This document shows positions 1 to 64,000 of a stretch of DNA of 64,000 nt, one piece after another. A program made the translations under genes and the position numbers. How positions within the stretch are numbered: position 1 is the stretch's first letter; every line of letters starts with the position of its first letter. The DNA is from Mycolicibacterium hassiacum DSM 44199 (lineage in GTDB: Bacteria; Actinomycetota; Actinomycetes; Mycobacteriales; Mycobacteriaceae). The notes under the pieces are model-generated. The model was not told where the DNA came from. It worked only from the letters and a program-made list of their open reading frames with translations, and ran no database searches. The stretch is from NCBI RefSeq assembly GCF_900603025.1, contig NZ_LR026975.1, forward strand, positions 4,154,001 through 4,218,000, read 5' to 3'.

Positions 1-854
1 TCACCGTCGTGCTGATCGGCTACGTCGTCGCGGTGGCGCTGTGGTCGCTCACGCTGACGTCGCTGGACGAGGCGGCTTCGGTGGCGGTGCTGCTGTTGTT
101 CACGGTCCTGGTGGCGGTGGGCTATCCGCTGATCTTCGAGACCGTCACGCGGGGCCGGACGCTGGGCAAGATGGCGCTGGGGCTGCGGGTGGTGTCCGAC
201 GACGGCAGCCCGGAGCGGTTCCGCCAGGCGCTGTTTCGCGCGCTGGCCGGGTACGTCGAGATCTACATGCTGGTCGGCGGGCCCGCGGTGCTGTGCAGTC
301 TGGCCTCCCCGAAGGGCAAGCGGCTCGGCGACATCTTCGCCGGGACGGTGGTGATCAGCGAACGCGTGCCGCAACTCGCCGCACCGCCGCCGATGCCCCC
401 GCAGCTGGCCTGGTGGGCGTCGTCGCTGCAGCTGTCGGGGCTGCGCACCGAGACGGCCGAGCTGGCGCGGCAATTCCTCGCCCGCAGCAGCCAGTTGGAG
501 CCGCGGCTGCGCGACGAGATGGCCCACCGGATCGCCACCGAGGTGGTCGCGCAGATCTCACCGCCGCCTCCGCCGGGCGCCCCGCCGCAGTTGGTGTTGG
601 CGGCGGTGCTGGCCGAGCGGCATCGGCGCGAACTGGCGCGGCTGCAGCAGCAGGCGCCACCGGCGTATCCCCAGCCGGCCCCCGCGTTTCCTCAGCCGGT
701 ACCCGGCCCGCCGCCGGCCGGCTATCCAACGGCGTCCTGGCCGGTCGGCGGCTATCCCCCACCCGCATCCTCACCCGCACCGCCGCCCGCTGGGCCACCC
801 TCCGAACCGGCGCCCGCGACGAAGCCCAGCGACGGTTTCACACCGCCGGACTGA
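1..854 (+). CDS. RDD family membrane protein, 5' end cut by window
   Basis: The reading frame is open from the first bases, so the true start lies upstream. The visible part opens inside a hydrophobic segment (residues about 1-40), then has the RDD-type signature TRGRTLGKMALGLRVV and another hydrophobic stretch ending near SPKGKRLGDIFAGTVV. This is the pattern of RDD proteins, small membrane proteins of uncertain, possibly transport-related function. After about residue 120 the chain becomes soluble and ends in a long Pro/Ala-rich tail (residues about 180-281). It corresponds by position to M. tuberculosis Rv3695, next to glpK. The tail stops three bases before the stop codon of the convergent carotenoid oxygenase gene. 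Confidence 0.8.
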   Translation, partial: TVVLIGYVVAVALWSLTLTSLDEAASVAVLLLFTVLVAVGYPLIFETVTRGRTLGKMALGLRVVSDDGSPERFRQALFRALAGYVEIYMLVGGPAVLCSLASPKGKRLGDIFAGTVVISERVPQLAAPPPMPPQLAWWASSLQLSGLRTETAELARQFLARSSQLEPRLRDEMAHRIATEVVAQISPPPPPGAPPQLVLAAVLAERHRRELARLQQQAPPAYPQPAPAFPQPVPGPPPAGYPTASWPVGGYPPPASSPAPPPAGPPSEPAPATKPSDGFTPPD

Positions 855-857
855 CGC

Positions 858-2189
858 TCAGGCGGGAATCCAGTTGCCGTGGAAGCCGTACGGTACTCGG
901 CGTGGCAGCCGCACGCGTGCCACCGGCTCGCCGGTGAAGTCGGCGGCATCGAGGATGACCAGGTCGCTTCCGTCGCGGGCCGGGTCGTAGACGTAGCCGA
1001 GATACCAGCCGCTGCTCTCGTCGGCGGGGCCCGATACCGACGGCACGAACACGAATTCCCCTGGGCCGCCGGGCGATTCCGCGCTGCCGAATCGATGCTC
1101 GACACCGGCCCCGGTGTTCAGGTCGTAGCGGATCAGCCGGTTGCCGCCCACCGCCACCGCGTACCGCGCCGGCAGACCCGCCCGGCGGTCGTCGATCCGG
1201 GGGAACTCGATGTCGCGGTCATCGAGCTGGCGTTCGGTGACCGTGCCGGTCCGCAGATCGATCGTCCAGCTCCACAGCACCCCGACGGCGTCGAACCCGC
1301 TGTTGTCGCGCCACAGCTCGGGATAACGAACCGCCTGCAGCACAATCGAATCCGCGTCGTCGTAGGCGTTGGCGACATGGAACACGTAGCACGGTTCGAT
1401 GTCGAACCATCGGATCTCGCCGAACGGGTCGTCGCGGCGCAGCACGCCGAGCCGGGCCCCGTAATCGTCGTCCCACCGGTACGGCATCCCCTCGCCCTTG
1501 ATCGCGATGTCGAGGTTGAACACGATGGGCAGGTCCAGGAAGAGGACGTGCCCGGCGGTGAGCGCGAAGTCATGCATCATTGTCAGCGCCGGGACGTCCA
1601 CCGGCCGGTTGATGGTCAACTCGCCGTTGGCGTCGGCCCGGAGATAGGTCACATGCGGTTTGAAAATGCTTCCGTAACCGAAGAAGTGGAGTTCGCCGGT
1701 GACCGGGCAGATCTTCGGGTGCGCGGTCATCGAATCGGTCAGCCGGCCGTTGAAGTCGTAGGCGCCGACGGTCTTCAGTTCGGTGGTGATCTCGTAGGGC
1801 AGTGACGATTCCACCAGCGCGAGCGTCCTGCCGGCGTGGTTGATGACGTGGGTGTTGGCCACGCTGGACCGCAGGTTGCGGGTGCCGTCGGGGTTGTACA
1901 CCGGGAAGTCGTTGTCGAAGCTGTCGGTGCGGACCCAGCGGTTTCGGTACCAGCGGGCCCGGCCGCCCTCGAGGTGGACACCGTGGATCATCCCGTCGCC
2001 GACGAACCAGTGGTCGGTGGGCCGGCGCGGGTTCGGCCCGTTGCGCAGATACCAGCCGTGCAGTTCGGTGGGGATGGCCCCGTCGACGGGCAGCTCGTCG
2101 GCGCTGATCTCGTCGGGGACCGGGGCGTAATTGCCGCGGCGGAAGAACGGTTCGGCCTCGCCGGTGGCCTGGTCGTCGGTCTGGGTCAT
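858..2189 (-). CDS. Carotenoid oxygenase family protein
   Basis: Carotenoid cleavage dioxygenases are seven-bladed propeller enzymes that split polyene or stilbene double bonds using a non-haem Fe(II) held by four histidines. All four expected histidines are visible, in the contexts MTAHPKICP, TMMHDFAL, YVFHVANAYDD and, at the extreme C-terminus, YGFHGNW. The length of 443 residues is near the family norm. I chose the ATG at 2189 because a GAGGAG ribosome site lies just upstream; the 13-codon extension to 2228 lacks one. The gene diverges from a PadR regulator across an intergenic region with two copies of a 10-bp palindrome. Substrate is unknown (apocarotenoid, carotenoid or lignin stilbene). 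Confidence 0.9.
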   Translation of the reverse strand: MTQTDDQATGEAEPFFRRGNYAPVPDEISADELPVDGAIPTELHGWYLRNGPNPRRPTDHWFVGDGMIHGVHLEGGRARWYRNRWVRTDSFDNDFPVYNPDGTRNLRSSVANTHVINHAGRTLALVESSLPYEITTELKTVGAYDFNGRLTDSMTAHPKICPVTGELHFFGYGSIFKPHVTYLRADANGELTINRPVDVPALTMMHDFALTAGHVLFLDLPIVFNLDIAIKGEGMPYRWDDDYGARLGVLRRDDPFGEIRWFDIEPCYVFHVANAYDDADSIVLQAVRYPELWRDNSGFDAVGVLWSWTIDLRTGTVTERQLDDRDIEFPRIDDRRAGLPARYAVAVGGNRLIRYDLNTGAGVEHRFGSAESPGGPGEFVFVPSVSGPADESSGWYLGYVYDPARDGSDLVILDAADFTGEPVARVRLPRRVPYGFHGNWIPA

Positions 2190-2222
2190 GGGGCACTCCT
2201 CACGACTGATTACGCCCCACGC

Positions 2223-2246
2223 TGACATGTCGCTATTGACATGTCA
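2223..2246. promoter_or_regulatory. Tandem palindromic operator between carotenoid oxygenase and padR
   Basis: TGACATGTCG at 2223-2232 and TGACATGTCA at 2237-2246 are two copies of one palindrome, 14 bp from centre to centre. They sit between the divergent starts at 2189 and 2268. Seen directly. That the neighbouring PadR protein binds them is inference, based on position and symmetry. A TTGACA that could act as a -35 element overlaps the second copy on each strand. Confidence 0.6.
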
Positions 2247-2267
2247 ATACTGGAATATCATCACGGT

Positions 2268-2825
2268 ATGAGTCTGCGGATGGCCGCGTTGGGCCTGCTC
2301 GCCCGGCGTCCGGCCAGCGGCTACGACTTGCTGCGGCAATTCCAGGACAGCCTGGCCAACGTGTGGTCGGCCACCCAGAGCCAGCTGTACGGCGAACTCA
2401 ACCGGCTCGCCGACGCGGGGCTGATCGAGGTGTGCGCCGTCGGGCCGCGGGGGCGCAAGGAGTACCGGATCACCACCGCCGGCCGTGACGAGTTGCGCCG
2501 CTGGCTGCTCAACCCGCAGGACGATCCGCCGTTTCGCAGTGCACCGCTGCTGCGGGTGTTCTTGCTCGGTGAACTCGGCCGCGACCAGGCTCGCGCCTAC
2601 CTGACCGCGCTGGCCGAACAGGCCGACGCCGAGGTGCAGCGGCTCACCGCGGTGCGCGACGCACATCGATGGGACGGCGACGCCGCGGCGTTCTACGCAC
2701 GGGCCGTGCTGGAGTACGGGCTGCGGGCCAACGCGATGCAGGCCGACTGGGCGCGCTGGGTGCTGGACCGGGGCGACGTCGGCCGGGGAGCGGACCCGGC
2801 CGGGAATCCGGCCGAAAAAGTGTAA
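2268..2825 (+). CDS. PadR family transcriptional regulator
   Basis: A 185-residue PadR-type repressor. The N-terminal winged helix begins MSLRMAALGLLARRPASGYDLLRQF and contains the family pattern SQLYGELNRLADAGLIE followed by the wing (GPRGRKEYRITTAGRDELRRWL). A C-terminal helical dimerisation domain (PF10400-like) follows from about residue 90. I chose ATG 2268 rather than the upstream ATG 2241, because 2241 lies inside the palindromic operator and the PadR fold begins at MSLRMAAL. Divergent placement suggests it controls the carotenoid oxygenase and itself. PadR proteins commonly sense phenolic or lipophilic ligands; the ligand here is unknown. Confidence 0.88.
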   Translation: MSLRMAALGLLARRPASGYDLLRQFQDSLANVWSATQSQLYGELNRLADAGLIEVCAVGPRGRKEYRITTAGRDELRRWLLNPQDDPPFRSAPLLRVFLLGELGRDQARAYLTALAEQADAEVQRLTAVRDAHRWDGDAAAFYARAVLEYGLRANAMQADWARWVLDRGDVGRGADPAGNPAEKV

Positions 2826-2832
2826 GAGTCAC

Positions 2833-2863
2833 CCGCCCTCGGTGCTCCTACCGGTGAGGGCGG
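2833..2863 (+). terminator. Hairpin downstream of first padR
   Basis: CCGCCCTC (2833-2840) pairs perfectly with GAGGGCGG (2856-2863), and CGGT/ACCG can extend the stem inward. It lies 8 bases after the padR stop codon. There is no clear T-run, as is usual for mycobacterial terminators. Confidence 0.5.
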
Positions 2864-2933
2864 CGCGAACCGGGCGGCGAAATGGGCGGGGTGACCACGA
2901 GGGGTGGCCAACCGCCCGTTCCCACTAAACGTT

Positions 2934-2978
2934 GCATCGACGATAGATCCCGATATATCGTCGACCTATCGTCGATGC
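2934..2978. promoter_or_regulatory. Composite palindromic operator before second padR
   Basis: GCATCGACGATAG (2934-2946) and CTATCGTCGATGC (2966-2978) form a perfect 13-bp inverted repeat. Between them lies a separate palindrome, CGATATATCG (2951-2960). The block ends 14 bases before the ATG, so a bound repressor would block expression. ATATCG-like symmetric sites fit PadR-type regulators; autoregulation by the adjacent gene is inferred. Confidence 0.65.
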
Positions 2979-2992
2979 GACAGGAGGCCGCC

Positions 2993-3709
2993 ATGCCCCA
3001 CCCGTTCACCGGCCCGTTCTCCGGCCCGTTCTCCGGGGCCTTCCCCCCGCCCGGAACGCTCGGTTTCATCCCGCTCACCGGCCCGTTCGGGCCCCGTGCC
3101 CGACGTGCCCTGCGCGAACACCACCGGGGCCCGCGCGGGCCGCACGGTCATGGACCGTTCGGCCCCGGGTTCTTCGAGTTCAACGTCGGTCCCGGTGGAT
3201 TCGGTCCCGGCGGATTCGGTCCCGGCCGGTTCTGGGGCCCGCCGGGCCGGCGGGGCCGGGCTCGCCGCCGCGGCGATGTGCGGGCGGCGATTCTGACCCT
3301 GCTCGCCGAACGCCCGATGCACGGCTACGAGATGATCCAGGAGATCACCGAGCGCAGCGGCGGCACCTGGCGGCCCAGCCCGGGGTCGGTCTACCCGACT
3401 CTGCAGCTGCTCGAAGACGAGGGCCTGGTTCGCGCAGCCGAAAGCGACGGCAGTAGAAAGCTTTTCGAGCTCACCGAGGAGGGCCGGGCGGTCGCCGAGA
3501 AGATCGCGGCACCGCCGTGGGAGCACACCTCCGACGGCTCCGACGAAACCGCGGCCGGACACGCCGGGCTGAGCACCGCGGTGGCGCAGTTGATGACCGC
3601 GGTCGCGCAGGCCGGCTACGCCGCCACCGGTGAACAACTCGAACGCATCGTCGGCGCCATCGACACCGCCCGCCGGGAGATCTACCGGATCCTCGGCGAG
3701 TCCGACTGA
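2993..3709 (+). CDS. PadR family regulator with Gly/Pro/Phe-rich N-terminal extension
   Basis: A 238-residue protein. About the first 95 residues are low-complexity (repeats such as TGPFSGPFSG and GPGGFGPGGFG), with basic patches near residues 35-45 and 85-95. The PadR winged helix follows: RAAILTLLAERPMHGYEMIQ, PSPGSVYPTLQLLEDEGLV, then the wing RKLFELTEEGR. The C-terminal part (about 175-238) is helical. I chose ATG 2993 because AGGAGG precedes it and the operator lies upstream; the track frame also opens at 2882, but that region reads as non-coding. The extension could aid DNA binding or self-association; this is not known. It is probably autoregulated through the 2934-2978 palindromes. 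Confidence 0.85.
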   Translation: MPHPFTGPFSGPFSGAFPPPGTLGFIPLTGPFGPRARRALREHHRGPRGPHGHGPFGPGFFEFNVGPGGFGPGGFGPGRFWGPPGRRGRARRRGDVRAAILTLLAERPMHGYEMIQEITERSGGTWRPSPGSVYPTLQLLEDEGLVRAAESDGSRKLFELTEEGRAVAEKIAAPPWEHTSDGSDETAAGHAGLSTAVAQLMTAVAQAGYAATGEQLERIVGAIDTARREIYRILGESD

Positions 3710-3770
3710 TCGATATGAATTTCCTATGAACTTCGGGCAGGAGCCGGGCAGCTGCGTATAGGCAGGAGCC

Positions 3771-4661
3771 ATGCACACCTTCCCCTTCGGCAACCACCAG
3801 GTCGGGCGTGTCGGGTTCGGCGCGATGCAGCTGCCCGGTCCGGGCGTCTTCGGCCCGCCGCGGGACCGTCAACAGGTTCTCGCGGTGCTCCGCCGGGCGA
3901 TCGAACTGGGCATCAACCACATCGACACCTCGCAGTTCTACGGCCCGAACATTGCCAACGAGCTGATCCGCGAAGCCCTGCACCCCTATCCGCCGGATCT
4001 GGCGCTGGTGTCGAAGGTCGGCGCCACCCGCGGCCCCGACGCCGAGTGGTTACCGGCCCAGCAGCCCGACCAGCTGCGCGCCCAGATCGAGGAGAACCTG
4101 CGCACGCTCGACACCGACCGGCTCGCCGCGGTGAACCTGCGGGTGTTCGGCACCGACCCCGATGTCCCCGCCCAGCTGGAGGACCGCGACCTGTTCGAAC
4201 GGCAACTCGCCGCGATGATCAAGGCCCGCGACGAGGGGCTGATCGACGGGATCGGGTTGAGCAGCATCACGCTGGAACATCTGCGAATCGCCTTGGACCA
4301 CACCGATATCGTGTGCGTGCAGAACGCCTACAACCTCGTCGACCGCACCTCGCAGCCGGTGCTCGAGGCGTGCGCCGAACGCGGGATCGCGTTCGTGCCG
4401 TTCTTCCCGCTCGGCTCGGCGTTCACCACCGTCAACCCGGTGCTGGGCCACCCCGCGGTGGTTCGCGAGGCGCAGCGCTCCGGGCACACACCGGCTCAGA
4501 TCGCGCTGGCGTGGACGCTGTCGGTGGCGCCGAACGTGCTGCTGATTCCGGGCACGTCGTCGATCGCGCATCTGGAGGAGAACACCGCCGTCGCCGGCAT
4601 CACGCTCGACGGCGAGGTCAAAGCCGAGCTCGACGCCGTGGGGGCGGAGGCATCGCGTTAG
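3771..4661 (+). CDS. Aldo/keto reductase family oxidoreductase
   Basis: A 296-residue NADPH-dependent aldo/keto reductase-type TIM barrel. The active-site Asp and Tyr are in NHIDTSQFYGPN and the Lys in LALVSKVG. The strand that normally carries the catalytic His reads LAAVNLRVFG, so the His appears to be replaced; this variant may alter activity or substrate range. The C-terminal NADPH-binding signature is present (LIPGTSSIAHLEEN). The start at ATG 3771 has an AGGAG site. It stands alone between the second padR and the convergent glpK. The physiological substrate cannot be told from sequence. Confidence 0.88.
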   Translation: MHTFPFGNHQVGRVGFGAMQLPGPGVFGPPRDRQQVLAVLRRAIELGINHIDTSQFYGPNIANELIREALHPYPPDLALVSKVGATRGPDAEWLPAQQPDQLRAQIEENLRTLDTDRLAAVNLRVFGTDPDVPAQLEDRDLFERQLAAMIKARDEGLIDGIGLSSITLEHLRIALDHTDIVCVQNAYNLVDRTSQPVLEACAERGIAFVPFFPLGSAFTTVNPVLGHPAVVREAQRSGHTPAQIALAWTLSVAPNVLLIPGTSSIAHLEENTAVAGITLDGEVKAELDAVGAEASR

Positions 4662-4674
4662 CGGCCCCGGCGGA

Positions 4675-6207
4675 TCAGCCGACCTCGACCCAGTCGAGGG
4701 TGCGCTGCACCGCCTTGCGCCAACCCGCATACGCGGCCTCGCGCTGCTGTTCGCTCCACTGCGGCGTCCAGCGCTTGTCCTCCTGCCAGTTGGCGCGCAG
4801 ATCGGCTGGGCCGTCCCAGAATCCGACCGCCAGCCCGGCCGCGTACGCCGCGCCGAGCGCGGTGGTCTCGGCCACCACCGGTTTGACCACGTCGACGCCG
4901 AGGACGTCGGCCTGGATCTGCATGCACAGATCGTTGGCGGTGATGCCGCCGTCGACCTTGAGCACCTCCAGGTGCACCCCGGAGTCGGCCTCCATGGCCT
5001 CGACGACGTCGCGGCTCTGGTAGCAGATCGCCTCCAGCGTGGCGCGGGCCAGATGCGCGTTGGTGTTGTAGCGCGACAGCCCGACGATCGCCCCGCGGGC
5101 GTCCGAACGCCAGTACGGCGCGAACAGTCCCGAGAACGCGGGGACGAAGTACACCCCGCCGTTGTCCTCGACCTGCCGGGCCAGCGCCTCGCTCTGCGCG
5201 GCCCCGCTGATGATGCCGAGCTGGTCGCGCAGCCACTGCACCGCCGATCCGGTGACCGCGATCGAGCCTTCCAGCGCGTAAACGGGTTTCGCCGGAGTGC
5301 CGTCCTTGGCGGCGAACTGGTAGCACACGGTGGTGAGCAGCCCGTTCTTCGAACGGACCATCTTCTCGCCGGTGTTGAGCAGCAGGAAATTCCCTGTGCC
5401 GTAAGTGTTCTTGGCCTCGCCGGCGTTCAGGCAGACCTGCCCGACCATCGCGGCCTGCTGGTCGCCGAGGATCGCGGTGATCGGCACCTGCCCCGATGCC
5501 GGACCGTCGTCGACGGTGGTGCCGTAGGCCGGCGGGTACGACGAGGGCCTGATCTCCGGCAGCATCTGCCGCGGGATGTCGAAGAACGACAGCAGTTCGT
5601 CGTCCCAGTCCAGGGTTTCGAGGTTCATCAGCATGGTGCGGCTGGCGTTGGTGACGTCGATCGCGTGCACGCCGCCGCGGGTGCCGCCGGTGAGGTTCCA
5701 CAACACCCAGCTGTCGGGGGTGCCGAAGATCGCGTCGCCGTTCTCGGCGTCGCGGCGCAGCCCGTCGACGTTCTCCAGCATCCACTGCAGCTTGCCGCCG
5801 GAGAAGTACGTCGCGGGCGGCAGACCGGCCTTGCGCCGGATCACCTCGCCACGGCCGTCGCGGTCGAGCGCCGCCGCGATCCGGTCGGTGCGGGTGTCCT
5901 GCCAGACGATCGCGTTGTAGTACGGCCGTCCCGTTCTGCGGTTCCAGACCAGCGTGGTCTCGCGCTGGTTGGTGATGCCCAGCGCCGCCAGGTCACCGGC
6001 GGTCAGGTCGGTCTTGTTCAGCGCCGACTTGATCACGGTGGCCGTGCGTTCCCAGATCTCCACCGGGTCGTGCTCGACCCACCCGGCCCTGGGCAGGATC
6101 TGCTGGTGCTCGAGCTGGTGCCGGCCGATCTCCCGGCCGCTGTGGTCGAAGATCATGCACCGGGTGCTGGTGGTGCCCTGGTCGATGGCGGCGACGAAGT
6201 CGGCCAA
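4675..6207 (-). CDS. glpK: Glycerol kinase
   Basis: Phosphorylates glycerol to sn-glycerol-3-phosphate with ATP, feeding glycolysis and phospholipid synthesis in the cytoplasm. At 510 residues it matches the family (about 500). The FGGY-kinase phosphate-binding start [11 protein letters not shown] is present, as are [19 protein letters not shown], the hinge region [10 protein letters not shown] and the C-terminal [14 protein letters not shown]. The start is a TTG at 6207 preceded by GGAGGGAG; reading further upstream in the same frame gives only antisense of the next gene. It is convergent with the aldo/keto reductase and divergent from a methyltransferase, the same context as M. tuberculosis glpK (Rv3696c). 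Confidence 0.95.
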
Positions 6208-6243
6208 TTCGCACTCCCTCCGGACGGCCTGCAATCGTCCATC

Positions 6244-7068
6244 ATGGTCCACATGGCCCGGACACTCGGCGACATTGCCCCGAAGGACATCGACCGGCTG
6301 CCGCGCGGAGGTCCGGACGCGTCCTGCCTGGATCGGCTGCTGGAACCGGGCCGGTTCGGCTACCTCGACCGCGGCACGGACGGACCCGGCCTGGCCGAGC
6401 GCAAGCGCAACGTGCTGCGGACGCTGCAGTGGGTCGGGGCCGGCGCCGAGCGGTTCGCCGCGATCGTTCTCGACGCGGTCGCCGAGGTGGCCGATCCGCT
6501 GATCCTCGAGCTCGACGCCGGCGACGGTGCGCTGTCGCGGCTGCTGCTCGACTGGCATCCGGGTGCCCGGGTGACGGTGACCGACCTCGACGACGCCACG
6601 GTGGAGGCGCTGGCGGCCGGCGAACTGGGGCGGCATCCCCGCGCCGAGGTGCGGGCGATGGACGCCACCGCGATCGACGCCGCCGACGGCGAGTTCGACC
6701 TGGCGGTGATGGCGCTGTCGTTTCACCTGTTGCCGCCGCCGGCCGCCGCGCAGGCGCTCGCCGAGGGCACCCGGGTGGCCGACAAGCTGGTGATCATCGA
6801 CCCGCCGCGGCCCCCGGCGCCGGTTGCGGCGCTGCAGGTCGCGGCGCTGTCGCCGCTGACACCGGTGCTGGGGTTCGTGCGCGACGGGCTGGCCGCCGGG
6901 CTGCGCAGCTACAGCCGCTCGGCGCTGCGGGCCCTGGCGGCGCACGCCGATCCCACGATCACCCTGCGGGTGCGCCACCTGCCCCCGCTGGGCCCGCAGG
7001 TGGTCATCGCGACCCGGAGACCGGCGGACGGGTCAGCCGGTGCAGCAGCCAGGCGGCCGGAATCGTGA
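6244..7068 (+). CDS. Class I SAM-dependent methyltransferase
   Basis: A 274-residue protein with a Rossmann methyltransferase core. The SAM-binding loop reads [17 protein letters not shown], where the usual GxGxG is degenerate, followed by the acidic end of strand 2 ([14 protein letters not shown]) and a motif near [15 protein letters not shown]. About the first 80 residues form a helical cap containing [16 protein letters not shown]. The start is either ATG 6244 or ATG 6253; neither has a convincing ribosome site, so translation may be leaderless or near-leaderless. It corresponds by position to Rv3699. Substrate is unknown. It ends inside the 3' end of the convergent acyltransferase gene (overlap 7004-7068). 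Confidence 0.75.
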
Positions 7069-8158
7069 CCGCCAGGGTCGCCGCGAACAGCCCTGCCCAC
7101 GACCCGGTGAACACCGGCCAGCGCAGCACCGAGACCATCACGATCTCCATCAGCGCCACGTGCAGCAGGAAGATCTCGTAGGAGATCTCGCCCAGCCACA
7201 CCATCGGCCGGCTGGCGAGCAGCCGGGTGTACCAGCCGGTGTCGCGCAGCGCGGGCGGTGCCACCACCAGCGTCGCCACCACCGCGAACAACAGGGTCTT
7301 GGCCAGGTCCTCGCTCATCGACAGCGCCGCGGACGCGGTCGTGCCGGCGATCGGCGTGGCCACCACCAGGAACGCGGCGATCGCCACCGGCAGCACCGCG
7401 ACGGCGTAGCAGCGAAACCCGTTGACCGCCAACACCGCAAGCATCATGCCGCCGATGAACCAGATCAGATAATGCGGTAACCACCAGCCCGCGTGCCTCG
7501 GCAGCCAGTCGGTGCCGTGCAGCAGCACCACCCACAGCGGGCTGATGGCCGCCAGCGCCGCGAGGCCGGCCAGCAGCCGGCCCGGCCGCCACCGTCGCCG
7601 GCACAACACCGTCAGCAGCAACCAGGCCAGCAGCGGCAGCACGGCGTAGAACGCCACCTCGACCGCCAGGCTCCACATCTGGCTCAGCCCCTGGTGCAGA
7701 TAGGCGGTGAGGTAGTCGTCGGCGTAGACCTGGGTCAGCGTGAGATTGCGCAGCAGTCCGCCCCAGGTGTGCCCGGGATTGGGTGTGGCGTCGCGGAATT
7801 CGTACACCAGGTAGACCACCACCACGGTGACCAGATAGGCGGGCAGGATCCGGCGGGCCCGGTTGCGGGCGTAGCGCCGCAGTCGCGGCGCGGGGCCGCC
7901 GCCGGCCGCGGCGCGAACCCAGGGAGCGAACAGCAGGAATCCCGACAGCACGAAGAAGATCGCAACGCCGATCTCCATCCGGGCGAACACCAGACCGAGA
8001 TAGCCGAGGTTGTAGGCGCCGGTGCCGAATGCGGCGTGGGTGGCGACCACCAGCAGTGCCGCGACGGCGCGGACCCCGGTCAGCGACGCGACCCGGTCGC
8101 TCGTGGATACCTGCTCCAGACCGCCCTGGTCCACCTCACCCGGCGCTGCGCGGCTCAC
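7004..8158 (-). CDS. Acyltransferase 3 family membrane protein
   Basis: A 384-residue integral membrane acyltransferase of the OafA/NodX type, which transfers acyl groups to sugars or lipids of the envelope. The signature opening is present, [21 protein letters not shown] with the putative catalytic His, then [13 protein letters not shown]. About ten hydrophobic segments fill the rest. The C-terminus ends in [10 protein letters not shown] set the start at GTG 8158, the first in-frame start before the domain; another GTG at 8134 is possible and neither has a strong ribosome site. The 3' 65 bases overlap the convergent methyltransferase. The acceptor is unknown. Confidence 0.85.
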
Positions 8159-8351
8159 CGGGTCAGTATCGCCGCTCGTCGACCGGGCCCACCCAACAGA
8201 CCCGGCCAGCGGACGTCCCCGCAATGACCGCGTAGCGCGATCGATCTCGCCAGGTCCACGAAGGACACGTTCGACGGAGGAGAAAAGTGATCGCCGAATT
8301 ATTTTCGCCGTGGTCACCCCCGCGGCGCCGATCCGCCCCGACAATGTCGGT

Positions 8352-9827
8352 GTGGGCGATGAGGTCAAGGCGACGCACTACAGCGGGGCGCATCGCCGGG
8401 AGTACCGGCGCAAGGTGCAGCAGTGCCTCGACGTGTTCGAGACCATGCTGCGCCAGTCCAGCTTCGATTTCGAGCGCCCGCTGACCGGCATGGAGATCGA
8501 GTGCAACCTCGTCGACGAGGACTACCAGCCGGCGATGTTGAACCAGAAGGTGTTGGCCGCGATCGCCGACCCCGCCTACCAGACCGAGTTGGGTGCGTTC
8601 AACATCGAGTTCAACGTGCCGCCACGTCCGCTGCCGGGCCGCGCCGCGCTGGAACTGGAGGCCGACGTGCGGGCCAGCCTCAACGCCGCCGAGGCCAAGG
8701 CCAATGAGCACGGTGCGCACACCGTGATGATCGGCATCCTGCCCACGCTGCTGCCCGAGCACCTGGCCGGCGGGTGGATGAGCGATTCGGCGCGCTATCA
8801 GGCGCTCAACGATTCGATCTTCACCGCCCGCGGCGAGGACATCCTGATCGACATCGGCGGCCCGGAGCGGCTGACGCTGCAGACCGAGTCGATCGCCCCG
8901 GAGTCGGCGTGCACCAGCATGCAACTGCATCTGCAGGTCTCGCCGGCGAAGTTCGCCGACAACTGGAACGCCGCGCAGGTGCTGGCCGGCCCGCAGCTGG
9001 CGATCGGCGCGAACTCGCCCTACTTCTTCGGCCACCAGCTGTGGGCCGAGACCCGCATCGAGCTGTTCACCCAGGCCACCGACACCCGCCCCGACGAGCT
9101 CAAGACGCAGGGGGTGCGGCCGCGGGTGTGGTTCGGTGAGCGCTGGATCACCTCGATCTTCGATCTGTTCGAGGAGAACGTCCGCTACTTCCCGTCGCTG
9201 CTGCCGGAGTTGTCCGACGAGGATCCGGCGAAGGAACTCGCCGAGGGCCGCACCCCGCAGCTGGCCGAGCTGCGGCTGCACAACGGCACCATCTACCGGT
9301 GGAACCGGCCGGTCTACGACGTGGTGGACGGCCGCCCGCATCTGCGGGTGGAGAACCGGGTGCTGCCGGCCGGCCCGACGGTGCTGGACATGATGGCCAA
9401 CGCCGCGTTCTACTACGGCGCGCTGCGTACCTTGAGCGAGGAGGAGCGGCCGCTGTGGACGAAGATGACTTTCGCTGCGGCGCAACACAATTTCGTCGAA
9501 GCGGCCCGACTGGGCACCGCGGCCAGACTGTACTGGCCGGGGTTGGGCGAGGTCACCCCGGACGAGCTGGTGCTGCGGCAGCTGCTGCCGATGGCCGACG
9601 AGGGGTTGCGCCGCTGGGAGGTGGCCGTCGAGGTGCGCGACCGCTATCTCGGGGTGATCGAGGGACGCGCCAAGACCGGGCGCACCGGTGCGGTGTGGCA
9701 GGTCGAGACCGTGCACGCGTTGCAGGACCGCGGCATGACGCGGCCGCAGGCGCTGGCCGAGATGTTGCGGCTGTACTGCGAACGCATGCACAGCAATGAA
9801 CCCGTGCACAACTGGGACGGGCCGTGA
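8352..9827 (+). CDS. Glutamate-cysteine ligase family (GCS2-type) protein
   Basis: A 491-residue ATP-grasp-like carboxylate-amine ligase of the GCS2 group, which includes gamma-glutamylcysteine synthetases and related amide-forming enzymes. Family landmarks include LTGMEIECNLVD, GAFNIEFNVPPRPL, CTSMQLHLQVSP and LAIGANSPYFFG. The length matches M. tuberculosis Rv3698, which is also beside the egt cluster. The start is taken as GTG 8352 (VGDEVKATHYSG), where the conserved region begins; GTG 8310 is an alternative. A strong GGAGGAG at 8276-8282 is set for an out-of-frame GTG at 8287, which is odd. It is convergent with egtE. It may act in the same metabolism as the egt cluster, but this is inferred only from position and family. 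Confidence 0.85.
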   Translation: MGDEVKATHYSGAHRREYRRKVQQCLDVFETMLRQSSFDFERPLTGMEIECNLVDEDYQPAMLNQKVLAAIADPAYQTELGAFNIEFNVPPRPLPGRAALELEADVRASLNAAEAKANEHGAHTVMIGILPTLLPEHLAGGWMSDSARYQALNDSIFTARGEDILIDIGGPERLTLQTESIAPESACTSMQLHLQVSPAKFADNWNAAQVLAGPQLAIGANSPYFFGHQLWAETRIELFTQATDTRPDELKTQGVRPRVWFGERWITSIFDLFEENVRYFPSLLPELSDEDPAKELAEGRTPQLAELRLHNGTIYRWNRPVYDVVDGRPHLRVENRVLPAGPTVLDMMANAAFYYGALRTLSEEERPLWTKMTFAAAQHNFVEAARLGTAARLYWPGLGEVTPDELVLRQLLPMADEGLRRWEVAVEVRDRYLGVIEGRAKTGRTGAVWQVETVHALQDRGMTRPQALAEMLRLYCERMHSNEPVHNWDGP

Positions 9828-9831
9828 GCAC

Positions 9832-10947
9832 TCACCGGTAGCGGGCCAGCGCGTCGGCGACCTGATCGAGTTCGGCGGCGGTGACGTCGACGTGCGGGGA
9901 GATGCGCAGCACCGGCGCGGTCAGCTCGAACGGGGCGCGGCGCACATCGGCGAACGTGGTGACGATGCCGTGCTCGGCGATCAACTCGGCGCGTACCCGT
10001 TGCGGGTCGGCGCCGCCGAGCGGCTCGATGGTGGTGATCGCGGTCGGTTCGTCGATCGGTTCGATCACCCGCCAGCCCGGAACCTCGGCCAACCGGCGCC
10101 GCGTCAGCGCGCCCACCTCGGCGAGCCGGGCGCGAATCCGCGCCGGACCGAACGCCACGTACTCGTCGAGTGCCACCGAGAAAGCCACCCGCGCAGCGAC
10201 GTTCGTCTCCCCCAGTTCCAGCAGCGACAGCACCGGCGCCTCCAGGCCCCACTCCGGCGGCGGGATCCGTGGCCGCAGGCGCTGGGTCAGCGCCGGGCTG
10301 ACGGCGAGGAACCCGACCCCGCGCGGACCGGCGATCCATTTACGCGAGGTGCCGTAGACGGCATCCGGCGCGAGCGCGCAGTCGAGGTGCCCGAACGCCT
10401 GCGCCGCGTCGATGACCACCGGCACGCCGAGGTCTCGGCACACATCGGTCGCCGCGCCGATGGGCTGGGCGATGCCGCGGTGGCTGGCCAGCGCGGTCAG
10501 ATGCACCAGTGCCGGCGGGTCGGCGGCCAGGGCGCGGGCGGCGGCGTCGACGTCGAGCCGGCCGATGCCGTCGACGGGCAGCGGGCGCACCTCGAACCCG
10601 TTGGCGGCCATGACCGCCAGGTTGGGCCCGAACTCGCCGGGCAGGCAGGCGAGCGTGCGTTCACCGGCCCAGCTGGACAGCAGCCGGTCGAGCGCGTCGC
10701 TGGCGCTGGTGGTGTAGATGACGTCGGCGGCGGCCAGCCCGGTCAGCTCGGCGATCACCGCCCGGCCCGCGTCCAGCCGTTCGGCGGCGGCTTCGGCGGC
10801 GACGTAGCCGCCCACCTCGGCTTCGTGGTGGGCGTGGCGGGTGGCGGCGTCGATGACCGCGTGGCTCTGGCGGGAGCAGGCAGCGCTGTCGACGTGCACG
10901 CCGCTGACCTTGGGGCGCGCCGCGCGCCATTCGTCGGCCAGGCTCAT
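9832..10947 (-). CDS. egtE: Ergothioneine biosynthesis PLP-dependent C-S lyase EgtE
   Basis: Last step of ergothioneine synthesis: EgtE is a pyridoxal-phosphate enzyme that cleaves hercynylcysteine sulfoxide to ergothioneine. At 371 residues it is a fold-type I class V aminotransferase-like protein. The PLP lysine lies in [12 protein letters not shown], and the Asp that contacts the cofactor ring nitrogen lies in [11 protein letters not shown]. Its ATG (10947) overlaps the egtD stop by four bases (ATGA), implying translational coupling and an egtA-B-C-D-E transcript. It is the last gene of the operon and converges with the GCS2-type gene. Confidence 0.92.
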
Positions 10948-11909
10948 TTCACCGCCAGCGCCAGGCCGAAGTCCCCGGACCGGTCGGTCCACCAGTGGGT
11001 TCGGCGCAGACCGGCGTCGGCCAGTTCGGCGGCCACGTTGTCGGGCCGGAACTTGCACGACACCTCGGTGAGCATCTCCTCCCCGGCGGCGAAGTCGACG
11101 GTCAGGCCGAGCGCGGCGATGTGCACCCGCTGGGCCCGGGCGGAGCGCAGCCACATCTCGATGCGTTCCTCGTCGGCGTTCCAGCGCGCGACGTGTTCGA
11201 ACGCGGTGAGGTCGAAGTCCGCGCCGAGTTCACGGTTGATCACCGCGAGCACGTTGCGGTTGAACGCGGCGGTGACGCCGGCGGCGTCGTCGTAGGCGCG
11301 TACCAGCCGCTCGGTGTCCTTGACCAGGTCGGTGCCCAGCAGCAGCGCGTCGCCGGGGTTGAGGGTGTCGGCCAGGGTGGCCAGGAACTCCGCCCGCGGG
11401 CCGGGCGTAAGGTTGCCGATCGTCGATCCCAAAAACGCCACCAGCCGCCGCCCGCTGCGCGGGATCTTGCCCAGATGTTCCTCGAAATCCCCGCAGACAG
11501 CGTCGATTTCGATCCCGGGGTATTCGGTCTGGATTGCCGCTCCGGCGGCGCGCAGCACCCCGGCGTCGACGTCGAACGGGATGAACCGGCGCAGGGTGCC
11601 GGCGTCGCGCAGGGCGTCGAGCAGCATGCGGGTCTTCTCCGAGGTGCCGCTGCCGAGTTCGACCAGGCTGTCGGCGCGGGTGGCCTCGGCGATCTCGGCC
11701 GAGCGCTCGGCGAGGATCCGCGCTTCGGTGCGGGTCGGGTAGTACTCCGGCAGCCGGGTGATCCGGTCGAACAACTCGCTGCCCACCGAGTCGTAGAACC
11801 ATTTGGGCGGAAGCGATTTCGGCGTGGCGGTCAGCCCTTCGAGCACATCGCGGCGCAGCGCCTGCGCGGCCGAGTCGGCCGACAGGTAGTTCGACAGCGT
11901 GAAGGTCAT
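10944..11909 (-). CDS. egtD: L-histidine N-alpha-methyltransferase EgtD
   Basis: Trimethylates histidine with three S-adenosylmethionine molecules to give hercynine, the committed step of ergothioneine synthesis. At 321 residues it matches the family. Visible landmarks are [22 protein letters not shown] written in parts: [13 protein letters not shown] near residue 36, [11 protein letters not shown], the SAM loop [36 protein letters not shown] and the C-terminal EVSCKF followed by LAV at the end. It overlaps egtC (upstream) and egtE (downstream) by four bases each. Confidence 0.95.
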
Positions 11910-12598
11910 GGCGATCCTTTCAGCGGGACCAGGTGGACGCCGGAGTCGTCCACGGTGACGAGGTGGCGGTCGGGGATGTCGCGCCACGCCGGATCGTCGT
12001 CGTAGGGTTCGCTGGCCAGCACCACTCCGTCGTCGCGGCGCAGCACCGACAGGGTGTCGCCCCAGGTGGTCGCCAGCAGCCGGGACCCGTCGGCGGCCAG
12101 GATGTTCAGCCGAGCGTTGGGGTCGGCCGTGGCGACCTCGGCCAGGGTGTCGGCGAGCGCGTCGAGGCCGCGGTCGAAGATCAGCGCGGCCAACAGCGCG
12201 CTGTCGTTGGTGGATTCGGCGCGGGCCGACGGCGGCAGCACCGCCCGGTCGACCACCCCGTTGTGTGACAGCAGCCAGCGGCCGTCGCTGAACGGGGCGC
12301 ACGCCGACGCTTCGATCGGCATACCGACGGTGGCCGAACGCACCGCTGCCACAACGCATGTGCTGCGCAGCGCGGGCGCGACCGAGGCGAACGAGGCGTC
12401 GCCCCACAGCGGGGACGCGCTGCGCCAGCGGCGCGGGGTCGCCCCGTCGAAGAAGCCCACCCCCCACCCGTCGGCGTTGAGCAGGCCGTGCCTCTGCCGT
12501 CGCGGCGCATACGACTGCACCAGCAGCCCGTGGGCGGGCTCGAGCACCAGCGAGGCCACCGACACCGGTTCGCCCAACCAGCCGAGGTGTCGGCACAT
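11906..12598 (-). CDS. egtC: Ergothioneine biosynthesis class II glutamine amidotransferase EgtC
   Basis: EgtC removes the glutamate from gamma-glutamyl-hercynylcysteine sulfoxide, giving hercynylcysteine sulfoxide for EgtE. At 230 residues it has the Ntn-hydrolase fold: nucleophile Cys2 in MCRHLGWLG, the conserved [14 protein letters not shown], and RSATVG followed by LLSHNGVV that form the glutaminase pocket. The start ATG at 12598 overlaps the egtB stop codon, and its stop overlaps the egtD start, so it sits tightly inside the operon. Confidence 0.95.
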
Positions 12599-13872
12599 CA
12601 GACGTCCCAGGCCAGCCGGACGCCGGCGAAGATCTGCCGCCGGATCGGGAAGTCCCAGTTGCGGAAGCTGGGCCGCAGGATCGACGGCGCGACCGCCCAG
12701 GATCCGCCGCGCAGCACCTTGTAGTCGTCGCCGAAGAACGGCTGCGAGTAGCGCTCGTAGATCATCGGGGTGAAGCCGGGCCAGGGCCGCAGCGGCGAGG
12801 TGGTCCACTCCCACACGTCGCCGAGCATCTGCTCGACGCCGTAGGCCGACGCGCCGGCCGGGTAGGCACCGACCGGCGCCGGCCGCAGCGCGTCCCCGCC
12901 GAGGTTGGCCAGCGCCGGGCTGGGGTCGGCCGAGCCCCACGGGTAGCGGCGCCGGGCGCCGGTCTCCGGGTCCCAGGCGCAGGCCTTCTCCCATTCGAGC
13001 TCGGTGGGCAGCCGCGCCCCCGCCCAGGCGGCGTAGGCCTCGGCCTCGTAGTAGGTGACGTGCTGGACCGGTTCGTCGGGCGGGATCTGCTCGACGTGGC
13101 CGAACCGGGTGCGGGTGCCGTCGGGATTCCAGAACATCGGCCGGCACAGCCCGGCCTCCTGCCGGTGCGCCCAGCCCGGCTCGGACCACCAGCGCGGGTT
13201 GTCGTAGCCGCCGTCGTCGATGAACCGCTGCCACTCGGCGTTGGTGACCGGGACCCGGCCGATGCGGAAGGCGGGCACGTCGACGACGTGGGCGGGGCGT
13301 TCGTTGTCCAGCGAGTACGGTTCGTCGGCGGCATCGACTCCGAGCACGAACTCGCCGCCGGGGATCAGCACCGACTGCCCGGCCAGCTCCGGCCGGCCCG
13401 GCGGCAGTGGGGCGCCCCGGTCCAGCAGCGGTGGGCCCTCGCGCAGGTTGAGCGCCTGCAGCATGGTCTCGTCGTGCTGCTGTTCGTGGCTGACCACCAT
13501 CGCGTAGGTGAACCCCGGATCGTCGTCGGGCAGCCGGTCGAGGCGGTCGAGCACTCGGTCGCGCACCGTGCGGCAGAAGGCGCGGGCCTCGGTCGGGGAC
13601 AGCAGCGGCAGTTGACCGCGGACCTTGCGGGGGTGCACGAACGCGTCGTAGAGCCGCTCGACCTCGGGAGCGAGCAGGCCCGGGCGGTCCGGGTCGCCGT
13701 CACGCAGCAGCCACAGCTCCTCCTGCTGACCGATGTGCGCGAGGTCCCACACCAGCGGGCTCATCAGCGGGTGGTACTGACGGACGAGTTCGGCGTCGTC
13801 GAGATCGACCAACCGCAGCGTGCGGGCGCGGGCGGCGGTCAGTTCGCGTGCCAGCGTTTCGCGTGCGCTCAC
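12598..13872 (-). CDS. egtB: Hercynine oxygenase EgtB
   Basis: EgtB is a non-haem Fe(II) sulfoxide synthase that joins hercynine and gamma-glutamylcysteine using O2. At 424 residues it has the N-terminal DinB_2-like domain with the iron-binding His triad: the first His in [11 protein letters not shown] and the HX3HXE pair in SHEQQHDE. The C-terminal half is the formylglycine-generating-enzyme-like sulfatase domain ([41 protein letters not shown]). The GTG start at 13872 overlaps the egtA stop by four bases (GTGA). Confidence 0.95.
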
Positions 13873-15168
13873 AGCTCCCCTCGGGCCATCTGGATGACCG
13901 CGGATGCGATCCCGTCGCGGATCACCCGGTCGGCGAAGTCGTCGGCCGGGCAGCGTCCCTGTTCGACCGAACACACCAGCCGCCGCATCGATTCCGCCAG
14001 CTCGGCCGGTGCCCGTTCGGCAGCCGCCGTCACGCAGCGCAGTGCGGACGCGTGCAGCCGCCGGTCGGTCAGCCCGACGCGGGCGGCCCGGTCCCAGGCG
14101 GTGGCGACCGGTTCGGTGGCCTCGGCGGCGATGTCGGCGGCGGCCGGGTCGTCGAGCAGGGTCACCAGGGTGAACGCCAGGGCCGGCCACAGCGGGTCGG
14201 GCACGCTGTCGAGGTAGCGGATCTCCAGCCAGCGCCGCGGCCGCACGGGAGGGAACAGCGTGGTCAGGTGGTAGTCGAGGTCGTTCTCGGTGGGGCGGCG
14301 GTCGCCGAGCGGCACTCGCCCGTCGGCCCAGTCGGCGAGTGGCACCCGGGTGGTGACCGGCTCTGCGGTCCCGGACGCGCCGCGGACCAGCATCACCGGC
14401 GCCCGCAGCGCGTAGCGGGCCCAGTCACCGGCCGGGTCGGCCGAGCCGGCCGAGCCGAGCACCGGGCCGCAGCGCGCCTCGTCGAGTTCGCTCCAGATCC
14501 GTTGCCGCGCCGAGCGCCAGCCGGTGAACCTGCCGTGCAGCAGCGGGGAGTTCGCGGCGATCGCGACCATGGTGGGCCCGAGGGCGTGCGCCAGCCGGAC
14601 CCGCTCGGCCCACCGGTGGCGGGGGCCGGCGTCCAGGTTGATCTGCACCGATGCGGTGGAGGTCATCATCGCCCGCGCCGGGGGTTGCGGTGCCGGTGGC
14701 GGCGAAGAACGCCTCCATCGCCTGGTAGCGGGCGGCCGGGTTGACCCGCCGCGCGGGCCGCAGCGGATCGGCTCCGAGCAGCACCAGACCCAGTCCGGCG
14801 GTCGCGAACGCGTCGCGCAGCACCGCACGGTCGGCGGCCATCGCCGCGATCGCGGCCGGAGCCCCGTCCCGCGGCGGGCCGGACAACTCCACCGCGCCGC
14901 CGGGTTCGACGGTCACCCGGCTGCCGCCGGGCAGCGGGGGCAGCGCGTCGATGACGTGCCGCAGCCGGGCCCAGTCCGGGCGGCGCAGCGGTTGGGCCAG
15001 GTCGAAGCAGTGGGCCTCCAGCTCCAGCCCGACCCGGCCGAGCGGACCGTCACGCAGACAGGAGTCGGAGATGTAGGCCGCCGCGGCGTGGGCGTCGGCG
15101 AGCTCGGATCCGGCCGCCTCGCGGGCACCGACGACCCCGGGTGCCACGGTGAAGGTCATCTCGACCAT
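13869..15168 (-). pseudogene. egtA: egtA, glutamate-cysteine ligase, with one-base frameshift
   Basis: EgtA makes gamma-glutamylcysteine, the sulfur donor for EgtB. Two overlapping frames together give the full protein. The first (from 15168) covers MTFTVAPGVV, LGRVGLELEAHCFDL and RYQAMEAFFAATG; the second continues from AMMTSTASVQINLDAGPRH to [14 protein letters not shown] at 13869. The switch lies at about 14672-14684, where GGCGCGGGCGATGATG should read with one G fewer. The whole span is 1300 bases, one more than 433 codons, so removing one base restores a 432-residue protein, close to the family length. No other damage is seen: residues on both sides are conserved, and the downstream genes are intact and overlap as usual. 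A sequencing error is as likely as a real mutation. The start may be ATG 15168 or ATG 15159. Confidence 0.8.
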
Positions 15169-15239
15169 CCCCTTCCGGCTCCGGAGTCATCGCCTTGCCG
15201 ACCATCTTCGGCGACCGCACCGACAAATGCCCGCGATTA

Positions 15240-15256
15240 TTCGGTCGTGAACCGAA
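15240..15256. promoter_or_regulatory. Small inverted repeat upstream of egtA
   Basis: TTCGGT (15240-15245) and ACCGAA (15251-15256) are separated by CGTGA. The site lies between the egtA start and the stop codon of the upstream minus-strand gene. It could be an operator for the egt operon or a weak hairpin ending the upstream transcript. The rest of 15169-15284 shows nothing else that I can name. Confidence 0.3.
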
Positions 15257-15284
15257 CGCGTCGCGGGCCGGTGGTGCGCCGGGT

Positions 15285-15941
15285 TTATTGCCCGAGGGTG
15301 TTCTGCATGGCGCCGGCCAGCACGTTCAGCGCGGGTCCGCCGTTGCCGGATTGGCACACCTTCGCCTGCAGCAACACGTTCTCGCGCTTGCGGGTGGTGG
15401 TGAAGCAGCGCCGGTCGGTGCCGGCCTCCTGTTTGACCCAGTCGGCCTGGGTGTCGGTGGTGAGGCCCTTGGTGAACGTCCACACCTGGGTGGTGAAGTT
15501 GTCCAGGTGCATGGCGGTGGTCTGGCCGTCGCAGCCGGCGGTGCGGTCGAGGACGCGGCGGAATGCGCGCTCGGCGGCGTCGTTGGTGGCGTAGACGCCG
15601 ACGGCCTGTTTGACGAAGTGCCGGGCGTCGCTGGGCGAGGTCTGGGTGACCGCGCCGTTGAACGAGGCGAGGTCCGGGTCGGCGTACACCTCGGGCAGTC
15701 CGATGTCGGCCCAGTTGTTGCAGGCCGGGTTGTCGACGTAGAAGGCCTGGAACGGGTCGGTGAAGGTCGACTCGAACCGCATCGGTGCGCCGACGATGTT
15801 GCCGACCGAGCCCTTCGGCAGCACGGCGTAGTTGACCACGCCGGGATCGGACGGTTTAGCGGCGGCTTCGGGTGCCGGCGCGCCGAGGGCCAGTCCGGCG
15901 GCCATCGCGGCGCCGGTGAGGGCGACGATCCGCATCGGCAT
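15285..15941 (-). CDS. Secreted sensor-domain (PknH-like extracellular domain) protein
   Basis: A 218-residue exported protein. The signal peptide is MPMRIVALTGAAMAAGLALG with an AxA-type cleavage region near APEAAAKP. The mature part resembles the PknH_C sensor fold (PF14032): an early cysteine in NPACNNW, AAERAFRRVLDRTAGCDG, and late cysteines in RRCFTTTRK and AKVCQSG, four in total, which can form two disulfides. It matches Rv3705c by position, next to egtA. The start is ATG 15941 (GTG 15944 and ATG 15935 are alternatives). Ligand or partner is unknown. Confidence 0.8.
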   Translation of the reverse strand: MPMRIVALTGAAMAAGLALGAPAPEAAAKPSDPGVVNYAVLPKGSVGNIVGAPMRFESTFTDPFQAFYVDNPACNNWADIGLPEVYADPDLASFNGAVTQTSPSDARHFVKQAVGVYATNDAAERAFRRVLDRTAGCDGQTTAMHLDNFTTQVWTFTKGLTTDTQADWVKQEAGTDRRCFTTTRKRENVLLQAKVCQSGNGGPALNVLAGAMQNTLGQ

Positions 15942-15991
15942 CACCCCAGCGCGGCCTCGGCGGTGGGACGGACAACGAGGTCGAAGCTCAT
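15941..15991 (-). CDS. Possible 16-codon ORF overlapping the sensor gene start
   Basis: ATG at 15991 opens MSFDLVVRPTAEAALG followed by TGA at 15943-15941, which overlaps the next gene's ATG. The opening MSFDLVV looks like the start of a normal mycobacterial protein, so this may be a remnant or a coupling leader. There is no strong ribosome site. Low confidence that it is expressed. Confidence 0.25.
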   Translation of the reverse strand: MSFDLVVRPTAEAALG

Positions 15992-16044
15992 GGCTCGATC
16001 ATGCCAGCGACCGGCCATGAGCTCCGACACTCGTTGCGGATCGG

Positions 16045-16353
16045 TCAGGGGCGGGCCGGTGCCGTGGTGGTCGGCGACGGCGGGGTGGGCGATTCGGCAC
16101 CCGGGCGCGGCCCCATCGGGTGCATCGGGCCCGGGTGCATCGGGCCGCGGTGGATGAACATCGGGTGGTGATCGCCGCCGTGGATGCGGTGATGGTGGTG
16201 TCCGGACGACTTGCCGAGGATGAACCCGGAGAAGAACACCACTGCGACGATGAACACGATGCCGGCGATGATCCCGACCCAGGCGGCGACGGTGGTGACC
16301 CGGGAGCGCCGCGGTTCGGTGGTGACGGTGGTTTCGGTTGGTGTATCGCTCAT
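16045..16353 (-). CDS. Small His/Pro-rich single-pass membrane protein
   Basis: A 102-residue protein of unknown function. Residues 1-20 are Thr-rich and polar, about 22-46 form one transmembrane segment (VAAWVGIIAGIVFIVAVVFF), and the C-terminal half is rich in His, Pro and Met (GHHHHRIHGGDHHPMF, then HRGPMHPGPMHPMGP). Positive-inside reasoning places the N-terminal Arg pair inside and the His/Met tail outside. Such tails can bind copper, nickel or zinc, but no family could be assigned. By position it may match Rv3706c. It lies upstream of the sensor-domain gene on the same strand, about 100 bases away or more. Confidence 0.7.
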   Translation of the reverse strand: MSDTPTETTVTTEPRRSRVTTVAAWVGIIAGIVFIVAVVFFSGFILGKSSGHHHHRIHGGDHHPMFIHRGPMHPGPMHPMGPRPGAESPTPPSPTTTAPARP

Positions 16354-16456
16354 GCCGCCATGGTGCGCCTATTTCTGATGTGCTGGGCATGAGTCACCTG
16401 TGAACCCGCTGTGAATGCGGTCGGCATCTGCGTTGACTGTGCAGCCACGGCGTTGC

Positions 16457-17260
16457 TCACTCGCGCTTTGGCGTCATCGTCGCAGCGTCATTGGCTCGCG
16501 GGTTCGCGGTGAGCTGACGCAGGCGTTCGAGGGCGCGTCCGTCGGTCAGTTCGGCGCGGGCCTCCGGATGCTGCCAGTAGAACCGCACCCATTCACGGAG
16601 TGCGTCGTAGTCGGAGGTGAGAGCGTCGGCGTAGAAGGTGCTGCCGACTGATTTACCGCCCCTGGTGCATTGGAAGACAATCAACCCACGACGAATTGGT
16701 CGCCGCCGGTTGGGAGGTTGATCGAGGATGTCGGTGATGTTCGCCCAATCAGAGTGCTTGTAGTCCGCAAACTGGGCGCTACATGTCTCAACGCCGTCGA
16801 GGCCCACACGCAAGTAACTTTCTGCGCGGATCCGACGGAAGCACAACAGGCCTGAAACGCAGTGCAACACCAGGAAAACACTCATCGCCAACAGTAAATT
16901 TCGCATAACCCCACCGAGGTTGTAATCGACCAGTCCGATGGGATAGCAAACGAGATACAGCCCCGCACCGAGGGCACCGAAAAGGTAAGTCCAGAGATAA
17001 ACGATGTTAGCGACCCTGGGTGATTTCAGAATCGTCCCGTCGCTAGTCCACGATGTTTCAAACCGTGGACCAACATAGAGCTGCCACACATGATAGAGAC
17101 TTCCCACCATGAGGATCGCCATTCCCCCGCATGCCAGAGCGGTTACGACGTCGGCATTTCGCGCCGACCTCACAGTGGGCGCGACCAGGAGGCCGCCGAC
17201 AGCCATGAAAGCAATGGCGTTGGCGGCCAGATCTAAGCGAGCCCGCCTATTCGTCAACAC
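16457..17260 (-). CDS. Membrane protein of unknown function, partner of ESX toxin-like protein
   Basis: A 267-residue protein with four likely membrane segments: residues about 10-28, 38-58, 88-110 and 121-140. A soluble C-terminal domain follows (about 145-267). No known family is recognised. The GTG start at 17260 overlaps the stop of the upstream gene by seven bases (GTGTTGA), so translation is coupled to it. Base composition is clearly lower in GC than the flanking core genes, and rare-looking codons are common, both signs of transfer. Its position after a large ESX-type substrate makes it a candidate immunity or membrane-anchoring protein; that is inference. Confidence 0.65.
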   Translation of the reverse strand: MLTNRRARLDLAANAIAFMAVGGLLVAPTVRSARNADVVTALACGGMAILMVGSLYHVWQLYVGPRFETSWTSDGTILKSPRVANIVYLWTYLFGALGAGLYLVCYPIGLVDYNLGGVMRNLLLAMSVFLVLHCVSGLLCFRRIRAESYLRVGLDGVETCSAQFADYKHSDWANITDILDQPPNRRRPIRRGLIVFQCTRGGKSVGSTFYADALTSDYDALREWVRFYWQHPEARAELTDGRALERLRQLTANPRANDAATMTPKRE

Positions 17261-18615
17261 ACTAGGTTCCCCACCACGTTCCCGATCAGCTGACCGCCCT
17301 TACCAGAGGCGATGGCTAACGCTACTGCGCCTGGCCCGGTAACCGGTGTATAAGCTATGCCGGCCAATACACTCGCGCCAACCGAAAAGCTTCCTTCGAA
17401 GATCGCTATGCACCGCTCCCTTCCCGACTGAGCCGCTATGACGTCCATCAACGTTGTCGCGATGCCGAGAGCTGGACCCGCGACTTTTGAACCAATTTTG
17501 ACGGATTCGACTAGTTCAGGCGAATAGCGCGCTGCCTCCTTGCCGACTTTATAGTCCACGTACGAAATACCGGCGCTGAATGCATCCGCTATGGGGTGTC
17601 CTAGCAGATTCGGCGGGATGTAGGTCGGAGGCTGATTCTTGGGATGGACAATGATCTCTTCGCGGCCGTCCGGGTGGGTCAGCTTTTCCGCCCATGACCC
17701 GTCGGGATAATGCGTTGTTTCCGACAGAATCCCTGGCCTCTGACGGGCACGTTCCTTATAGCGGACGATTCGCTTCTCGGCCACTTTCTGCCCGTCTTTG
17801 TTGTACTGTTCCTGAATAATCTCAGGCGACCGGTCGGAGAAGAACGGTTTCGTGTGCTTCCGTTCAACTATCCACCCGCCGTCTTGCATATAAAACGTCG
17901 TGACCTCGATCGGCTCTCCGGTGTTCGGGTCGTACTCGATCTTGGTTTCCGATTGGTCCCGTACCGTTACCGACATGTCGGCGTCACGGATCATCGCTTG
18001 TTGAAGCTGCCCGGCTAAGCCCGTCGGATCCGGAACCTCGTCCTGCGGCTGCTGCACCCCAGGCAGGAGAATGCTCTCTAGCCCACCAAGCTCCGGAACT
18101 TCGAATCCGTGGGGCCGTGCAGCCTGCCCGATGGCGTCGGCGGTGTCGTCATCGGCCTCTCCCACCGCCGCCAGCAGGCTGTTCACTTTGAACTGCTCCG
18201 CCTGCGCGCGCTTTTCCAGGGCCGCAACCTCTTCCAGGGTGAGTTTTGCGCCTTTGATCAGAACGACCCAGGCGTCATTCACATACAGCTGACCATCGGC
18301 TTCGATTTCGGCAACCCTGTCGAGCAGTTCTTTTCGGGCCTTTCCGATGTCACCCGCGCCCTTCTCCAACGCCGCGGCTATCGCACCGGTGAAGTCGGCG
18401 AAGGATGTGGCGCGCTTGTCGGCCCGCTCGAACATCGCCGTCGCCGCGGTGTGGGCGTCACCCGACCACGACCGGGAATCGGGCATGGTCCGGATGTTGG
18501 TGCTGAGCGTGGTGACCGCGCCCTGGATCTCCTTCCCGGCGGCCCTGACTTCCTGGGCAGTTCCGTTGAGCGCGTCCGGGTTCCAGGATTCCAGTCGCGA
18601 ACGAGTAGGCAACAT
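17254..18615 (-). CDS. Large ESX-associated toxin-like protein
   Basis: A 453-residue protein. Residues 1-150 are helical and resemble the WXG100/LXG-like targeting regions of polymorphic toxins: ESWNPDALNGTAQEVRAAGKEI written in parts, SRSWSGDAHTAATAMFERADKR with the WSG turn, and a long helix to about 150. A linker (150-190) is acidic. A middle region (about 195-320) is rich in beta strands with YD-like elements (YDPNTGEPIEVTTFY, HYPDGSWAEKLTHPDGREE). The C-terminal 110 residues are Gly/Ala-rich and hydrophobic (IGSKVAGPALGIATTLM, ASVLAGIAYTPVTGPGAVAL), as in membrane-inserting proteins. No nuclease or NADase motif is seen. It starts one base after the EspC-like stop and overlaps the membrane protein. 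Toxin function is inferred. Confidence 0.65.
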   Translation of the reverse strand: MLPTRSRLESWNPDALNGTAQEVRAAGKEIQGAVTTLSTNIRTMPDSRSWSGDAHTAATAMFERADKRATSFADFTGAIAAALEKGAGDIGKARKELLDRVAEIEADGQLYVNDAWVVLIKGAKLTLEEVAALEKRAQAEQFKVNSLLAAVGEADDDTADAIGQAARPHGFEVPELGGLESILLPGVQQPQDEVPDPTGLAGQLQQAMIRDADMSVTVRDQSETKIEYDPNTGEPIEVTTFYMQDGGWIVERKHTKPFFSDRSPEIIQEQYNKDGQKVAEKRIVRYKERARQRPGILSETTHYPDGSWAEKLTHPDGREEIIVHPKNQPPTYIPPNLLGHPIADAFSAGISYVDYKVGKEAARYSPELVESVKIGSKVAGPALGIATTLMDVIAAQSGRERCIAIFEGSFSVGASVLAGIAYTPVTGPGAVALAIASGKGGQLIGNVVGNLVC

Positions 18616-18616
18616 G

Positions 18617-18901
18617 TCAGAAGATGCCCTTGAAACTGTTGGCCAGGTCGCCGTCGGTCACCTCGTAGGTGTCGCCGGCGCCGCGGACCGCTTTGCCCAT
18701 CGCATCGATCTGAGCCGCGATCTGATCGGCCATCGTTTTGACGTGCCCGCCCACAAGCCGTGCGGCCCACTGCGTAGTCGAGCCAGGGAGGCTGTCCGCA
18801 GCCGTGCTGACCTTTGCTCCCGGATCAGCGTCGCGGATGCGGTCCGCTGCCCGACCGACCTGATCCGCGAACGCGCGCAGGATATTCGGATCGACTTCCA
18901 C
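18617..18901 (-). CDS. EspC-like type VII secretion target (DUF2580 family)
   Basis: A 94-residue helical protein of the ESX secretion-target family (PF10824-like): it starts MEVDPNILRAFADQVGRAADRI, has the central W in TQWAARLVGG, and ends with YEVTDGDLANSFKGIF, where YxxxD carries the type VII export signal (YEVTD). EspC-type proteins are small partners or chaperones exported through ESX systems. It is the first gene of a three-gene minus-strand set, with a one-base gap to the toxin-like gene. That layout suggests it forms an export complex with its neighbour. Confidence 0.8.
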   Translation of the reverse strand: MEVDPNILRAFADQVGRAADRIRDADPGAKVSTAADSLPGSTTQWAARLVGGHVKTMADQIAAQIDAMGKAVRGAGDTYEVTDGDLANSFKGIF

Positions 18902-19015
18902 GAATCTGCCCCATTCAATGACGGACTTTGCGACGAGCCTATTCGACGTTTCCAGGGGTGCTCGGCACGAATTTTTCTGGGCATGACTCGCCTGCCAGTC
19001 GGGCAGGATAAGGGA

Positions 19016-19762
19016 GTGTTCGACGACTTCGACTCCGAACCCGGCCCGTCAATGTCGCACGTGGGCAGCGCTGCCGTGGTCGATCTCGAAGCGGTCTGTG
19101 ACCACTACGGCGTGTCCGACCTGCCCAGCCCGCTGGGCAGCAGCAGGCCGGTCGGGTCGATGTGGCTCCTCACCCGGGACCTGCCGCCGATCGACTATCG
19201 CCTGGAGTACGGCGATCTCGCTCCACTGCGACCGTGGGTGGCCGCGCTGTCGTCGGCCGACACCAGCATCTCTTGCCGGGTGAGTTACCCCGACAACGCG
19301 ACCGCCGACCTTCGGCTGCACGGATTGCGCACCGACGAGGCGGGTTTCATCGCTGTTCAGCGGAGCGATCCCGAAACCGTTGACGCGGTGGATATTTTTC
19401 TTGTGGACCCGGACGACCTCGAGGCCGTCGTGCTCGAGTATGCGGGCCTGGTGGGCCCCGGTTCACATCAGCGTGTTGCGGTGAGTGCCAACTCGCTCGG
19501 CCTGCCGGCGGTTGAAACCGACGAGCTCTACGACGAGTTCGGATTCCCGGTCTACGACACCGGGGAGGCGCCTCCGGCGATCGTCAGCCCGGACGACATC
19601 GTCACGGTCGGCGTCATCCGGGCCCGTAGCGACCTCCGTTCCTCGGAGTATCGGTGGATACAGGTCCGCGACGACGGCGCCTACCTGTACCCCGAGCGCT
19701 CCGACCACGCCGAACCCATCGACTCCGCCACGCTGCTCCACTACCTCCGCGCCCTTGCCTGA
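19016..19762 (+). CDS. EspG-like ESX secretion-associated chaperone
   Basis: A 248-residue protein that resembles the EspG family (PF14011), cytosolic chaperones that recognise ESX substrates. Features are alternating strands and helices such as PLRPWVAALSSADTSISCRV, LRLHGLRTDEAGFIAVQRSD, and the C-terminal YRWIQVRDDGAYLYPE. Assignment to the family is from overall pattern, not from a sharp motif. I chose GTG 19016 because AGGA lies 7 bases upstream; ATG 19052 and ATG 18983 are alternatives. It diverges from the EspC-like gene across 114 bases, so the four genes look like one module. Confidence 0.6.
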   Translation: MFDDFDSEPGPSMSHVGSAAVVDLEAVCDHYGVSDLPSPLGSSRPVGSMWLLTRDLPPIDYRLEYGDLAPLRPWVAALSSADTSISCRVSYPDNATADLRLHGLRTDEAGFIAVQRSDPETVDAVDIFLVDPDDLEAVVLEYAGLVGPGSHQRVAVSANSLGLPAVETDELYDEFGFPVYDTGEAPPAIVSPDDIVTVGVIRARSDLRSSEYRWIQVRDDGAYLYPERSDHAEPIDSATLLHYLRALA

Positions 19763-19812
19763 CCTCGAGCGGCCGACCCGCCGTTGACTACCCCCGATCG
19801 CGGGGCATAATT

Positions 19813-19832
19813 TTGACTACACGCGTTGTCAA
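19813..19832. promoter_or_regulatory. Imperfect 20-bp palindrome before MpaB-type oxygenase gene
   Basis: TTGACTACACGCGTTGTCAA matches its own reverse complement at 16 of 20 positions, with perfect outer arms TTGAC/GTCAA. It ends 18 bases before the ATG and just before the GGGAGG ribosome site. The form suits a TetR-type operator, but no regulator gene is adjacent. Confidence 0.45.
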
Positions 19833-19849
19833 CAGCGGGAGGTACAGCG

Positions 19850-21067
19850 ATGGAGCGGCGCATCCCGGCACGCCACCCCGAGCGTCCGCGGCCGGTGCCG
19901 GTCGCCATCAGCGCCATGGCTCATCTGATGGGCATCCGCAAACCGAATGCCGAACAGTGGCAGCGCCTCGGGGAGCGGCTGAACGTCGGCGACGAGCCGA
20001 TGGACCGCTTGGTCGCCTGGATGGCCGAGGCGGGCATCAGAGAGACCCGACCGCTGTTCGACAAGGCGCTCGCCGAGGGCATCGACGCGGTGCCCGACGC
20101 GCCGGAGCCGCTGCGCGAGTTCTTCGCCGTCTACGAGCAGGTGCCGTCCTGGGTGGACCCGGAGAAACTGCGCCGTGGGCAGCGGGCGCTGCGCCGCGGC
20201 GGCGCGGACGGCATGTACGTCGCACGCGACGTGTCGCTGCTCGGCGGCTACCAGTTCTCCGGTTTCAACAAGACGCTGCTGCGCACCGGCGCACTGGAGA
20301 AGGGCTCCAACAAGCGGTTCGCCGAGACCATGCAGTGGGCGATGGACGTCATCTCCGAAGGCGGTCTTCAAGTGCACGGCGCCGGGTACCGCTCCACACT
20401 GCGGGTGCGGCTGATCCACTCGCTGGTGCGCCGCCACGTCGGCGCGATGCCGGACTGGCGCGCCGACGAGTGGGGGGTGCCGGTCAACCAGACCGATATG
20501 GCCGCCACCATGGTCGGCGCGCTCGTCGCTCCCGCGGTCGGAGTGGCCGCGATGGGAGTCATATTGCGCCCCAAGGACTACGAGGCCGTCGCGCATCTGA
20601 CCCGTTACGTCGGCTGGCTGATGGGCGTGGAGGACGAGTGGCTGCCCCGCGACTTCCGAGACAGCATCCGGGTGCTCTACCACACGCTCAGCGCGCTGGC
20701 CGAACCCGACGAGTCGTCAAAGCAGTTGGCAATGCCCATGATCGACGATCCGCTGGGCTGGCATTACGACTCGCTGGCCGGCTTGCGCCGCCGCCTGGCC
20801 CGCGCCCAGCATCTGTCGATCACCAGCGGTTTCCTCGGGCCGCGCACCATGCGGGCACTGGGGCTGCCGGCGTTCGTACCGCCGTGGTATCCGGTGCTGC
20901 GACTGCCGATCAACCTGGCCCGCAGCATCTCCGCGGTGACTCGGCCGGGCGGTTTGCGGCGGGCCACCGAGCGCGGTGAACGGGAGCACAAGGCGTTGAT
21001 GCGCACCATCATCGGCGACGAAGGCGCGACCATCGGCGAATCCGCCGAACACGTCAGCGCCGCTTGA
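19850..21067 (+). CDS. MpaB family (DUF2236) oxygenase
   Basis: A 405-residue helical protein of the oxygenase MpaB group, haem-b proteins that include latex-clearing-type oxygenases. Landmarks are GMYVARDVSLLGGYQFSGF, KRFAETMQWAMDVI, the conserved R-x-H in VRLIHSLVRRHV, WGVPVNQTDMAATM and RYVGWLMGVEDEWLP. The H and R residues in these segments are the expected haem-pocket region. The start is ATG 19850 with GGGAGG upstream, downstream of a palindromic operator candidate. Mycobacterial genomes carry several paralogues; substrate is unknown. It is not part of an operon here. Confidence 0.85.
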   Translation: MERRIPARHPERPRPVPVAISAMAHLMGIRKPNAEQWQRLGERLNVGDEPMDRLVAWMAEAGIRETRPLFDKALAEGIDAVPDAPEPLREFFAVYEQVPSWVDPEKLRRGQRALRRGGADGMYVARDVSLLGGYQFSGFNKTLLRTGALEKGSNKRFAETMQWAMDVISEGGLQVHGAGYRSTLRVRLIHSLVRRHVGAMPDWRADEWGVPVNQTDMAATMVGALVAPAVGVAAMGVILRPKDYEAVAHLTRYVGWLMGVEDEWLPRDFRDSIRVLYHTLSALAEPDESSKQLAMPMIDDPLGWHYDSLAGLRRRLARAQHLSITSGFLGPRTMRALGLPAFVPPWYPVLRLPINLARSISAVTRPGGLRRATERGEREHKALMRTIIGDEGATIGESAEHVSAA

Positions 21068-21185
21068 GGAGAGCCGGCGAAGCGTCGCCCCTCGGCGAAT
21101 GTGCGAAACCGGACACCGCCCCGGCGTGTCGCGCACGAAACGGCACACTCACGGCACAAAGTGCCCGGTTGGCGAAGCACACCCG

Positions 21186-22319
21186 TCAGAACGGCGGTTC
21201 CCAGGGCTTGTACGGGTTGACCGCGAACTGGATCACCCGATAGGGGCTGCCGCCGCGCGGGGTGGTGTTCCACTGGCTGACGAACACCCGCACCTCGTCG
21301 AGCGTCGACCCCGGCGAGATGTACCCGCCGTACGGCTGCGCCAGCCGATTGTTCTCCGGCGGGCCGAGATCCTCGGGCCGCTCGGGCCATTCCGACGCGA
21401 TCACCACGGTCGTCACCGGCGCGGTGCCCAGCTGGGTGGGATCGTCGGCGACGCGCACCTCCATGTTGCCGGTCGTGGCGTTGAAGTAGCTCAGCACCGT
21501 CTTGCCGTCGATCTGACGGATGCTCATCTCGCCGATCCGGTCCGCCCACAACGGCGTCGGCTCGGTCCCCCATCCCGCCGGGGACCAGCCCTGCCAGGCG
21601 TCGCGGTCGGTCACCCGATCCGGCTGCACCCGGTAGAGCACCACCGGACCGCTGCGGTCGAAGTTGTTGGCGACGATGTAGACCCAGCCGCGTTCGGAGT
21701 CCGGCCGGGGAATCGGGTCGTAGTAGCCGCTGATCTGCGACTGCCGCCCGCCCTGGTACGACGCGTCGCGCTCCGAGCCCGGGATGGTCGGCCAGTTGCC
21801 TTTTGCCGGATCGGGTTTGACCAACCGCGAGGTCTGCGGCACCAGATGCCGGGTGGTGGTGACCAGCAGGTAGTTCTCCCGGTTGATCCGGATCACCCCG
21901 GCCGGCAGCTGCGATTGCCCGGGCGGCGTCGGATCGGCGAGCAACGGTTCGTAGACACCCGTGACACCGGTGTAGCGCACGCCGCCAGGATCGTTGATCG
22001 AGTCGATGTCGACGTGCAGTGCGATCGGCGAGTACCAGCCGCCGTACCCCACGCCCTCACCGGCGAAGCTGTCCCCGCAGATCTGCAGGATCCGGCTGGG
22101 GAACTCCATGAACTCGCACAGGTCGGTGGCGCCGATGCCGTACTCGCGGGTCGGGGTCCCGGTGCCGGCGGTCGGACCGATCCGCAGCACCTGACCGGGG
22201 GCGAGCGGCGGCAGCACCGGATCGGGTTTCGGCGCCGGCTGGGCCGCGGCCACCGGCACCGCAACGCTCAGACACAGCAGGGCCGCCAGCAGTCCCGCGG
22301 GAACACTGTTGCGGCGCAA
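21186..22319 (-). CDS. Secreted DUF4185 domain protein
   Basis: A 377-residue exported protein. The signal peptide is MRRNSVPAGLLAALLCLSVA with cleavage near AAAQP. The mature domain is a beta-propeller-like DUF4185 domain: GIGATDLCEFMEFP, CGDSFAGEGVGYGGWYSP, LWADRIGEMSIRQIDGKTVL and the C-terminal FAVNPYKPWEPPF. It corresponds to Rv3707c and lies directly downstream of asd and ask on the same strand, with a 6-base gap to asd. It may share their transcript, though the function (possibly glycan-related) is not known. Confidence 0.85.
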   Translation of the reverse strand: MRRNSVPAGLLAALLCLSVAVPVAAAQPAPKPDPVLPPLAPGQVLRIGPTAGTGTPTREYGIGATDLCEFMEFPSRILQICGDSFAGEGVGYGGWYSPIALHVDIDSINDPGGVRYTGVTGVYEPLLADPTPPGQSQLPAGVIRINRENYLLVTTTRHLVPQTSRLVKPDPAKGNWPTIPGSERDASYQGGRQSQISGYYDPIPRPDSERGWVYIVANNFDRSGPVVLYRVQPDRVTDRDAWQGWSPAGWGTEPTPLWADRIGEMSIRQIDGKTVLSYFNATTGNMEVRVADDPTQLGTAPVTTVVIASEWPERPEDLGPPENNRLAQPYGGYISPGSTLDEVRVFVSQWNTTPRGGSPYRVIQFAVNPYKPWEPPF

Positions 22320-22325
22320 CGCTGG

Positions 22326-24643
<2,318 letters not shown>

Positions 24644-24815
24644 GGAACAAACCTCTCAGCTGGTGGATGGGATCCCACCCAGGATAAGGGGTGTCCGCAC
24701 CCGCATTTTCGGCCACGGCCTGCCGCCTGCGCAGCACCGGCACGCCGGTGTGATGCGGCTAACTCCGCGGGGCCCGGATGTCGTTGCCGCCCAGCCCGCT
24801 AACCAGCCCCGGCTC

Positions 24816-25268
24816 CTATCCGCCGCAAGCGGAGGAGAGCTCCTTGAGCTTGGCCATCAGCTGGTCGTTGATCGCGGTCATCTCGAAGTAGGCCGGCGGA
24901 GGCGGCGCGCCGGGCGCCCGCGTCTGGACCTGCACCCGCACCGCGTCCATCTGGTCGACGAACCGGTGGGCCAGCTCGGCGACCTGCACGCTGGTCGCCA
25001 ACAGGTTGGGGTCGGTGACCTTGTTGGCCCGCTCGGTCACCCCGTCCGCCCAGGCCCGGTAGGCGGCCACGTCGGCGACGGTGGGAATGCCCTCGCCCGA
25101 GCCGTCGCCGATCTGCTCGCTCTGCTGCTGGTTGTAGGCGAGCAGGTCCTGGACCGGTGCGCACTCGGCCGGCGGCCGCTTCACCCAGCTGTAGACCAGG
25201 GCCACCAGGACCACGACCACCACACCGATGGCGACCCACCATCGTCGATCAAGTCTCACCACCTGCAC
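24816..25268 (-). CDS. Single-pass membrane-anchored protein of unknown function
   Basis: A 150-residue protein. Residues about 8-28 form one membrane segment (WWVAIGVVVVVLVALVYSWV) after a short basic N-terminus, so the rest should be extracytoplasmic. The outer domain is mainly helical and has two cysteines (AECAPVQDLL near residue 36, and the C-terminal SSACGG), which could form a disulfide. The start is GTG 25268, which has no strong ribosome site; GTG 25262 is an alternative. No family is recognised. Between its end and ask lie 172 bases that hold only a short CACCGGC/GCCGGTG hairpin (24735-24750). Confidence 0.65.
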   Translation of the reverse strand: MQVVRLDRRWWVAIGVVVVVLVALVYSWVKRPPAECAPVQDLLAYNQQQSEQIGDGSGEGIPTVADVAAYRAWADGVTERANKVTDPNLLATSVQVAELAHRFVDQMDAVRVQVQTRAPGAPPPPAYFEMTAINDQLMAKLKELSSACGG

Positions 25269-25290
25269 TTTAGCCAGCCGCCTTCATTTG

Positions 25291-25354
25291 TTAACCGGCC
25301 CGCAACATCCGGCGCCTGTCTACGTAACAGAAACATTGATTACTGACAGTGAAC
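25291..25354 (+). promoter_or_regulatory. GlnR-type boxes upstream of amt
   Basis: Actinobacterial GlnR sites follow GTnAC-n6-GAAAC. Two close matches lie side by side: TCTAC-n6-GAAAC (25319-25334) and ATTAC-n6-TGAAC (25339-25354). A weaker third, TTAAC-n6-GCAAC, is at 25291-25306. All keep the AC-n9-AC spacing. They lie 36-99 bases before the amt start, a place suited to activation under nitrogen limitation. GlnR binding is inferred. Confidence 0.6.
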
Positions 25355-25389
25355 GGTCCGCGGGGCCGTAACTCGTCAGGAGGTGGTTA

Positions 25390-26640
25390 ATGGACACTGG
25401 GACCACAGCTTTCATGCTGAGCTGCATCATCGCGCTCACGCTGATGATCCCCGGGCTCGCGCTGTTCTACGGCGGCATGGTGTCGGTCAAGAGCTCGCTC
25501 AACATGATGATGATGACCTTCAGCGCCGCCGCCCTGGTCGGCGTCCTCTGGGTCTTGTTCGGCTTCTCGATGGTGTTCGGCACCTCGTACGGCGGCCTGA
25601 TCGGCAACGTCACCGAGTTCGCCGGCCTACGGGATCTGGCCGAGGCCATGACCACCGTCGACGGCCTTCCGGTCAGCCTGTTCGCGCTCTTCCAGGCGTT
25701 GTTCGCGGCCATCACCGTCGCCCTGGTCTCCGGCGCGGCGGCCGACCGGATGAAGTTCAGCGCCTGGATGGTGTTCGCCGGGGTGTGGGCGGTGCTGGTC
25801 TACTTCCCGGCCGCGCACTGGGTGTTCGCCTTCGACGGGGTGGTCACCGAGAACTCGGTCGGCGGCTGGATCGCCAACAAGCTCGGCGCCCTGGACTTCG
25901 CCGGTGGTACGGCGGTGCACATCAACGCCGGTGCGGCCGCGCTGGCGGTGGCGATCGTGCTCGGCAAGTCGGTCTGGTTCGGCAGCCGCAAACCGCACAA
26001 CGTCCCGCTGACGCTGCTGGGCGCGGGTCTGCTGTGGGCCGGCTGGTACGCGTTCAACGGCGGTTCGGCGCTGGCGGCCGGCACCTCGGCGTCGATCGTG
26101 ATGGTCACCACCTTCGTCTGCACCTGCTCGGCGGTGCTGGCCTGGCTGGCCGTCGAGAAGATCAAGACCGGCCACGTCACCGGTGTCGGCGCGGCATCGG
26201 GTGCCATCACCGGCCTGGTCGCGATCACCCCGGCCTGCGGTTCGGTCACCCCGGTCGGCGCGATCTTCGTCGGCCTCATCTCGGGCGCGATCTGCGTGTA
26301 CGCCGTCGGCCTCAAGGAGCGCTTCGGCTACGACGACAGCCTCGACGTGGTCGGCGTGCACCTGGTCGGCGGGTTGGTCGGCACCCTGCTGATCGGCTTC
26401 TTCGCCAGCGAGACCATGCCGGGCGGTGTCAACGGCCTGCTCTACGGCGGCGGCATCGACCAGCTGTGGCGCCAGGCGGTCGCCGCGGGTGCGGTGATGA
26501 TCTACTCCTTCGTCGTCGCCTACCTCATCGCGCTCGCCATCAAGAAGACGATGGGCATCCGCATCTCGCCCGAGGAAGAGGAACAGGGCATCGACGCCAA
26601 GTTCCACGGCGACTGGGCCTACGAGTTGCAGTCCGCCTGA
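25390..26640 (+). CDS. amt: Ammonium transporter, Amt family
   Basis: A 416-residue membrane channel that moves ammonium (and methylammonium) into the cell. The N-terminus lacks a long signal and enters the first helix at FMLSCIIALTLMIPGLALFYGG, given here in two parts with the typical PGLALFYGGMV. About eleven membrane helices follow, with the family stretches DFAGGTAVHINAGAAAL (pore His), TPACGSVTPVGA and DVVGVHLVGGLVGTLL (second pore His). The start ATG 25390 has AGGAGGTGG upstream. It lies behind GlnR-type boxes and leads the nitrogen island. No glnK follows it, so it is not the amt-glnK-glnD locus. Confidence 0.94.
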   Translation: MDTGTTAFMLSCIIALTLMIPGLALFYGGMVSVKSSLNMMMMTFSAAALVGVLWVLFGFSMVFGTSYGGLIGNVTEFAGLRDLAEAMTTVDGLPVSLFALFQALFAAITVALVSGAAADRMKFSAWMVFAGVWAVLVYFPAAHWVFAFDGVVTENSVGGWIANKLGALDFAGGTAVHINAGAAALAVAIVLGKSVWFGSRKPHNVPLTLLGAGLLWAGWYAFNGGSALAAGTSASIVMVTTFVCTCSAVLAWLAVEKIKTGHVTGVGAASGAITGLVAITPACGSVTPVGAIFVGLISGAICVYAVGLKERFGYDDSLDVVGVHLVGGLVGTLLIGFFASETMPGGVNGLLYGGGIDQLWRQAVAAGAVMIYSFVVAYLIALAIKKTMGIRISPEEEEQGIDAKFHGDWAYELQSA

Positions 26641-26651
26641 CCGCTCCCCGC

Positions 26652-26685
26652 GGCCGGCGCGGCTGCCCCCGGGCCCGCGCCGGCC
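26652..26685 (+). terminator. Strong hairpin between amt and glnT
   Basis: GGCCGGCGCGG (26652-26662) pairs perfectly with CCGCGCCGGCC (26675-26685) across a 12-base loop, 12 bases after the amt stop. It may end or reduce transcription into glnT, giving more transporter than enzyme. No T-run follows. Confidence 0.5.
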
Positions 26686-26751
26686 CACCCTCTCACGTCG
26701 AGTTTCCCCACGCGATTCACCGATTCATCAATCAAGACAAGGGTTTTCGAT

Positions 26752-28095
26752 ATGTCCACTGATCTCGCCACCGCACCGGTCAAGTCCACAGATCTGGCCA
26801 CCCTCGCCCAGGAGTCGAACACCAGGTTCATCCTGGCGCTGTTCGTCGACCTGCGCGGAAAGCCTTGCGCCAAGCTGGTTCCCGTCGAGGCCGTCGACCT
26901 GCTCGCCACCGAGGGAGTGGGCTTCGCCGGCTACGCCGTCGGCGCTATGGGCCAGGAACCCAAGGACCCCGACCTGATGGCCATGCCGGATCCGGCGTCG
27001 TTCACCCCGATCCCGTTCATCAAGGAGGGGCTGGCGATCGTGCACTGCGACCCGCACGTCGACGGCAAACCGTGGGCGTACGCGCCGCGGGTCATCCTCA
27101 AGGCGCTGATCCAGCGCGCCGCCGACGCCGGCTACGAGCCCTGGGTCGGCGCCGAGGTGGAGTACTTCCTGCTGCGCCGCACCCCCGACGGCGGGGTGTG
27201 CACCGCCGACGAGGCCGACACCGCACCGCAGCCGTGCTACGACGCGCGCGGTGTGACCCGGATGTACGACCACCTCACCGCGATCTCGACCGCGATGAAC
27301 ACGCTCGGCTGGTCGAACTACGCCAACGACCACGAGGACGCCAACGGTCAGTTCGAGCAGAACTTCGAGTTCGCCGACGCACTGACCACCGCCGACCGGG
27401 TGGTCACCCTGCGCTACCTGCTGTCGACCATCGCCGCCGAACGCGGCATGATCGCCACCTTCATGCCCAAGCCGTTCGCCGACCGCACCGGCAGCGGGCT
27501 GCACCTGCACCTGTCGCTGACCAGCGGCGGTACCCCGGTCTTCCCGGCCGGCGACGGGGTGCCCGACGAGCGCGGGCTCGGGCTGTCGGCGACCGCCTAC
27601 TCGTTCCTCGGCGGCATCCTCGAGCACGCCTGCGCGCTGCAGGCGGTGGTGGCGCCAACGGTCAACTCCTACAAGCGGACCCGCGCCACCAGCACCGCGT
27701 CGGGGGCGTCCTGGTCCCCCAACCGGCCCAGCTACGGCGGCAACGACCGCACCCACTACATCCGGGTCCCCGACGCGCAGCGCATCGAGCTGCGCGGCGG
27801 TGACGGGTCGGCCAACCCGTACCTGGCGATCGCGGCCGCGCTCGGTGCCGGCCTGGACGGCATCAAGCGCAGCGTCGACCCGGGGGCGGTCGGCGCCCAG
27901 GACCGGCCGCCGCTGCCGCCGACGCTGCTGCACGCGGTCGACGAACTCGAGACCGACCCGGTGATCTCCGGGGTGCTCGACGCGGTCGGCGAGGGGGTGG
28001 CCCGCTACTTCGCCAACCTCAAACGCGACGAGTTCTTCGCCTACCACAGCGCCGTGACGCAGTGGGAGATCGACAACTACCTGACCGCCTTCTGA
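26752..28095 (+). CDS. glnT: Type III glutamine synthetase homologue (GlnT/GmaS-like)
   Basis: A 447-residue member of the glutamine synthetase superfamily, in the branch that holds GlnT and gamma-glutamylmethylamide synthetase (GmaS). Both use ATP to join glutamate to ammonia or an amine. Landmarks are the metal/glutamate-binding GAEVEYFLLRR, NDHEDANGQFEQNF, the ATP-site GSGLHLHLSLT, TVNSYKRTRATST and the catalytic-loop ELRGGDGSANPYLA. The tyrosine adenylylated in GlnA1 is not seen. It heads a run of four closely spaced genes with the GXGXG and FMN-domain genes, the gene set of the N-methylglutamate pathway. Ammonia versus methylamine as substrate cannot be decided here. Confidence 0.85.
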   Translation: MSTDLATAPVKSTDLATLAQESNTRFILALFVDLRGKPCAKLVPVEAVDLLATEGVGFAGYAVGAMGQEPKDPDLMAMPDPASFTPIPFIKEGLAIVHCDPHVDGKPWAYAPRVILKALIQRAADAGYEPWVGAEVEYFLLRRTPDGGVCTADEADTAPQPCYDARGVTRMYDHLTAISTAMNTLGWSNYANDHEDANGQFEQNFEFADALTTADRVVTLRYLLSTIAAERGMIATFMPKPFADRTGSGLHLHLSLTSGGTPVFPAGDGVPDERGLGLSATAYSFLGGILEHACALQAVVAPTVNSYKRTRATSTASGASWSPNRPSYGGNDRTHYIRVPDAQRIELRGGDGSANPYLAIAAALGAGLDGIKRSVDPGAVGAQDRPPLPPTLLHAVDELETDPVISGVLDAVGEGVARYFANLKRDEFFAYHSAVTQWEIDNYLTAF

Positions 28096-28113
28096 CGACG
28101 AGAGGACCACGCG

Positions 28114-28986
28114 ATGTGTGGAATCGTGGGTCTGCACCTGCGCAACCCCGATCTGTATCCGCGGCTGGGTGAGCTGCTCACCGGGATGCTGTGCGAGATG
28201 GGCGAACGCGGACCGGATTCGGCGGGGGTCGCCGTCTACGGCGACCCCACCATGACCCCGCCGGGACGCGCCTGCGTGTCGGTGCTGCAGACCGAACCGC
28301 GCGCCGCCGACCTCGGCATCGACGCCACGGTGGCCCGCTACGACGAGACCTACCTGGTCACCGCCGACGTCGAATCGGCCGAACTGCTCGACGCGGTGCG
28401 CACCGCCCACCCGGACGCGGTGACCGCCGGCTTCGGCACCGATATGGCCGTGCTCAAGGGCGTCGGCCATCCCCGGGTGCTGACCGAGAGCTGGGAGCTG
28501 GCCAAGGCCCAGGGCTGGCAGGGGGTGGGCCACACCCGGATGGCCACCGAGTCGGCGGTCACCCCGGCCGGCTGCCACCCCTACGCCGTCGGCCCCGAGC
28601 AGTGCCTGGTGCACAACGGCTCGTTCTCCAACCACGCCACCATCCGGCGCGAACTGCGCGCTGCCGGTGTGCGTTTCGACAGCGAGAACGACACCGAGGT
28701 GGGTGCGCGGTTCGTGGCCAAGCAACTGGCCGACGGCGCCGACATGGAAACCGCCCTCAAACGGCTGTGCGCGGTCTTCGACGGCTTCTACACCCTGCTG
28801 GTGTCCAACCGCGACTCGTTCGCGGTGGTGCGCGACGCGATCGCGTGCAAGCCGGCGGTGATCGCCGAGACCGACGACTGGGTCGCGGTGGCCAGCGAGT
28901 ACCGCGCGCTGGCCGACCTGCCCGGGGTGTCGGCGGCCAAGATCTACGAACCCGAACCGGAGGTGGTGTACGTATGGACACGCTGA
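28114..28986 (+). CDS. Class II glutamine amidotransferase subunit (GlxB/MgsA-like)
   Basis: A 290-residue Ntn glutaminase that matches the N-terminal domain of glutamate synthase as a separate polypeptide. The nucleophile Cys2 is in MCGIVGLHLRN, and the glutaminase loops are GERGPDSAGVAVYG, WQGVGHTRMATES and CLVHNGSFSNH. It would release ammonia from glutamine, or act on gamma-glutamylmethylamide, for the FMN subunit. It starts 18 bases after glnT and its 3' end overlaps the next gene by 13 bases, so the subunits are translated together. Confidence 0.87.
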   Translation: MCGIVGLHLRNPDLYPRLGELLTGMLCEMGERGPDSAGVAVYGDPTMTPPGRACVSVLQTEPRAADLGIDATVARYDETYLVTADVESAELLDAVRTAHPDAVTAGFGTDMAVLKGVGHPRVLTESWELAKAQGWQGVGHTRMATESAVTPAGCHPYAVGPEQCLVHNGSFSNHATIRRELRAAGVRFDSENDTEVGARFVAKQLADGADMETALKRLCAVFDGFYTLLVSNRDSFAVVRDAIACKPAVIAETDDWVAVASEYRALADLPGVSAAKIYEPEPEVVYVWTR

Positions 28987-29690
28987 CCCGTCAGGCCGCC
29001 GAGCGGGCCTCGGCGACGGTCTACGACCTGGCCGCCACGCCGCTGCGCACGGTCAACGCCGCGCTGCACGCGCCGGATCTGTCCGGTGAGGTGGTGATCA
29101 CCAATCCCGCCGGCGCGCACAACGTCGCGGTCGGGGTCAACGCCCCGGTGCGGATCACCGTCGACGGCCATGTCGGCTACTACGCGGCCGGGATGAACCA
29201 GCAGGCCGAGATCGTCATCAACGGCAACGCCGGCACCGGCGTGGCCGAGAACATGATGAGCGGGTCGGTGTGGGTCAAGGGCAACGCGTCGCAGTCCGCG
29301 GGTGCGACCGCACACGGCGGGCTGCTGGTGATCGAGGGCAACGCCTCGGCGCGCTGCGGCATCTCGATGAAGGGTGTCGACATCGTCGTCGGCGGAGACA
29401 TCGGCCACATGGGCGCGTTCATGGCCCAGGCCGGCCGGCTGGTGGTGCGCGGCGACGCCGGCGACGGGCTCGGCGACTCGATCTACGAGGCCCGGCTGTA
29501 CGTGCGCGGCAACGTGGCCTCGCTGGGCGCGGACTGTATTCCCAAACCGATGCGGCCCGAACATCACCAGGAACTACGAGAGCTGTTGGCAGCGGCCGGT
29601 TTCGGTGACGACGACACGAGCGAGTACACCCGTTACGGCTCGGCCCGCAAGCTCTACCACTTCCACGTCGACAACGTAGCGAGCTACTGA
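28974..29690 (+). CDS. GXGXG-domain subunit of split glutamate-synthase-like enzyme (GlxC/MgsB-like)
   Basis: A 238-residue protein that equals the C-terminal beta-helix domain of glutamate synthase. The repeated turns are clear: INGNAGTGVAENMMSG, VKGNASQSAGATAHGG, IEGNASARCGISMKG and VVGGDIGHMGAFMAQAGRLVV (given in part). The ATG 28974 follows GGAGGTGG and overlaps the amidotransferase by 13 bases; its stop shares an A with the next start (TGATG). In full-length glutamate synthase this domain is structural and links the two active sites. It is not catalytic on its own. Confidence 0.87.
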   Translation: MDTLTRQAAERASATVYDLAATPLRTVNAALHAPDLSGEVVITNPAGAHNVAVGVNAPVRITVDGHVGYYAAGMNQQAEIVINGNAGTGVAENMMSGSVWVKGNASQSAGATAHGGLLVIEGNASARCGISMKGVDIVVGGDIGHMGAFMAQAGRLVVRGDAGDGLGDSIYEARLYVRGNVASLGADCIPKPMRPEHHQELRELLAAAGFGDDDTSEYTRYGSARKLYHFHVDNVASY

Positions 29691-31042
29691 TGAACAACAA
29701 CTGGGGACTTCGCGAATCCGCCACCTTCGACCGGTACACCATCGCGGCCATCCAGCGCGCCGCCGAGACCGGTATCTACGACATCCGCGGCTGGGGCGCC
29801 AAACGGAAGGTTCCGCACTTCGACGACCTGCTGTTCCTCGGCGCCTCGATGTCGCGCTACCCGCTGGAGGGCTACCGGGAGCGCTGCGACACCGACGTGG
29901 TGCTCGGCGACCGCTTCGCCAAACACCCTCTGCACCTTGATATCCCGATCACCATCGCGGGTATGAGCTTCGGTGCGCTGTCCGGGCAGGCCAAGGAGGC
30001 GCTGGGCCGCGGCGCCAGCGAGGTGGGCACCTCGACCACCACCGGCGACGGCGGGATGACACCCGAGGAGCGCGGTCAGAGCAAGTACCTCGTCTACCAG
30101 TACCTGCCGTCGCGCTACGGGATGAACCCCGACGACCTGCGCAAGGCCGACGCGATCGAGGTGGTGCTGGGTCAGGGCGCCAAGCCGGGCGGCGGCGGAA
30201 TGCTGTTGGGCCAGAAGATCTCCCCGCGGGTTGCCGAGATGCGCACGCTGCCGGAGGGGATCGACCAGCGTTCGGCGTGCCGGCATCCGGACTGGACCGG
30301 TCCGGACGATCTGGCCATCAAGATCCAGGAACTGCGCGAGATCACCGACTGGGAGAAGCCGATCTACGTCAAGGTGGGCGCCACCCGCACCTACTACGAC
30401 GTGAAGCTCGCCGTGCACGCGGGCGCAGATGTGGTGGTCGTCGACGGGATGCAGGGCGGCACCGCCGCCACCCAGGAGGTGTTCATAGAGCACGTCGGCA
30501 TTCCGACGCTGGCCGCGATCCCGCAGGCGGTGCAGGCGCTGCAGGAGCTCGGCGTGCACCGCACCCAGGCCAGCGGCGCCGACCGCAAGGGGGTGCAGCT
30601 GATCGTCTCCGGCGGTATCCGCACCGGCGCCGACGTCGCCAAGGCGCTGGCGCTGGGCGCGGACGCGGTCGCGATCGGTACCGCGGCGCTGATCGCGTTG
30701 GGCGACAATCATCCTCGCTATCAGGCCGAGTACGAGAAGATCGGCAGCGCGGCCGGGTTCTTCGACGACTTCCAGGACGGCCGTGATCCGGCCGGGATCA
30801 GCACCCAGGACCCGGAGCTGGCCGCCCGGCTGGATCCGGTCGAGGGCGGCCGCCGGCTGGCCAACTACCTGCGGGTGCTGACCATGGAGGCCCAGACCAT
30901 CGCCCGGGCCTGCGGCAAGGCGCACGTCTGCCATCTCGAGCCCGAGGATCTCGTCGCGGTCACCATCGAGGCCGCCGCAATGGCTCGCGTCCCGCTGGCG
31001 GGAACGGATTGGATTCCCGGTCAAGGGAATTCGGGCTGGTGA
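29690..31042 (+). CDS. FMN-binding glutamate-synthase family subunit (GlxD/MgsC-like)
   Basis: A 450-residue FMN TIM-barrel protein that corresponds to the central synthase domain of GltB, as a separate subunit. Landmarks are PITIAGMSFGALSGQAKEAL, STTTGDGGMTPEER, YVKVGATRTYYDVK, DGMQGGTAATQ, IVSGGIRTGADVAKALALGA and AIGTAALIALG. Iron-sulfur cysteines are expected in this family: RSACRHPDW, RACGKAHVCHLE hold likely ligands. With the two upstream genes it forms a three-subunit glutamate synthase-like enzyme. In methylamine users the same three genes make N-methylglutamate synthase. Confidence 0.88.
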   Translation: MNNNWGLRESATFDRYTIAAIQRAAETGIYDIRGWGAKRKVPHFDDLLFLGASMSRYPLEGYRERCDTDVVLGDRFAKHPLHLDIPITIAGMSFGALSGQAKEALGRGASEVGTSTTTGDGGMTPEERGQSKYLVYQYLPSRYGMNPDDLRKADAIEVVLGQGAKPGGGGMLLGQKISPRVAEMRTLPEGIDQRSACRHPDWTGPDDLAIKIQELREITDWEKPIYVKVGATRTYYDVKLAVHAGADVVVVDGMQGGTAATQEVFIEHVGIPTLAAIPQAVQALQELGVHRTQASGADRKGVQLIVSGGIRTGADVAKALALGADAVAIGTAALIALGDNHPRYQAEYEKIGSAAGFFDDFQDGRDPAGISTQDPELAARLDPVEGGRRLANYLRVLTMEAQTIARACGKAHVCHLEPEDLVAVTIEAAAMARVPLAGTDWIPGQGNSGW

Positions 31043-31091
31043 GCAGCGGTCGGAGTCGCAGCCGGTTTCGTGGACAAGGAGTCTTGACAGG

Positions 31092-32279
31092 ATGAGCAGC
31101 ACAGCGGATGTGGTGATCGTCGGCGGCGGCATCGAGGGCACCGCGGCGGCGTGGGCGCTGTCCCAACGGGGCATCACCGACGTCGTCGTCCTCGAACGCG
31201 ACACCGTCGGCTCGGGGATGACCGGCAAGTCCAGCGGGATCGTCCGGTGCCACTACGGGGTCAGCTCGCTGGCCGCGATGGCCACCGTCGGGCTCGAGGT
31301 GTTCGAGAAGGCCGAGGAGATCTTCGGCACCGACATCGGGTTCCGCCAGACCGGCTACGTGGTCGGGGTCGGCGAGCAGAACGTCGACGCGCTGCGCAAG
31401 AGCCTGGCCGCCCAGCGGGCGGTCGGCGTGCAGACCGAGGAGATCGACAAGTCCGAGGTGGCCAGGATGTGGCCGCAGGCCGATCTGAGCCCGTTCGCGG
31501 CGTTCGGCTGGGAGGCGCGCGGCGGGTACGGCGACGCCTACCTGACCGCGCAGGCGTTCGCCGCGTCGGCGCGCGCGGCGGGGGTGCGGATCCGCCAGGG
31601 CGCGACGGTGACCGGGCTGGTCTGCGACGGGGACCGGGTCTGCGGGGTGCGGCTGGCCGACGGCACCGAGGTCAGCGCCGGGACCGTGGTGGTGGCCACC
31701 GGGGTGTGGACCAAACCGTTGCTGGCCCCCTACGGCGTCGACGTGCCGATCCGGGTGGTGCGCGAACAGATCGTGCTGATCGATCCGGGCATGGAGGTCG
31801 GTGCGGTGCCGGTGTTCTCCGACCTGGTGTCGCTGCAGTACATCCGCCCCGAGGTGGGCGGCGAGATCCTGTTCGGCAACAGCGACCTGTCTGACTCGTG
31901 CGAGGCCGACCCGGACAACTACCTCAACCGCGCCGACGAGGAGTTCATCGACCTGACCGTGGAGCGGGTCAGCACCCGGTTCCCCGGCTTCGAGAACGCG
32001 GCGATCAGCAGCAGCTATGCCGGCTGCTACGACGCCACCCCGGACTGGAACCCGGTGATCTCGGCGACCGGGCTGGACGGGTTGTTCGTGGCGGCCGGGT
32101 TCAGCGGCCACGGGTTCAAGATCGCCCCGGCGGTCGGACGGCTGGTGGCCGATCTGGTGGTCGACGGGCGCAGCAGCGACCCGCGCATCCCGGAGACCGA
32201 TTTCCGGCTGTCGCGGTTCGCCGAGGGCAAGCTGTTGACCAGCCCGTACCCTTATGTCGGTGCCGGGCAGATGCGGTGA
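31092..32279 (+). CDS. FAD-dependent oxidoreductase, SoxB/DAO family
   Basis: A 395-residue flavoprotein that resembles the beta subunit of sarcosine oxidase and of N-methylglutamate dehydrogenase. The FAD dinucleotide fold is at the N-terminus (ADVVIVGGGIEGTAAAWAL) with VVVLERDTVGSGMTGKSSGI. Later come VVVATGVWTKPLL and the closing GLFVAAGFSGHGFKIAPAVG, the FAD-contact region. The other three subunits of the heterotetrameric enzymes (alpha, gamma, delta) are absent. It lies 49 bases after the FMN subunit gene, so it is probably in the same transcript. Likely substrate is a secondary or tertiary amine such as N-methyl-amino acid; this is inferred from family and neighbours. Confidence 0.8.
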   Translation: MSSTADVVIVGGGIEGTAAAWALSQRGITDVVVLERDTVGSGMTGKSSGIVRCHYGVSSLAAMATVGLEVFEKAEEIFGTDIGFRQTGYVVGVGEQNVDALRKSLAAQRAVGVQTEEIDKSEVARMWPQADLSPFAAFGWEARGGYGDAYLTAQAFAASARAAGVRIRQGATVTGLVCDGDRVCGVRLADGTEVSAGTVVVATGVWTKPLLAPYGVDVPIRVVREQIVLIDPGMEVGAVPVFSDLVSLQYIRPEVGGEILFGNSDLSDSCEADPDNYLNRADEEFIDLTVERVSTRFPGFENAAISSSYAGCYDATPDWNPVISATGLDGLFVAAGFSGHGFKIAPAVGRLVADLVVDGRSSDPRIPETDFRLSRFAEGKLLTSPYPYVGAGQMR

Positions 32280-32317
32280 CACCCAGATGAGCTGACGCCC
32301 TGCCACCATGACTGACT

Positions 32318-32965
32318 ATGGCTGAGGAACCGCTGCTCCGTAACCGATCCGGCACCGCCCGCGATCGCGACCCTCAGGCGCCGGTCGAGGAGCTCGAGAT
32401 CGAGGCGGCCATCGGGCGAAACGTGCGCCAGCTGCGCCTGCAGCACGGGCTCACCGTCGCCGAGATGGCCGCCCGGATCGGCATTTCCAAAGCCATGATG
32501 AGCAAGATCGAGAACGCCCAGACGTCGTGCAGCCTGTCGACGCTGGCGCTGCTGGCCAAGGGCTTCGATGTGCCGGTCACCAGCCTGTTCCGCGGCGCCG
32601 ACGTGCAGCGCCCGGCGTCCTTCGTCAAGGCCGGCGAAGGGCCGCGCATCGTGCGGGCGGGCAGCCGCGAGGGCCACGAGTACCAGATGCTGGGCAGCCT
32701 GCGCGGTGAGCACCGCCGGTTGGAGAGCCTGCTGGTCACGCTCAGCCACAAGAGCCAGACCTACCCGCTGTTCCAGCACCCCGGCACCGAGTTCATCTAC
32801 ATGCTCGAAGGGGTGATGGACTACAGCCACAGCCGCACGGTGTACCGGCTGCACCCGGGGGATTCGCTGCAGTTCGACGGGGAGGGGGCACACGGACCGG
32901 TGGACCTCATCGAGGTGCCGATCCGGTTCCTGTCGGTGATCGCGTTCCCCGACTCGTATGTGTGA
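32318..32965 (+). CDS. XRE family regulator with C-terminal cupin domain
   Basis: A 215-residue regulator. Residues about 25-85 form an XRE-type helix-turn-helix (VRQLRLQHGLTVAEMAARIG, then SKAMMSKIENAQTSCSLSTL in contact with DNA). Residues about 130-205 form a cupin barrel (YPLFQHPGTEFIYMLEGVM, VYRLHPGDSLQFDGEGAHGP) that may bind a small ligand or metal. XRE-cupin proteins often regulate amine, amino-acid or polyamine catabolism. It lies 38 bases after the flavoenzyme and ends the nitrogen island, so it is a likely local regulator of it. Confidence 0.85.
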   Translation: MAEEPLLRNRSGTARDRDPQAPVEELEIEAAIGRNVRQLRLQHGLTVAEMAARIGISKAMMSKIENAQTSCSLSTLALLAKGFDVPVTSLFRGADVQRPASFVKAGEGPRIVRAGSREGHEYQMLGSLRGEHRRLESLLVTLSHKSQTYPLFQHPGTEFIYMLEGVMDYSHSRTVYRLHPGDSLQFDGEGAHGPVDLIEVPIRFLSVIAFPDSYV

Positions 32966-33024
32966 GTCCACACACATTCGCTCGCCGCGCGCGTGTCGGG
33001 TTGCCGACCGCGGATAACCCGCAT

Positions 33025-33054
33025 TTGGACGCTGGGACCGCAGCGGAGTACAGT
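33025..33054 (+). promoter_or_regulatory. Promoter of leuA leader
   Basis: TTGGAC (33025-33030) and TACAGT (33049-33054) are spaced by 18 bases, a good sigma-A-type match. Only 8 bases separate the -10 box from the GTG of the leader peptide at 33063, so the transcript probably begins at or within a base or two of that GTG. Confidence 0.6.
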
Positions 33055-33062
33055 TACTCCCC

Positions 33063-33088
33063 GTGCAGCGGGTGCTTCTTCTCGGCAG

Positions 33089-33104
<16 letters not shown>
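33063..33104 (+). CDS. leuA leader peptide with three consecutive Leu codons
   Basis: GTG 33063 opens a 13-codon frame, VQRVLLLGSRDGV, ending at TGA 33102-33104. Three Leu codons (CTT CTT CTC) stand together, and CTT is rare in this high-GC genome, so ribosome stalling would report low leucyl-tRNA. The peptide lies between the promoter and leuA, and its last codons overlap the first arm of a stable hairpin. Leucine-codon leaders before leuA are a known theme in actinobacteria. Here the frame appears leaderless, as it starts about where transcription should. Confidence 0.65.
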
Positions 33105-35006
<1,902 letters not shown>

Positions 35007-35044
35007 CGCGGCGCGGTAGCCGGGCGGGGACGAGCCAACCGCAC

Positions 35045-35115
35045 CGCCGGTCCACAAGACCGGCGCACCCGTCATGTCCTCAGGCGTTGGCCTGAGGAGT
35101 GTCCTGAGGACATGA
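35045..35115 (+). terminator. Two hairpins after leuA
   Basis: First, CGCCGGTC (35045-35052) with GACCGGCG (35058-35065), loop CACAA. Second, a perfect 13-bp repeat TCATGTCCTCAGG (35072-35084) with CCTGAGGACATGA (35103-35115); within it CCTCAGGC (35078-35085) can instead pair with GCCTGAGG (35090-35097). They lie in the 205 bases between leuA and the convergent exonuclease, so they probably end both transcripts. The rest of that gap shows nothing else. Confidence 0.55.
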
Positions 35116-35211
35116 CCGAGCTGTGGCCGATGTAACCCATTGGGCAGCTTGCTATCTCGGCTCGTCTCCGCCCGGCTGACACCCCTCGCGGTCGTGCGGC
35201 GCCGGCGCGGA

Positions 35212-36228
35212 TCAGAACAGCGCGAACTGCTCGCCGACCGAGGTCGGGTTGAACTCCTCGATACGGGTGCCGCCGACCACCGACTCGAGCAGCCGCAGGA
35301 ACTCGGCGTCGGCCACCAGCGGCACCCCGAGCTCGCGAGCGTGATAGCCCTTGCCGTGGGCGGGTTCGGGGTCGTTGCAGACCACCAGCGAGGTTTCGGT
35401 GTCCACCGCCTCGGTGTAGGAGAGCCCGGCGTGCACGATCCGCTCGATCAGTTCCTCGTGGGTGCGTTCCACCTCGGCGGCCAGCGCCACCCGCATCCCC
35501 TGCACCAGCGGCCGGCCGGCGATGAAGCGGCCGGGGTTGAGGTAGGTGCACGGCAGCCGCGAGGCCACCATCTTCAGCGGCCGCAGGTCCTCGTGGGTCA
35601 CCTGCCCGTTGGGCCACAACCGTCGCGACAGCGGGCGCACCGGCAGCCACACCCGCCGTTCCCGGGCCAGCGCCAGCGCGGGTTTGAGGATCTGCGCCAG
35701 CACCAGCGCGTCGTCCAGCGCGTCGTGCGGTTTGAGCTGGGTGATGCCCCAGTGCGCGGCGAGCGTCTCCAGCCGCAGGTTCTCGGTGCCCAGCGCCAGC
35801 CGGCGGGCCAGCTCCACGGTGCACATCGCGCTGTCGATCGGCAGTTCGGCGCCGATCATCTCGGCCTCGGCGACCAGGAACGAGTAGTCGAATGCGACGT
35901 TGTGCGCCACCAGGGTGCGGCCGCGCAGCAACTCGATCAGCGGGGCCACGATGTCGGCGAACCGGGGTTGGCCGGCGAGCATCTCGGCGGTCAGCCCGTG
36001 CACATGGGTGGGGCCGGGATCCACACCCGGGTCCAGCAGCGAGTAGAGGGTCTGTTCGACGTTGCCGTCGTCGCTGAGGGCGAGTGCGGCGATGCTGACG
36101 ACGCGCGCGTGTCCGGGGTGAAAGCCCGAGGTCTCCACATCGACGACCGCCCAGCCCGTCCCGGCCTCGTGGGCCGGGCGGCCCCAGGAGCCTGTTGACC
36201 GGCAGGACCCGGCGTCGATGTGGCTCAC
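35212..36228 (-). CDS. DnaQ-like 3'-5' exonuclease with BRCT-like C-terminus
   Basis: A 338-residue DEDDh exonuclease: motif I WAVVDVETSGF, motif II VAHNVAFDYSFL, motif III HDALDDALVLA with the catalytic His and Asp. The middle joins to a region with LNPGRFIAGRPLVQGMRVAL and the C-terminal 90 residues resemble a BRCT fold (TSLVVCNDPEPAHGKGYHARELG, given in part, then LVADAEFLRLLES). The family includes polymerase III epsilon-type proteins, but this is the shorter stand-alone form matching Rv3711c. The start is GTG 36228, the first in-frame start before the exonuclease domain; the ribosome site is weak. It may act in proofreading or repair. Confidence 0.85.
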   Translation of the reverse strand: MSHIDAGSCRSTGSWGRPAHEAGTGWAVVDVETSGFHPGHARVVSIAALALSDDGNVEQTLYSLLDPGVDPGPTHVHGLTAEMLAGQPRFADIVAPLIELLRGRTLVAHNVAFDYSFLVAEAEMIGAELPIDSAMCTVELARRLALGTENLRLETLAAHWGITQLKPHDALDDALVLAQILKPALALARERRVWLPVRPLSRRLWPNGQVTHEDLRPLKMVASRLPCTYLNPGRFIAGRPLVQGMRVALAAEVERTHEELIERIVHAGLSYTEAVDTETSLVVCNDPEPAHGKGYHARELGVPLVADAEFLRLLESVVGGTRIEEFNPTSVGEQFALF

Positions 36229-36330
36229 GTTCTCGAGGATGGCACGCGACGGCGACAAATCCGGTCAGGCGGGCGTCCGGCACCCCAGCGTGTCGGCGAC
36301 CACGTGCTCGGCCCTTCTACACTGCCGGGA

Positions 36331-37566
36331 ATGGTCACCACTCGAGGACGCATCGCCCTGGCGGCGGGTGCCGGGGCGCGCTGGGCGTCGCGGGTCACCG
36401 GTCGCGGGGCGGGCGCGATGATCGGTGGGCTGGTCGCGATGACCCTGGACCGCACCATCCTGCGCCAGCTCGGGGAGGGGCGCCGCAGCGCGCTCGTGAC
36501 CGGCACCAACGGCAAGTCGACCACCACCCGGATGCTGGCCGCGGCGCTGCAGACGGTGGCTCCGGTGGCGACCAACGCCGAGGGCGCCAACATGGACGCC
36601 GGCCTGGTCTCCGCGCTGGCTGTCGCCCGCGACGCACCGCTGGCGGCGCTGGAGGTCGACGAGATGCACGTCCCGCACGTCGCCGACGCGCTCGACCCGG
36701 CGGTGATCGTGCTGCTGAACCTGTCGCGTGATCAGCTCGACCGGGTCGGGGAGATCAACCACATCGAGCGCACGCTGCGCGCCGGGCTGGCGCGGCATCC
36801 GGACACGGTCATCGTCGCCAACTGCGACGACGTGTTGATCACCTCGGCCGCCTACGACAGCCCGAACGTGGTGTGGGTGGCCGCCGGGGCCGGGTGGGCC
36901 AACGATTCGGTGAGCTGCCCCCGCTCCGGTGAGGTGATCGTGCGCGACGGCAGCCACTGGTATTCGACCGGAACGGATTTCAAGCGGCCGACGCCGCAGT
37001 GGTCCTACGACGCGACCCACATCCACGGCCCGGACGGGCTGACCCTGCCGATGCGGCTGAAGCTGCCCGGGGAGGTCAACCGCGGCAACGCGGCCCAGGC
37101 GGTCGCGGCGGCGGTCGCCCTGGGCGCCGATCCGGCCGCGGCGGTGGCGGCGGTGGAATCGGTCGAGGAGGTGGCGGGCCGGTACCGCACCCTGCGCCAC
37201 GGCCGGCACACGGTGCGGATCCTGTTGGCCAAGAACCCGGCCGGGTGGCAGGAGGCGCTGTCGATGGTCGACACCGCGGCGGGTTCGGTGGTGATCGCGG
37301 TCAACGGCCGGGTGCCCGACGGCGAGGACCTGTCGTGGCTGTGGGACGTCAACTTCGAGCATTTCGTCAACCACCCGGTGGTGGCCGCCGGGGAGCGCGG
37401 CACCGACCTGGCGGTGCGGCTCGGCTACGCGGGGGTGCAGCACACGCTGGTGCACGACACCGTCAAGGCGATCGAGTCGTGTCCGCCGGGCCATGTCGAG
37501 GTGGTGGCCAACTACACCGCGTTTCTGGAACTGAACCGGGCGTTGGAGCGGAGCGGCCGTGGCTGA
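36331..37566 (+). CDS. murT: Lipid II isoglutaminyl synthase subunit MurT
   Basis: A 411-residue Mur-ligase-like subunit that, with GatD, amidates the D-glutamate of lipid II using ATP and glutamine. The ATP-binding loop is LVTGTNGKSTTTRML, then ALEVDEMHVPHV, LLNLSRDQLDRVGEI and the Mur-central GEVNRGNAAQAVAAAV. The C-terminal DUF1727 domain includes AKNPAGWQEAL and the Asp-rich DLSWLWDV. The Cys4 zinc ribbon seen in staphylococcal MurT is reduced here to a single Cys (VSCPRSGEVI), as appears usual in this group. The ATG 36331 frame overlaps gatD by 8 bases, so the two subunits are coupled. Confidence 0.92.
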   Translation: MVTTRGRIALAAGAGARWASRVTGRGAGAMIGGLVAMTLDRTILRQLGEGRRSALVTGTNGKSTTTRMLAAALQTVAPVATNAEGANMDAGLVSALAVARDAPLAALEVDEMHVPHVADALDPAVIVLLNLSRDQLDRVGEINHIERTLRAGLARHPDTVIVANCDDVLITSAAYDSPNVVWVAAGAGWANDSVSCPRSGEVIVRDGSHWYSTGTDFKRPTPQWSYDATHIHGPDGLTLPMRLKLPGEVNRGNAAQAVAAAVALGADPAAAVAAVESVEEVAGRYRTLRHGRHTVRILLAKNPAGWQEALSMVDTAAGSVVIAVNGRVPDGEDLSWLWDVNFEHFVNHPVVAAGERGTDLAVRLGYAGVQHTLVHDTVKAIESCPPGHVEVVANYTAFLELNRALERSGRG

Positions 37567-38275
37567 GTCGACGGTGCGGATCGGGCTGGTGCTGCCCGAT
37601 GTGATGGGGACCTACGGGGACAGCGGCAACGCGGTGGTGCTGCGGCAGCGGCTGCGGATGCGCGGCATCCCGGCCGAGATCGTCGAGATCACCCTGCCCG
37701 ACCCGGTGCCGGCCGAGCTGGACCTCTACACGCTCGGCGGTGCGGAGGACTACGCGCAGCGGCTGGCGACCCGGCATCTGAAGCGGTATCCGGGGCTGCA
37801 GCAGGCCGCGGCGCGCGGTGCGCCGGTGCTGGCGATCTGCGCGGCGATGCAGGTGCTGGGCCACTGGTACGAGACGTCCGCGGGTGAGCGGGTCGACGGG
37901 GTCGGCCTGCTGGACGTCACCACCTCCCCGCAGGACAAGCGCACCATCGGCGAGGTGGTGACCCAGCCCGTCGTCGAGGGCCTGCACCAGAAGCTGACCG
38001 GTTTCGAGAACCACCGCGGCGGAACGGTGCTCGGCGCCGATGCGCGGCCGCTGGCCAAGGTGATCCGCGGGGCGGGCAACCGGGCCGGCGACGGCTACGA
38101 CGGCGTGGTGCAGGGCAGCGTCGTCGCCACCTATCTGCACGGGCCGTGTCTGGCCCGCAACCCGGAGCTCGCCGACCAGCTGTTGAGCAAGGTGGTCGGG
38201 GAGTTGCCGCCGCTGCAGCTGCCCGAGGTCGAACTGCTGCGCAAGGAACGGCTGGCGGCTCCGCGGCGGGCCTGA
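37559..38275 (+). CDS. gatD: Lipid II isoglutaminyl synthase glutaminase subunit GatD
   Basis: A 238-residue class I-type glutaminase (CobB/CobQ-like) that releases ammonia for MurT. The nucleophile Cys is in PVLAICAAMQVLG, the catalytic His in TYLHGPCLARNPELAD, and GDSGNAVVLRQRLRMRG near the N-terminus forms the glutamine pocket. The product changes lipid II D-Glu to D-isoGln, needed for mycobacterial cross-linking. GTG 37559 overlaps the end of murT by 8 bases, matching the Rv3712-Rv3713 pair. Confidence 0.92.
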   Translation: MAESTVRIGLVLPDVMGTYGDSGNAVVLRQRLRMRGIPAEIVEITLPDPVPAELDLYTLGGAEDYAQRLATRHLKRYPGLQQAAARGAPVLAICAAMQVLGHWYETSAGERVDGVGLLDVTTSPQDKRTIGEVVTQPVVEGLHQKLTGFENHRGGTVLGADARPLAKVIRGAGNRAGDGYDGVVQGSVVATYLHGPCLARNPELADQLLSKVVGELPPLQLPEVELLRKERLAAPRRA

Positions 38276-38297
38276 ATCTTGTTGTCCCGGTTGCGGA

Positions 38298-38696
38298 TCA
38301 GAGCCCGAGGTCGCGCAGGAATTCGGGTTTGTAGGCCTCGAGGATGACGTAGTTCGGGTCCGGCAGCGGCACCTCGGGTGCGTCGTCGGGCACCTGCTGC
38401 CCGCTTTCCGGATCCACCCACTGCTGGGTCGCGGCGTCCCAGCGGCTCACCGTGAACCGCGCGTCGACGTGGTCCTCGGCGACCAGTGCCCGCACGGTGC
38501 GTTCGGCCTCCTGCGCGTCGGCCAGCGTGTGGGTGTAGAGCAGGATGCGGTCGCCGTCGCGGGTGACGGTGACCCGTGAGCCGAGCCGGCGGCGCGCATC
38601 GTCGTCGAGATCGAGCGTGCGCAGCTTCTCCCAGAACGACAGCCGGTGCTCGGGGGTGCCGAGCTCGACCTCAACCTTGAATTCCTCGTCGGCCAT
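38298..38696 (-). CDS. Small conserved protein of unknown function
   Basis: A 132-residue acidic protein without membrane segments. The visible pattern is a compact alpha/beta domain: FKVEVELGTPEHRLSFWEKL, RVTVTRDGDRILLYTHTLADAQ, ARFTVSRWDAATQQWVDP and a Pro/Asp-rich tail ending EAYKPEFLRDLGL. The aspartate- and tryptophan-bearing middle (SRWDAATQQWVDPE) is a common feature of small mycobacterial proteins of this type, but I cannot name a family. The start is ATG 38696; TTG 38705 is possible. It lies 10 bases after recR on the same strand, so it may be co-expressed with ybaB-recR. Confidence 0.7.
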   Translation of the reverse strand: MADEEFKVEVELGTPEHRLSFWEKLRTLDLDDDARRRLGSRVTVTRDGDRILLYTHTLADAQEAERTVRALVAEDHVDARFTVSRWDAATQQWVDPESGQQVPDDAPEVPLPDPNYVILEAYKPEFLRDLGL

Positions 38697-38706
38697 GGCG
38701 GTCAAC

Positions 38707-39318
38707 CTAGGCCATCGCCCGGCGCCCGGCCAACGCCCGCCCGAGGGTCAGCTCGTCGGCGAACTCCAGATCGCCGCCCATCGGCAGCCCGGACGCGATC
38801 CGGCTGACGGTCAGCCCGGGGATGTCGCGCAGCACCCGCATCAGATAGGTCGCGGTCGCCTCCCCCTCGGTGTTCGGGTCGGTGGCGATGATCACCTCGG
38901 ACACCTCGACCCCGTCGACACGTTCCCCGATGCGGGTCAGCAGCTCGCGGATGCGCAGCTGCTCCGGGCCGATCCCCGACAACGGATCCAGCGCGCCGCC
39001 GAGCACGTGGTAGCGGCCGCGGAATTCGCGGGTGCGTTCGATCGCGGCGACGTCCTTGGGTTCCTCCACCACGCACACCAGCGACGCGTCCCGGCGCGGG
39101 TCGGCGCAGATCCGGCAGCGGTCGGCCTCCGAGACGTTGCCGCACACCGAGCAGAACGGCACCCCGTCGCGGACCCGGTTCAGCGCGGCGGTGAGCCGGT
39201 CGATGTCCGGCGGTTCCGCCGAGATCAGGTGAAAGGCGATCCGCTGGGCGCTCTTCGGGCCGATCCCGGGCAGCTTGCCCAGTTCGTCGATGAGATCCTG
39301 AACAGGTCCTTCGAACAA
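38707..39318 (-). CDS. recR: Recombination protein RecR
   Basis: RecR works with RecO/RecF to load RecA on gapped DNA. At 203 residues it matches the family: the helix-hairpin-helix [20 protein letters not shown], the C4 zinc finger [16 protein letters not shown], and a Toprim domain ([26 protein letters not shown]) with its acidic residues. The start ATG 39318 lies directly next to the ybaB stop (39319), so the two are translated together. The same ybaB-recR pair is found in many bacteria. Confidence 0.95.
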
Positions 39319-39654
39319 CTACATCCCCGGCAGGCCGAGATCACCCATACCGCTGGCCAGCGGGCCGAGCCGGTCGTGGGCCAGGATGGTGACCTGCTTG
39401 GCGGCGTCGGCGATGGCCCCGACGATCAGGTCCTGCAGCGTTTCGACGTCGTTGGGGTCGACCACCTTCGGGTCGATGCGCACCGCGGTCACCTCGCCGC
39501 TGCCCTTCATGGTGACCTGGACCAGCCCGCCGCCGGCCTGACCGTTCACCTCGGCAGCGGCCAGCGCGGCCTGCGCCTCGACCAACCTCTGCTGCACCTG
39601 CTGGGCCTGGGCGAGGAGTGCCGACATATCGGGCTGTCCACTACCGGGTTGCAT
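39319..39654 (-). CDS. YbaB/EbfC family nucleoid-associated protein
   Basis: A 111-residue dimeric DNA-binding protein of the YbaB/EbfC family: a helical N-terminus ([19 protein letters not shown]), the beta-strand core [19 protein letters not shown], and the helix [20 protein letters not shown]. It is thought to bind and bend DNA. It lies immediately upstream of recR and is the usual partner gene. The ATG 39654 has GGGGA nearby. It corresponds to Rv3716c. Confidence 0.92.
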
Positions 39655-39752
39655 GACGGTCCCCTTGCATATTGGTTTCGACTTGGTCTCTGTCGCGCGT
39701 AGGCGGCGGTTCGGCCTTTCAGCCTAGCCGCGCCGTCGCTACCGTGACGCCC

Positions 39753-40553
39753 GTGCCTGCCTGCCTGCGTGTCGGCGCCACCGTCGCCCGGCGCGGTTTC
39801 GCCACGGTGGCCGCCGGAGTGCTGATCGCCGCCCCGACGGTGGTCGCCCCGACCTTCGCCGCACCGCCGGTGTTCGCCGCGCCGCCGGTGCCGGCCGCCC
39901 CGACCACCATCGCCGGCAAGATCGTGTTCCTCGACCCCGGCCACAACGGCACCAACGACGCGTCGATCCACCGCCAGGTGCCGACCGGCCGCGGCGGCAC
40001 CAAGGACTGCCAGGCCAGCGGCACCGCCACCGAGGACGGGTATCCCGAGCACACCTTCGCCTGGGAGACCACGCTGCGCATCCGCCATGCGCTGCACAGC
40101 CTCGGGGTGCGCACGGCGATGTCGCGGGGCAACGACAACGGGGTGGGCCCCTGTGTGGACGAGCGGGCCGCGCTGGCCAACTCGGTGCGCCCGCATGCGA
40201 TCGTGAGCATCCACGCCGACGGCGGTCCGCCGACCGGCCGCGGTTTCCACGTGCTGTACTCGCATCCGCCGCTCAACCAGGCCCAGGCCGGGCCGGCGGT
40301 GCGGTTCGCCCAGATCATGCGTGACCAGTTGCAGGCCGCCGGCCTGGTGCCGGCCACCTACATCGGCAGCAACGGGCTCAATCCGCGCTCCGACATCGCC
40401 GGGCTCAACCTGGCCCAGTACCCGGCGATCCTGGTCGAGCTGGGCAACATGAAGAACCCGGCGGATGCGGCGCTGATGAAGTCCCCGGAGGGACGGCAGA
40501 AGTACGCCGACGCGGTGGTGCGCGGAATCGCCGCGTTCCTGGCGCTGTACTGA
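39753..40553 (+). CDS. Secreted N-acetylmuramoyl-L-alanine amidase
   Basis: A 266-residue zinc amidase (Amidase_3) that cuts the bond between muramic acid and the peptide stem in the cell wall. An N-terminal signal (GFATVAAGVLIAAPTVVAPT) is followed by an Ala/Pro linker. Zinc ligands are in VFLDPGHNGTND (His), YPEHTFAWETTLRI (Glu), IVSIHADGGPP (His), and the catalytic Glu in PAILVELGNMKN. It ends at AALM and VVRGIAAFL, as in Rv3717. The start is GTG 39753; GTG 39744 is also possible. No cell-wall-binding repeats are present. Confidence 0.9.
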   Translation: MPACLRVGATVARRGFATVAAGVLIAAPTVVAPTFAAPPVFAAPPVPAAPTTIAGKIVFLDPGHNGTNDASIHRQVPTGRGGTKDCQASGTATEDGYPEHTFAWETTLRIRHALHSLGVRTAMSRGNDNGVGPCVDERAALANSVRPHAIVSIHADGGPPTGRGFHVLYSHPPLNQAQAGPAVRFAQIMRDQLQAAGLVPATYIGSNGLNPRSDIAGLNLAQYPAILVELGNMKNPADAALMKSPEGRQKYADAVVRGIAAFLALY

Positions 40554-40554
40554 G

Positions 40555-40995
40555 CTAGCGGTTCTCCAGGTGGCGTTTGAGGTTGGCCAGCACCTCGTCG
40601 TAGATCCGGCGCAGCCCCAGCGGGGCGAACGTCTTCTCGAAGAATCCGTTGATGCCGCCGGCGCCCTGCCAGGTGGTCTTGACCGTGACGGTGGCGCCCT
40701 CGCCGGCCGGCGACACCGTCCAGTTGGTGATCATCGAGGAGTTGGCGTCCTTTTCGATCACGGTGTGCCCGGCCACGTCCACCTCGGCGCGCACCTCGCG
40801 CACCCGCGACCGGGTGGCCTGCAGCCGCCAGCCGGCCACCGTGCCCGCGCCCTGTCCGCCCTCGAGCACCTGATAGTCGCGGAAGTGCGGGGAGAGGATC
40901 TTCGGGCGCACCGTCGTGTAGTCGCCCACCGCCGCCAGCACCTCCTCCGGCGCGGCGTTGATCAACACGCTGCTCGATGCGCTGACCTGTCCCAT
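40555..40995 (-). CDS. SRPBCC family protein
   Basis: A 146-residue START/Bet v 1-like fold protein that probably binds a hydrophobic ligand in a deep cavity. Features are ASSSVLINAAPEEVLAAVGD, VAGWRLQATRSRVREV, SSMITNWTVSPAGEG, and the C-terminal long helix GFFEKTFAPLGLRRIYDEVL. The start is ATG 40995 with GAGGGAG about 9 bases before. It matches Rv3718c by position and length. It converges with the amidase (only one base between stops) and diverges from the FAD oxidoreductase gene. Confidence 0.85.
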   Translation of the reverse strand: MGQVSASSSVLINAAPEEVLAAVGDYTTVRPKILSPHFRDYQVLEGGQGAGTVAGWRLQATRSRVREVRAEVDVAGHTVIEKDANSSMITNWTVSPAGEGATVTVKTTWQGAGGINGFFEKTFAPLGLRRIYDEVLANLKRHLENR

Positions 40996-41076
40996 TGGTC
41001 GTGACTCCCTCGGTCGGGGGCGGATGAGCGGTTCGACAAGGTCGCATCGGCCGCGACCGCGGACTAGCGTATATCC

Positions 41077-42465
41077 GTGTCTGTGGCGCAATCCGACGCA
41101 CGTGCCGCCCACGCCGCCGCCGTGCGGCGACTGCTGGCGAGCTATCGGGCGATTCCCCCCGACGCGACCGTCCGGCTGGCGAAACCGACGTCGAACCTGT
41201 TCCGGGCGCGTGCCAAGACCCGGCACAAGGGGCTCGACGTCTCCGGGCTGACCGGCGTCATCGAGGTCGACCCGGACGCCCGCACCGCCGACGTCGCCGG
41301 CATGTGCACCTACGAGGATCTGGTGGCCGCCACGCTGCCCTACGGGCTGAGCCCGCTGGTGGTTCCCCAGCTCAAGACGATCACGCTGGGCGGCGCGGTG
41401 ACCGGGCTGGGCATCGAGTCGGCGTCGTTCCGCAACGGGCTGCCGCACGAGTCGGTGCTGGAGATGGACATCCTCACCGGCGCCGGCGAGGTGGTCACCG
41501 CGTCACCGGACAAACACTCCGACCTGTTCCGGGCGTTTCCGAACTCCTATGGCACGCTTGGCTATTCGGTTCGACTGAAGATCGAGCTGGAACCGGTCAA
41601 ACCGTTCGTCGAGCTGCGCCACCTGCGGTTCAACAGCGTGGCGGCGCTGTTCGAACAGATGGACCGCATCGTGGCGACCGGCCGCTACCACGACACCCCG
41701 GTCGATTACCTCGACGGGGTGGTGTTCGCCGCCGACGAGGGTTATCTGACACTCGGTTTCAAGACGATCAGCCCCGGGCCGGTCAGCGACTACACCGGCA
41801 TGCAGATCTACTACCGGTCCATCCAGCACCCCGGCGAGGACGGCGCGGAGAAACGCGACCGGCTGACCATCCACGACTATCTGTGGCGATGGGACACCGA
41901 CTGGTTCTGGTGTTCCCGGGCGTTCGGGGTGCAGAACCCACGCATCCGGCGGTTCTGGCCGCGGCAGTTCAAGCGCAGCAGCTTCTACTGGAAGTTGATC
42001 TCCTACGATCAGCGGTTCCACATCGCCGACCGGATCGAGCAGCGCAAGGGCCGCCCGCCCCGGGAACGCGTGGTGCAGGACATCGAGGTGCCGATCGAGC
42101 GCGCCACCGAGTTCGTCGAATGGTTCTTGGCCAACATCCCGATCGAACCGATCTGGCTGTGCCCGCTGCGGCTGCGCGACCCAAACGGCTGGCCGCTGTA
42201 CCCGCTGCGGGCGGACCGGACCTATGTCAATGTCGGGTTCTGGTCGTCGGTGCCGGCCGGGCCCACCGAGGGCTACACCAACCGGCTGATCGAACGCAAG
42301 GTCAGCGAGCTCGACGGTCACAAATCGCTGTACTCGGACTCCTACTACACGGCGGAAGAGTTCGATCAGCTGTACGGTGGAGAGACTTACAAGACCGTCA
42401 AAAAAGTATACGACCCGGATTCACGTCTGCTTGACCTGTACGCGAAGGCGGTGCAACGGCGATGA
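41077..42465 (+). CDS. FAD-binding oxidoreductase, DHCR24/DprE1-like
   Basis: A 462-residue flavoprotein with the PCMH-type FAD domain. The FAD region includes TGVIEVDPDARTADVAGMCT, LKTITLGGAVTGLGIESASF and GAGEVVTASPDKHSDLFRAF. The C-terminal part (from about 230) carries the substrate domain and ends in a conserved LYGGETYKTVKKVYDP. The start is GTG 41077. It overlaps the downstream methyltransferase by four bases (ATGA), the same order as Rv3719-Rv3720 and the same type of pairing as the fatty-acid-methylation genes Rv0449c/Rv0447c. It may reduce a methylene intermediate made by its partner; that role is inferred. Confidence 0.85.
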   Translation: MSVAQSDARAAHAAAVRRLLASYRAIPPDATVRLAKPTSNLFRARAKTRHKGLDVSGLTGVIEVDPDARTADVAGMCTYEDLVAATLPYGLSPLVVPQLKTITLGGAVTGLGIESASFRNGLPHESVLEMDILTGAGEVVTASPDKHSDLFRAFPNSYGTLGYSVRLKIELEPVKPFVELRHLRFNSVAALFEQMDRIVATGRYHDTPVDYLDGVVFAADEGYLTLGFKTISPGPVSDYTGMQIYYRSIQHPGEDGAEKRDRLTIHDYLWRWDTDWFWCSRAFGVQNPRIRRFWPRQFKRSSFYWKLISYDQRFHIADRIEQRKGRPPRERVVQDIEVPIERATEFVEWFLANIPIEPIWLCPLRLRDPNGWPLYPLRADRTYVNVGFWSSVPAGPTEGYTNRLIERKVSELDGHKSLYSDSYYTAEEFDQLYGGETYKTVKKVYDPDSRLLDLYAKAVQRR

Positions 42466-43775
42466 CCACGCTCAAGGAATCTTCGGTACGGACACCCAAC
42501 CGCAAATACACGATCGCCGAGATCCTGGAGATCTTCGCCGGTGGCCAACTGCCGTTGAGATTCACCGCATACGACGGCAGCACGGCCGGACCGCAGGACG
42601 CCCAGTACGGCCTGAACCTGCTCACCCCGCGCGGCACCACCTATCTGGCCACCGCGCCCGGCGAGCTCGGCCTGGCCCGCGCCTACATCGCCGGGGATCT
42701 CGAACCGTACGGGGTGCATCCCGGTGACCCCTACGAGTTACTCAAGGCGCTGGCCGACAAGGTGCAGTTCCGTCGGCCGCCGGCGCGGGTGCTGGCCAAT
42801 GTGGTGCGCTCACTGGGCATCGAGCACCTCAAGCCGATCGCCCCGCCCCCGCAGGAGGCGCTGCCGCGCTGGCGGCGCGTCGCGGAAGGCCTGCGGCACA
42901 GCAAGACTCGCGATGCCGAGGCCATCCACCATCACTACGACGTGTCGAACACGTTCTACGAGTACGTGCTCGGCCCGTCGATGACCTACACCTGCGCGTG
43001 CTATCCGCATCCCGAGGCCGGCCTGGAGGAGGCGCAGGAGAACAAGTACCGGCTGGTGTTCGAGAAGCTGCGGCTCAAGCCCGGCGACCGGTTGCTCGAC
43101 ATCGGCTGCGGCTGGGGCGGAATGGTGATGTACGCCGCCAAGCGCGGGGTCAAGGCGATCGGCGTGACGCTGTCGAAGGCGCAGGCCGAGTGGGGGCAGA
43201 AGGCGATCGCCGAACAGGGGCTCGGCGATCTGGCCGAGGTGCGCCACGGCGACTACCGCGATGTAAGGGAGTCGGGCTTCGACGCGGTCTCGTCGATCGG
43301 GCTGACCGAACACGTCGGGGTGCGCAACTACCCGACGTACTTCCGGTTCCTGAAGTCCAAGCTGCGTCCGGGCGGGCTGCTGCTCAACCACTGCATCACC
43401 CGGCCCGACAACCGCAGCCGGGCCACCGCCGGCGGGTTCATCGACCGTTACGTGTTCCCCGACGGTGAGCTCACCGGGTCCGGGCGCATCATCACCGAGG
43501 CGCAGGACGCCGGCCTCGAGGTGATTCACGAGGAGAACCTGCGCAACCACTACGCGCTGACGCTGCGCGACTGGTGCCGCAACCTGGTGGAGCACTGGGA
43601 CGAGGCGGTGGCCGAGGTCGGGCTGCCCACAGCCAAGGTGTGGGGCCTGTACATGGCCGGCTCCCGGTTGGGCTTCGAGACGAATGTCGTTCAGCTGCAC
43701 CAGGTTCTGGCAGTGAAACTGGATTCACACGGCAACGACGGCGGGCTGCCGCTGCGGCCCTGGTGGTCGGCCTGA
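42462..43775 (+). CDS. Cyclopropane-fatty-acid-synthase-like methyltransferase
   Basis: A 437-residue SAM-dependent enzyme of the CFA/mycolic methyltransferase family (UfaA1-like). The N-terminal domain (1-150) leads to HYDVSNTFYEYVLGPSMTY, then the SAM-binding LLDIGCGWGGMVMYAAKRG, VKAIGVTLSKAQAEWGQKA, the conserved SIGLTEHVGVRNYP, and RFLKSKLRPGGLLLNHCI. It adds methyl or methylene groups to unsaturated acyl chains in membrane lipids. Its ATG overlaps the FAD enzyme stop, so both proteins should be made together. Product could be a cyclopropane or a mid-chain methyl branch; the partner suggests the latter. Confidence 0.88.
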   Translation: MTTLKESSVRTPNRKYTIAEILEIFAGGQLPLRFTAYDGSTAGPQDAQYGLNLLTPRGTTYLATAPGELGLARAYIAGDLEPYGVHPGDPYELLKALADKVQFRRPPARVLANVVRSLGIEHLKPIAPPPQEALPRWRRVAEGLRHSKTRDAEAIHHHYDVSNTFYEYVLGPSMTYTCACYPHPEAGLEEAQENKYRLVFEKLRLKPGDRLLDIGCGWGGMVMYAAKRGVKAIGVTLSKAQAEWGQKAIAEQGLGDLAEVRHGDYRDVRESGFDAVSSIGLTEHVGVRNYPTYFRFLKSKLRPGGLLLNHCITRPDNRSRATAGGFIDRYVFPDGELTGSGRIITEAQDAGLEVIHEENLRNHYALTLRDWCRNLVEHWDEAVAEVGLPTAKVWGLYMAGSRLGFETNVVQLHQVLAVKLDSHGNDGGLPLRPWWSA

Positions 43776-43833
43776 CCGGTCGGCCCTGATCGCCGGGTGA
43801 GACCTGAGCGCCGGGGTGCGCCCCGGCCCCGGT

Positions 43834-45798
43834 TCAGCCGTCGATCCGGCGCGCCCCGAGCTCGTTCTGCAGCAGCTCCAGCGCGGCTTCCTCCGGGTCG
43901 CGCGGCGGCGGCGCCTCGGTGGACTCGGCGGCGGCCGCCTCGGCCAGCATCGCCTCCTCGTCGTCCTCGTAGGCCTCGGGTGACGGCGGCTCGTCGGGCG
44001 GCGGTGGCGGTGGCGGCGGTTCCGGGGCCGGCGCCGGGGCGGCCGCCGAGCCGACCTCGCAGCGGATGTTCCAGTCGACGCCCAGCGCGTCCTTGAGCGC
44101 CTCGCGGATGACGTCGGCGTTGCGCGGTTCGGTCAGGCGGCGGGCCAGCGGCGCGGACTCGTGGCTGAGCACCAGCGTGTTGCCCTCGACGGCGCGCACG
44201 ATCGCGCCGGAGAGCATGACCTCGGTGGTGCGGCTGCGCTGCCGGACCTTCTCGCGCACCGTCGACCACATGCTGCGCACCGCCGCGGCGTTCGGCGCAC
44301 CCGGCGCCCCGGCTTGCGCCGGCTGGGTGGGAGCCGACTGAGCGGCGGCCGGCTGGGCCGGTGCCGGCTGGGCTGGATTCTGCCTCGCCGGCTGGGCTGG
44401 ATTCTGCCGCGCCGGCTGGGCTGGGGCCGGACGGGACTCGGGCTGCGGCCGCTGGGTCTGCCGGGGCGCGGGTCGCTCGGCCGCGGGCCGCTGGGGTTCG
44501 GACCGGCGCGGCTGCGGCGGCGCCGGGTCGGCGGCCGGGGCTGAGGCGGCGGGCGGTGTGGCGGGCTGGGCCGGCGCGGCGCTTCGGCGGACGAACTGCT
44601 TCGGCGCCCCCGCCTGCTCCGGCACCGACATGTCCAGCCGGGCCTCGATGCGCTCGATACGCTGCAGCAGCGCCGATTCGGTGTCGCTGGCCGACGGCAG
44701 CAGCAGCCGCGCGCACACCACCTCCAGCAGCAGCCGCGGCGCCGTCGCACCCCGCATCTCCCCCAGCCCGGCGTGCACCACCTCGGCGTAGCGGGTCAGC
44801 GTCGCGGTGCCGATCCGGGCGGCCTGCTCCCGCATCCGCTCCAGCACGTCCTGCGGCCCGTCGACCACCCCGCGCGCGATCGCGTCCGGCACGCACTGCA
44901 GCACGATCAGGTCGCGGAACCGCTCGAGCAGGTCGGTGGCGAACCGGCGCGGATCGTGTCCGGCGTCGACCACCGCCTCGACCGCGCCGAAGAGAGCGGC
45001 CGCGTCCCCGGCGGCCAGCGCGTCGACCGCGTCGTCGATGAGCGCCACATCGGTCGCGCCGAGCAGCGCCAGCGCCCGCGAGTAGGTGATGTGGTTGGCG
45101 CCGTCGGCGGTGGTGTCCGACCCGGCCAGCAGCTGATCGAGCACCGACAGGGTGTCCCGCGGTGAACCGCCGCCGGCCCGGATGACCAGCGGATAGACCG
45201 CGTCGTCGACGGTGACGTTCTCCTGCGCGCAGATCCGCTCCAGCAGCGTGCGCATGGTGCGCGGCGGCAACAACCGGAACGGGTAGTGGTGGGTGCGCGA
45301 CCGGATGGTTGGCAGCACCTTCTCCGGTTCGGTGGTGGCGAACACGAAGATCAGGTGCTCGGGCGGCTCCTCGACGATCTTCAGCAGCGCGTTGAAGCCC
45401 GCGGTGGTGACCATGTGGGCCTCGTCGACGATGAAGATCCGGTACCGCGACTGGGCCGGCGCGAAGAAGGCGCGGTCACGAAGTTCGCGGGTGTCGTCGA
45501 CGCCGCCGTGGCTGGCCGCGTCCAGCTCCACCACATCGACGCTGCCCGGCCCGTTGGGGGCCAGCGCCACACACGACTCGCACTCCCCGCACGGGGTCGG
45601 GGTGGGGCCCTGGGCGCAGTTCAGCGAGCGGGCCAGGATGCGGGCCGACGAGGTCTTGCCGCAGCCGCGCGGGCCGGAGAACAGGTAGGCGTGGTTGATC
45701 CGCCCGGTGCTCAGCGCGACCGACAGCGGTTCGGTGACATGCTCCTGACCGACGACTTCAGCGAACGTCGCGGGCCGGTACTTGCGGTAGAGCGCCAC
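43834..45798 (-). CDS. dnaX: DNA polymerase III gamma/tau subunit
   Basis: The clamp-loader ATPase of the replisome. At 654 residues it has an AAA+ domain with Walker A GPRGCGKTSSARIL, a four-Cys zinc module (CAQGPTPTPCGECESC), Walker B with FIVDEAHMVTTAGFN, sensor ATTEPEKVLPTIRSR and the arginine finger region. A collar domain follows to about 360, then a long Pro/Ala/Gln-rich linker (about 375-500) containing a duplicated QPARQNPA, and the tau-type C-terminal domain (AVRSMWSTVREKVRQRSRTT). Stop at 43834. It matches Rv3721c. No clear slippery heptamer for a gamma product was identified. Confidence 0.95.
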   Translation of the reverse strand: MALYRKYRPATFAEVVGQEHVTEPLSVALSTGRINHAYLFSGPRGCGKTSSARILARSLNCAQGPTPTPCGECESCVALAPNGPGSVDVVELDAASHGGVDDTRELRDRAFFAPAQSRYRIFIVDEAHMVTTAGFNALLKIVEEPPEHLIFVFATTEPEKVLPTIRSRTHHYPFRLLPPRTMRTLLERICAQENVTVDDAVYPLVIRAGGGSPRDTLSVLDQLLAGSDTTADGANHITYSRALALLGATDVALIDDAVDALAAGDAAALFGAVEAVVDAGHDPRRFATDLLERFRDLIVLQCVPDAIARGVVDGPQDVLERMREQAARIGTATLTRYAEVVHAGLGEMRGATAPRLLLEVVCARLLLPSASDTESALLQRIERIEARLDMSVPEQAGAPKQFVRRSAAPAQPATPPAASAPAADPAPPQPRRSEPQRPAAERPAPRQTQRPQPESRPAPAQPARQNPAQPARQNPAQPAPAQPAAAQSAPTQPAQAGAPGAPNAAAVRSMWSTVREKVRQRSRTTEVMLSGAIVRAVEGNTLVLSHESAPLARRLTEPRNADVIREALKDALGVDWNIRCEVGSAAAPAPAPEPPPPPPPPDEPPSPEAYEDDEEAMLAEAAAAESTEAPPPRDPEEAALELLQNELGARRIDG

Positions 45799-45837
45799 GG
45801 TCAGCAGGCTACCGACGTGATCCGACGCCTGACCATC

Positions 45838-47250
<1,413 letters not shown>

Positions 47251-47327
47251 CTAATACCAGGCCGCTGCATTACCACGCCCCCGGTGCGATGGCACGGCCC
47301 GGGTTCGCGGTCCGCTACCATATCGGC

Positions 47328-47413
47328 GGAGGATTCGCCTAGTGGCCTATGGCGCTCGCCTGGAACGCGGGTTGGGTTAATAGCCCTCGCGGGTTCAAAT
47401 CCCGCATCCTCCG
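47328..47413 (+). tRNA. tRNA-Ser (GGA anticodon)
   Basis: An 86-base tRNA with a long variable arm, as serine tRNAs have. The acceptor stem GGAGGAT (47328-47334) pairs with ATCCTCC (47406-47412), followed by discriminator G. The anticodon stem CTCGC/GCGGG holds loop CTGGAAC with anticodon GGA, reading UCC and UCU. The T arm is GCGGGTTCAAATCCCGC. A strong hairpin terminator follows at 47422. Confidence 0.96.
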
Positions 47414-47421
47414 CACTCGGC

Positions 47422-47458
47422 CCGGGGTGCGACCACTCAACACCTGGTCGCACCCCGG
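47422..47458 (+). terminator. Terminator after tRNA-Ser
   Basis: CCGGGGTGCGACCA (47422-47435) and TGGTCGCACCCCGG (47445-47458) form a perfect 14-bp stem with a 9-base loop, ending just before CATTTA. It separates the tRNA transcript from the lucA gene, which begins at 47485. Confidence 0.8.
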
Positions 47459-47484
47459 CCCATTTACCGGCCTCGAGGAGGAGC

Positions 47485-48390
47485 ATGCGGCGCTGGGTCG
47501 CTGTGACATGGCACATCCTGACCGTCGTCATCGCTGCGGCCCTGTATTTCCTGTTCGTCCTGCCCCGCTGGTGGGAGCTGATGGGCGTGACGCCGCACGC
47601 CCTGGGCACCGTGTTGCGCATCGTCTGCGGCGTGCTGATCGGCCTGGCCGCGTTGCCGGTGCTGTTCACCCTGATGCGCACCCGGCGTCCGGAGCTGCGC
47701 ACCCCGCAGCTGGCCCTGACGCTGCGCACCGTGTCGATCGTGCTGCACGTGGTGGCCGGGGTGATCATCGTCGGCACCGCGATCACCGAGATCTGGGTGT
47801 CGCTGGACGCCGCCGGGCAGTGGCTGTTCGGGATCTACGGGGCGGCCGCGGCGATCGCGCTGCTCGGCATCTTCGCCTTCTACCTGGCCGACCTCGCCGA
47901 GCTGCCGCCACCGCCGCCGAAACCGGTCAAGCCGAAGTCGGAGCGGCGGCGGATCCGCCGGCGCCGCGCCGCCAGGACCGAGGAGTCCGGGACCGAATCG
48001 GCCCAGGCAGGCGCCGAGCCGTCCGAGGCCGAGTCCCAGCCGGCCGGGGCCGAGTCCCGGGACACTGGGGCCGAGTCCCAGCCGGCCGGGGCCGAGTCCC
48101 GGGACACCGGGTCCGATGAAGCCTCCTCCGAGGAACCCGGGTCCGACTCCGGCGCCGACTCCGGGTCCGACTCCGGATCCGAATCCGGGGACGCCGGCAC
48201 CGAAGCCGCCACCGAAGCCGACTCTGCCGCCGGGGACACCTCTGCGAAGAGCGCCGCGGACGACTCCGAGCGCGCCGACACCGAGGCGGCGGCGAACGAC
48301 GACGGCGGTGACCGCGGGGACAAGAAGCCGACCCGGCCACGGCGGCGTCGGCGCCGCCGCACCCGAGGCGCAGTGGCCGTCGACGACTGA
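47485..48390 (+). CDS. lucA: LucA-like membrane protein with long acidic repeat-bearing tail
   Basis: In M. tuberculosis LucA (Rv3723) stabilises the Mce1 and Mce4 importers for fatty acids and cholesterol. Here the first 155 residues have four membrane helices (about 8-27, 43-62, 76-98 and 109-130), beginning MRRWVAVTWHILTVVIAAAL. The remaining half is a cytosolic or periplasmic charged tail: a basic stretch KPKSERRRIRRRRAARTEE, then an acidic Asp/Ser/Glu-rich run, then basic RPRRRRRRRTRG. Two exact 14-residue repeats, AESQPAGAESRDTG, lie in the tail. The start ATG 47485 has GGAGGAG. At 301 residues it is longer than I recall for Rv3723. Confidence 0.75.
   Translation: MRRWVAVTWHILTVVIAAALYFLFVLPRWWELMGVTPHALGTVLRIVCGVLIGLAALPVLFTLMRTRRPELRTPQLALTLRTVSIVLHVVAGVIIVGTAITEIWVSLDAAGQWLFGIYGAAAAIALLGIFAFYLADLAELPPPPPKPVKPKSERRRIRRRRAARTEESGTESAQAGAEPSEAESQPAGAESRDTGAESQPAGAESRDTGSDEASSEEPGSDSGADSGSDSGSESGDAGTEAATEADSAAGDTSAKSAADDSERADTEAAANDDGGDRGDKKPTRPRRRRRRRTRGAVAVDD
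48028..48111 (+). repeat. Two 42-bp tandem repeats in the LucA tail
   Basis: Units 48028-48069 and 48070-48111 are identical except for one T/C change (ACTGGG versus ACCGGG). The unit length is a multiple of three, so the protein repeat AESQPAGAESRDTG stays in frame. Copy number could vary between strains. Confidence 0.85.
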
Positions 48391-48418
48391 GTCGGCGGTA
48401 TTCGGGCAGTATGGGCAC

Positions 48419-49450
48419 ATGAGGATTCGCGACATGCGTCGATCGCTGCTGGCACTGCTGGCGGCGTTCACCACCGCGGTGGCCCTGCTCGCGCCGGTCG
48501 CCCCGGGTGTTGCCGTCGCCGCGCCGGGTGATCCCGCGACCGCCGCGAGCCTGGTGGAACCGGCGGTGGCCAGGATCGACACCAGGATTCACTACCAGCG
48601 CGCGGTCGGTAACGGCACCGGCATCGTCATCGACCCGAGCGGCCACGTGCTGACCAACTTCCACGTCGTCGGTGGCGCCGACGAGATCACCGTGTCCGTA
48701 CTGGGCCGGTCCTATCCCGCCCAACTGATGGGCTACGACCGCCGCGACGACGTCGCGGTGCTGCAGCTGGTCGGCGCCGTCGACCTGCCCACCGCGCCGA
48801 TCGGTGACTCGTCGCGGCTGGTGCCGGGCGAGCCGGTGGTGGCGCTGGGCAACGCTCGCGGCTCCAACCGGCCGCTGACCCGCGAGGTCGGCACCATCGT
48901 CGGATTCGGCCGTTCGGTGCAGGCCGAGGACACCCTGACCGGTAGCAAGGACGAACTCAACAACCTGATCGAGTTCGCCGCACCGGTGGTCGCCGGCGAC
49001 TCGGGTGGTCCGGTGGTCAACAGCGCCGGCGAGGTCGTCGGAATGACGACGGCCGCGACGGTCAACTTCCTGATGGGCCCGGGCGGCAAGGGCTTCGCTA
49101 TCCCGATCAACGATGCGATGGCCATCGCCAACCAGATCCGCGCGGGGGTCCCGTCGGACACCGTCCACATCGGCCCGCCGGTGCTGCTGGGCGTCGGCGT
49201 GCGCACCGCGCCGCGCCGCGGCCAGGGGGTGGTGGTCGCCGACGTGCTGCCCGGCGGCGCGGCCGAACGCGCCGGACTGCAGCCCGGCGACATCCTGCTG
49301 GAGCTCGACGGCACCCCGCTGGACTCGGCCACCACGCTGACCTACGTGCTGGATCGGCACTATCCGGGTGATGTGGTGGATCTGGTCTGGCTGGACAACA
49401 GCGGCCGCCAGCAGTCCGGCAAGGCCACGCTGGTGCGTCAGCCCCAGTAG
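48419..49450 (+). CDS. HtrA-like secreted serine protease with PDZ domain
   Basis: A 343-residue exported protease. The signal is MRRSLLALLAAFTTAVALLA, cleavage near VAVAAPG. The trypsin-like domain has the catalytic His in LTNFHVVGGAD, Asp in RRDDVAVLQLV, and Ser in VAGDSGGPVVNSAG. One PDZ domain follows from about residue 250 (VVVADVLPGGAAERAGLQPGD, DLVWLDNSGRQ). It would act in envelope protein quality control, with the PDZ domain choosing substrates. The start is ATG 48419. It lies 28 bases after lucA and may be in the same transcript. Confidence 0.9.
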   Translation: MRIRDMRRSLLALLAAFTTAVALLAPVAPGVAVAAPGDPATAASLVEPAVARIDTRIHYQRAVGNGTGIVIDPSGHVLTNFHVVGGADEITVSVLGRSYPAQLMGYDRRDDVAVLQLVGAVDLPTAPIGDSSRLVPGEPVVALGNARGSNRPLTREVGTIVGFGRSVQAEDTLTGSKDELNNLIEFAAPVVAGDSGGPVVNSAGEVVGMTTAATVNFLMGPGGKGFAIPINDAMAIANQIRAGVPSDTVHIGPPVLLGVGVRTAPRRGQGVVVADVLPGGAAERAGLQPGDILLELDGTPLDSATTLTYVLDRHYPGDVVDLVWLDNSGRQQSGKATLVRQPQ

Positions 49451-49453
49451 CGG

Positions 49454-50254
49454 TCAGCGCCCGTCGGCGCTCGCCAGCAGCCGCTCCAGACCACTGATCA
49501 ACAGGTCCAGCTCGAAGGCGAACTGGGTCTCGGCGTCGGCTCTCCGGTCGGCGGCTTCCCGCTCCGGGGTTCCGCCCTGGCCGGGCGCCGCGGCCAGCAC
49601 CCGGCGCAATGCCGGATAGGTGTCGCCGGGGAGTTCGCGCAGCGCCGCCTCGGTCTCGGCCCGGTGGCGGTGCATTCCCGAGTCGGTCTGCCCGATCAGC
49701 GTCTGGGCGGCGGACTGGGCGATGTTGGACGCCGCGGTCAGCCCGTGCCGGGCGGTGTCGGGGTCCAGGCCCGCGGCCAGCAGCGCGTCGAGTACCCGGT
49801 CGGCCAGCGCGAGCGCGGCCGAGGTGCCCAGCCCGCGCACCCGCTGGAAGTCGGTCACCACACCGATGCGCACCAGCCCGTCGCGCAGGGCGACCGCGTA
49901 GGCGCGCAGCACCGCACGCCAGTCGTCGCCCGCGGGCAGCTCGACGCCGCCCAGTTGGCGTTCGAACGAATCGACCACCACCAGCGTCAGCAGACCCTCC
50001 CGATCGCCGACGTAGTAGTGCAGCGCCTTGCGGGTGACCCCGAGCGCGTCGGCCACCGCCTGCATGGTCAGGTCCCGCGGCCCCAGCCCACGGGCGGCAG
50101 CGACGATCTGCTCCCGGCTGATCCGCGGCGGCCGGCCCCGGGCTCGCCGCGCCGGCGCAGACCGCGAACCGGAGCCCGGCTGCCCACCGGTCGGGCCGGG
50201 ACTGTCCGGCCCGGTGGCTACCGGGCCGGAAGCCGTCTGCTCGCGGGAGGTCAC
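49454..50254 (-). CDS. TetR family transcriptional regulator
   Basis: A 266-residue TetR-type regulator. About 38 residues of low-complexity, basic N-terminus (SRSAPARRARGRPPRIS) precede the helix-turn-helix (IVAAARGLGPRDLTMQAVADALGVTRKALHYYVGDREGL, read in pieces: TMQAVADALGVTRKALHYYV). The C-terminal ligand domain is helical and ends ISGLERLLASADGR. The start GTG 50254 has a weak site. It diverges from a DapB-like reductase gene across 86 bases that hold an imperfect inverted repeat, so it probably controls that gene and itself. Confidence 0.85.
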   Translation of the reverse strand: MTSREQTASGPVATGPDSPGPTGGQPGSGSRSAPARRARGRPPRISREQIVAAARGLGPRDLTMQAVADALGVTRKALHYYVGDREGLLTLVVVDSFERQLGGVELPAGDDWRAVLRAYAVALRDGLVRIGVVTDFQRVRGLGTSAALALADRVLDALLAAGLDPDTARHGLTAASNIAQSAAQTLIGQTDSGMHRHRAETEAALRELPGDTYPALRRVLAAAPGQGGTPEREAADRRADAETQFAFELDLLISGLERLLASADGR

Positions 50255-50276
50255 CCGGCCAGCCTAAGCCGCCACC

Positions 50277-50306
50277 GGCGATTTTTCGCCGTTCGGTAAA
50301 AACGCC
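50277..50306. promoter_or_regulatory. TetR-type operator candidate
   Basis: GGCGATTTTT (50277-50286) and TAAAAACGCC (50297-50306) form a near-perfect inverted repeat (8 of 10 pairs) around a 10-base centre, in the intergenic region between tetR and the reductase gene. It lies about 20 bases upstream of a -10 box TATGCT (50329-50334), where a repressor could block RNA polymerase. Confidence 0.5.
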
Positions 50307-50328
50307 TTCACGGGGCGACCCGCCGCCC

Positions 50329-50334
50329 TATGCT
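50329..50334 (+). promoter_or_regulatory. -10 box of a likely leaderless transcript
   Basis: TATGCT (50329-50334) lies 6 bases before GTG 50341. The best -35 match is TTCACG (50307-50312) with a 16-base spacer. Since transcription should start about 7 bases after the -10 box, the mRNA should begin at the GTG. Confidence 0.45.
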
Positions 50335-50340
50335 GAGCAC

Positions 50341-51414
50341 GTGCCAAACACCTATCGGGTCGTGCAGTGGACAACCGGCAACGTCGGCAAGAGCTCGGTC
50401 GAGGCGATCGTGCGCCACCCCAACTACGAGCTGGTCGGCGTGTACGCCTGGTCCAAGGACAAGGTCGGCCGCGACGCCGGAGAACTGGCCGGCATCGAAC
50501 CGCTCGGGATCACCGCCACCGACGACATCGACGCGCTGCTGGCGCTGAAACCGGATGTGGTGGTTTACAACCCGATGTGGATCAACGTCGACGAGCTGGT
50601 CCGCATCCTCGAGGCCGGGGTGAACGTGGTGGCGACCGCGTCGTTCATCACCGGTCACAACCTCGGCGCCGATCGCGACCGCATCGAACAGGCCGCGAAG
50701 CGCGGCGGCGCAACGATCTTCGGCTCCGGGGTGAGCCCCGGTTTCGCCGAGCTGCTGGCCATCGTGTCCGCGACGGCCTGCGACCGGGTGGACAAGATCA
50801 CCATCTCCGAATCCGCCGACACCACGCTCTACGACTCGCCGGACACCGAGCGTCCGGTCGGGTTCGGGACCCCGATCGACGATCCGAACCTGGCGCCGAT
50901 GGCGTCGAAGGGCACCGCGGTGTTCGCCGAGGCGGTGCGGCTGGTGGCCGACTCACTGGGCCTGCAACTCGACGAGATCGTGTGCGAGGCCGAATACGCC
51001 AAGACCACCGAGGATCTCGACCTCGGCTCGTGGCGCATCGACGCCGGCTGCGTGGCCGGGGTGTACGTGAGCTGGCAGGGCCGGATCGGCGGGCGGACGG
51101 TCATCGACCTGAATGTGCGGTGGCGCAAAGGTCAGTCGCTGGAACCGGATTGGCAGCTCGACGGCGACGGCTGGAAGATCACCGTCGAGGGCCGGCCCAC
51201 CATCAACATGCAGGTGGGTTTCCTGCCGCCGCCGGACATGATCGAGAACGCCAAGTCGATCGAGGACTTCTTCGTGCTCGGCCACATCATGACCGCGATG
51301 CCGCCGATCCACGCGATTCCGGCCGTGGTGGCCGCACCACCGGGCATCGCGACCTACAACGACCTGCCGCTGCCGCAGGCGCGTGGTGTGGTGCCGGTGC
51401 AGCAGAACGCCTGA
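50341..51414 (+). CDS. DapB-like NAD(P)-dependent reductase
   Basis: A 357-residue Rossmann-fold protein of the dihydrodipicolinate-reductase superfamily. The nucleotide loop is VVQWTTGNVGKSSVEAIV, with FITGHNLGADRDRIEQAA in the central part and ISESADTTLYDSP near the active site. It is unlike a canonical DapB in length (about 240) and in the C-terminal extension. Related mycobacterial proteins have been called amine dehydrogenases, but the substrate is unknown. It is divergent from a TetR regulator and likely leaderless (-10 box 6 bases before GTG 50341). Its C-terminus stops two bases before a convergent gene. Confidence 0.75.
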   Translation: MPNTYRVVQWTTGNVGKSSVEAIVRHPNYELVGVYAWSKDKVGRDAGELAGIEPLGITATDDIDALLALKPDVVVYNPMWINVDELVRILEAGVNVVATASFITGHNLGADRDRIEQAAKRGGATIFGSGVSPGFAELLAIVSATACDRVDKITISESADTTLYDSPDTERPVGFGTPIDDPNLAPMASKGTAVFAEAVRLVADSLGLQLDEIVCEAEYAKTTEDLDLGSWRIDAGCVAGVYVSWQGRIGGRTVIDLNVRWRKGQSLEPDWQLDGDGWKITVEGRPTINMQVGFLPPPDMIENAKSIEDFFVLGHIMTAMPPIHAIPAVVAAPPGIATYNDLPLPQARGVVPVQQNA

Positions 51415-51415
51415 C

Positions 51416-51871
51416 TCAGCCCGCCACACGCACCACGTTGGCGCTCAGCGTCGCGTCGGGCGGTCCTTCCACGACGACGTTGCTGAGGATCTGGGCCTGC
51501 TCGTTGTGCACGGTGAACTCGCCGGGCTGCGGTTCGTTCCCACCGACGACTTCGTAGAACACCGTGAACGGGGTCTCCGGCAGCGGGTGCAACCCGAGAT
51601 ATCGCGGCTCGATGTTGTAGGTGTAGCGGCAGCCGCCGCCCGGTTCGCAGGCCTGGTCGGTGACCACCACCTTGATCACGAACTCGTCCGCGGTGGGCAC
51701 CCGGGCCTGCGGCAGCGCCGGCGGGCGCGGGGCCTCGGTGTGCTGCGCGCTCGGCACCTGCACGTCGCCGAAGACCATCACCGCCGCGATGCCGATACCA
51801 CTGACCACGATCGCGATCAACGCCAGCGCGGCCAGCAACCGCCGCAGACCCGTCGAAATCCGCATGGACAT
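51416..51871 (-). CDS. Small membrane-anchored protein, MmpS-like architecture
   Basis: A 151-residue protein with one N-terminal membrane segment (RLLAALALIAIVVSGIGIAAV) and an extracytoplasmic beta-rich domain (residues about 60-150). The domain holds an isolated Cys pair in DQACEPGGGCRYTY and ends LSANVVRVAG. The layout resembles MmpS proteins but the sequence pattern does not clearly match; no MmpL partner is nearby. The start is ATG 51871 (ATG 51865 also possible). It lies between two DapB-like reductase genes, convergent with the first. Confidence 0.6.
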   Translation of the reverse strand: MSMRISTGLRRLLAALALIAIVVSGIGIAAVMVFGDVQVPSAQHTEAPRPPALPQARVPTADEFVIKVVVTDQACEPGGGCRYTYNIEPRYLGLHPLPETPFTVFYEVVGGNEPQPGEFTVHNEQAQILSNVVVEGPPDATLSANVVRVAG

Positions 51872-51941
51872 ACTCAACCGTGTGCGTCGGTGCCCCGCCG
51901 GGATTTCGCTCCGGCCGAATGCCGGCGCGCCGCGCCGGGGG

Positions 51942-53024
51942 TCAGGACCGCGCCGCGGTGCGCGCCTGCCGGGTGACCACCGACCGGCCGACCACCGGCT
52001 CCAGCAATCCCGGCGGCGCCTGCACGACGTGCGGGATGGCGTTGACGATCGACTGGCCGGTGAACGCCAGCGACGGGTTCGCCCGTTCGCCCGGTCCCGG
52101 GTCGAACGCGAAGTGCACCCGCATGCCCGGCCGGCCCTCGATGCGGTGCACCATTCCGGCGCCGCCCTCGGGTTCGGGCCAACTCTGCGGCCACGGCGTG
52201 CTCGACACGGTCGCGAAGTACTGGATCGCCACCACCGGCTCACCGCCGACCACGCCGGCCAACCGCCAACGGTGCCCGCAGATCGTGCCGGCCGGGATCG
52301 GGCCGAGTCGGGTGGTCAGTTCGTCGGGCGCCAGCAACGTCTCCCAGTCCAGTTCGACCGAGTCGAGCTCGATGCCCAGCACGTCGGCGATGAACCGCAC
52401 CACCGCTTCCCAGTCGTGGCGCACCTTGCCCGACGCGATGCGGGCCGGAACGTGGCCGTCGGGTTTGCCGAACCCCATCGACTCGTGCAGCACGTCCCAG
52501 ATCGGATACGCCAGGTCCAGGTTGAGCGCGTACTCGTCGATGCGGTAGCTGTCGATCTGCCCGGCGCCCGCGAGTATGGCGACCGGCAGGTTCAGGCTGA
52601 CGATACCCGGCTCGCAGCCGGAGGCGTAGAACGTCGATCCGCCTTCGCGGCAGGCCGATTCGAGAAGTTCACGCCACTTCTCGGGTGCCGAGCGCGGATA
52701 GACCATCGGGATGGTCGAGATGGTCACCACGTTGATGCCGTGTCGCAGCAGCCGGGCGATCTCCTGGTAGGCCTGCTCCTCGCGGCCGACGGCGGTCGAG
52801 CAGTACGAGAAGCAGTCCGGCCGCTGCTCGAGCACGGCGTCGAAATCGCTGTGGGCCAGCACGCCGGTGTCGGGGCGACCGCAGAAGCTGCCGGCGTCCC
52901 GGCCGACCTTGTCCGGTGTCGAGGTGAGCAGGCCGACCAGCTCGAGCTGCGGATCGTCGATCAGACCGCGCAGCGCCTCGCGGCCGGTGATCCCGGTTCC
53001 GGCGTGTACCACGGTGTAGGCCAT
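51942..53024 (-). CDS. DapB-like NAD(P)-dependent reductase, second paralogue
   Basis: A 360-residue protein of the same superfamily as the gene at 50341. The Rossmann loop is TVVHAGTGITGREALRGLI, and YPRSAPEKWRELLESACREGG and FYASGCEPGIVSLNLP lie in the centre. Both are much longer than lysine-pathway DapB. It diverges from a cytochrome P450, so it may act with the P450 in one route. The residues differ at many sites from the first paralogue, so they probably have different substrates. Confidence 0.75.
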   Translation of the reverse strand: MAYTVVHAGTGITGREALRGLIDDPQLELVGLLTSTPDKVGRDAGSFCGRPDTGVLAHSDFDAVLEQRPDCFSYCSTAVGREEQAYQEIARLLRHGINVVTISTIPMVYPRSAPEKWRELLESACREGGSTFYASGCEPGIVSLNLPVAILAGAGQIDSYRIDEYALNLDLAYPIWDVLHESMGFGKPDGHVPARIASGKVRHDWEAVVRFIADVLGIELDSVELDWETLLAPDELTTRLGPIPAGTICGHRWRLAGVVGGEPVVAIQYFATVSSTPWPQSWPEPEGGAGMVHRIEGRPGMRVHFAFDPGPGERANPSLAFTGQSIVNAIPHVVQAPPGLLEPVVGRSVVTRQARTAARS

Positions 53025-53108
53025 CCGCCCTCCCTCCGACCCGCCCCCCCGACAGGTCCGCGTTGCTGCAGGACGGTTGAAAACCTACATTCTCGATGTC
53101 GGTAACGT

Positions 53109-53125
53109 CTACTCTCAGTCAGTAG
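53109..53125. promoter_or_regulatory. Short inverted repeat in the P450/reductase divergent region
   Basis: CTACT (53109-53113) and AGTAG (53121-53125) are separated by 7 bases in the 128-base region between the divergent starts at 53024 and 53153. It may be a regulator site. The rest of the region holds TACATT (53090-53095) as a weak -10 candidate and little else. Confidence 0.3.
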
Positions 53126-53152
53126 GACCACGACCAGGGCAGGTGACACCCG

Positions 53153-54370
53153 ATGTCGAGCGCGCCAACCGCTGCGAAACACATTGATTTCGATCCATTC
53201 TCGGACGAGTACTTCACCAACCCGTTCGAGATCTACCGACAGCTGCGCGACCACGCCCCGGTCTATTTCAGCGAGAAGTACAACTTCTGGGCGCTGTCGC
53301 GGTACGCCGACGTCGCGCCCTCGATGAAGGATCACCAGCGGTTCTCGTCGGCCAAGGGGGTCACCCTCGACCACTTCATCGACCCCGATGCGTTGATCCC
53401 CGAGGGCGTCATCATCATGATGGACCCGCCCCAGCACACCCGGATGCGGTCGCTGGTGAACAAGGTCTTCACCCCACGCGCGATCGCCCAGCTGGAACCG
53501 ATGGTCCGCGAAATCATCACCGGCTTCGCAGCGCAGGTCGACCCGCGGTCGTTCGACGCGGTCGAGGAGTTCTCGGCCCTGTTCCCGGTCGAGGTCATCA
53601 CGACGATGCTCGGCGTTCCGCCCGGCGAACGCCAGCAGATCCGGCACTGGGTGGACGCGCTGCTGGAACGCGAACCCAACACCGGCTACAGCACCCCGGC
53701 GAGCCGCCAGGCCGCGGTCGACATGTGGCATTACTACCACGAGCTGGTCCAGTGGAAGCGGGCACACCCGGGCGACGACATGATCTCCCGGCTGACCGAG
53801 GTCGAGGTGCAGCGCGACGACGGCACCGTCACCCGGCTCAGCGATTTCGAGATCTCGGCGTTCGCGTCGATGCTCGGCGGGGCCGGCGCCGAGACGGTGG
53901 CCAAGCTGATCGGCAGCGGCGTGGTGCTGTTCGCCAAACATCCGGAGCAGTGGCAGTTGCTGCGCAACGACCGCAGCCTGCTGCCGGCCGCATTCGAGGA
54001 ACTGCTGCGCTACGAAGGCCCGTCGCAGTACAACATCCGTTGGAGCACAGTCGATGTCGAGTTCCACGGGGTGACCATCCCCAAGGACAGCGCGGTGATG
54101 ATGATCAACGGGTCGGCCACCCGCGACGAGCGGGCCTTCGAGGACCCGGACCGTTTCGACATCACCCGCAAGCCCAAAGGGCACAACCTGGGCTTCGGCT
54201 ACGGCATCCACAGCTGCCTGGGGGCCGCGCTGGCCCGGCTGGAGGGCCGGATCGCGCTGGATGTGCTGTGCGACATGATCCCCGATTACGAGGTCGACAC
54301 CGACGGGCTGGAGCGGGTCAAGTTGCCGAATGTGTTCGGCTGGAAGAGCGTTCCGGTGCGGGCCCGCTGA
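53153..54370 (+). CDS. Cytochrome P450
   Basis: A 405-residue bacterial class I P450 that hydroxylates an unknown hydrophobic substrate using electrons from a ferredoxin. The I-helix oxygen-activating motif is GGAGAETVAKLI, the ExxR pair is in FEELLRYEGPSQ and the haem-Cys loop is GFGYGIHSCLGAALARLE (FGxGxHxCxG). N-terminal PFSDEYFTNPFEIYRQLRDH is typical. The ATG 53153 is preceded by AGGTGAC. No ferredoxin gene is adjacent. It is divergent from a DapB-like reductase and convergent with the LigD-type polymerase gene. Confidence 0.93.
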   Translation: MSSAPTAAKHIDFDPFSDEYFTNPFEIYRQLRDHAPVYFSEKYNFWALSRYADVAPSMKDHQRFSSAKGVTLDHFIDPDALIPEGVIIMMDPPQHTRMRSLVNKVFTPRAIAQLEPMVREIITGFAAQVDPRSFDAVEEFSALFPVEVITTMLGVPPGERQQIRHWVDALLEREPNTGYSTPASRQAAVDMWHYYHELVQWKRAHPGDDMISRLTEVEVQRDDGTVTRLSDFEISAFASMLGGAGAETVAKLIGSGVVLFAKHPEQWQLLRNDRSLLPAAFEELLRYEGPSQYNIRWSTVDVEFHGVTIPKDSAVMMINGSATRDERAFEDPDRFDITRKPKGHNLGFGYGIHSCLGAALARLEGRIALDVLCDMIPDYEVDTDGLERVKLPNVFGWKSVPVRAR

Positions 54371-54376
54371 CTCGGC

Positions 54377-55426
54377 TCATTTCCTGATCGGGTTGCCGTG
54401 CTCGTCCCAGTTGGCGGCGACCTTCTTGCTCGGCTGCACCCGCGGCGGTTCGCCCGGCATCTTCGGATAGTTCGGCGGGTACGGCAGGTCGCCGAGCCCG
54501 CGCTCCTCGTCGGCCTCGACCATCTCGAGCAGTTTCGTCAGCGACTGCGGGTTGTCGTCGATGCCGGCCCACGGATCGGGGCGGGCGGCCACGAAGTCGG
54601 GCACGGTGGCCATGGTGAAGTCGTCCGGGTCGGCGTCGGCCAGCTCGGTCCAGGTCAGCGGCGTCGACACGGTCGCGATCGGGGTCTTGCGCACCGAGTA
54701 CGGCGAGGCGAACGTGCGGTCGCGGGCGTTCTGGTTGTAGTCGATGAAGATCCGTTTGCCGCGTTCCTCCTTCCACCACGAGGTGGTCACCGCGTCGGGG
54801 GCGCGGCGCTCCACCTCCCGCGCCAGCGCGATACCGGCCCGGCGCACCGCGATGAAATCCCACTCGGTGCTGATCCGCAGGAACACGTGAATGCCGCGCC
54901 CGCCGGAGGTTTTCGGGTATCCGACCAGCCCCAGTTCGTCGAGCAATGGTTTGAGCACGTCGATCGCGACCGACCGGGCCTCGGCGAAGCCGGTGCCGGG
55001 CTGCGGGTCCAGGTCGATGCGCAACTCGTCGGGGTGTTCGGTGTCGGGGCAACGCACCTGCCACGGGTGCAGGGTGACCGAGCCCATCTGCGCCGCCCAG
55101 ATGACCGCGGCCGGGTGGGTGATCTTCAGCGCGTCGGCGGTGCGCCCGGACGGAAAGGTCACCGTACACGTCTGCAGGTAGTCGGGGTGCTTGGCCGGCA
55201 CCCGCTTCTGGTAGATCTCCTCACCCTCGATGCCGTCCGGGAAGCGCTGCAGGTGCACGGGGCGGTCGCGCAGCAGCGCCACCATCCGGTCGGCGACGGC
55301 GAGGTAGTAGTCGATCATCGCGCCCTTGGTGCCGTCGCGGCCGAGCTTCGGGAAATACACCTTGTCCCGGTTGGTCACCCGCACCTTGATTCCGTCGACG
55401 TCGATTTCTGTTGCACGGGTGGGCAT
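54377..55426 (-). CDS. LigD-like DNA polymerase/primase (PolD1 type)
   Basis: A 349-residue stand-alone version of the LigD polymerase domain, which adds nucleotides at broken ends or gaps. The catalytic acidic pair is in LRIDLDPQPGTGF, with VTNRDKVYFPKLG at the start, KVPAKHP-like KRVPAKHPDYLQT, HVFLRISTEWDF and WWKEERGKRIFIDYNQN. The ligase and phosphoesterase domains of LigD are missing. It begins one base after the ligC stop (ATG 55426), matching Rv3730c and mycobacterial PolD1 next to LigC1. Both should be made from one transcript. Confidence 0.9.
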   Translation of the reverse strand: MPTRATEIDVDGIKVRVTNRDKVYFPKLGRDGTKGAMIDYYLAVADRMVALLRDRPVHLQRFPDGIEGEEIYQKRVPAKHPDYLQTCTVTFPSGRTADALKITHPAAVIWAAQMGSVTLHPWQVRCPDTEHPDELRIDLDPQPGTGFAEARSVAIDVLKPLLDELGLVGYPKTSGGRGIHVFLRISTEWDFIAVRRAGIALAREVERRAPDAVTTSWWKEERGKRIFIDYNQNARDRTFASPYSVRKTPIATVSTPLTWTELADADPDDFTMATVPDFVAARPDPWAGIDDNPQSLTKLLEMVEADEERGLGDLPYPPNYPKMPGEPPRVQPSKKVAANWDEHGNPIRK

Positions 55427-55427
55427 T

Positions 55428-56480
55428 TCAGGACTCCAGCACGTCGCGCAGGTCGTAGTGCAGCGGGACGTCGAGTTGGTCGAAGGTGCAGCTGCTCGGC
55501 TCGCGGTCGGGTCGCCAGCGCACGAACCGGACCGCGTGGCGGAACCGCTGGGCGCCGCGGTTGCCCTCCATCTGGTCGTAGGTCACCTGGCAGACCCGCT
55601 CCGGACGGATCGGGATCCAGCGCTTGTCGGCCGCGGAGTTCCACCGGCTGGGCTCGCCGTCGAGCACCGTGTCGCCGATGCGCAGCGGTTCCAGCTCGGC
55701 CAGTAGTTTCTTGCGGTCCTTGACCGTGAACGACGCCGCGCCCCCGACCATGTGCAGTTCGTCGCCGCGATAGAGGCCGAGCAGGATCGAGCCGACGCCC
55801 TCGCCGCTCTTGTGGATGCGGTACCCGATCGCCACGCAGTCCGCGTCGCGCACGTGTTTGACCTTCACCATCTCCCGCTTGCCGGGCAGATAGGGGCCGT
55901 CGAGCCGTTTGGCGATCACCCCGTCGAGGCCGGCGCCTTCGAAGGTGTCGAGCCACTGCGCGCCCAGCACGGGGTCGGTGGTGGCGCGGGTGACGTGGCA
56001 CCACTGCTTCTCGTCCACCGCGTCGACGAGCGCTCGGCGCCGCACGGTGAACGGTTCGCTCATCAGCGCGGTGTCGCCGACGGCCAGCGCGTCGAACCCG
56101 ATGAAGTGCGCGGGCGTCTGGTCGGCGAGCAGTTTGATCCGGCTGGCGGCCGGGTGGATGCGCTGGCTCAGCGACTCCCAGTCCAGCCGGGTGCGGCCGT
56201 CGATCTCGCGGGGCACCACGATCTCGCCGTCGAGCACGCACCGGGGCGCCAGTTCCTCCCGCACCGCCTCGACGACCTCGGGGAAGTAGCGGCCCAGGTC
56301 GCGGCCGTTGCGGGACACCAGGACCACCTCGTCACGGTCGCGGAACACCAGGGCCCGGAACCCGTCCCATTTCGGTTCGTAGGACCAGGTGTCCTCGTCG
56401 GTCGGGACGGCGGTCTGCGCCTTGGCCAGCATCGGCTCCAGCGGCGGCAGCACGGGAAGGTCCACAGGCTCCATACTCAC
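55428..56480 (-). CDS. ligC: ATP-dependent DNA ligase LigC (LigC1 type)
   Basis: A 350-residue ATP-dependent ligase. The nucleotide-accepting Lys lies in the KxDG motif EPKWDGFRALVF; LDGEIVVPRE, FIGFDALAVGD, GLDGVIAKRLDG and KVKHVRDADCVAIGY follow as motifs III-V, and the C-terminal OB domain includes LLGLYRGDELHMVG and the closing RPDREPSSCTFDQL. LigC proteins are backup end-joining or gap-sealing ligases. GTG 56480 or ATG 56474 may start it. It is paired with the PolD-like gene; a second LigC homologue lies 1.7 kb away at 58185. Confidence 0.92.
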   Translation of the reverse strand: MSMEPVDLPVLPPLEPMLAKAQTAVPTDEDTWSYEPKWDGFRALVFRDRDEVVLVSRNGRDLGRYFPEVVEAVREELAPRCVLDGEIVVPREIDGRTRLDWESLSQRIHPAASRIKLLADQTPAHFIGFDALAVGDTALMSEPFTVRRRALVDAVDEKQWCHVTRATTDPVLGAQWLDTFEGAGLDGVIAKRLDGPYLPGKREMVKVKHVRDADCVAIGYRIHKSGEGVGSILLGLYRGDELHMVGGAASFTVKDRKKLLAELEPLRIGDTVLDGEPSRWNSAADKRWIPIRPERVCQVTYDQMEGNRGAQRFRHAVRFVRWRPDREPSSCTFDQLDVPLHYDLRDVLES

Positions 56481-56504
56481 CTAGACCGGCCGCGGGGGCC
56501 AGGA

Positions 56505-57137
56505 TCATCGCCCGGGTTCCAACAGTGCGGCGGACAGGGTGTCGGTGAGCCAGCTGCGGTAACGCCCGGCCGACCACTGCCGCTCCACCACCAGCAACCG
56601 GTAGACCTCCGGCGACAGCAGCGTGTAGACGATGTCGACCGCGTCGCGTTGACGCAGGTCCGCCCGCAGCGCGTCGCGCCGGGCCAGGGCGCGCGCGAGT
56701 TGGCCCTGGCCGGCGCGGCGCTGGTTGTTGAGCCCGTCGAGCAGTCCGGCGGCGTCGGGGTCGGAGCTCGCGGCGCCGACCAGGATCCGGTACACCGGCG
56801 CGGTCCGCGCGTTGACCTCCGCGGCGACCGCCACGAACGCGGCGATCTGCTGTCGGGGATCCTGCTCGGCCAGCGCCGCCTGCACCCGGGGCCGGTCGGG
56901 CAGCGCCACGGGCTGGTCGTCGCCGGCGATCGACACGTCGAGGATCGCCTTGAGGATTCCGCGTTTCGACGAGAACAGCCGGTAGACCGTGGCCGGCGGG
57001 ACATCCGAGGCGGCGCTGATGGCCTCGATCGTCGTGGCCCCGTAGCCGCGTTCCAAGAACAACGTTCGTGCGGCGTCGATCACCGCGGCTCGCGCCAGGC
57101 GGGTTCTGGCCTGACCAGCGGGCTTGGCAGCGCTCAC
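56505..57137 (-). CDS. TetR family transcriptional regulator
   Basis: A 210-residue TetR-type repressor. The DNA-binding domain is AARTLFLERGYGATTIEAIS with SDVPPATVYRLFSSKRGILKAIL (in parts). The C-terminal domain is helical and starts near DRPRVQAALAEQD. The start is GTG 57137. It diverges from a VOC-domain gene across 77 bases that hold a clean TetR-type palindrome, so it is likely autoregulated and controls the neighbour. It also lies between the two ligase genes, but nothing shows it controls them. Confidence 0.88.
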   Translation of the reverse strand: MSAAKPAGQARTRLARAAVIDAARTLFLERGYGATTIEAISAASDVPPATVYRLFSSKRGILKAILDVSIAGDDQPVALPDRPRVQAALAEQDPRQQIAAFVAVAAEVNARTAPVYRILVGAASSDPDAAGLLDGLNNQRRAGQGQLARALARRDALRADLRQRDAVDIVYTLLSPEVYRLLVVERQWSAGRYRSWLTDTLSAALLEPGR

Positions 57138-57161
57138 GCGATGAGTCTATAACTCTTAAAT

Positions 57162-57178
57162 TGAGAGTGTTACTCTCA
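57162..57178. promoter_or_regulatory. TetR operator, 17-bp palindrome
   Basis: TGAGAGTGTTACTCTCA is a perfect 7-bp inverted repeat with a 3-base centre. A further half-site ACTCT lies at 57152-57156, giving ACTCT-n7-AGAGT overlapping the main palindrome. It sits between tetR (starting at 57137) and the VOC gene (57215), right where it would block both promoters. Confidence 0.7.
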
Positions 57179-57214
57179 TTTCGAGATCACCCTCCCCTCG
57201 CTGAAAGGACGGCC

Positions 57215-57832
57215 ATGACCCGAATCGAGTCGGTGACCCTGCGATCCCCCGACCCCGCCGCGGTGGCGGCGTTCGCGGCCGCGATAGCCCCCGGACTGCC
57301 GGTCCGGGCCGAGGACGGGGCCGCCCCGCCCCGCGGGTTCCGCGGGTTCACGTTGTCGCTGGTGGTGCCCGAACCGTCGGCGGTGGACGCCCTCGTCGCG
57401 GCCGCACTCGAGGCGGGCGGAACGCCGGTGCGGCCGCCTCGCCGGTCGCTGTGGGGCTACGGCGGCAGCGTGGCCGGGCCGGACGGATCGATCTGGACCG
57501 TGGCGTCGGCCAGAAAGTGGTCGTCGAAGAAGAACCACGGCCCCGACGGGAACCGCATCGAACAGTTCGTCCTGCAGTTGGGCTCCGACGACGTCGCCGC
57601 GAGCCGCGAGTTCTACCTCGAGCGCGGGTTACAGGTCGAGAAAAGCTTCGGCCGCAAGTATGTTCAGTTCGACAACGGGTCGGGCCCGATCACGCTGGCG
57701 GTGCTCAACCGGCGCCTGCTGGCCAGAAACGCCGGTGTGTCGCCCGACGGCGACGGCCGCCGCGGCATCGTGATCAACGGCGCGGCGGGCAGTTTCACCG
57801 ACCCGGACGGATTCACCTGGGCGGCCGCCTGA
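57215..57832 (+). CDS. VOC (glyoxalase-like) domain protein
   Basis: A 205-residue protein with two beta-alpha-beta-beta-beta units of the vicinal oxygen chelate fold: one from MTRIESVTLRSPDPAAVAAF to WTVASARKW, and the second from RIEQFVLQLGSDDVAASREFYLE (in part) to SFTDPDGFTWAAA. Few obvious metal ligands remain in the first unit, so function may be binding rather than catalysis. The ATG 57215 follows GAAAGGA and the stop overlaps the next ORF start (TGATG), an arrangement typical of a two-gene operon controlled by the divergent TetR. Confidence 0.75.
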   Translation: MTRIESVTLRSPDPAAVAAFAAAIAPGLPVRAEDGAAPPRGFRGFTLSLVVPEPSAVDALVAAALEAGGTPVRPPRRSLWGYGGSVAGPDGSIWTVASARKWSSKKNHGPDGNRIEQFVLQLGSDDVAASREFYLERGLQVEKSFGRKYVQFDNGSGPITLAVLNRRLLARNAGVSPDGDGRRGIVINGAAGSFTDPDGFTWAAA

Positions 57833-58087
57833 TGACCGAGCGGAAACCGAGGCTGCTGTCCGGCGGCAACCCGCAGATCCCCAACGGCGAGGGCGACGGC
57901 CCGGTGCAGGACTACCCGCTACGTGCAGATCGCGTTCTTCAACGGCGCGGCCCTCGACCCGGTGCCCCCGAAGGCGGGCAAGCGGCGGGTGCGCTACTTC
58001 GAGATCCTCGAGGACGACGAACTCGACGAGGAGCAGCTGCGGTCGTGGTCCGTCCGAGCCGCCGCGCTGCCCGGCGAGCGGGTCTGA
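57832..58087 (+). pseudogene. DUF1801 protein remnant, internally deleted and frameshifted
   Basis: ATG 57832 opens MTERKPRLLSGGNPQIPNGE, which is the start of a DUF1801 protein, but after about 28 codons the match moves to another frame at TACGTGCAG (57920). From there it reads YVQIAFFNGAALDPVPPKAG and FEILEDDELDEEQLRSWSVR and ends at TGA 58085-58087, the C-terminal half of the same family. The centre of the protein, about 60 residues in intact relatives as I recall them, is missing. This is a deletion with a frame change, so it is a genuine remnant rather than a sequence error. ATG 57832 overlaps the VOC stop, showing a former operon. Confidence 0.7.
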
Positions 58088-58184
58088 TCCGCCGAGACCG
58101 CAACCACGCAGGCCGCTACTCGCACTTTCTATGCATGGTTGCAGTTTCGCCGGACACGCCGGCGATCGAGCGGACAATGGAGCC

Positions 58185-59255
58185 ATGCATCTGCCCGTGA
58201 TGCCGCCGGTGTCACCGATGCTCGCCAAACCGGTGGGCCGGATCCCGCCGGGCGCGTGCTACGAGCCGAAGTGGGACGGCTTCCGGTCGGTGGTGTTCCG
58301 CGACGGCAACGAGGTCGAACTGGGCAGCCGTAACGAGCGGCCGCTGACCCGCTACTTCCCCGAACTCGTCGAGGGCGCCCGATCGGAGTTGCCGGTGCGC
58401 TGCGTGGTCGACGGCGAGATCGTGGTCGCGGTCGGCGGGGCGCTCGATTTCGACGCGCTGCAACAGCGCATCCACCCCGCCGCCAGCCGGGTCGAGATGC
58501 TCTCCGAGCGCACCCCGGCGGCGTTCATCGCGTTCGATCTGCTGGCCCTCGGCGACTACGACCTCACCGCGTTGCCGTTCCGGCGCCGGCGCGCCCTGCT
58601 CGTCGACGTGTTGGCCGGGGCGGGCTGGTCGTTCCACGTCACGCCGGCGACCACCGATATCGACACCGCGCAGCGGTGGTTCGGCGAGTTCGAGGGCGCC
58701 GGGCTGGACGGGCTGATCGCCAAACCGCCGAACCTGACGTATCAGCCCGACAAGCGGGTGATGTTCAAGGTCAAGCACACCCGCACCGCCGACTGTGTGG
58801 TGGCCGGGTACCGGCCGCACAAATCCGGCGACGACGCGGTCGGCTCCCTGTTGCTCGGCCTGTACACCGACGACGGCGCACTGGCCTTCATCGGCGTCAT
58901 CGGCGCGTTCCCGATGGCCACCCGCCGCGCGTTGTTCTCCGAATTGCAGCCTCTGGTCACGACTTTCGACCGGCATCCGTGGAACTGGGCGGAACCGGCA
59001 ACCGACCGCACACCCCGCCACGCCGCCGGCTCGCGGTGGAGCGCCGGCAAGGACCTGTCGTTCGTGCCGCTGCGGCCCGAGCGGGTGGTCGAGGTGCGCT
59101 ACGACCACATGGCTGGCGGGCGGTTCCGCCACACCGCGCAGTTCGGCCGGTGGCGCCCCGACCGGGACCCGCGCAGCTGCACCTTCGGGCAATTGGAGAC
59201 CCCGCCGGCCTACCGGCTCGGCGATATCGTTCCCGGCCTCGACTACGGCATGTGA
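58185..59255 (+). CDS. ATP-dependent DNA ligase, LigC2-like
   Basis: A 356-residue ATP-dependent ligase, second copy in the window. The Lys motif is YEPKWDGFRSVVF, then VDGEIVVAVGG, AFIAFDLLALGDYDLTAL, GLDGLIAKPPNLTY, KVKHTRTADCVVAGYRPH and the OB part HTAQFGRWRPDRDPRSCTFG. It aligns with LigC at 55428 through its whole length but differs in detail, so it is an old duplicate. M. smegmatis also has paired LigC1/LigC2 beside PolD1. The start is ATG 58185; it is preceded by the DUF1801 remnant. Confidence 0.9.
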   Translation: MHLPVMPPVSPMLAKPVGRIPPGACYEPKWDGFRSVVFRDGNEVELGSRNERPLTRYFPELVEGARSELPVRCVVDGEIVVAVGGALDFDALQQRIHPAASRVEMLSERTPAAFIAFDLLALGDYDLTALPFRRRRALLVDVLAGAGWSFHVTPATTDIDTAQRWFGEFEGAGLDGLIAKPPNLTYQPDKRVMFKVKHTRTADCVVAGYRPHKSGDDAVGSLLLGLYTDDGALAFIGVIGAFPMATRRALFSELQPLVTTFDRHPWNWAEPATDRTPRHAAGSRWSAGKDLSFVPLRPERVVEVRYDHMAGGRFRHTAQFGRWRPDRDPRSCTFGQLETPPAYRLGDIVPGLDYGM

Positions 59256-59692
59256 TGCTCTTGGGCGTGATCATCCGCGCGACGACCCCGGTCCTCGGCA
59301 TCGTCCTGGCCCTGGCCCTCGGCACCGCTGCCCCGGCCCGGGCCGACGAGCGGCTCGACGGCGACTACACGCTGGTCAACGCGCCGACCACGACCCGGTG
59401 GAGCATCACCACCCAGTGCAATGCGGAGTTGACGTGTGCGGGGACGATCTCGACCGCCACCGGGCTGATCGCCCAGATCCGGCGCAGCGAGGGCGGGCCG
59501 TGGATCGTGCAGCGCAACGACGTGGTCAACGGCTGGACCTGCCCGGACGGCAGCACCGCGCCCGGGGACCAGACCTACACCTTCGATCCGGCGACGCTGG
59601 CCGGCACGTTCAGCGCGACCTCCAGGCCCGGGGCGTGCGGCGATCCCGAACCCGCCCACCTTCAACAGCCGATCAGCCTGCACCCGGCGTAG
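59255..59692 (+). CDS. Secreted protein of unknown function
   Basis: A 145-residue exported protein. The N-terminus MLLGVIIRATTPVLGIVLAL reaches an Ala-rich cleavage site (AAPARADERL). The mature part of about 110 residues has four Cys (TTQCNAEL, LTCAGTI, GWTCPDG, PGACGDP), which may form two disulfides. It belongs to no family I can name, but the layout is common among mycobacterial secreted proteins. The ATG shares bases with the ligase stop (TGATG), so it is coupled to it. There is a gap of only 48 bases before the convergent transporter. Confidence 0.65.
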   Translation: MLLGVIIRATTPVLGIVLALALGTAAPARADERLDGDYTLVNAPTTTRWSITTQCNAELTCAGTISTATGLIAQIRRSEGGPWIVQRNDVVNGWTCPDGSTAPGDQTYTFDPATLAGTFSATSRPGACGDPEPAHLQQPISLHPA

Positions 59693-59740
59693 CGCGGGTT
59701 CGGCTCGGCCGGCCGAGGCACGTCATCCGATCCGGTCGGC

Positions 59741-61109
59741 TTACCGGCCGGAGCTGTCGGCCGGCTCGAAGTCCAGCTGGGGCGGTGCCTCGGGGGTTCC
59801 CGGGATCTCGGTGCCGTTGATGGGACACCGGGCGGTCTCCGGCGACGGCAGCAGGGCGACGGCTCCCACCACGCAGGCGACCATCATGTAGAAGGCCGGA
59901 ACGAGGTTGTTGCCGGTGGTGTTGACCAGCCAGTCGTTGAGTGCCGGCGCGGTACCGCCGAACAGCGCGGTCGACACGTTGTAGGCGATCGCGAATCCGG
60001 CGAAGCGCACCTGGGTGGGAAACATCGCCGAGATGGTCGCCAGCTGCGGAACGTACAGCAGCCCGAGCACCGCGAAGCCGACCACCGCGCCGACCGGCCC
60101 CGTCGCCATCAGCAGGAACATCGGCACCACGGTCACGAACAGCCCGACCAGCGACAGCCACCACATCGGCTTGCGGCCGAACCGATCCGAGGCCAGCCCG
60201 GCGAACGGCAGGAACACGATCATCGACAGCATGCCGATCACCGGCACGATCAGCGACATGCTGGTGCTCAGTCCGATCGTCTGCTCCAGATAGGTCGGCA
60301 TGTAGGTCAGCAGTGTGTAGTTGACGACGTTGAGCGCGACCACCAGGCCGGCGAGCCCGCAGCACCGGTCCGCGGTACCGGCCGATCAGGTCGCGGAACT
60401 GCTCGACCGTGCCCTGTTCCTTTCCGCCCTCGTCTTCGAGTTCGCGGAACACCGGGGTCTCGGCCAGCCGGCTCCGCAGGTACAGCCCGATCAACCCGAG
60501 CGGGGCCGCCAGCAGGAACGGGATCCGCCAGCCCCAACTCTGCATCTGCTGCGGTTCGAGGGCCACCGAGAACCCGAGCATGAGCAGCGCGCCGGCGGAG
60601 AACCCGGACAGCGTGCCGACCTCCAGGCAGCTGCCGAGCATGCCGCGTCGGCGGGTGGGCGCGTACTCGGCCATGAAGGTCGCGGCGCCGCCGTATTCGC
60701 CGCCGGTGGAGAAGCCCTGGATCATCCGCAGCACCACCATCAGCGCCGGCGCCCACAGCCCGATCGCCGAATAGCCGGGTACCAGCCCGACACCCAGCGT
60801 GGCGCCGGCCATCAGCAGGATGGTCAGCGCCAGCACCCGTCGCCGGCCCAGCCGGTCGCCGAGCGGTCCCCAGACGAACCCGCCCAGCGGGCGCACCAGG
60901 AACGACACCGCGAAGGTCATCAGGGCCAGCAGGGTGGCGGTCGGACCGTCGCCGGGGAAGATCGCCGCGGAGATATACGAGACGCCGTAGGCGTACAGCC
61001 CGTAGTCGAACCATTCGGTGGCGTTGCCGATCGCCGACGCGGTGATGGCCTTGCGCACCGATCGGGTGTCGGGTTCGGGTGTCGTCTGTTCGGTTGTCGC
61101 CGAGGTCAA
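59741..61109 (-). pseudogene. MHS-type MFS transporter with one-base frameshift
   Basis: Two frames form one metabolite:proton symporter of the MHS/ProP type. The first (61109 down to about 60358) has ASAIGNATEWFDYGLYAYGV, PLGGFVWGPLGDRLGRRRVL and EQFRDLIGRYRGPVLR. The second (60343 down to 59741) continues with VALNVVNYTLLTYMPTYL, FAGLASDRFGRKPMWWLSLV and ends DFEPADSSGR. The frame changes at about 60356-60358, where CTGCGGGCTCGCC should have one G fewer; with that base removed the chain reads LRLAGLVVALNVVNY. All other parts are intact. It could be a sequence error or a real mutation. The start is set at TTG 61109; AGGAGAAGG lies about 10 bases before it. Confidence 0.75.
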
Positions 61110-61199
61110 CCTGGTCAGCCCTTCTCCTGGGGTACTCGATGGTGCCGTAGCGCCGCTGGTGAGTACCCACGTCGGCCGACCTGTCACACCGCCGGGTCA

Positions 61200-61240
61200 C
61201 GAACGCCGGCGTCCCGCGCCGAGTGGGACGCCGGCGTTCG
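61200..61240 (-). terminator. Strong terminator after amino-acid permease gene
   Basis: CGAACGCCGGCGTCCC (61200-61215) and GGGACGCCGGCGTTCG (61225-61240) form a perfect 16-bp stem with a 9-base loop. It lies 7 bases past the permease stop codon on the minus strand and separates that gene from the transporter downstream. Confidence 0.8.
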
Positions 61241-61247
61241 CGGCCTG

Positions 61248-62783
61248 CTAGCTGCGGACCTCGGAGTCGTCGTAGACGATGCGCCCGATGAGCTCGTAGC
61301 GCCTGGAGTCGAAGAACTTGCACCAGGTCGCCACGGCGGCGCCGAGCACGAACACCCCCACCACGATCCACGGGGTGAGTTTGAACAGCAGCGTGCCCGC
61401 CGCGGTGCCGGCCGCGGTCTCGCGGTGCTGCCACAGCAGGCTCACCACGTAGAGCATGCCCAGCCCGCCCAGCAGCGGGGCGAGGAACGTCTTGAACCAG
61501 TGCTTGCTCTCGGGGTTCTGCTTGCGGACGTGGAAGTAGCTGATCACCGCGAACGCGCACAGCGACTGCACGATCAGGATCGCCATGGTGCCCAGGATCG
61601 CCAGCAGCGCGTACATGTGCTCGTACGGGCTCATCCCGGCGGCCAGGAAGCTCAGGATGATCACCAGCGCGATGCCGCTCTGCACGAACGAGGCCACATA
61701 CGGCGAGCCGTGCACCGGATGGGTCGCGCCCAGCGTGCGCTGCAGCGTCTTGGACAGGCCCTCCCGGCCGAACGCGTAGATGTAGCGCGAGGCGCAGTTG
61801 TGGAACGCCATGCCGCAGGCGTAGGAACCGGTCACCAGCAGGATCTCGAACAGCACGATGGCCCACTGGCCGTAGGTGTCGCGCACCGGGGCGAAGAAGA
61901 TCTCCCCGGCGGTGTCGGCGTCCTGGGCCAGCTCGACGGCCCTGTCCGGGCCGGTGCTGGCGATCGCCATCCAGGAGATGAACACGTAGAACAGGCCGAC
62001 GCCGAGCACGGCGATCATGGTCGCCCGGGGGATGATCTTCTTCGGGTTGCGCGACTCCTCGCCGTACATGGCGGTCGATTCGAACCCGACCCAGGACCAG
62101 AACGCGAAGAACAGGCCCAGCCCCGCGCTCGCGCCGGCGACCGGGGCGGCCTCGAAGGCGCCGATCGGGTTGATGATCGCGCCGGGCGCGAAGCCCTCCG
62201 GACCGCCGCCGCGGACCAGCACCGCCAACGCGCCGAGCAGCAGCATCACGATTTCGGTGATCAGGAAGGCACCCAGCACCTTGGCGGTGAGGTTGACGTC
62301 GAAGTAGGTCAGGATCGCGTTGAGGGTCAGCATCCCGAGTGCGGGCACGATCCAGGGCACGTGCCACCCGAAGAAGTTCTCCAGCAGGTTCTGCGTGAAG
62401 AACGCGAAGATGCCGATCAGCGATGCCTCGAAGACGATGTAGGCCATCGTGATGATGGCGCCGGCGGCCATCCCGGGGATGCGGCCCAGGCCGTGGGAGA
62501 TGTAGCCGTAGAAGGCGCCGGTGGCGGTGAGGTGTTTGGCCATGGTGGCGTAGCCGGTGGCGAACAGACCGAGTACCACCGTGGCCACGAAGTAACCGGC
62601 CGGTGCGTGTGAACCATTTCCGAAGCCGACCGCGATCGGCACGTTGCCGACCATTGCCGTGATCGGGGCGGCGGTCGCCACCGCCATGAAGATCACGCCC
62701 ACTGTGCCCACAGCATCGCGCTTGAGCCGTTGAATCCCGTCGTCCGAACGGGTTTGGCTCCGCGATATGACTTGATCAGCCAT
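61248..62783 (-). CDS. APC superfamily amino-acid permease
   Basis: A 511-residue membrane protein with about twelve helices. The N-terminus has the family pattern FMAVATAAPITAMVGNVPIA and AVGFGNGSHAPAGYF. Inside are FWSWVGFESTAMYGEESRNP and FVSWMAI-like FISWMAIASTGPD, which suits the APC group that carries amino acids or amines. The ATG 62783 follows GGAAGG. It diverges from a class III aminotransferase across 204 bases with two inverted repeats. Together they look like an uptake-plus-transamination unit for an amino-acid-like compound. Confidence 0.88.
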   Translation of the reverse strand: MADQVISRSQTRSDDGIQRLKRDAVGTVGVIFMAVATAAPITAMVGNVPIAVGFGNGSHAPAGYFVATVVLGLFATGYATMAKHLTATGAFYGYISHGLGRIPGMAAGAIITMAYIVFEASLIGIFAFFTQNLLENFFGWHVPWIVPALGMLTLNAILTYFDVNLTAKVLGAFLITEIVMLLLGALAVLVRGGGPEGFAPGAIINPIGAFEAAPVAGASAGLGLFFAFWSWVGFESTAMYGEESRNPKKIIPRATMIAVLGVGLFYVFISWMAIASTGPDRAVELAQDADTAGEIFFAPVRDTYGQWAIVLFEILLVTGSYACGMAFHNCASRYIYAFGREGLSKTLQRTLGATHPVHGSPYVASFVQSGIALVIILSFLAAGMSPYEHMYALLAILGTMAILIVQSLCAFAVISYFHVRKQNPESKHWFKTFLAPLLGGLGMLYVVSLLWQHRETAAGTAAGTLLFKLTPWIVVGVFVLGAAVATWCKFFDSRRYELIGRIVYDDSEVRS

Positions 62784-62820
62784 CTACGGGATACCTTCCA
62801 GGGATTTGACACGTGCAGGT

Positions 62821-62838
62821 CTGTGGTCCACGCCACAG
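62821..62838. promoter_or_regulatory. Inverted repeat in permease/aminotransferase region
   Basis: CTGTGG (62821-62826) and CCACAG (62833-62838) are separated by six bases. With the next site it lies between the divergent starts at 62783 and 62988. It may bind a local regulator. Confidence 0.35.
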
Positions 62839-62852
62839 CCGAACGTGCAAAT

Positions 62853-62867
62853 ATTGGCACTACCAAT
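62853..62867. promoter_or_regulatory. ATTGG-n5-CCAAT operator candidate
   Basis: ATTGG (62853-62857) and CCAAT (62863-62867) flank CACTA in the divergent permease/aminotransferase region, and GCAA/TTGC (62847-62850, 62867-62870) extend the symmetry imperfectly. The form resembles GntR-type sites (TTGG...CCAA), but no regulator gene is in the window. Confidence 0.4.
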
Positions 62868-62987
62868 TGCGGTCTGCAAGCGTTTCTGCGAACCGATTGA
62901 CAGAAATGGTCGCCCTTTTTATGGTCGGGGGGTGTTCAGGGCGCCGGATGGCCCAGTTCACACCGCGCCCGCGCAGTGAGGAGCCGC

Positions 62988-64000
62988 ATGTACGACTACG
63001 GCGCGTTCTCGTTCGAGTCCAAGACCGAGGTCCTGGACAAGGCGAAGACGTTCTGGAACCCGGACAAGACGCAGTTCTGGACCGACTCGGGCGTCGACCT
63101 CGTCATCGACCGGCGCGAGGGCTACTTCCTGTGGGACATGACCGGCCGTCGCCTCATCGACGTGCATCTCAACGGCGGCACCTACAACCTCGGCCACCGC
63201 AATCCCGAGGTGATGCAGGCGATCAAGGAGGGCATGGAGCACTTCGACATCGGCAACCACCACTTCCCGTCGGTGGCCCGCACCGCGCTGGCCCAGCGCC
63301 TCGTCGAGACCGCTCCGCCCTCGATCAGGAAGGTCGCGTTCGGTTCCGGCGGCGGCGAGGCCATCGACATCGCGCTGAAAAGCGCCCGGCACGCCACCGG
63401 CCGGCGCAAGATCGTCTCGGTCATCAAGGCCTATCACGGCCACACCGGCCTGGCGGTGGCCACCGGTGACGACCGGTTCTCCAAGCTGTTCCTGTCCGAC
63501 CACCCCGACGAGTTCATCCAGGTCCCGTTCGGCGACCTGGAGGCGATGGAGAAGGCGCTGTCGGCCGGCGACGTCGCCGCGGTGATCATGGAGACCATCC
63601 CCGCGACGTACGGATTCCCGCTTCCCCCACCGGGTTACCTCGAGGCGGTCAAACAGCTCACCGAACGCTTCGGCACCCTCTACATCGCCGACGAGGTACA
63701 GACCGGGCTGATGCGCACCGGTGAGTTGTGGGGCATCACCAAACACGGCATCGACCCGGACATCATCGTCACCGGCAAGGGCCTGTCCGGCGGCATGTAC
63801 CCGATCAGCGCGGTGCTGCTCGGCGACCGCGCGGCGAGCTGGCTGGACGTCGACGGCTTCGCTCACATGTCCACCTTCGGCGGTGCGGAGCTGGGCTGTG
63901 TGGCCGCCATCAAGACGCTGGAGATCACCACCCGGCCGGAGGTGCGCTCGATGGTGCACTACATCGCCGACCTGTTCGCCACCGGGCTGCGCCGCATCCA
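62988..64000 (+). CDS. Class III aminotransferase, 3' end cut by window
   Basis: A PLP-dependent aminotransferase of the subgroup-II/omega-amino acid type. At least 337 residues are present and the frame is still open at the end. Landmarks are DMTGRRLIDVHLNGGTYNLG, FGSGGGEAIDIALKSARHAT (PLP-phosphate site), SVIKAYHGHTGLAV, TLYIADEVQTGLMRTGELWG with the cofactor Asp, and the PLP lysine in VTGKGLSGGMYPISAVLLG. ATG 62988 has GTGAGGAG upstream. It diverges from an APC permease, so likely substrates are an imported omega-amino acid or diamine such as GABA, beta-alanine or putrescine; unproven. Confidence 0.9.
   Translation, partial: MYDYGAFSFESKTEVLDKAKTFWNPDKTQFWTDSGVDLVIDRREGYFLWDMTGRRLIDVHLNGGTYNLGHRNPEVMQAIKEGMEHFDIGNHHFPSVARTALAQRLVETAPPSIRKVAFGSGGGEAIDIALKSARHATGRRKIVSVIKAYHGHTGLAVATGDDRFSKLFLSDHPDEFIQVPFGDLEAMEKALSAGDVAAVIMETIPATYGFPLPPPGYLEAVKQLTERFGTLYIADEVQTGLMRTGELWGITKHGIDPDIIVTGKGLSGGMYPISAVLLGDRAASWLDVDGFAHMSTFGGAELGCVAAIKTLEITTRPEVRSMVHYIADLFATGLRRI

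Follow-up and report, generated by a model that had tools for sequence, protein, structure and literature searches.

A gene block of Mycolicibacterium hassiacum with a GmaS-type GlnT and a lone flavoenzyme: a putative N-methylglutamate-type route for methylamine

The N-methylglutamate pathway is encoded, according to the available part of PMC3160333, by gmaS-mgsABC-mgdABCD in Methyloversatilis and by glnT-glxBCD-soxBDAG in SAR11. For methylated-amine-using mycobacteria, the accessible portion of PMC5023230 (Mycobacterium sp. 141/155) proposes that Gma and MgsABC act on methylamine, and attributes the dehydrogenase step to MgdABCD, encoded far away from them. In M. smegmatis, msmeg_6259-6264 form an amt1-glnT operon of the GlnR regulon, presented as nitrogen-stress genes; the available portions of PMC3662644 and PMC4222082 contain no methylamine reading of it. 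A literature search, mostly at the level of titles and abstracts, returned no lone flavoenzyme described as an N-methylglutamate dehydrogenase.

The locus described here is located in a window of 64,000 nucleotides from M. hassiacum DSM 44199, the whole stretch that was analysed, to which all positions refer. It shares with the N-methylglutamate pathway a GmaS-type GlnT and a three-gene synthase with the same domains; where the pathway has a heterotetrameric dehydrogenase, it features instead a single, non-orthologous flavoenzyme. With Mycobacterium sp. 141/155 it has the proposed Gma and MgsABC functions in common; the dehydrogenase published for those mycobacteria, MgdABCD, is a different one. 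The annotated gene order is that of the M. smegmatis operon, and the two flavoenzymes are 85% identical (P0055).

Gene content, order and upstream boxes

Seven genes, all with open frames and on the + strand, occupy positions 25390-32965, with ask-asd on one side and leuA on the other. The first, amt (25390..26640), encodes an ammonium transporter (PF00909 Ammonium_transp, 373 bits; TIGR00836, 413 bits), which may also carry methylammonium. It is followed, after 111 bases, by glnT (26752..28095), whose product scores 616 bits against the type III glutamine synthetase profile TIGR03105 (cut-off 470), and is predicted, by its residue pattern and tree position, to be a GmaS-type gamma-glutamylamide synthetase. 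Eighteen bases further, an amidotransferase subunit with Cys2 present (MgsA/GlxB-like; 28114..28986; GATase_6/7) overlaps glxC, the GXGXG subunit (MgsB/GlxC-like; 28974..29690), which matches PF01493 weakly (33.3 bits, cut-off 32.5); for this gene the ATG at 28974 (238 aa) is the preferred start, and the profile scans used the TTG at 28983. One base is shared by glxC and glxD, the FMN subunit with a glutamate synthase domain (MgsC/GlxD-like; 29690..31042; PF01645 Glu_synthase, 296 bits). The three synthase domains are those of the sox-linked loci L012, L014, L015 and L072; a GltD-like electron donor subunit is absent from the block. After 49 bases comes the lone DAO-type flavoenzyme (31092..32279; DAO, 232 bits), a putative N-methylglutamate oxidase or dehydrogenase, and after a further 38 an XRE-cupin regulator (32318..32965; HTH_3 and Cupin_2), weakly PuuR-like (41 bits, cut-off 211). 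An earlier note had read this gene set, in one block with short gaps or overlaps, from the letters: gene calls and Pfam and NCBIfam profiles bear it out. The block is no chance neighbourhood, since the gene set recurs in other mycobacteria, in Gordonia and in other Mycobacteriales genomes.

Two GlnR-type boxes on the + strand, TTAAC-n6-GCAACA (25291..25307) and TCTAC-n6-GAAACA (25319..25335), precede amt. Both match the form nnnAC-n6-GnAACA, the M. smegmatis GlnR motif as given in the available part of PMC3662644. Of 72 stretches of 160 bp upstream of amt, 61 contain at least one such box, against a letter-shuffle mean of 0.79, and 38 contain two. The M. smegmatis counterpart operon is a member of the GlnR regulon, according to the same portions of PMC3662644 and PMC4222082; we infer that GlnR may control the block in M. 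hassiacum as well.

Active-site residues and tree position of GlnT

The catalytic and methylamine-site residues of Rhodovulum GmaS (PMC7948447) were used as reference. GlnT carries nine of the ten (Lys30, Ala48, Tyr147, Asp177, Glu179, Glu186, Asn188, Trp300, Arg312), and these are kept in all 120 class A GlnT rows compared. The tenth, Gln175, belongs to the methylamine pocket; every class A row has Ala there, which counts against a methylamine reading. The same Ala is found in L072, a locus with canonical soxB-D-A genes. Glutamine synthetases feature an ammonium-site Asp and a flap Glu (PMC7948447): at these positions GlnT has Ala48 and Trp300, and is devoid of both marks of an ammonia-using enzyme. 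In the midpoint-rooted tree, class A has as its neighbour an actinobacterial locus that carries soxB-D-A, beyond which Rhodovulum GmaS, Rhizobium and Paracoccus come as a group (support 99/96 and 97/93). Support is 91/74 at the node uniting the GmaS-type rows as a whole, the program warned of long branches meeting at several joins, and no type III GlnT proven by biochemistry to use ammonia is among the rows. Tree position and nine of the ten residues, both at the level of sequence, mark GlnT as being of the GmaS type.

Class A leaves out G067, whose GlnT is solely of class B, and G194, which has 51% identity and a soxB-D-A locus; L177, with 288 residues, was removed from the GlnT set. Class B GlnT shares about 40% identity and was treated as a different system: tblastn gave no glx match in 20 of 20 loci, some of the stretches being short.

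Distribution and relationships of the lone flavoenzyme

Of the 198 Mycobacterium genomes sampled, 84 have class A GlnT. In 83 of these it is accompanied by the flavoenzyme, which is found in none of the other 114; in the one exception, G041, glnT is near a contig end. Among 135 flavoenzyme loci, 127 have glnT inside the stretch examined; these counts are not independent, loci partly overlapping (e.g. L074/L112) and L081 and L083 being near-copies at this site.

The conventional alternative is a split glutamine synthetase/glutamate synthase module that handles ammonium in nitrogen-starved cells, the flavoenzyme being a mere passenger. Such a module would fit an operon that includes amt and that, in the available portions of PMC3662644 and PMC4222082, belongs to the M. 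smegmatis GlnR regulon. It is made less likely by the flavoenzyme's presence in 83 of 84 genomes, by the Ala and Trp of GlnT in place of Asp and Glu (PMC7948447), and by the pairing of relatives of the block with dimethylamine genes; the missing GltD-like subunit also argues against it, and we regard it as very unlikely. Hardly any more probable is a flavoenzyme that has a different N-methyl amino acid as its substrate and shares the regulation of the glnT-glxBCD route without being a step in it. G478 and G429, where it occurs with no GlnT match at E <= 1e-70, and G063, G462, G222 and G231, where HODM or dmmAB-like genes are its neighbours and glnT is not, speak for this, against which stands the high proportion of flavoenzyme loci that include glnT.

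The label "SoxB-like", given in the earlier note, is apt as to likeness (151 bits against TIGR01373, soxB), but the score is far under the cut-off of 529. The gene content of the block confirms that alpha, gamma and delta partners are missing, and no heterotetrameric MgdABCD dehydrogenase is encoded in it. The derived view of the dehydrogenase as a SoxB subunit that has lost its partners is ruled out: the histidine for covalent FMN, His in 4 of 4 SoxB/MgdB/TSOX rows, is Ala in all 40 lone rows, 34 of them actinobacterial and 6 betaproteobacterial, and in the tree, for which a long-branch warning was given, the lone enzyme is not part of the SoxB/MgdB/TSOX clade. The lone enzymes of actinobacteria and of Betaproteobacteria are not joined there. 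A branch separates the actinobacterial rows from all others in only 60% of the bootstrap trees, because the long row L200 comes to lie among them. Arg52 and Lys343 are conserved in both lone and SoxB groups. The best solved relatives by sequence, the beta subunit of heterotetrameric sarcosine oxidase (2gag_B) and 1y56_B, belong likewise to the DAO superfamily, but score low (113 and 147 bits), and the flavoenzyme has no TSOX FMN-histidine; its AlphaFold model, built on an alignment of 18 close relatives, is poor (mean pLDDT 53.5). A search for SoxD (TIGR01374), which matched 5 of 30 genomes, gave no match in the M. hassiacum genome. SoxD match and lone-flavoenzyme block coexist in G031, G019, G157 and G087, where a four-subunit enzyme may therefore exist.

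Neighbouring genes and the proposed pathway

Genes for HODM, a haem-dependent dimethylamine demethylase, are beside the block in every Gordonia locus, 11 in number, of the 80 named loci, and also in L074, L076, L080, L081, L083 and L085. In L074/L112, L075, L081 and L083 an mscR-type gene, for a mycothiol-type formaldehyde dehydrogenase, follows the flavoenzyme on the same strand at about 100 bases or less (650 bits against TIGR03451 in L083, cut-off 513). In M. hassiacum, consecutive dmmA-like, dmmB-like and HODM genes, as well as mscR with an MBL-fold gene, are found away from the block. By raw counts, kinship ignored, 49 of the 84 class A genomes have HODM (PF11927), and 9 of the 114 others. 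Three observations count against the pathway proposed below: at 84 ask/leuA-site loci, no HODM, dmmAB or mscR query match falls within the stretch examined; 35 class A genomes have no PF11927 match; and 9 of the other genomes do have one.

The block probably encodes a nitrogen-starvation-induced pathway of the N-methylglutamate type for methylamine, in which a single non-orthologous flavoenzyme would replace the tetrahydrofolate-linked, four-subunit MgdABCD and release formaldehyde. Reactions, substrates, products and the electron acceptor are proposed from gene content, conservation, residues and neighbourhoods. Methylamine would be taken up directly, Amt importing (methyl)ammonium, or be made in the cell from dimethylamine; GlnT would join it to glutamate, with ATP, giving gamma-glutamylmethylamide; GlxBCD would act as a split N-methylglutamate synthase; the flavoenzyme would convert N-methylglutamate to glutamate and formaldehyde, to be removed by the cell's mycothiol-dependent formaldehyde dehydrogenase. 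The N-methylglutamate-type reading of the earlier note is supported by the GmaS-type site and tree and by the demethylase and formaldehyde dehydrogenase neighbours, and loses its orphan SoxB subunit. If the proposal is true, an operon listed among the ammonium and glutamine genes of the mycobacterial nitrogen-stress response is a scavenging route for methylated amines, a single-subunit, non-orthologous N-methylglutamate oxidase or dehydrogenase is named, and genome scans for mgdABCD would overlook such methylamine users.

Against methylamine as substrate, M. smegmatis, with the same operon, does not grow on 10 mM methylamine, and grows on ethanolamine GlnR-dependently, according to the available part of PMC4222082. 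The negative is not decisive, because in the same portion of that report growth on urea is negative too, despite urease activity. The same chemistry might serve a larger primary amine (ethanolamine, ethylamine), GlnT, GlxBCD and the flavoenzyme leading through an N-alkylglutamate to an aldehyde. The ethanolamine phenotype, eutB near the block in three loci (L076, L080, L085), the Ala175 of the pocket and the absence of a tetrahydrofolate-binding subunit, which fits an aldehyde other than formaldehyde, are in favour of it. Yet ethanolamine ammonia-lyase is a separate route, Ala175 coexists with canonical soxB-D-A genes in L072, Gordonia and several mycobacteria have HODM genes on the flanks of the block, and in four genomes the next gene after the flavoenzyme is one for a formaldehyde dehydrogenase: a larger amine is, on balance, unlikely.

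A formaldehyde-free variant of the methylamine pathway, of rather low probability, would have the flavoenzyme family perform a four-electron oxidation of N-methylglutamate to N-formylglutamate, to be split by an amidohydrolase into formate and glutamate. Unrelated amidohydrolases, both mostly with HutD, are in fact beside two flavoenzyme branches: the N-formylglutamate deformylase HutG in Betaproteobacteria, and an M20 enzyme of allantoate/N-carbamoyl type in some actinobacteria. In the betaproteobacterial loci L010, L011 and L013, a lone FAD oxidoreductase, about 33-35% identical, is near XRE and glnT-glxBCD genes, with HutD and hutG; unlike the mycobacterial enzyme, it has the deformylase gene adjacent, is on a separate tree branch, and is accompanied by ETF genes in L010 and L013. 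LLM monooxygenase, flavin reductase and aldehyde dehydrogenase genes adjoin in L010 and L011; a literature search listed no paper that assigns them to the trigonelline pathway, to which they may belong.

The gene block and its genomic site

Seven open genes, all on the + strand, fill positions 25390-32965 of the window: amt (416 aa), glnT (447 aa), an amidotransferase gene (290 aa), glxC (GXGXG; 238 aa from the ATG at 28974), glxD (FMN; 450 aa), a DAO flavoenzyme gene (395 aa) and an XRE-cupin regulator gene (215 aa). The block is best read, with moderate confidence, as an N-methylglutamate pathway of a novel form, the reactions of which we infer.

The block is flanked by asd-ask (- strand) on one side and by leuA on the other. 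In seven out of eight sampled mycobacterial genomes devoid of it, a distance of 0.35-3.5 kb, with no block, separates ask from leuA; the remaining genome showed no leuA within 8 kb. Hence either the block was inserted here as an accessory element, or it has been lost from this site. In Candidatus Mycobacterium methanotrophicum (L009, NZ_CP097321.1) a glnT-glxBCD-flavoenzyme set is plasmid-borne, with an integrase gene nearby.

A GlnT of the window's type (class A) is present in 84 of 198 Mycobacterium genomes: 83 of these 84 (the miss is G041), versus none of the other 114, contain the flavoenzyme at E <= 1e-100. Throughout Mycobacteriales, the flavoenzyme is matched at E <= 1e-80 in 29 out of 348 genomes and 12 out of 79 genera. 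Among 14 such genomes from outside Mycobacterium, glnT-glxBCD is found in the retrieved stretch in nine, a GlnT match lies elsewhere in three (one partial), and two have none at E <= 1e-70. At the level of loci, where some genomes are counted twice, 135 of the 137 examined contain the flavoenzyme, accompanied by glnT in 127.

The synthetase and the flavoenzyme

In Rhodovulum GmaS, according to the available text of PMC7948447, the methylamine pocket comprises Lys30', Tyr147, Gln175, Asp177, Glu179, Glu186 and Asn188, Arg312 is catalytic, while Ala48 and Trp300 replace the ammonium-site Asp and the flap Glu of glutamine synthetase. Nine of these ten residues are kept in the window GlnT, the exception being Gln175, replaced by Ala; this pattern is common to all 120 class A rows compared, including that of L072, a locus carrying soxB-D-A genes. 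Position 175 is Gln in two solved GmaS and in six proteobacterial GlnT, eight rows in all; the 20 rows of class B are unlike GmaS at three sites. In a tree of 59 rows, class A joins L072 (99/96), then RhGmaS together with Rhizobium and Paracoccus (97/93), then 9qur, Acinetobacter and betaproteobacterial rows (91/74), with a program warning of long branches that meet at these nodes; class B falls outside the last node. Judged by residues and by tree placement, the latter with its long-branch warning, GlnT, which the earlier note had put in the GlnT/GmaS branch, is of the GmaS type. A second class of GmaS-like synthetases, with a Ser175/Asp188 pattern, occurs in the window's genome (L006, C1:133818-134831) and in L047-L066, with no glx genes in the retrieved stretches.

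The flavoenzyme had been taken for a lone SoxB-like subunit. SoxD (TIGR01374) has no match in the window's genome; the same search matched in 5 of 30 genomes, and is therefore able to detect SoxD. Four of these five (G031, G019, G157, G087) also contain a lone-flavoenzyme block. The SoxB identity does not stand: the protein scores 151 bits against TIGR01373 (cut-off 529), and SoxB/MgdB/TSOX form a separate clade in the flavoenzyme tree (100/100). The position of the FMN-histidine in heterotetrameric sarcosine oxidase holds His in TSOX and three sox-linked SoxB/MgdB proteins, and Ala in every lone flavoenzyme compared, 34 of them actinobacterial and 6 betaproteobacterial (40 of 40). By these features, the window flavoenzyme is no SoxB subunit left without partners. 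The tree leaves the lone enzymes of actinobacteria and betaproteobacteria unjoined, and a long row, L200, falls among the actinobacterial ones. Arg52 and Lys343, presumably akin to the two residues that bind the carboxylate in monomeric sarcosine oxidase, are invariant across the lone and SoxB groups.

Neighbouring genes

Named loci are taken from the best 80 of 278 relatives. In all 11 Gordonia loci among these, genes for a haem-dependent oxidative N-demethylase (HODM) and a DmmB-like protein lie upstream of amt-glnT-glxBCD-flavoenzyme-xre; the flavoenzymes are 76-81% identical to the window's. HODM genes also flank the block in L074, L076, L080, L081, L083 and L085. In L083 the flavoenzyme is followed by two genes, the first for an S-(hydroxymethyl)mycothiol dehydrogenase (TIGR03451, 650 bits, cut-off 513), the second for an MBL-fold protein; an mscR-type gene, for such a formaldehyde dehydrogenase, is directly 3' of the flavoenzyme also in L074/L112 (one genome), L075 and L081 (a near-copy of L083). 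These neighbourhoods point to methylated amines. Ruegeria DmmABC, expressed in E. coli, is reported to convert dimethylamine to methylamine 1:1 (PMC5520151, available text). Three consecutive genes of the window's genome, at about C1:1285360-1287799, are dmmA-like (56%), dmmB-like (67%) and HODM (66%), and the genome also has mscR with an MBL gene at C1:1542573-1544269; on paper, it could therefore form methylamine from dimethylamine and remove formaldehyde.

A different product may be formed in other branches. In one branch of the lone flavoenzyme (about 52% identity), ten loci (L069-L071, L078, L082, L213-L217) have, next to the flavoenzyme, an M20 amidohydrolase of allantoate/N-carbamoyl type; two of these proteins score 566 and 578 bits against NF006770, allantoate amidohydrolase (cut-off 372). 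Seven of these ten loci (G035, G152, G154, G261, G415, G478, G502) also have a HutD match adjoining the flavoenzyme. In three betaproteobacterial plasmids, hutG (in L010 TIGR02017, 349 bits) and HutD adjoin the lone flavoenzyme, two of them also featuring ETF genes. Since two unrelated amidohydrolases occupy the same place, an N-acylglutamate intermediate, most simply N-formylglutamate, is suggested for these branches. HutD has no match in the window's genome, so that formaldehyde release is the first choice for the window block.

L010 and L011 share, beside the betaproteobacterial block, LLM monooxygenase, flavin reductase, aldehyde dehydrogenase and hydrolase genes, a set reminiscent of trigonelline breakdown. 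Paraburkholderia phymatum (L203) carries a lone flavoenzyme with ETF and N-formylglutamate amidohydrolase genes, and no annotated glnT in the retrieved stretch.

Putative GlnR control and the candidate amine

Two GlnR-type boxes (nnnAC-n6-GnAACA) start at 25291 and 25319, upstream of amt. Among 72 related amt upstream regions, 61 contain at least one box, 38 two and 11 none; in letter shuffles, a mean of 0.79 of the 72 regions (maximum 4) contain a box. For M. smegmatis, the available texts report the GlnR motif with a ChIP-seq peak at amt1, msmeg_6259 (PMC3662644), and GlnR-dependence of msmeg_6259-6264, annotated, in numerical order, as ammonium transporter, glnT, glutamine amidotransferase, FwdC/FmdC family, glutamate synthase family and oxidoreductase (PMC4222082). 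This order agrees with that of the block, and the M. smegmatis flavoenzyme (P0055) is 85% identical to the window's.

In the available text of PMC4222082, 10 mM methylamine, offered as the sole nitrogen source, did not support growth of M. smegmatis SMR5. This negative result, the only direct test found in the literature as far as available, is not decisive, because growth on urea also failed although urease was active. Also against methylamine, HODM, dmmAB and mscR queries have no match in the retrieved stretches of the 84 flavoenzyme loci, out of 135, at the ask/leuA site; HODM or dmmAB-like genes accompany 27 of the other 51. PF11927 (HODM) is matched in 49 of the 84 class A Mycobacterium genomes, with no match in 35, versus 9 of the other 114 (Fisher p 6e-15, kinship ignored); the 35 without and the 9 with a match speak against methylamine.

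The same text reports that ethanolamine gave GlnR-dependent growth of SMR5. A reading of the block as serving ethanolamine stays alive, because eutB lies near it in L076, L080 and L085, three mycobacterial loci with ethanolamine ammonia-lyase genes close to the block. Mycobacterium sp. 141 and 155 are described in the available text of PMC5023230 as facultative users of methylated amines; they have a Gma-MgsABC island, with MgdABCD at a distant locus.
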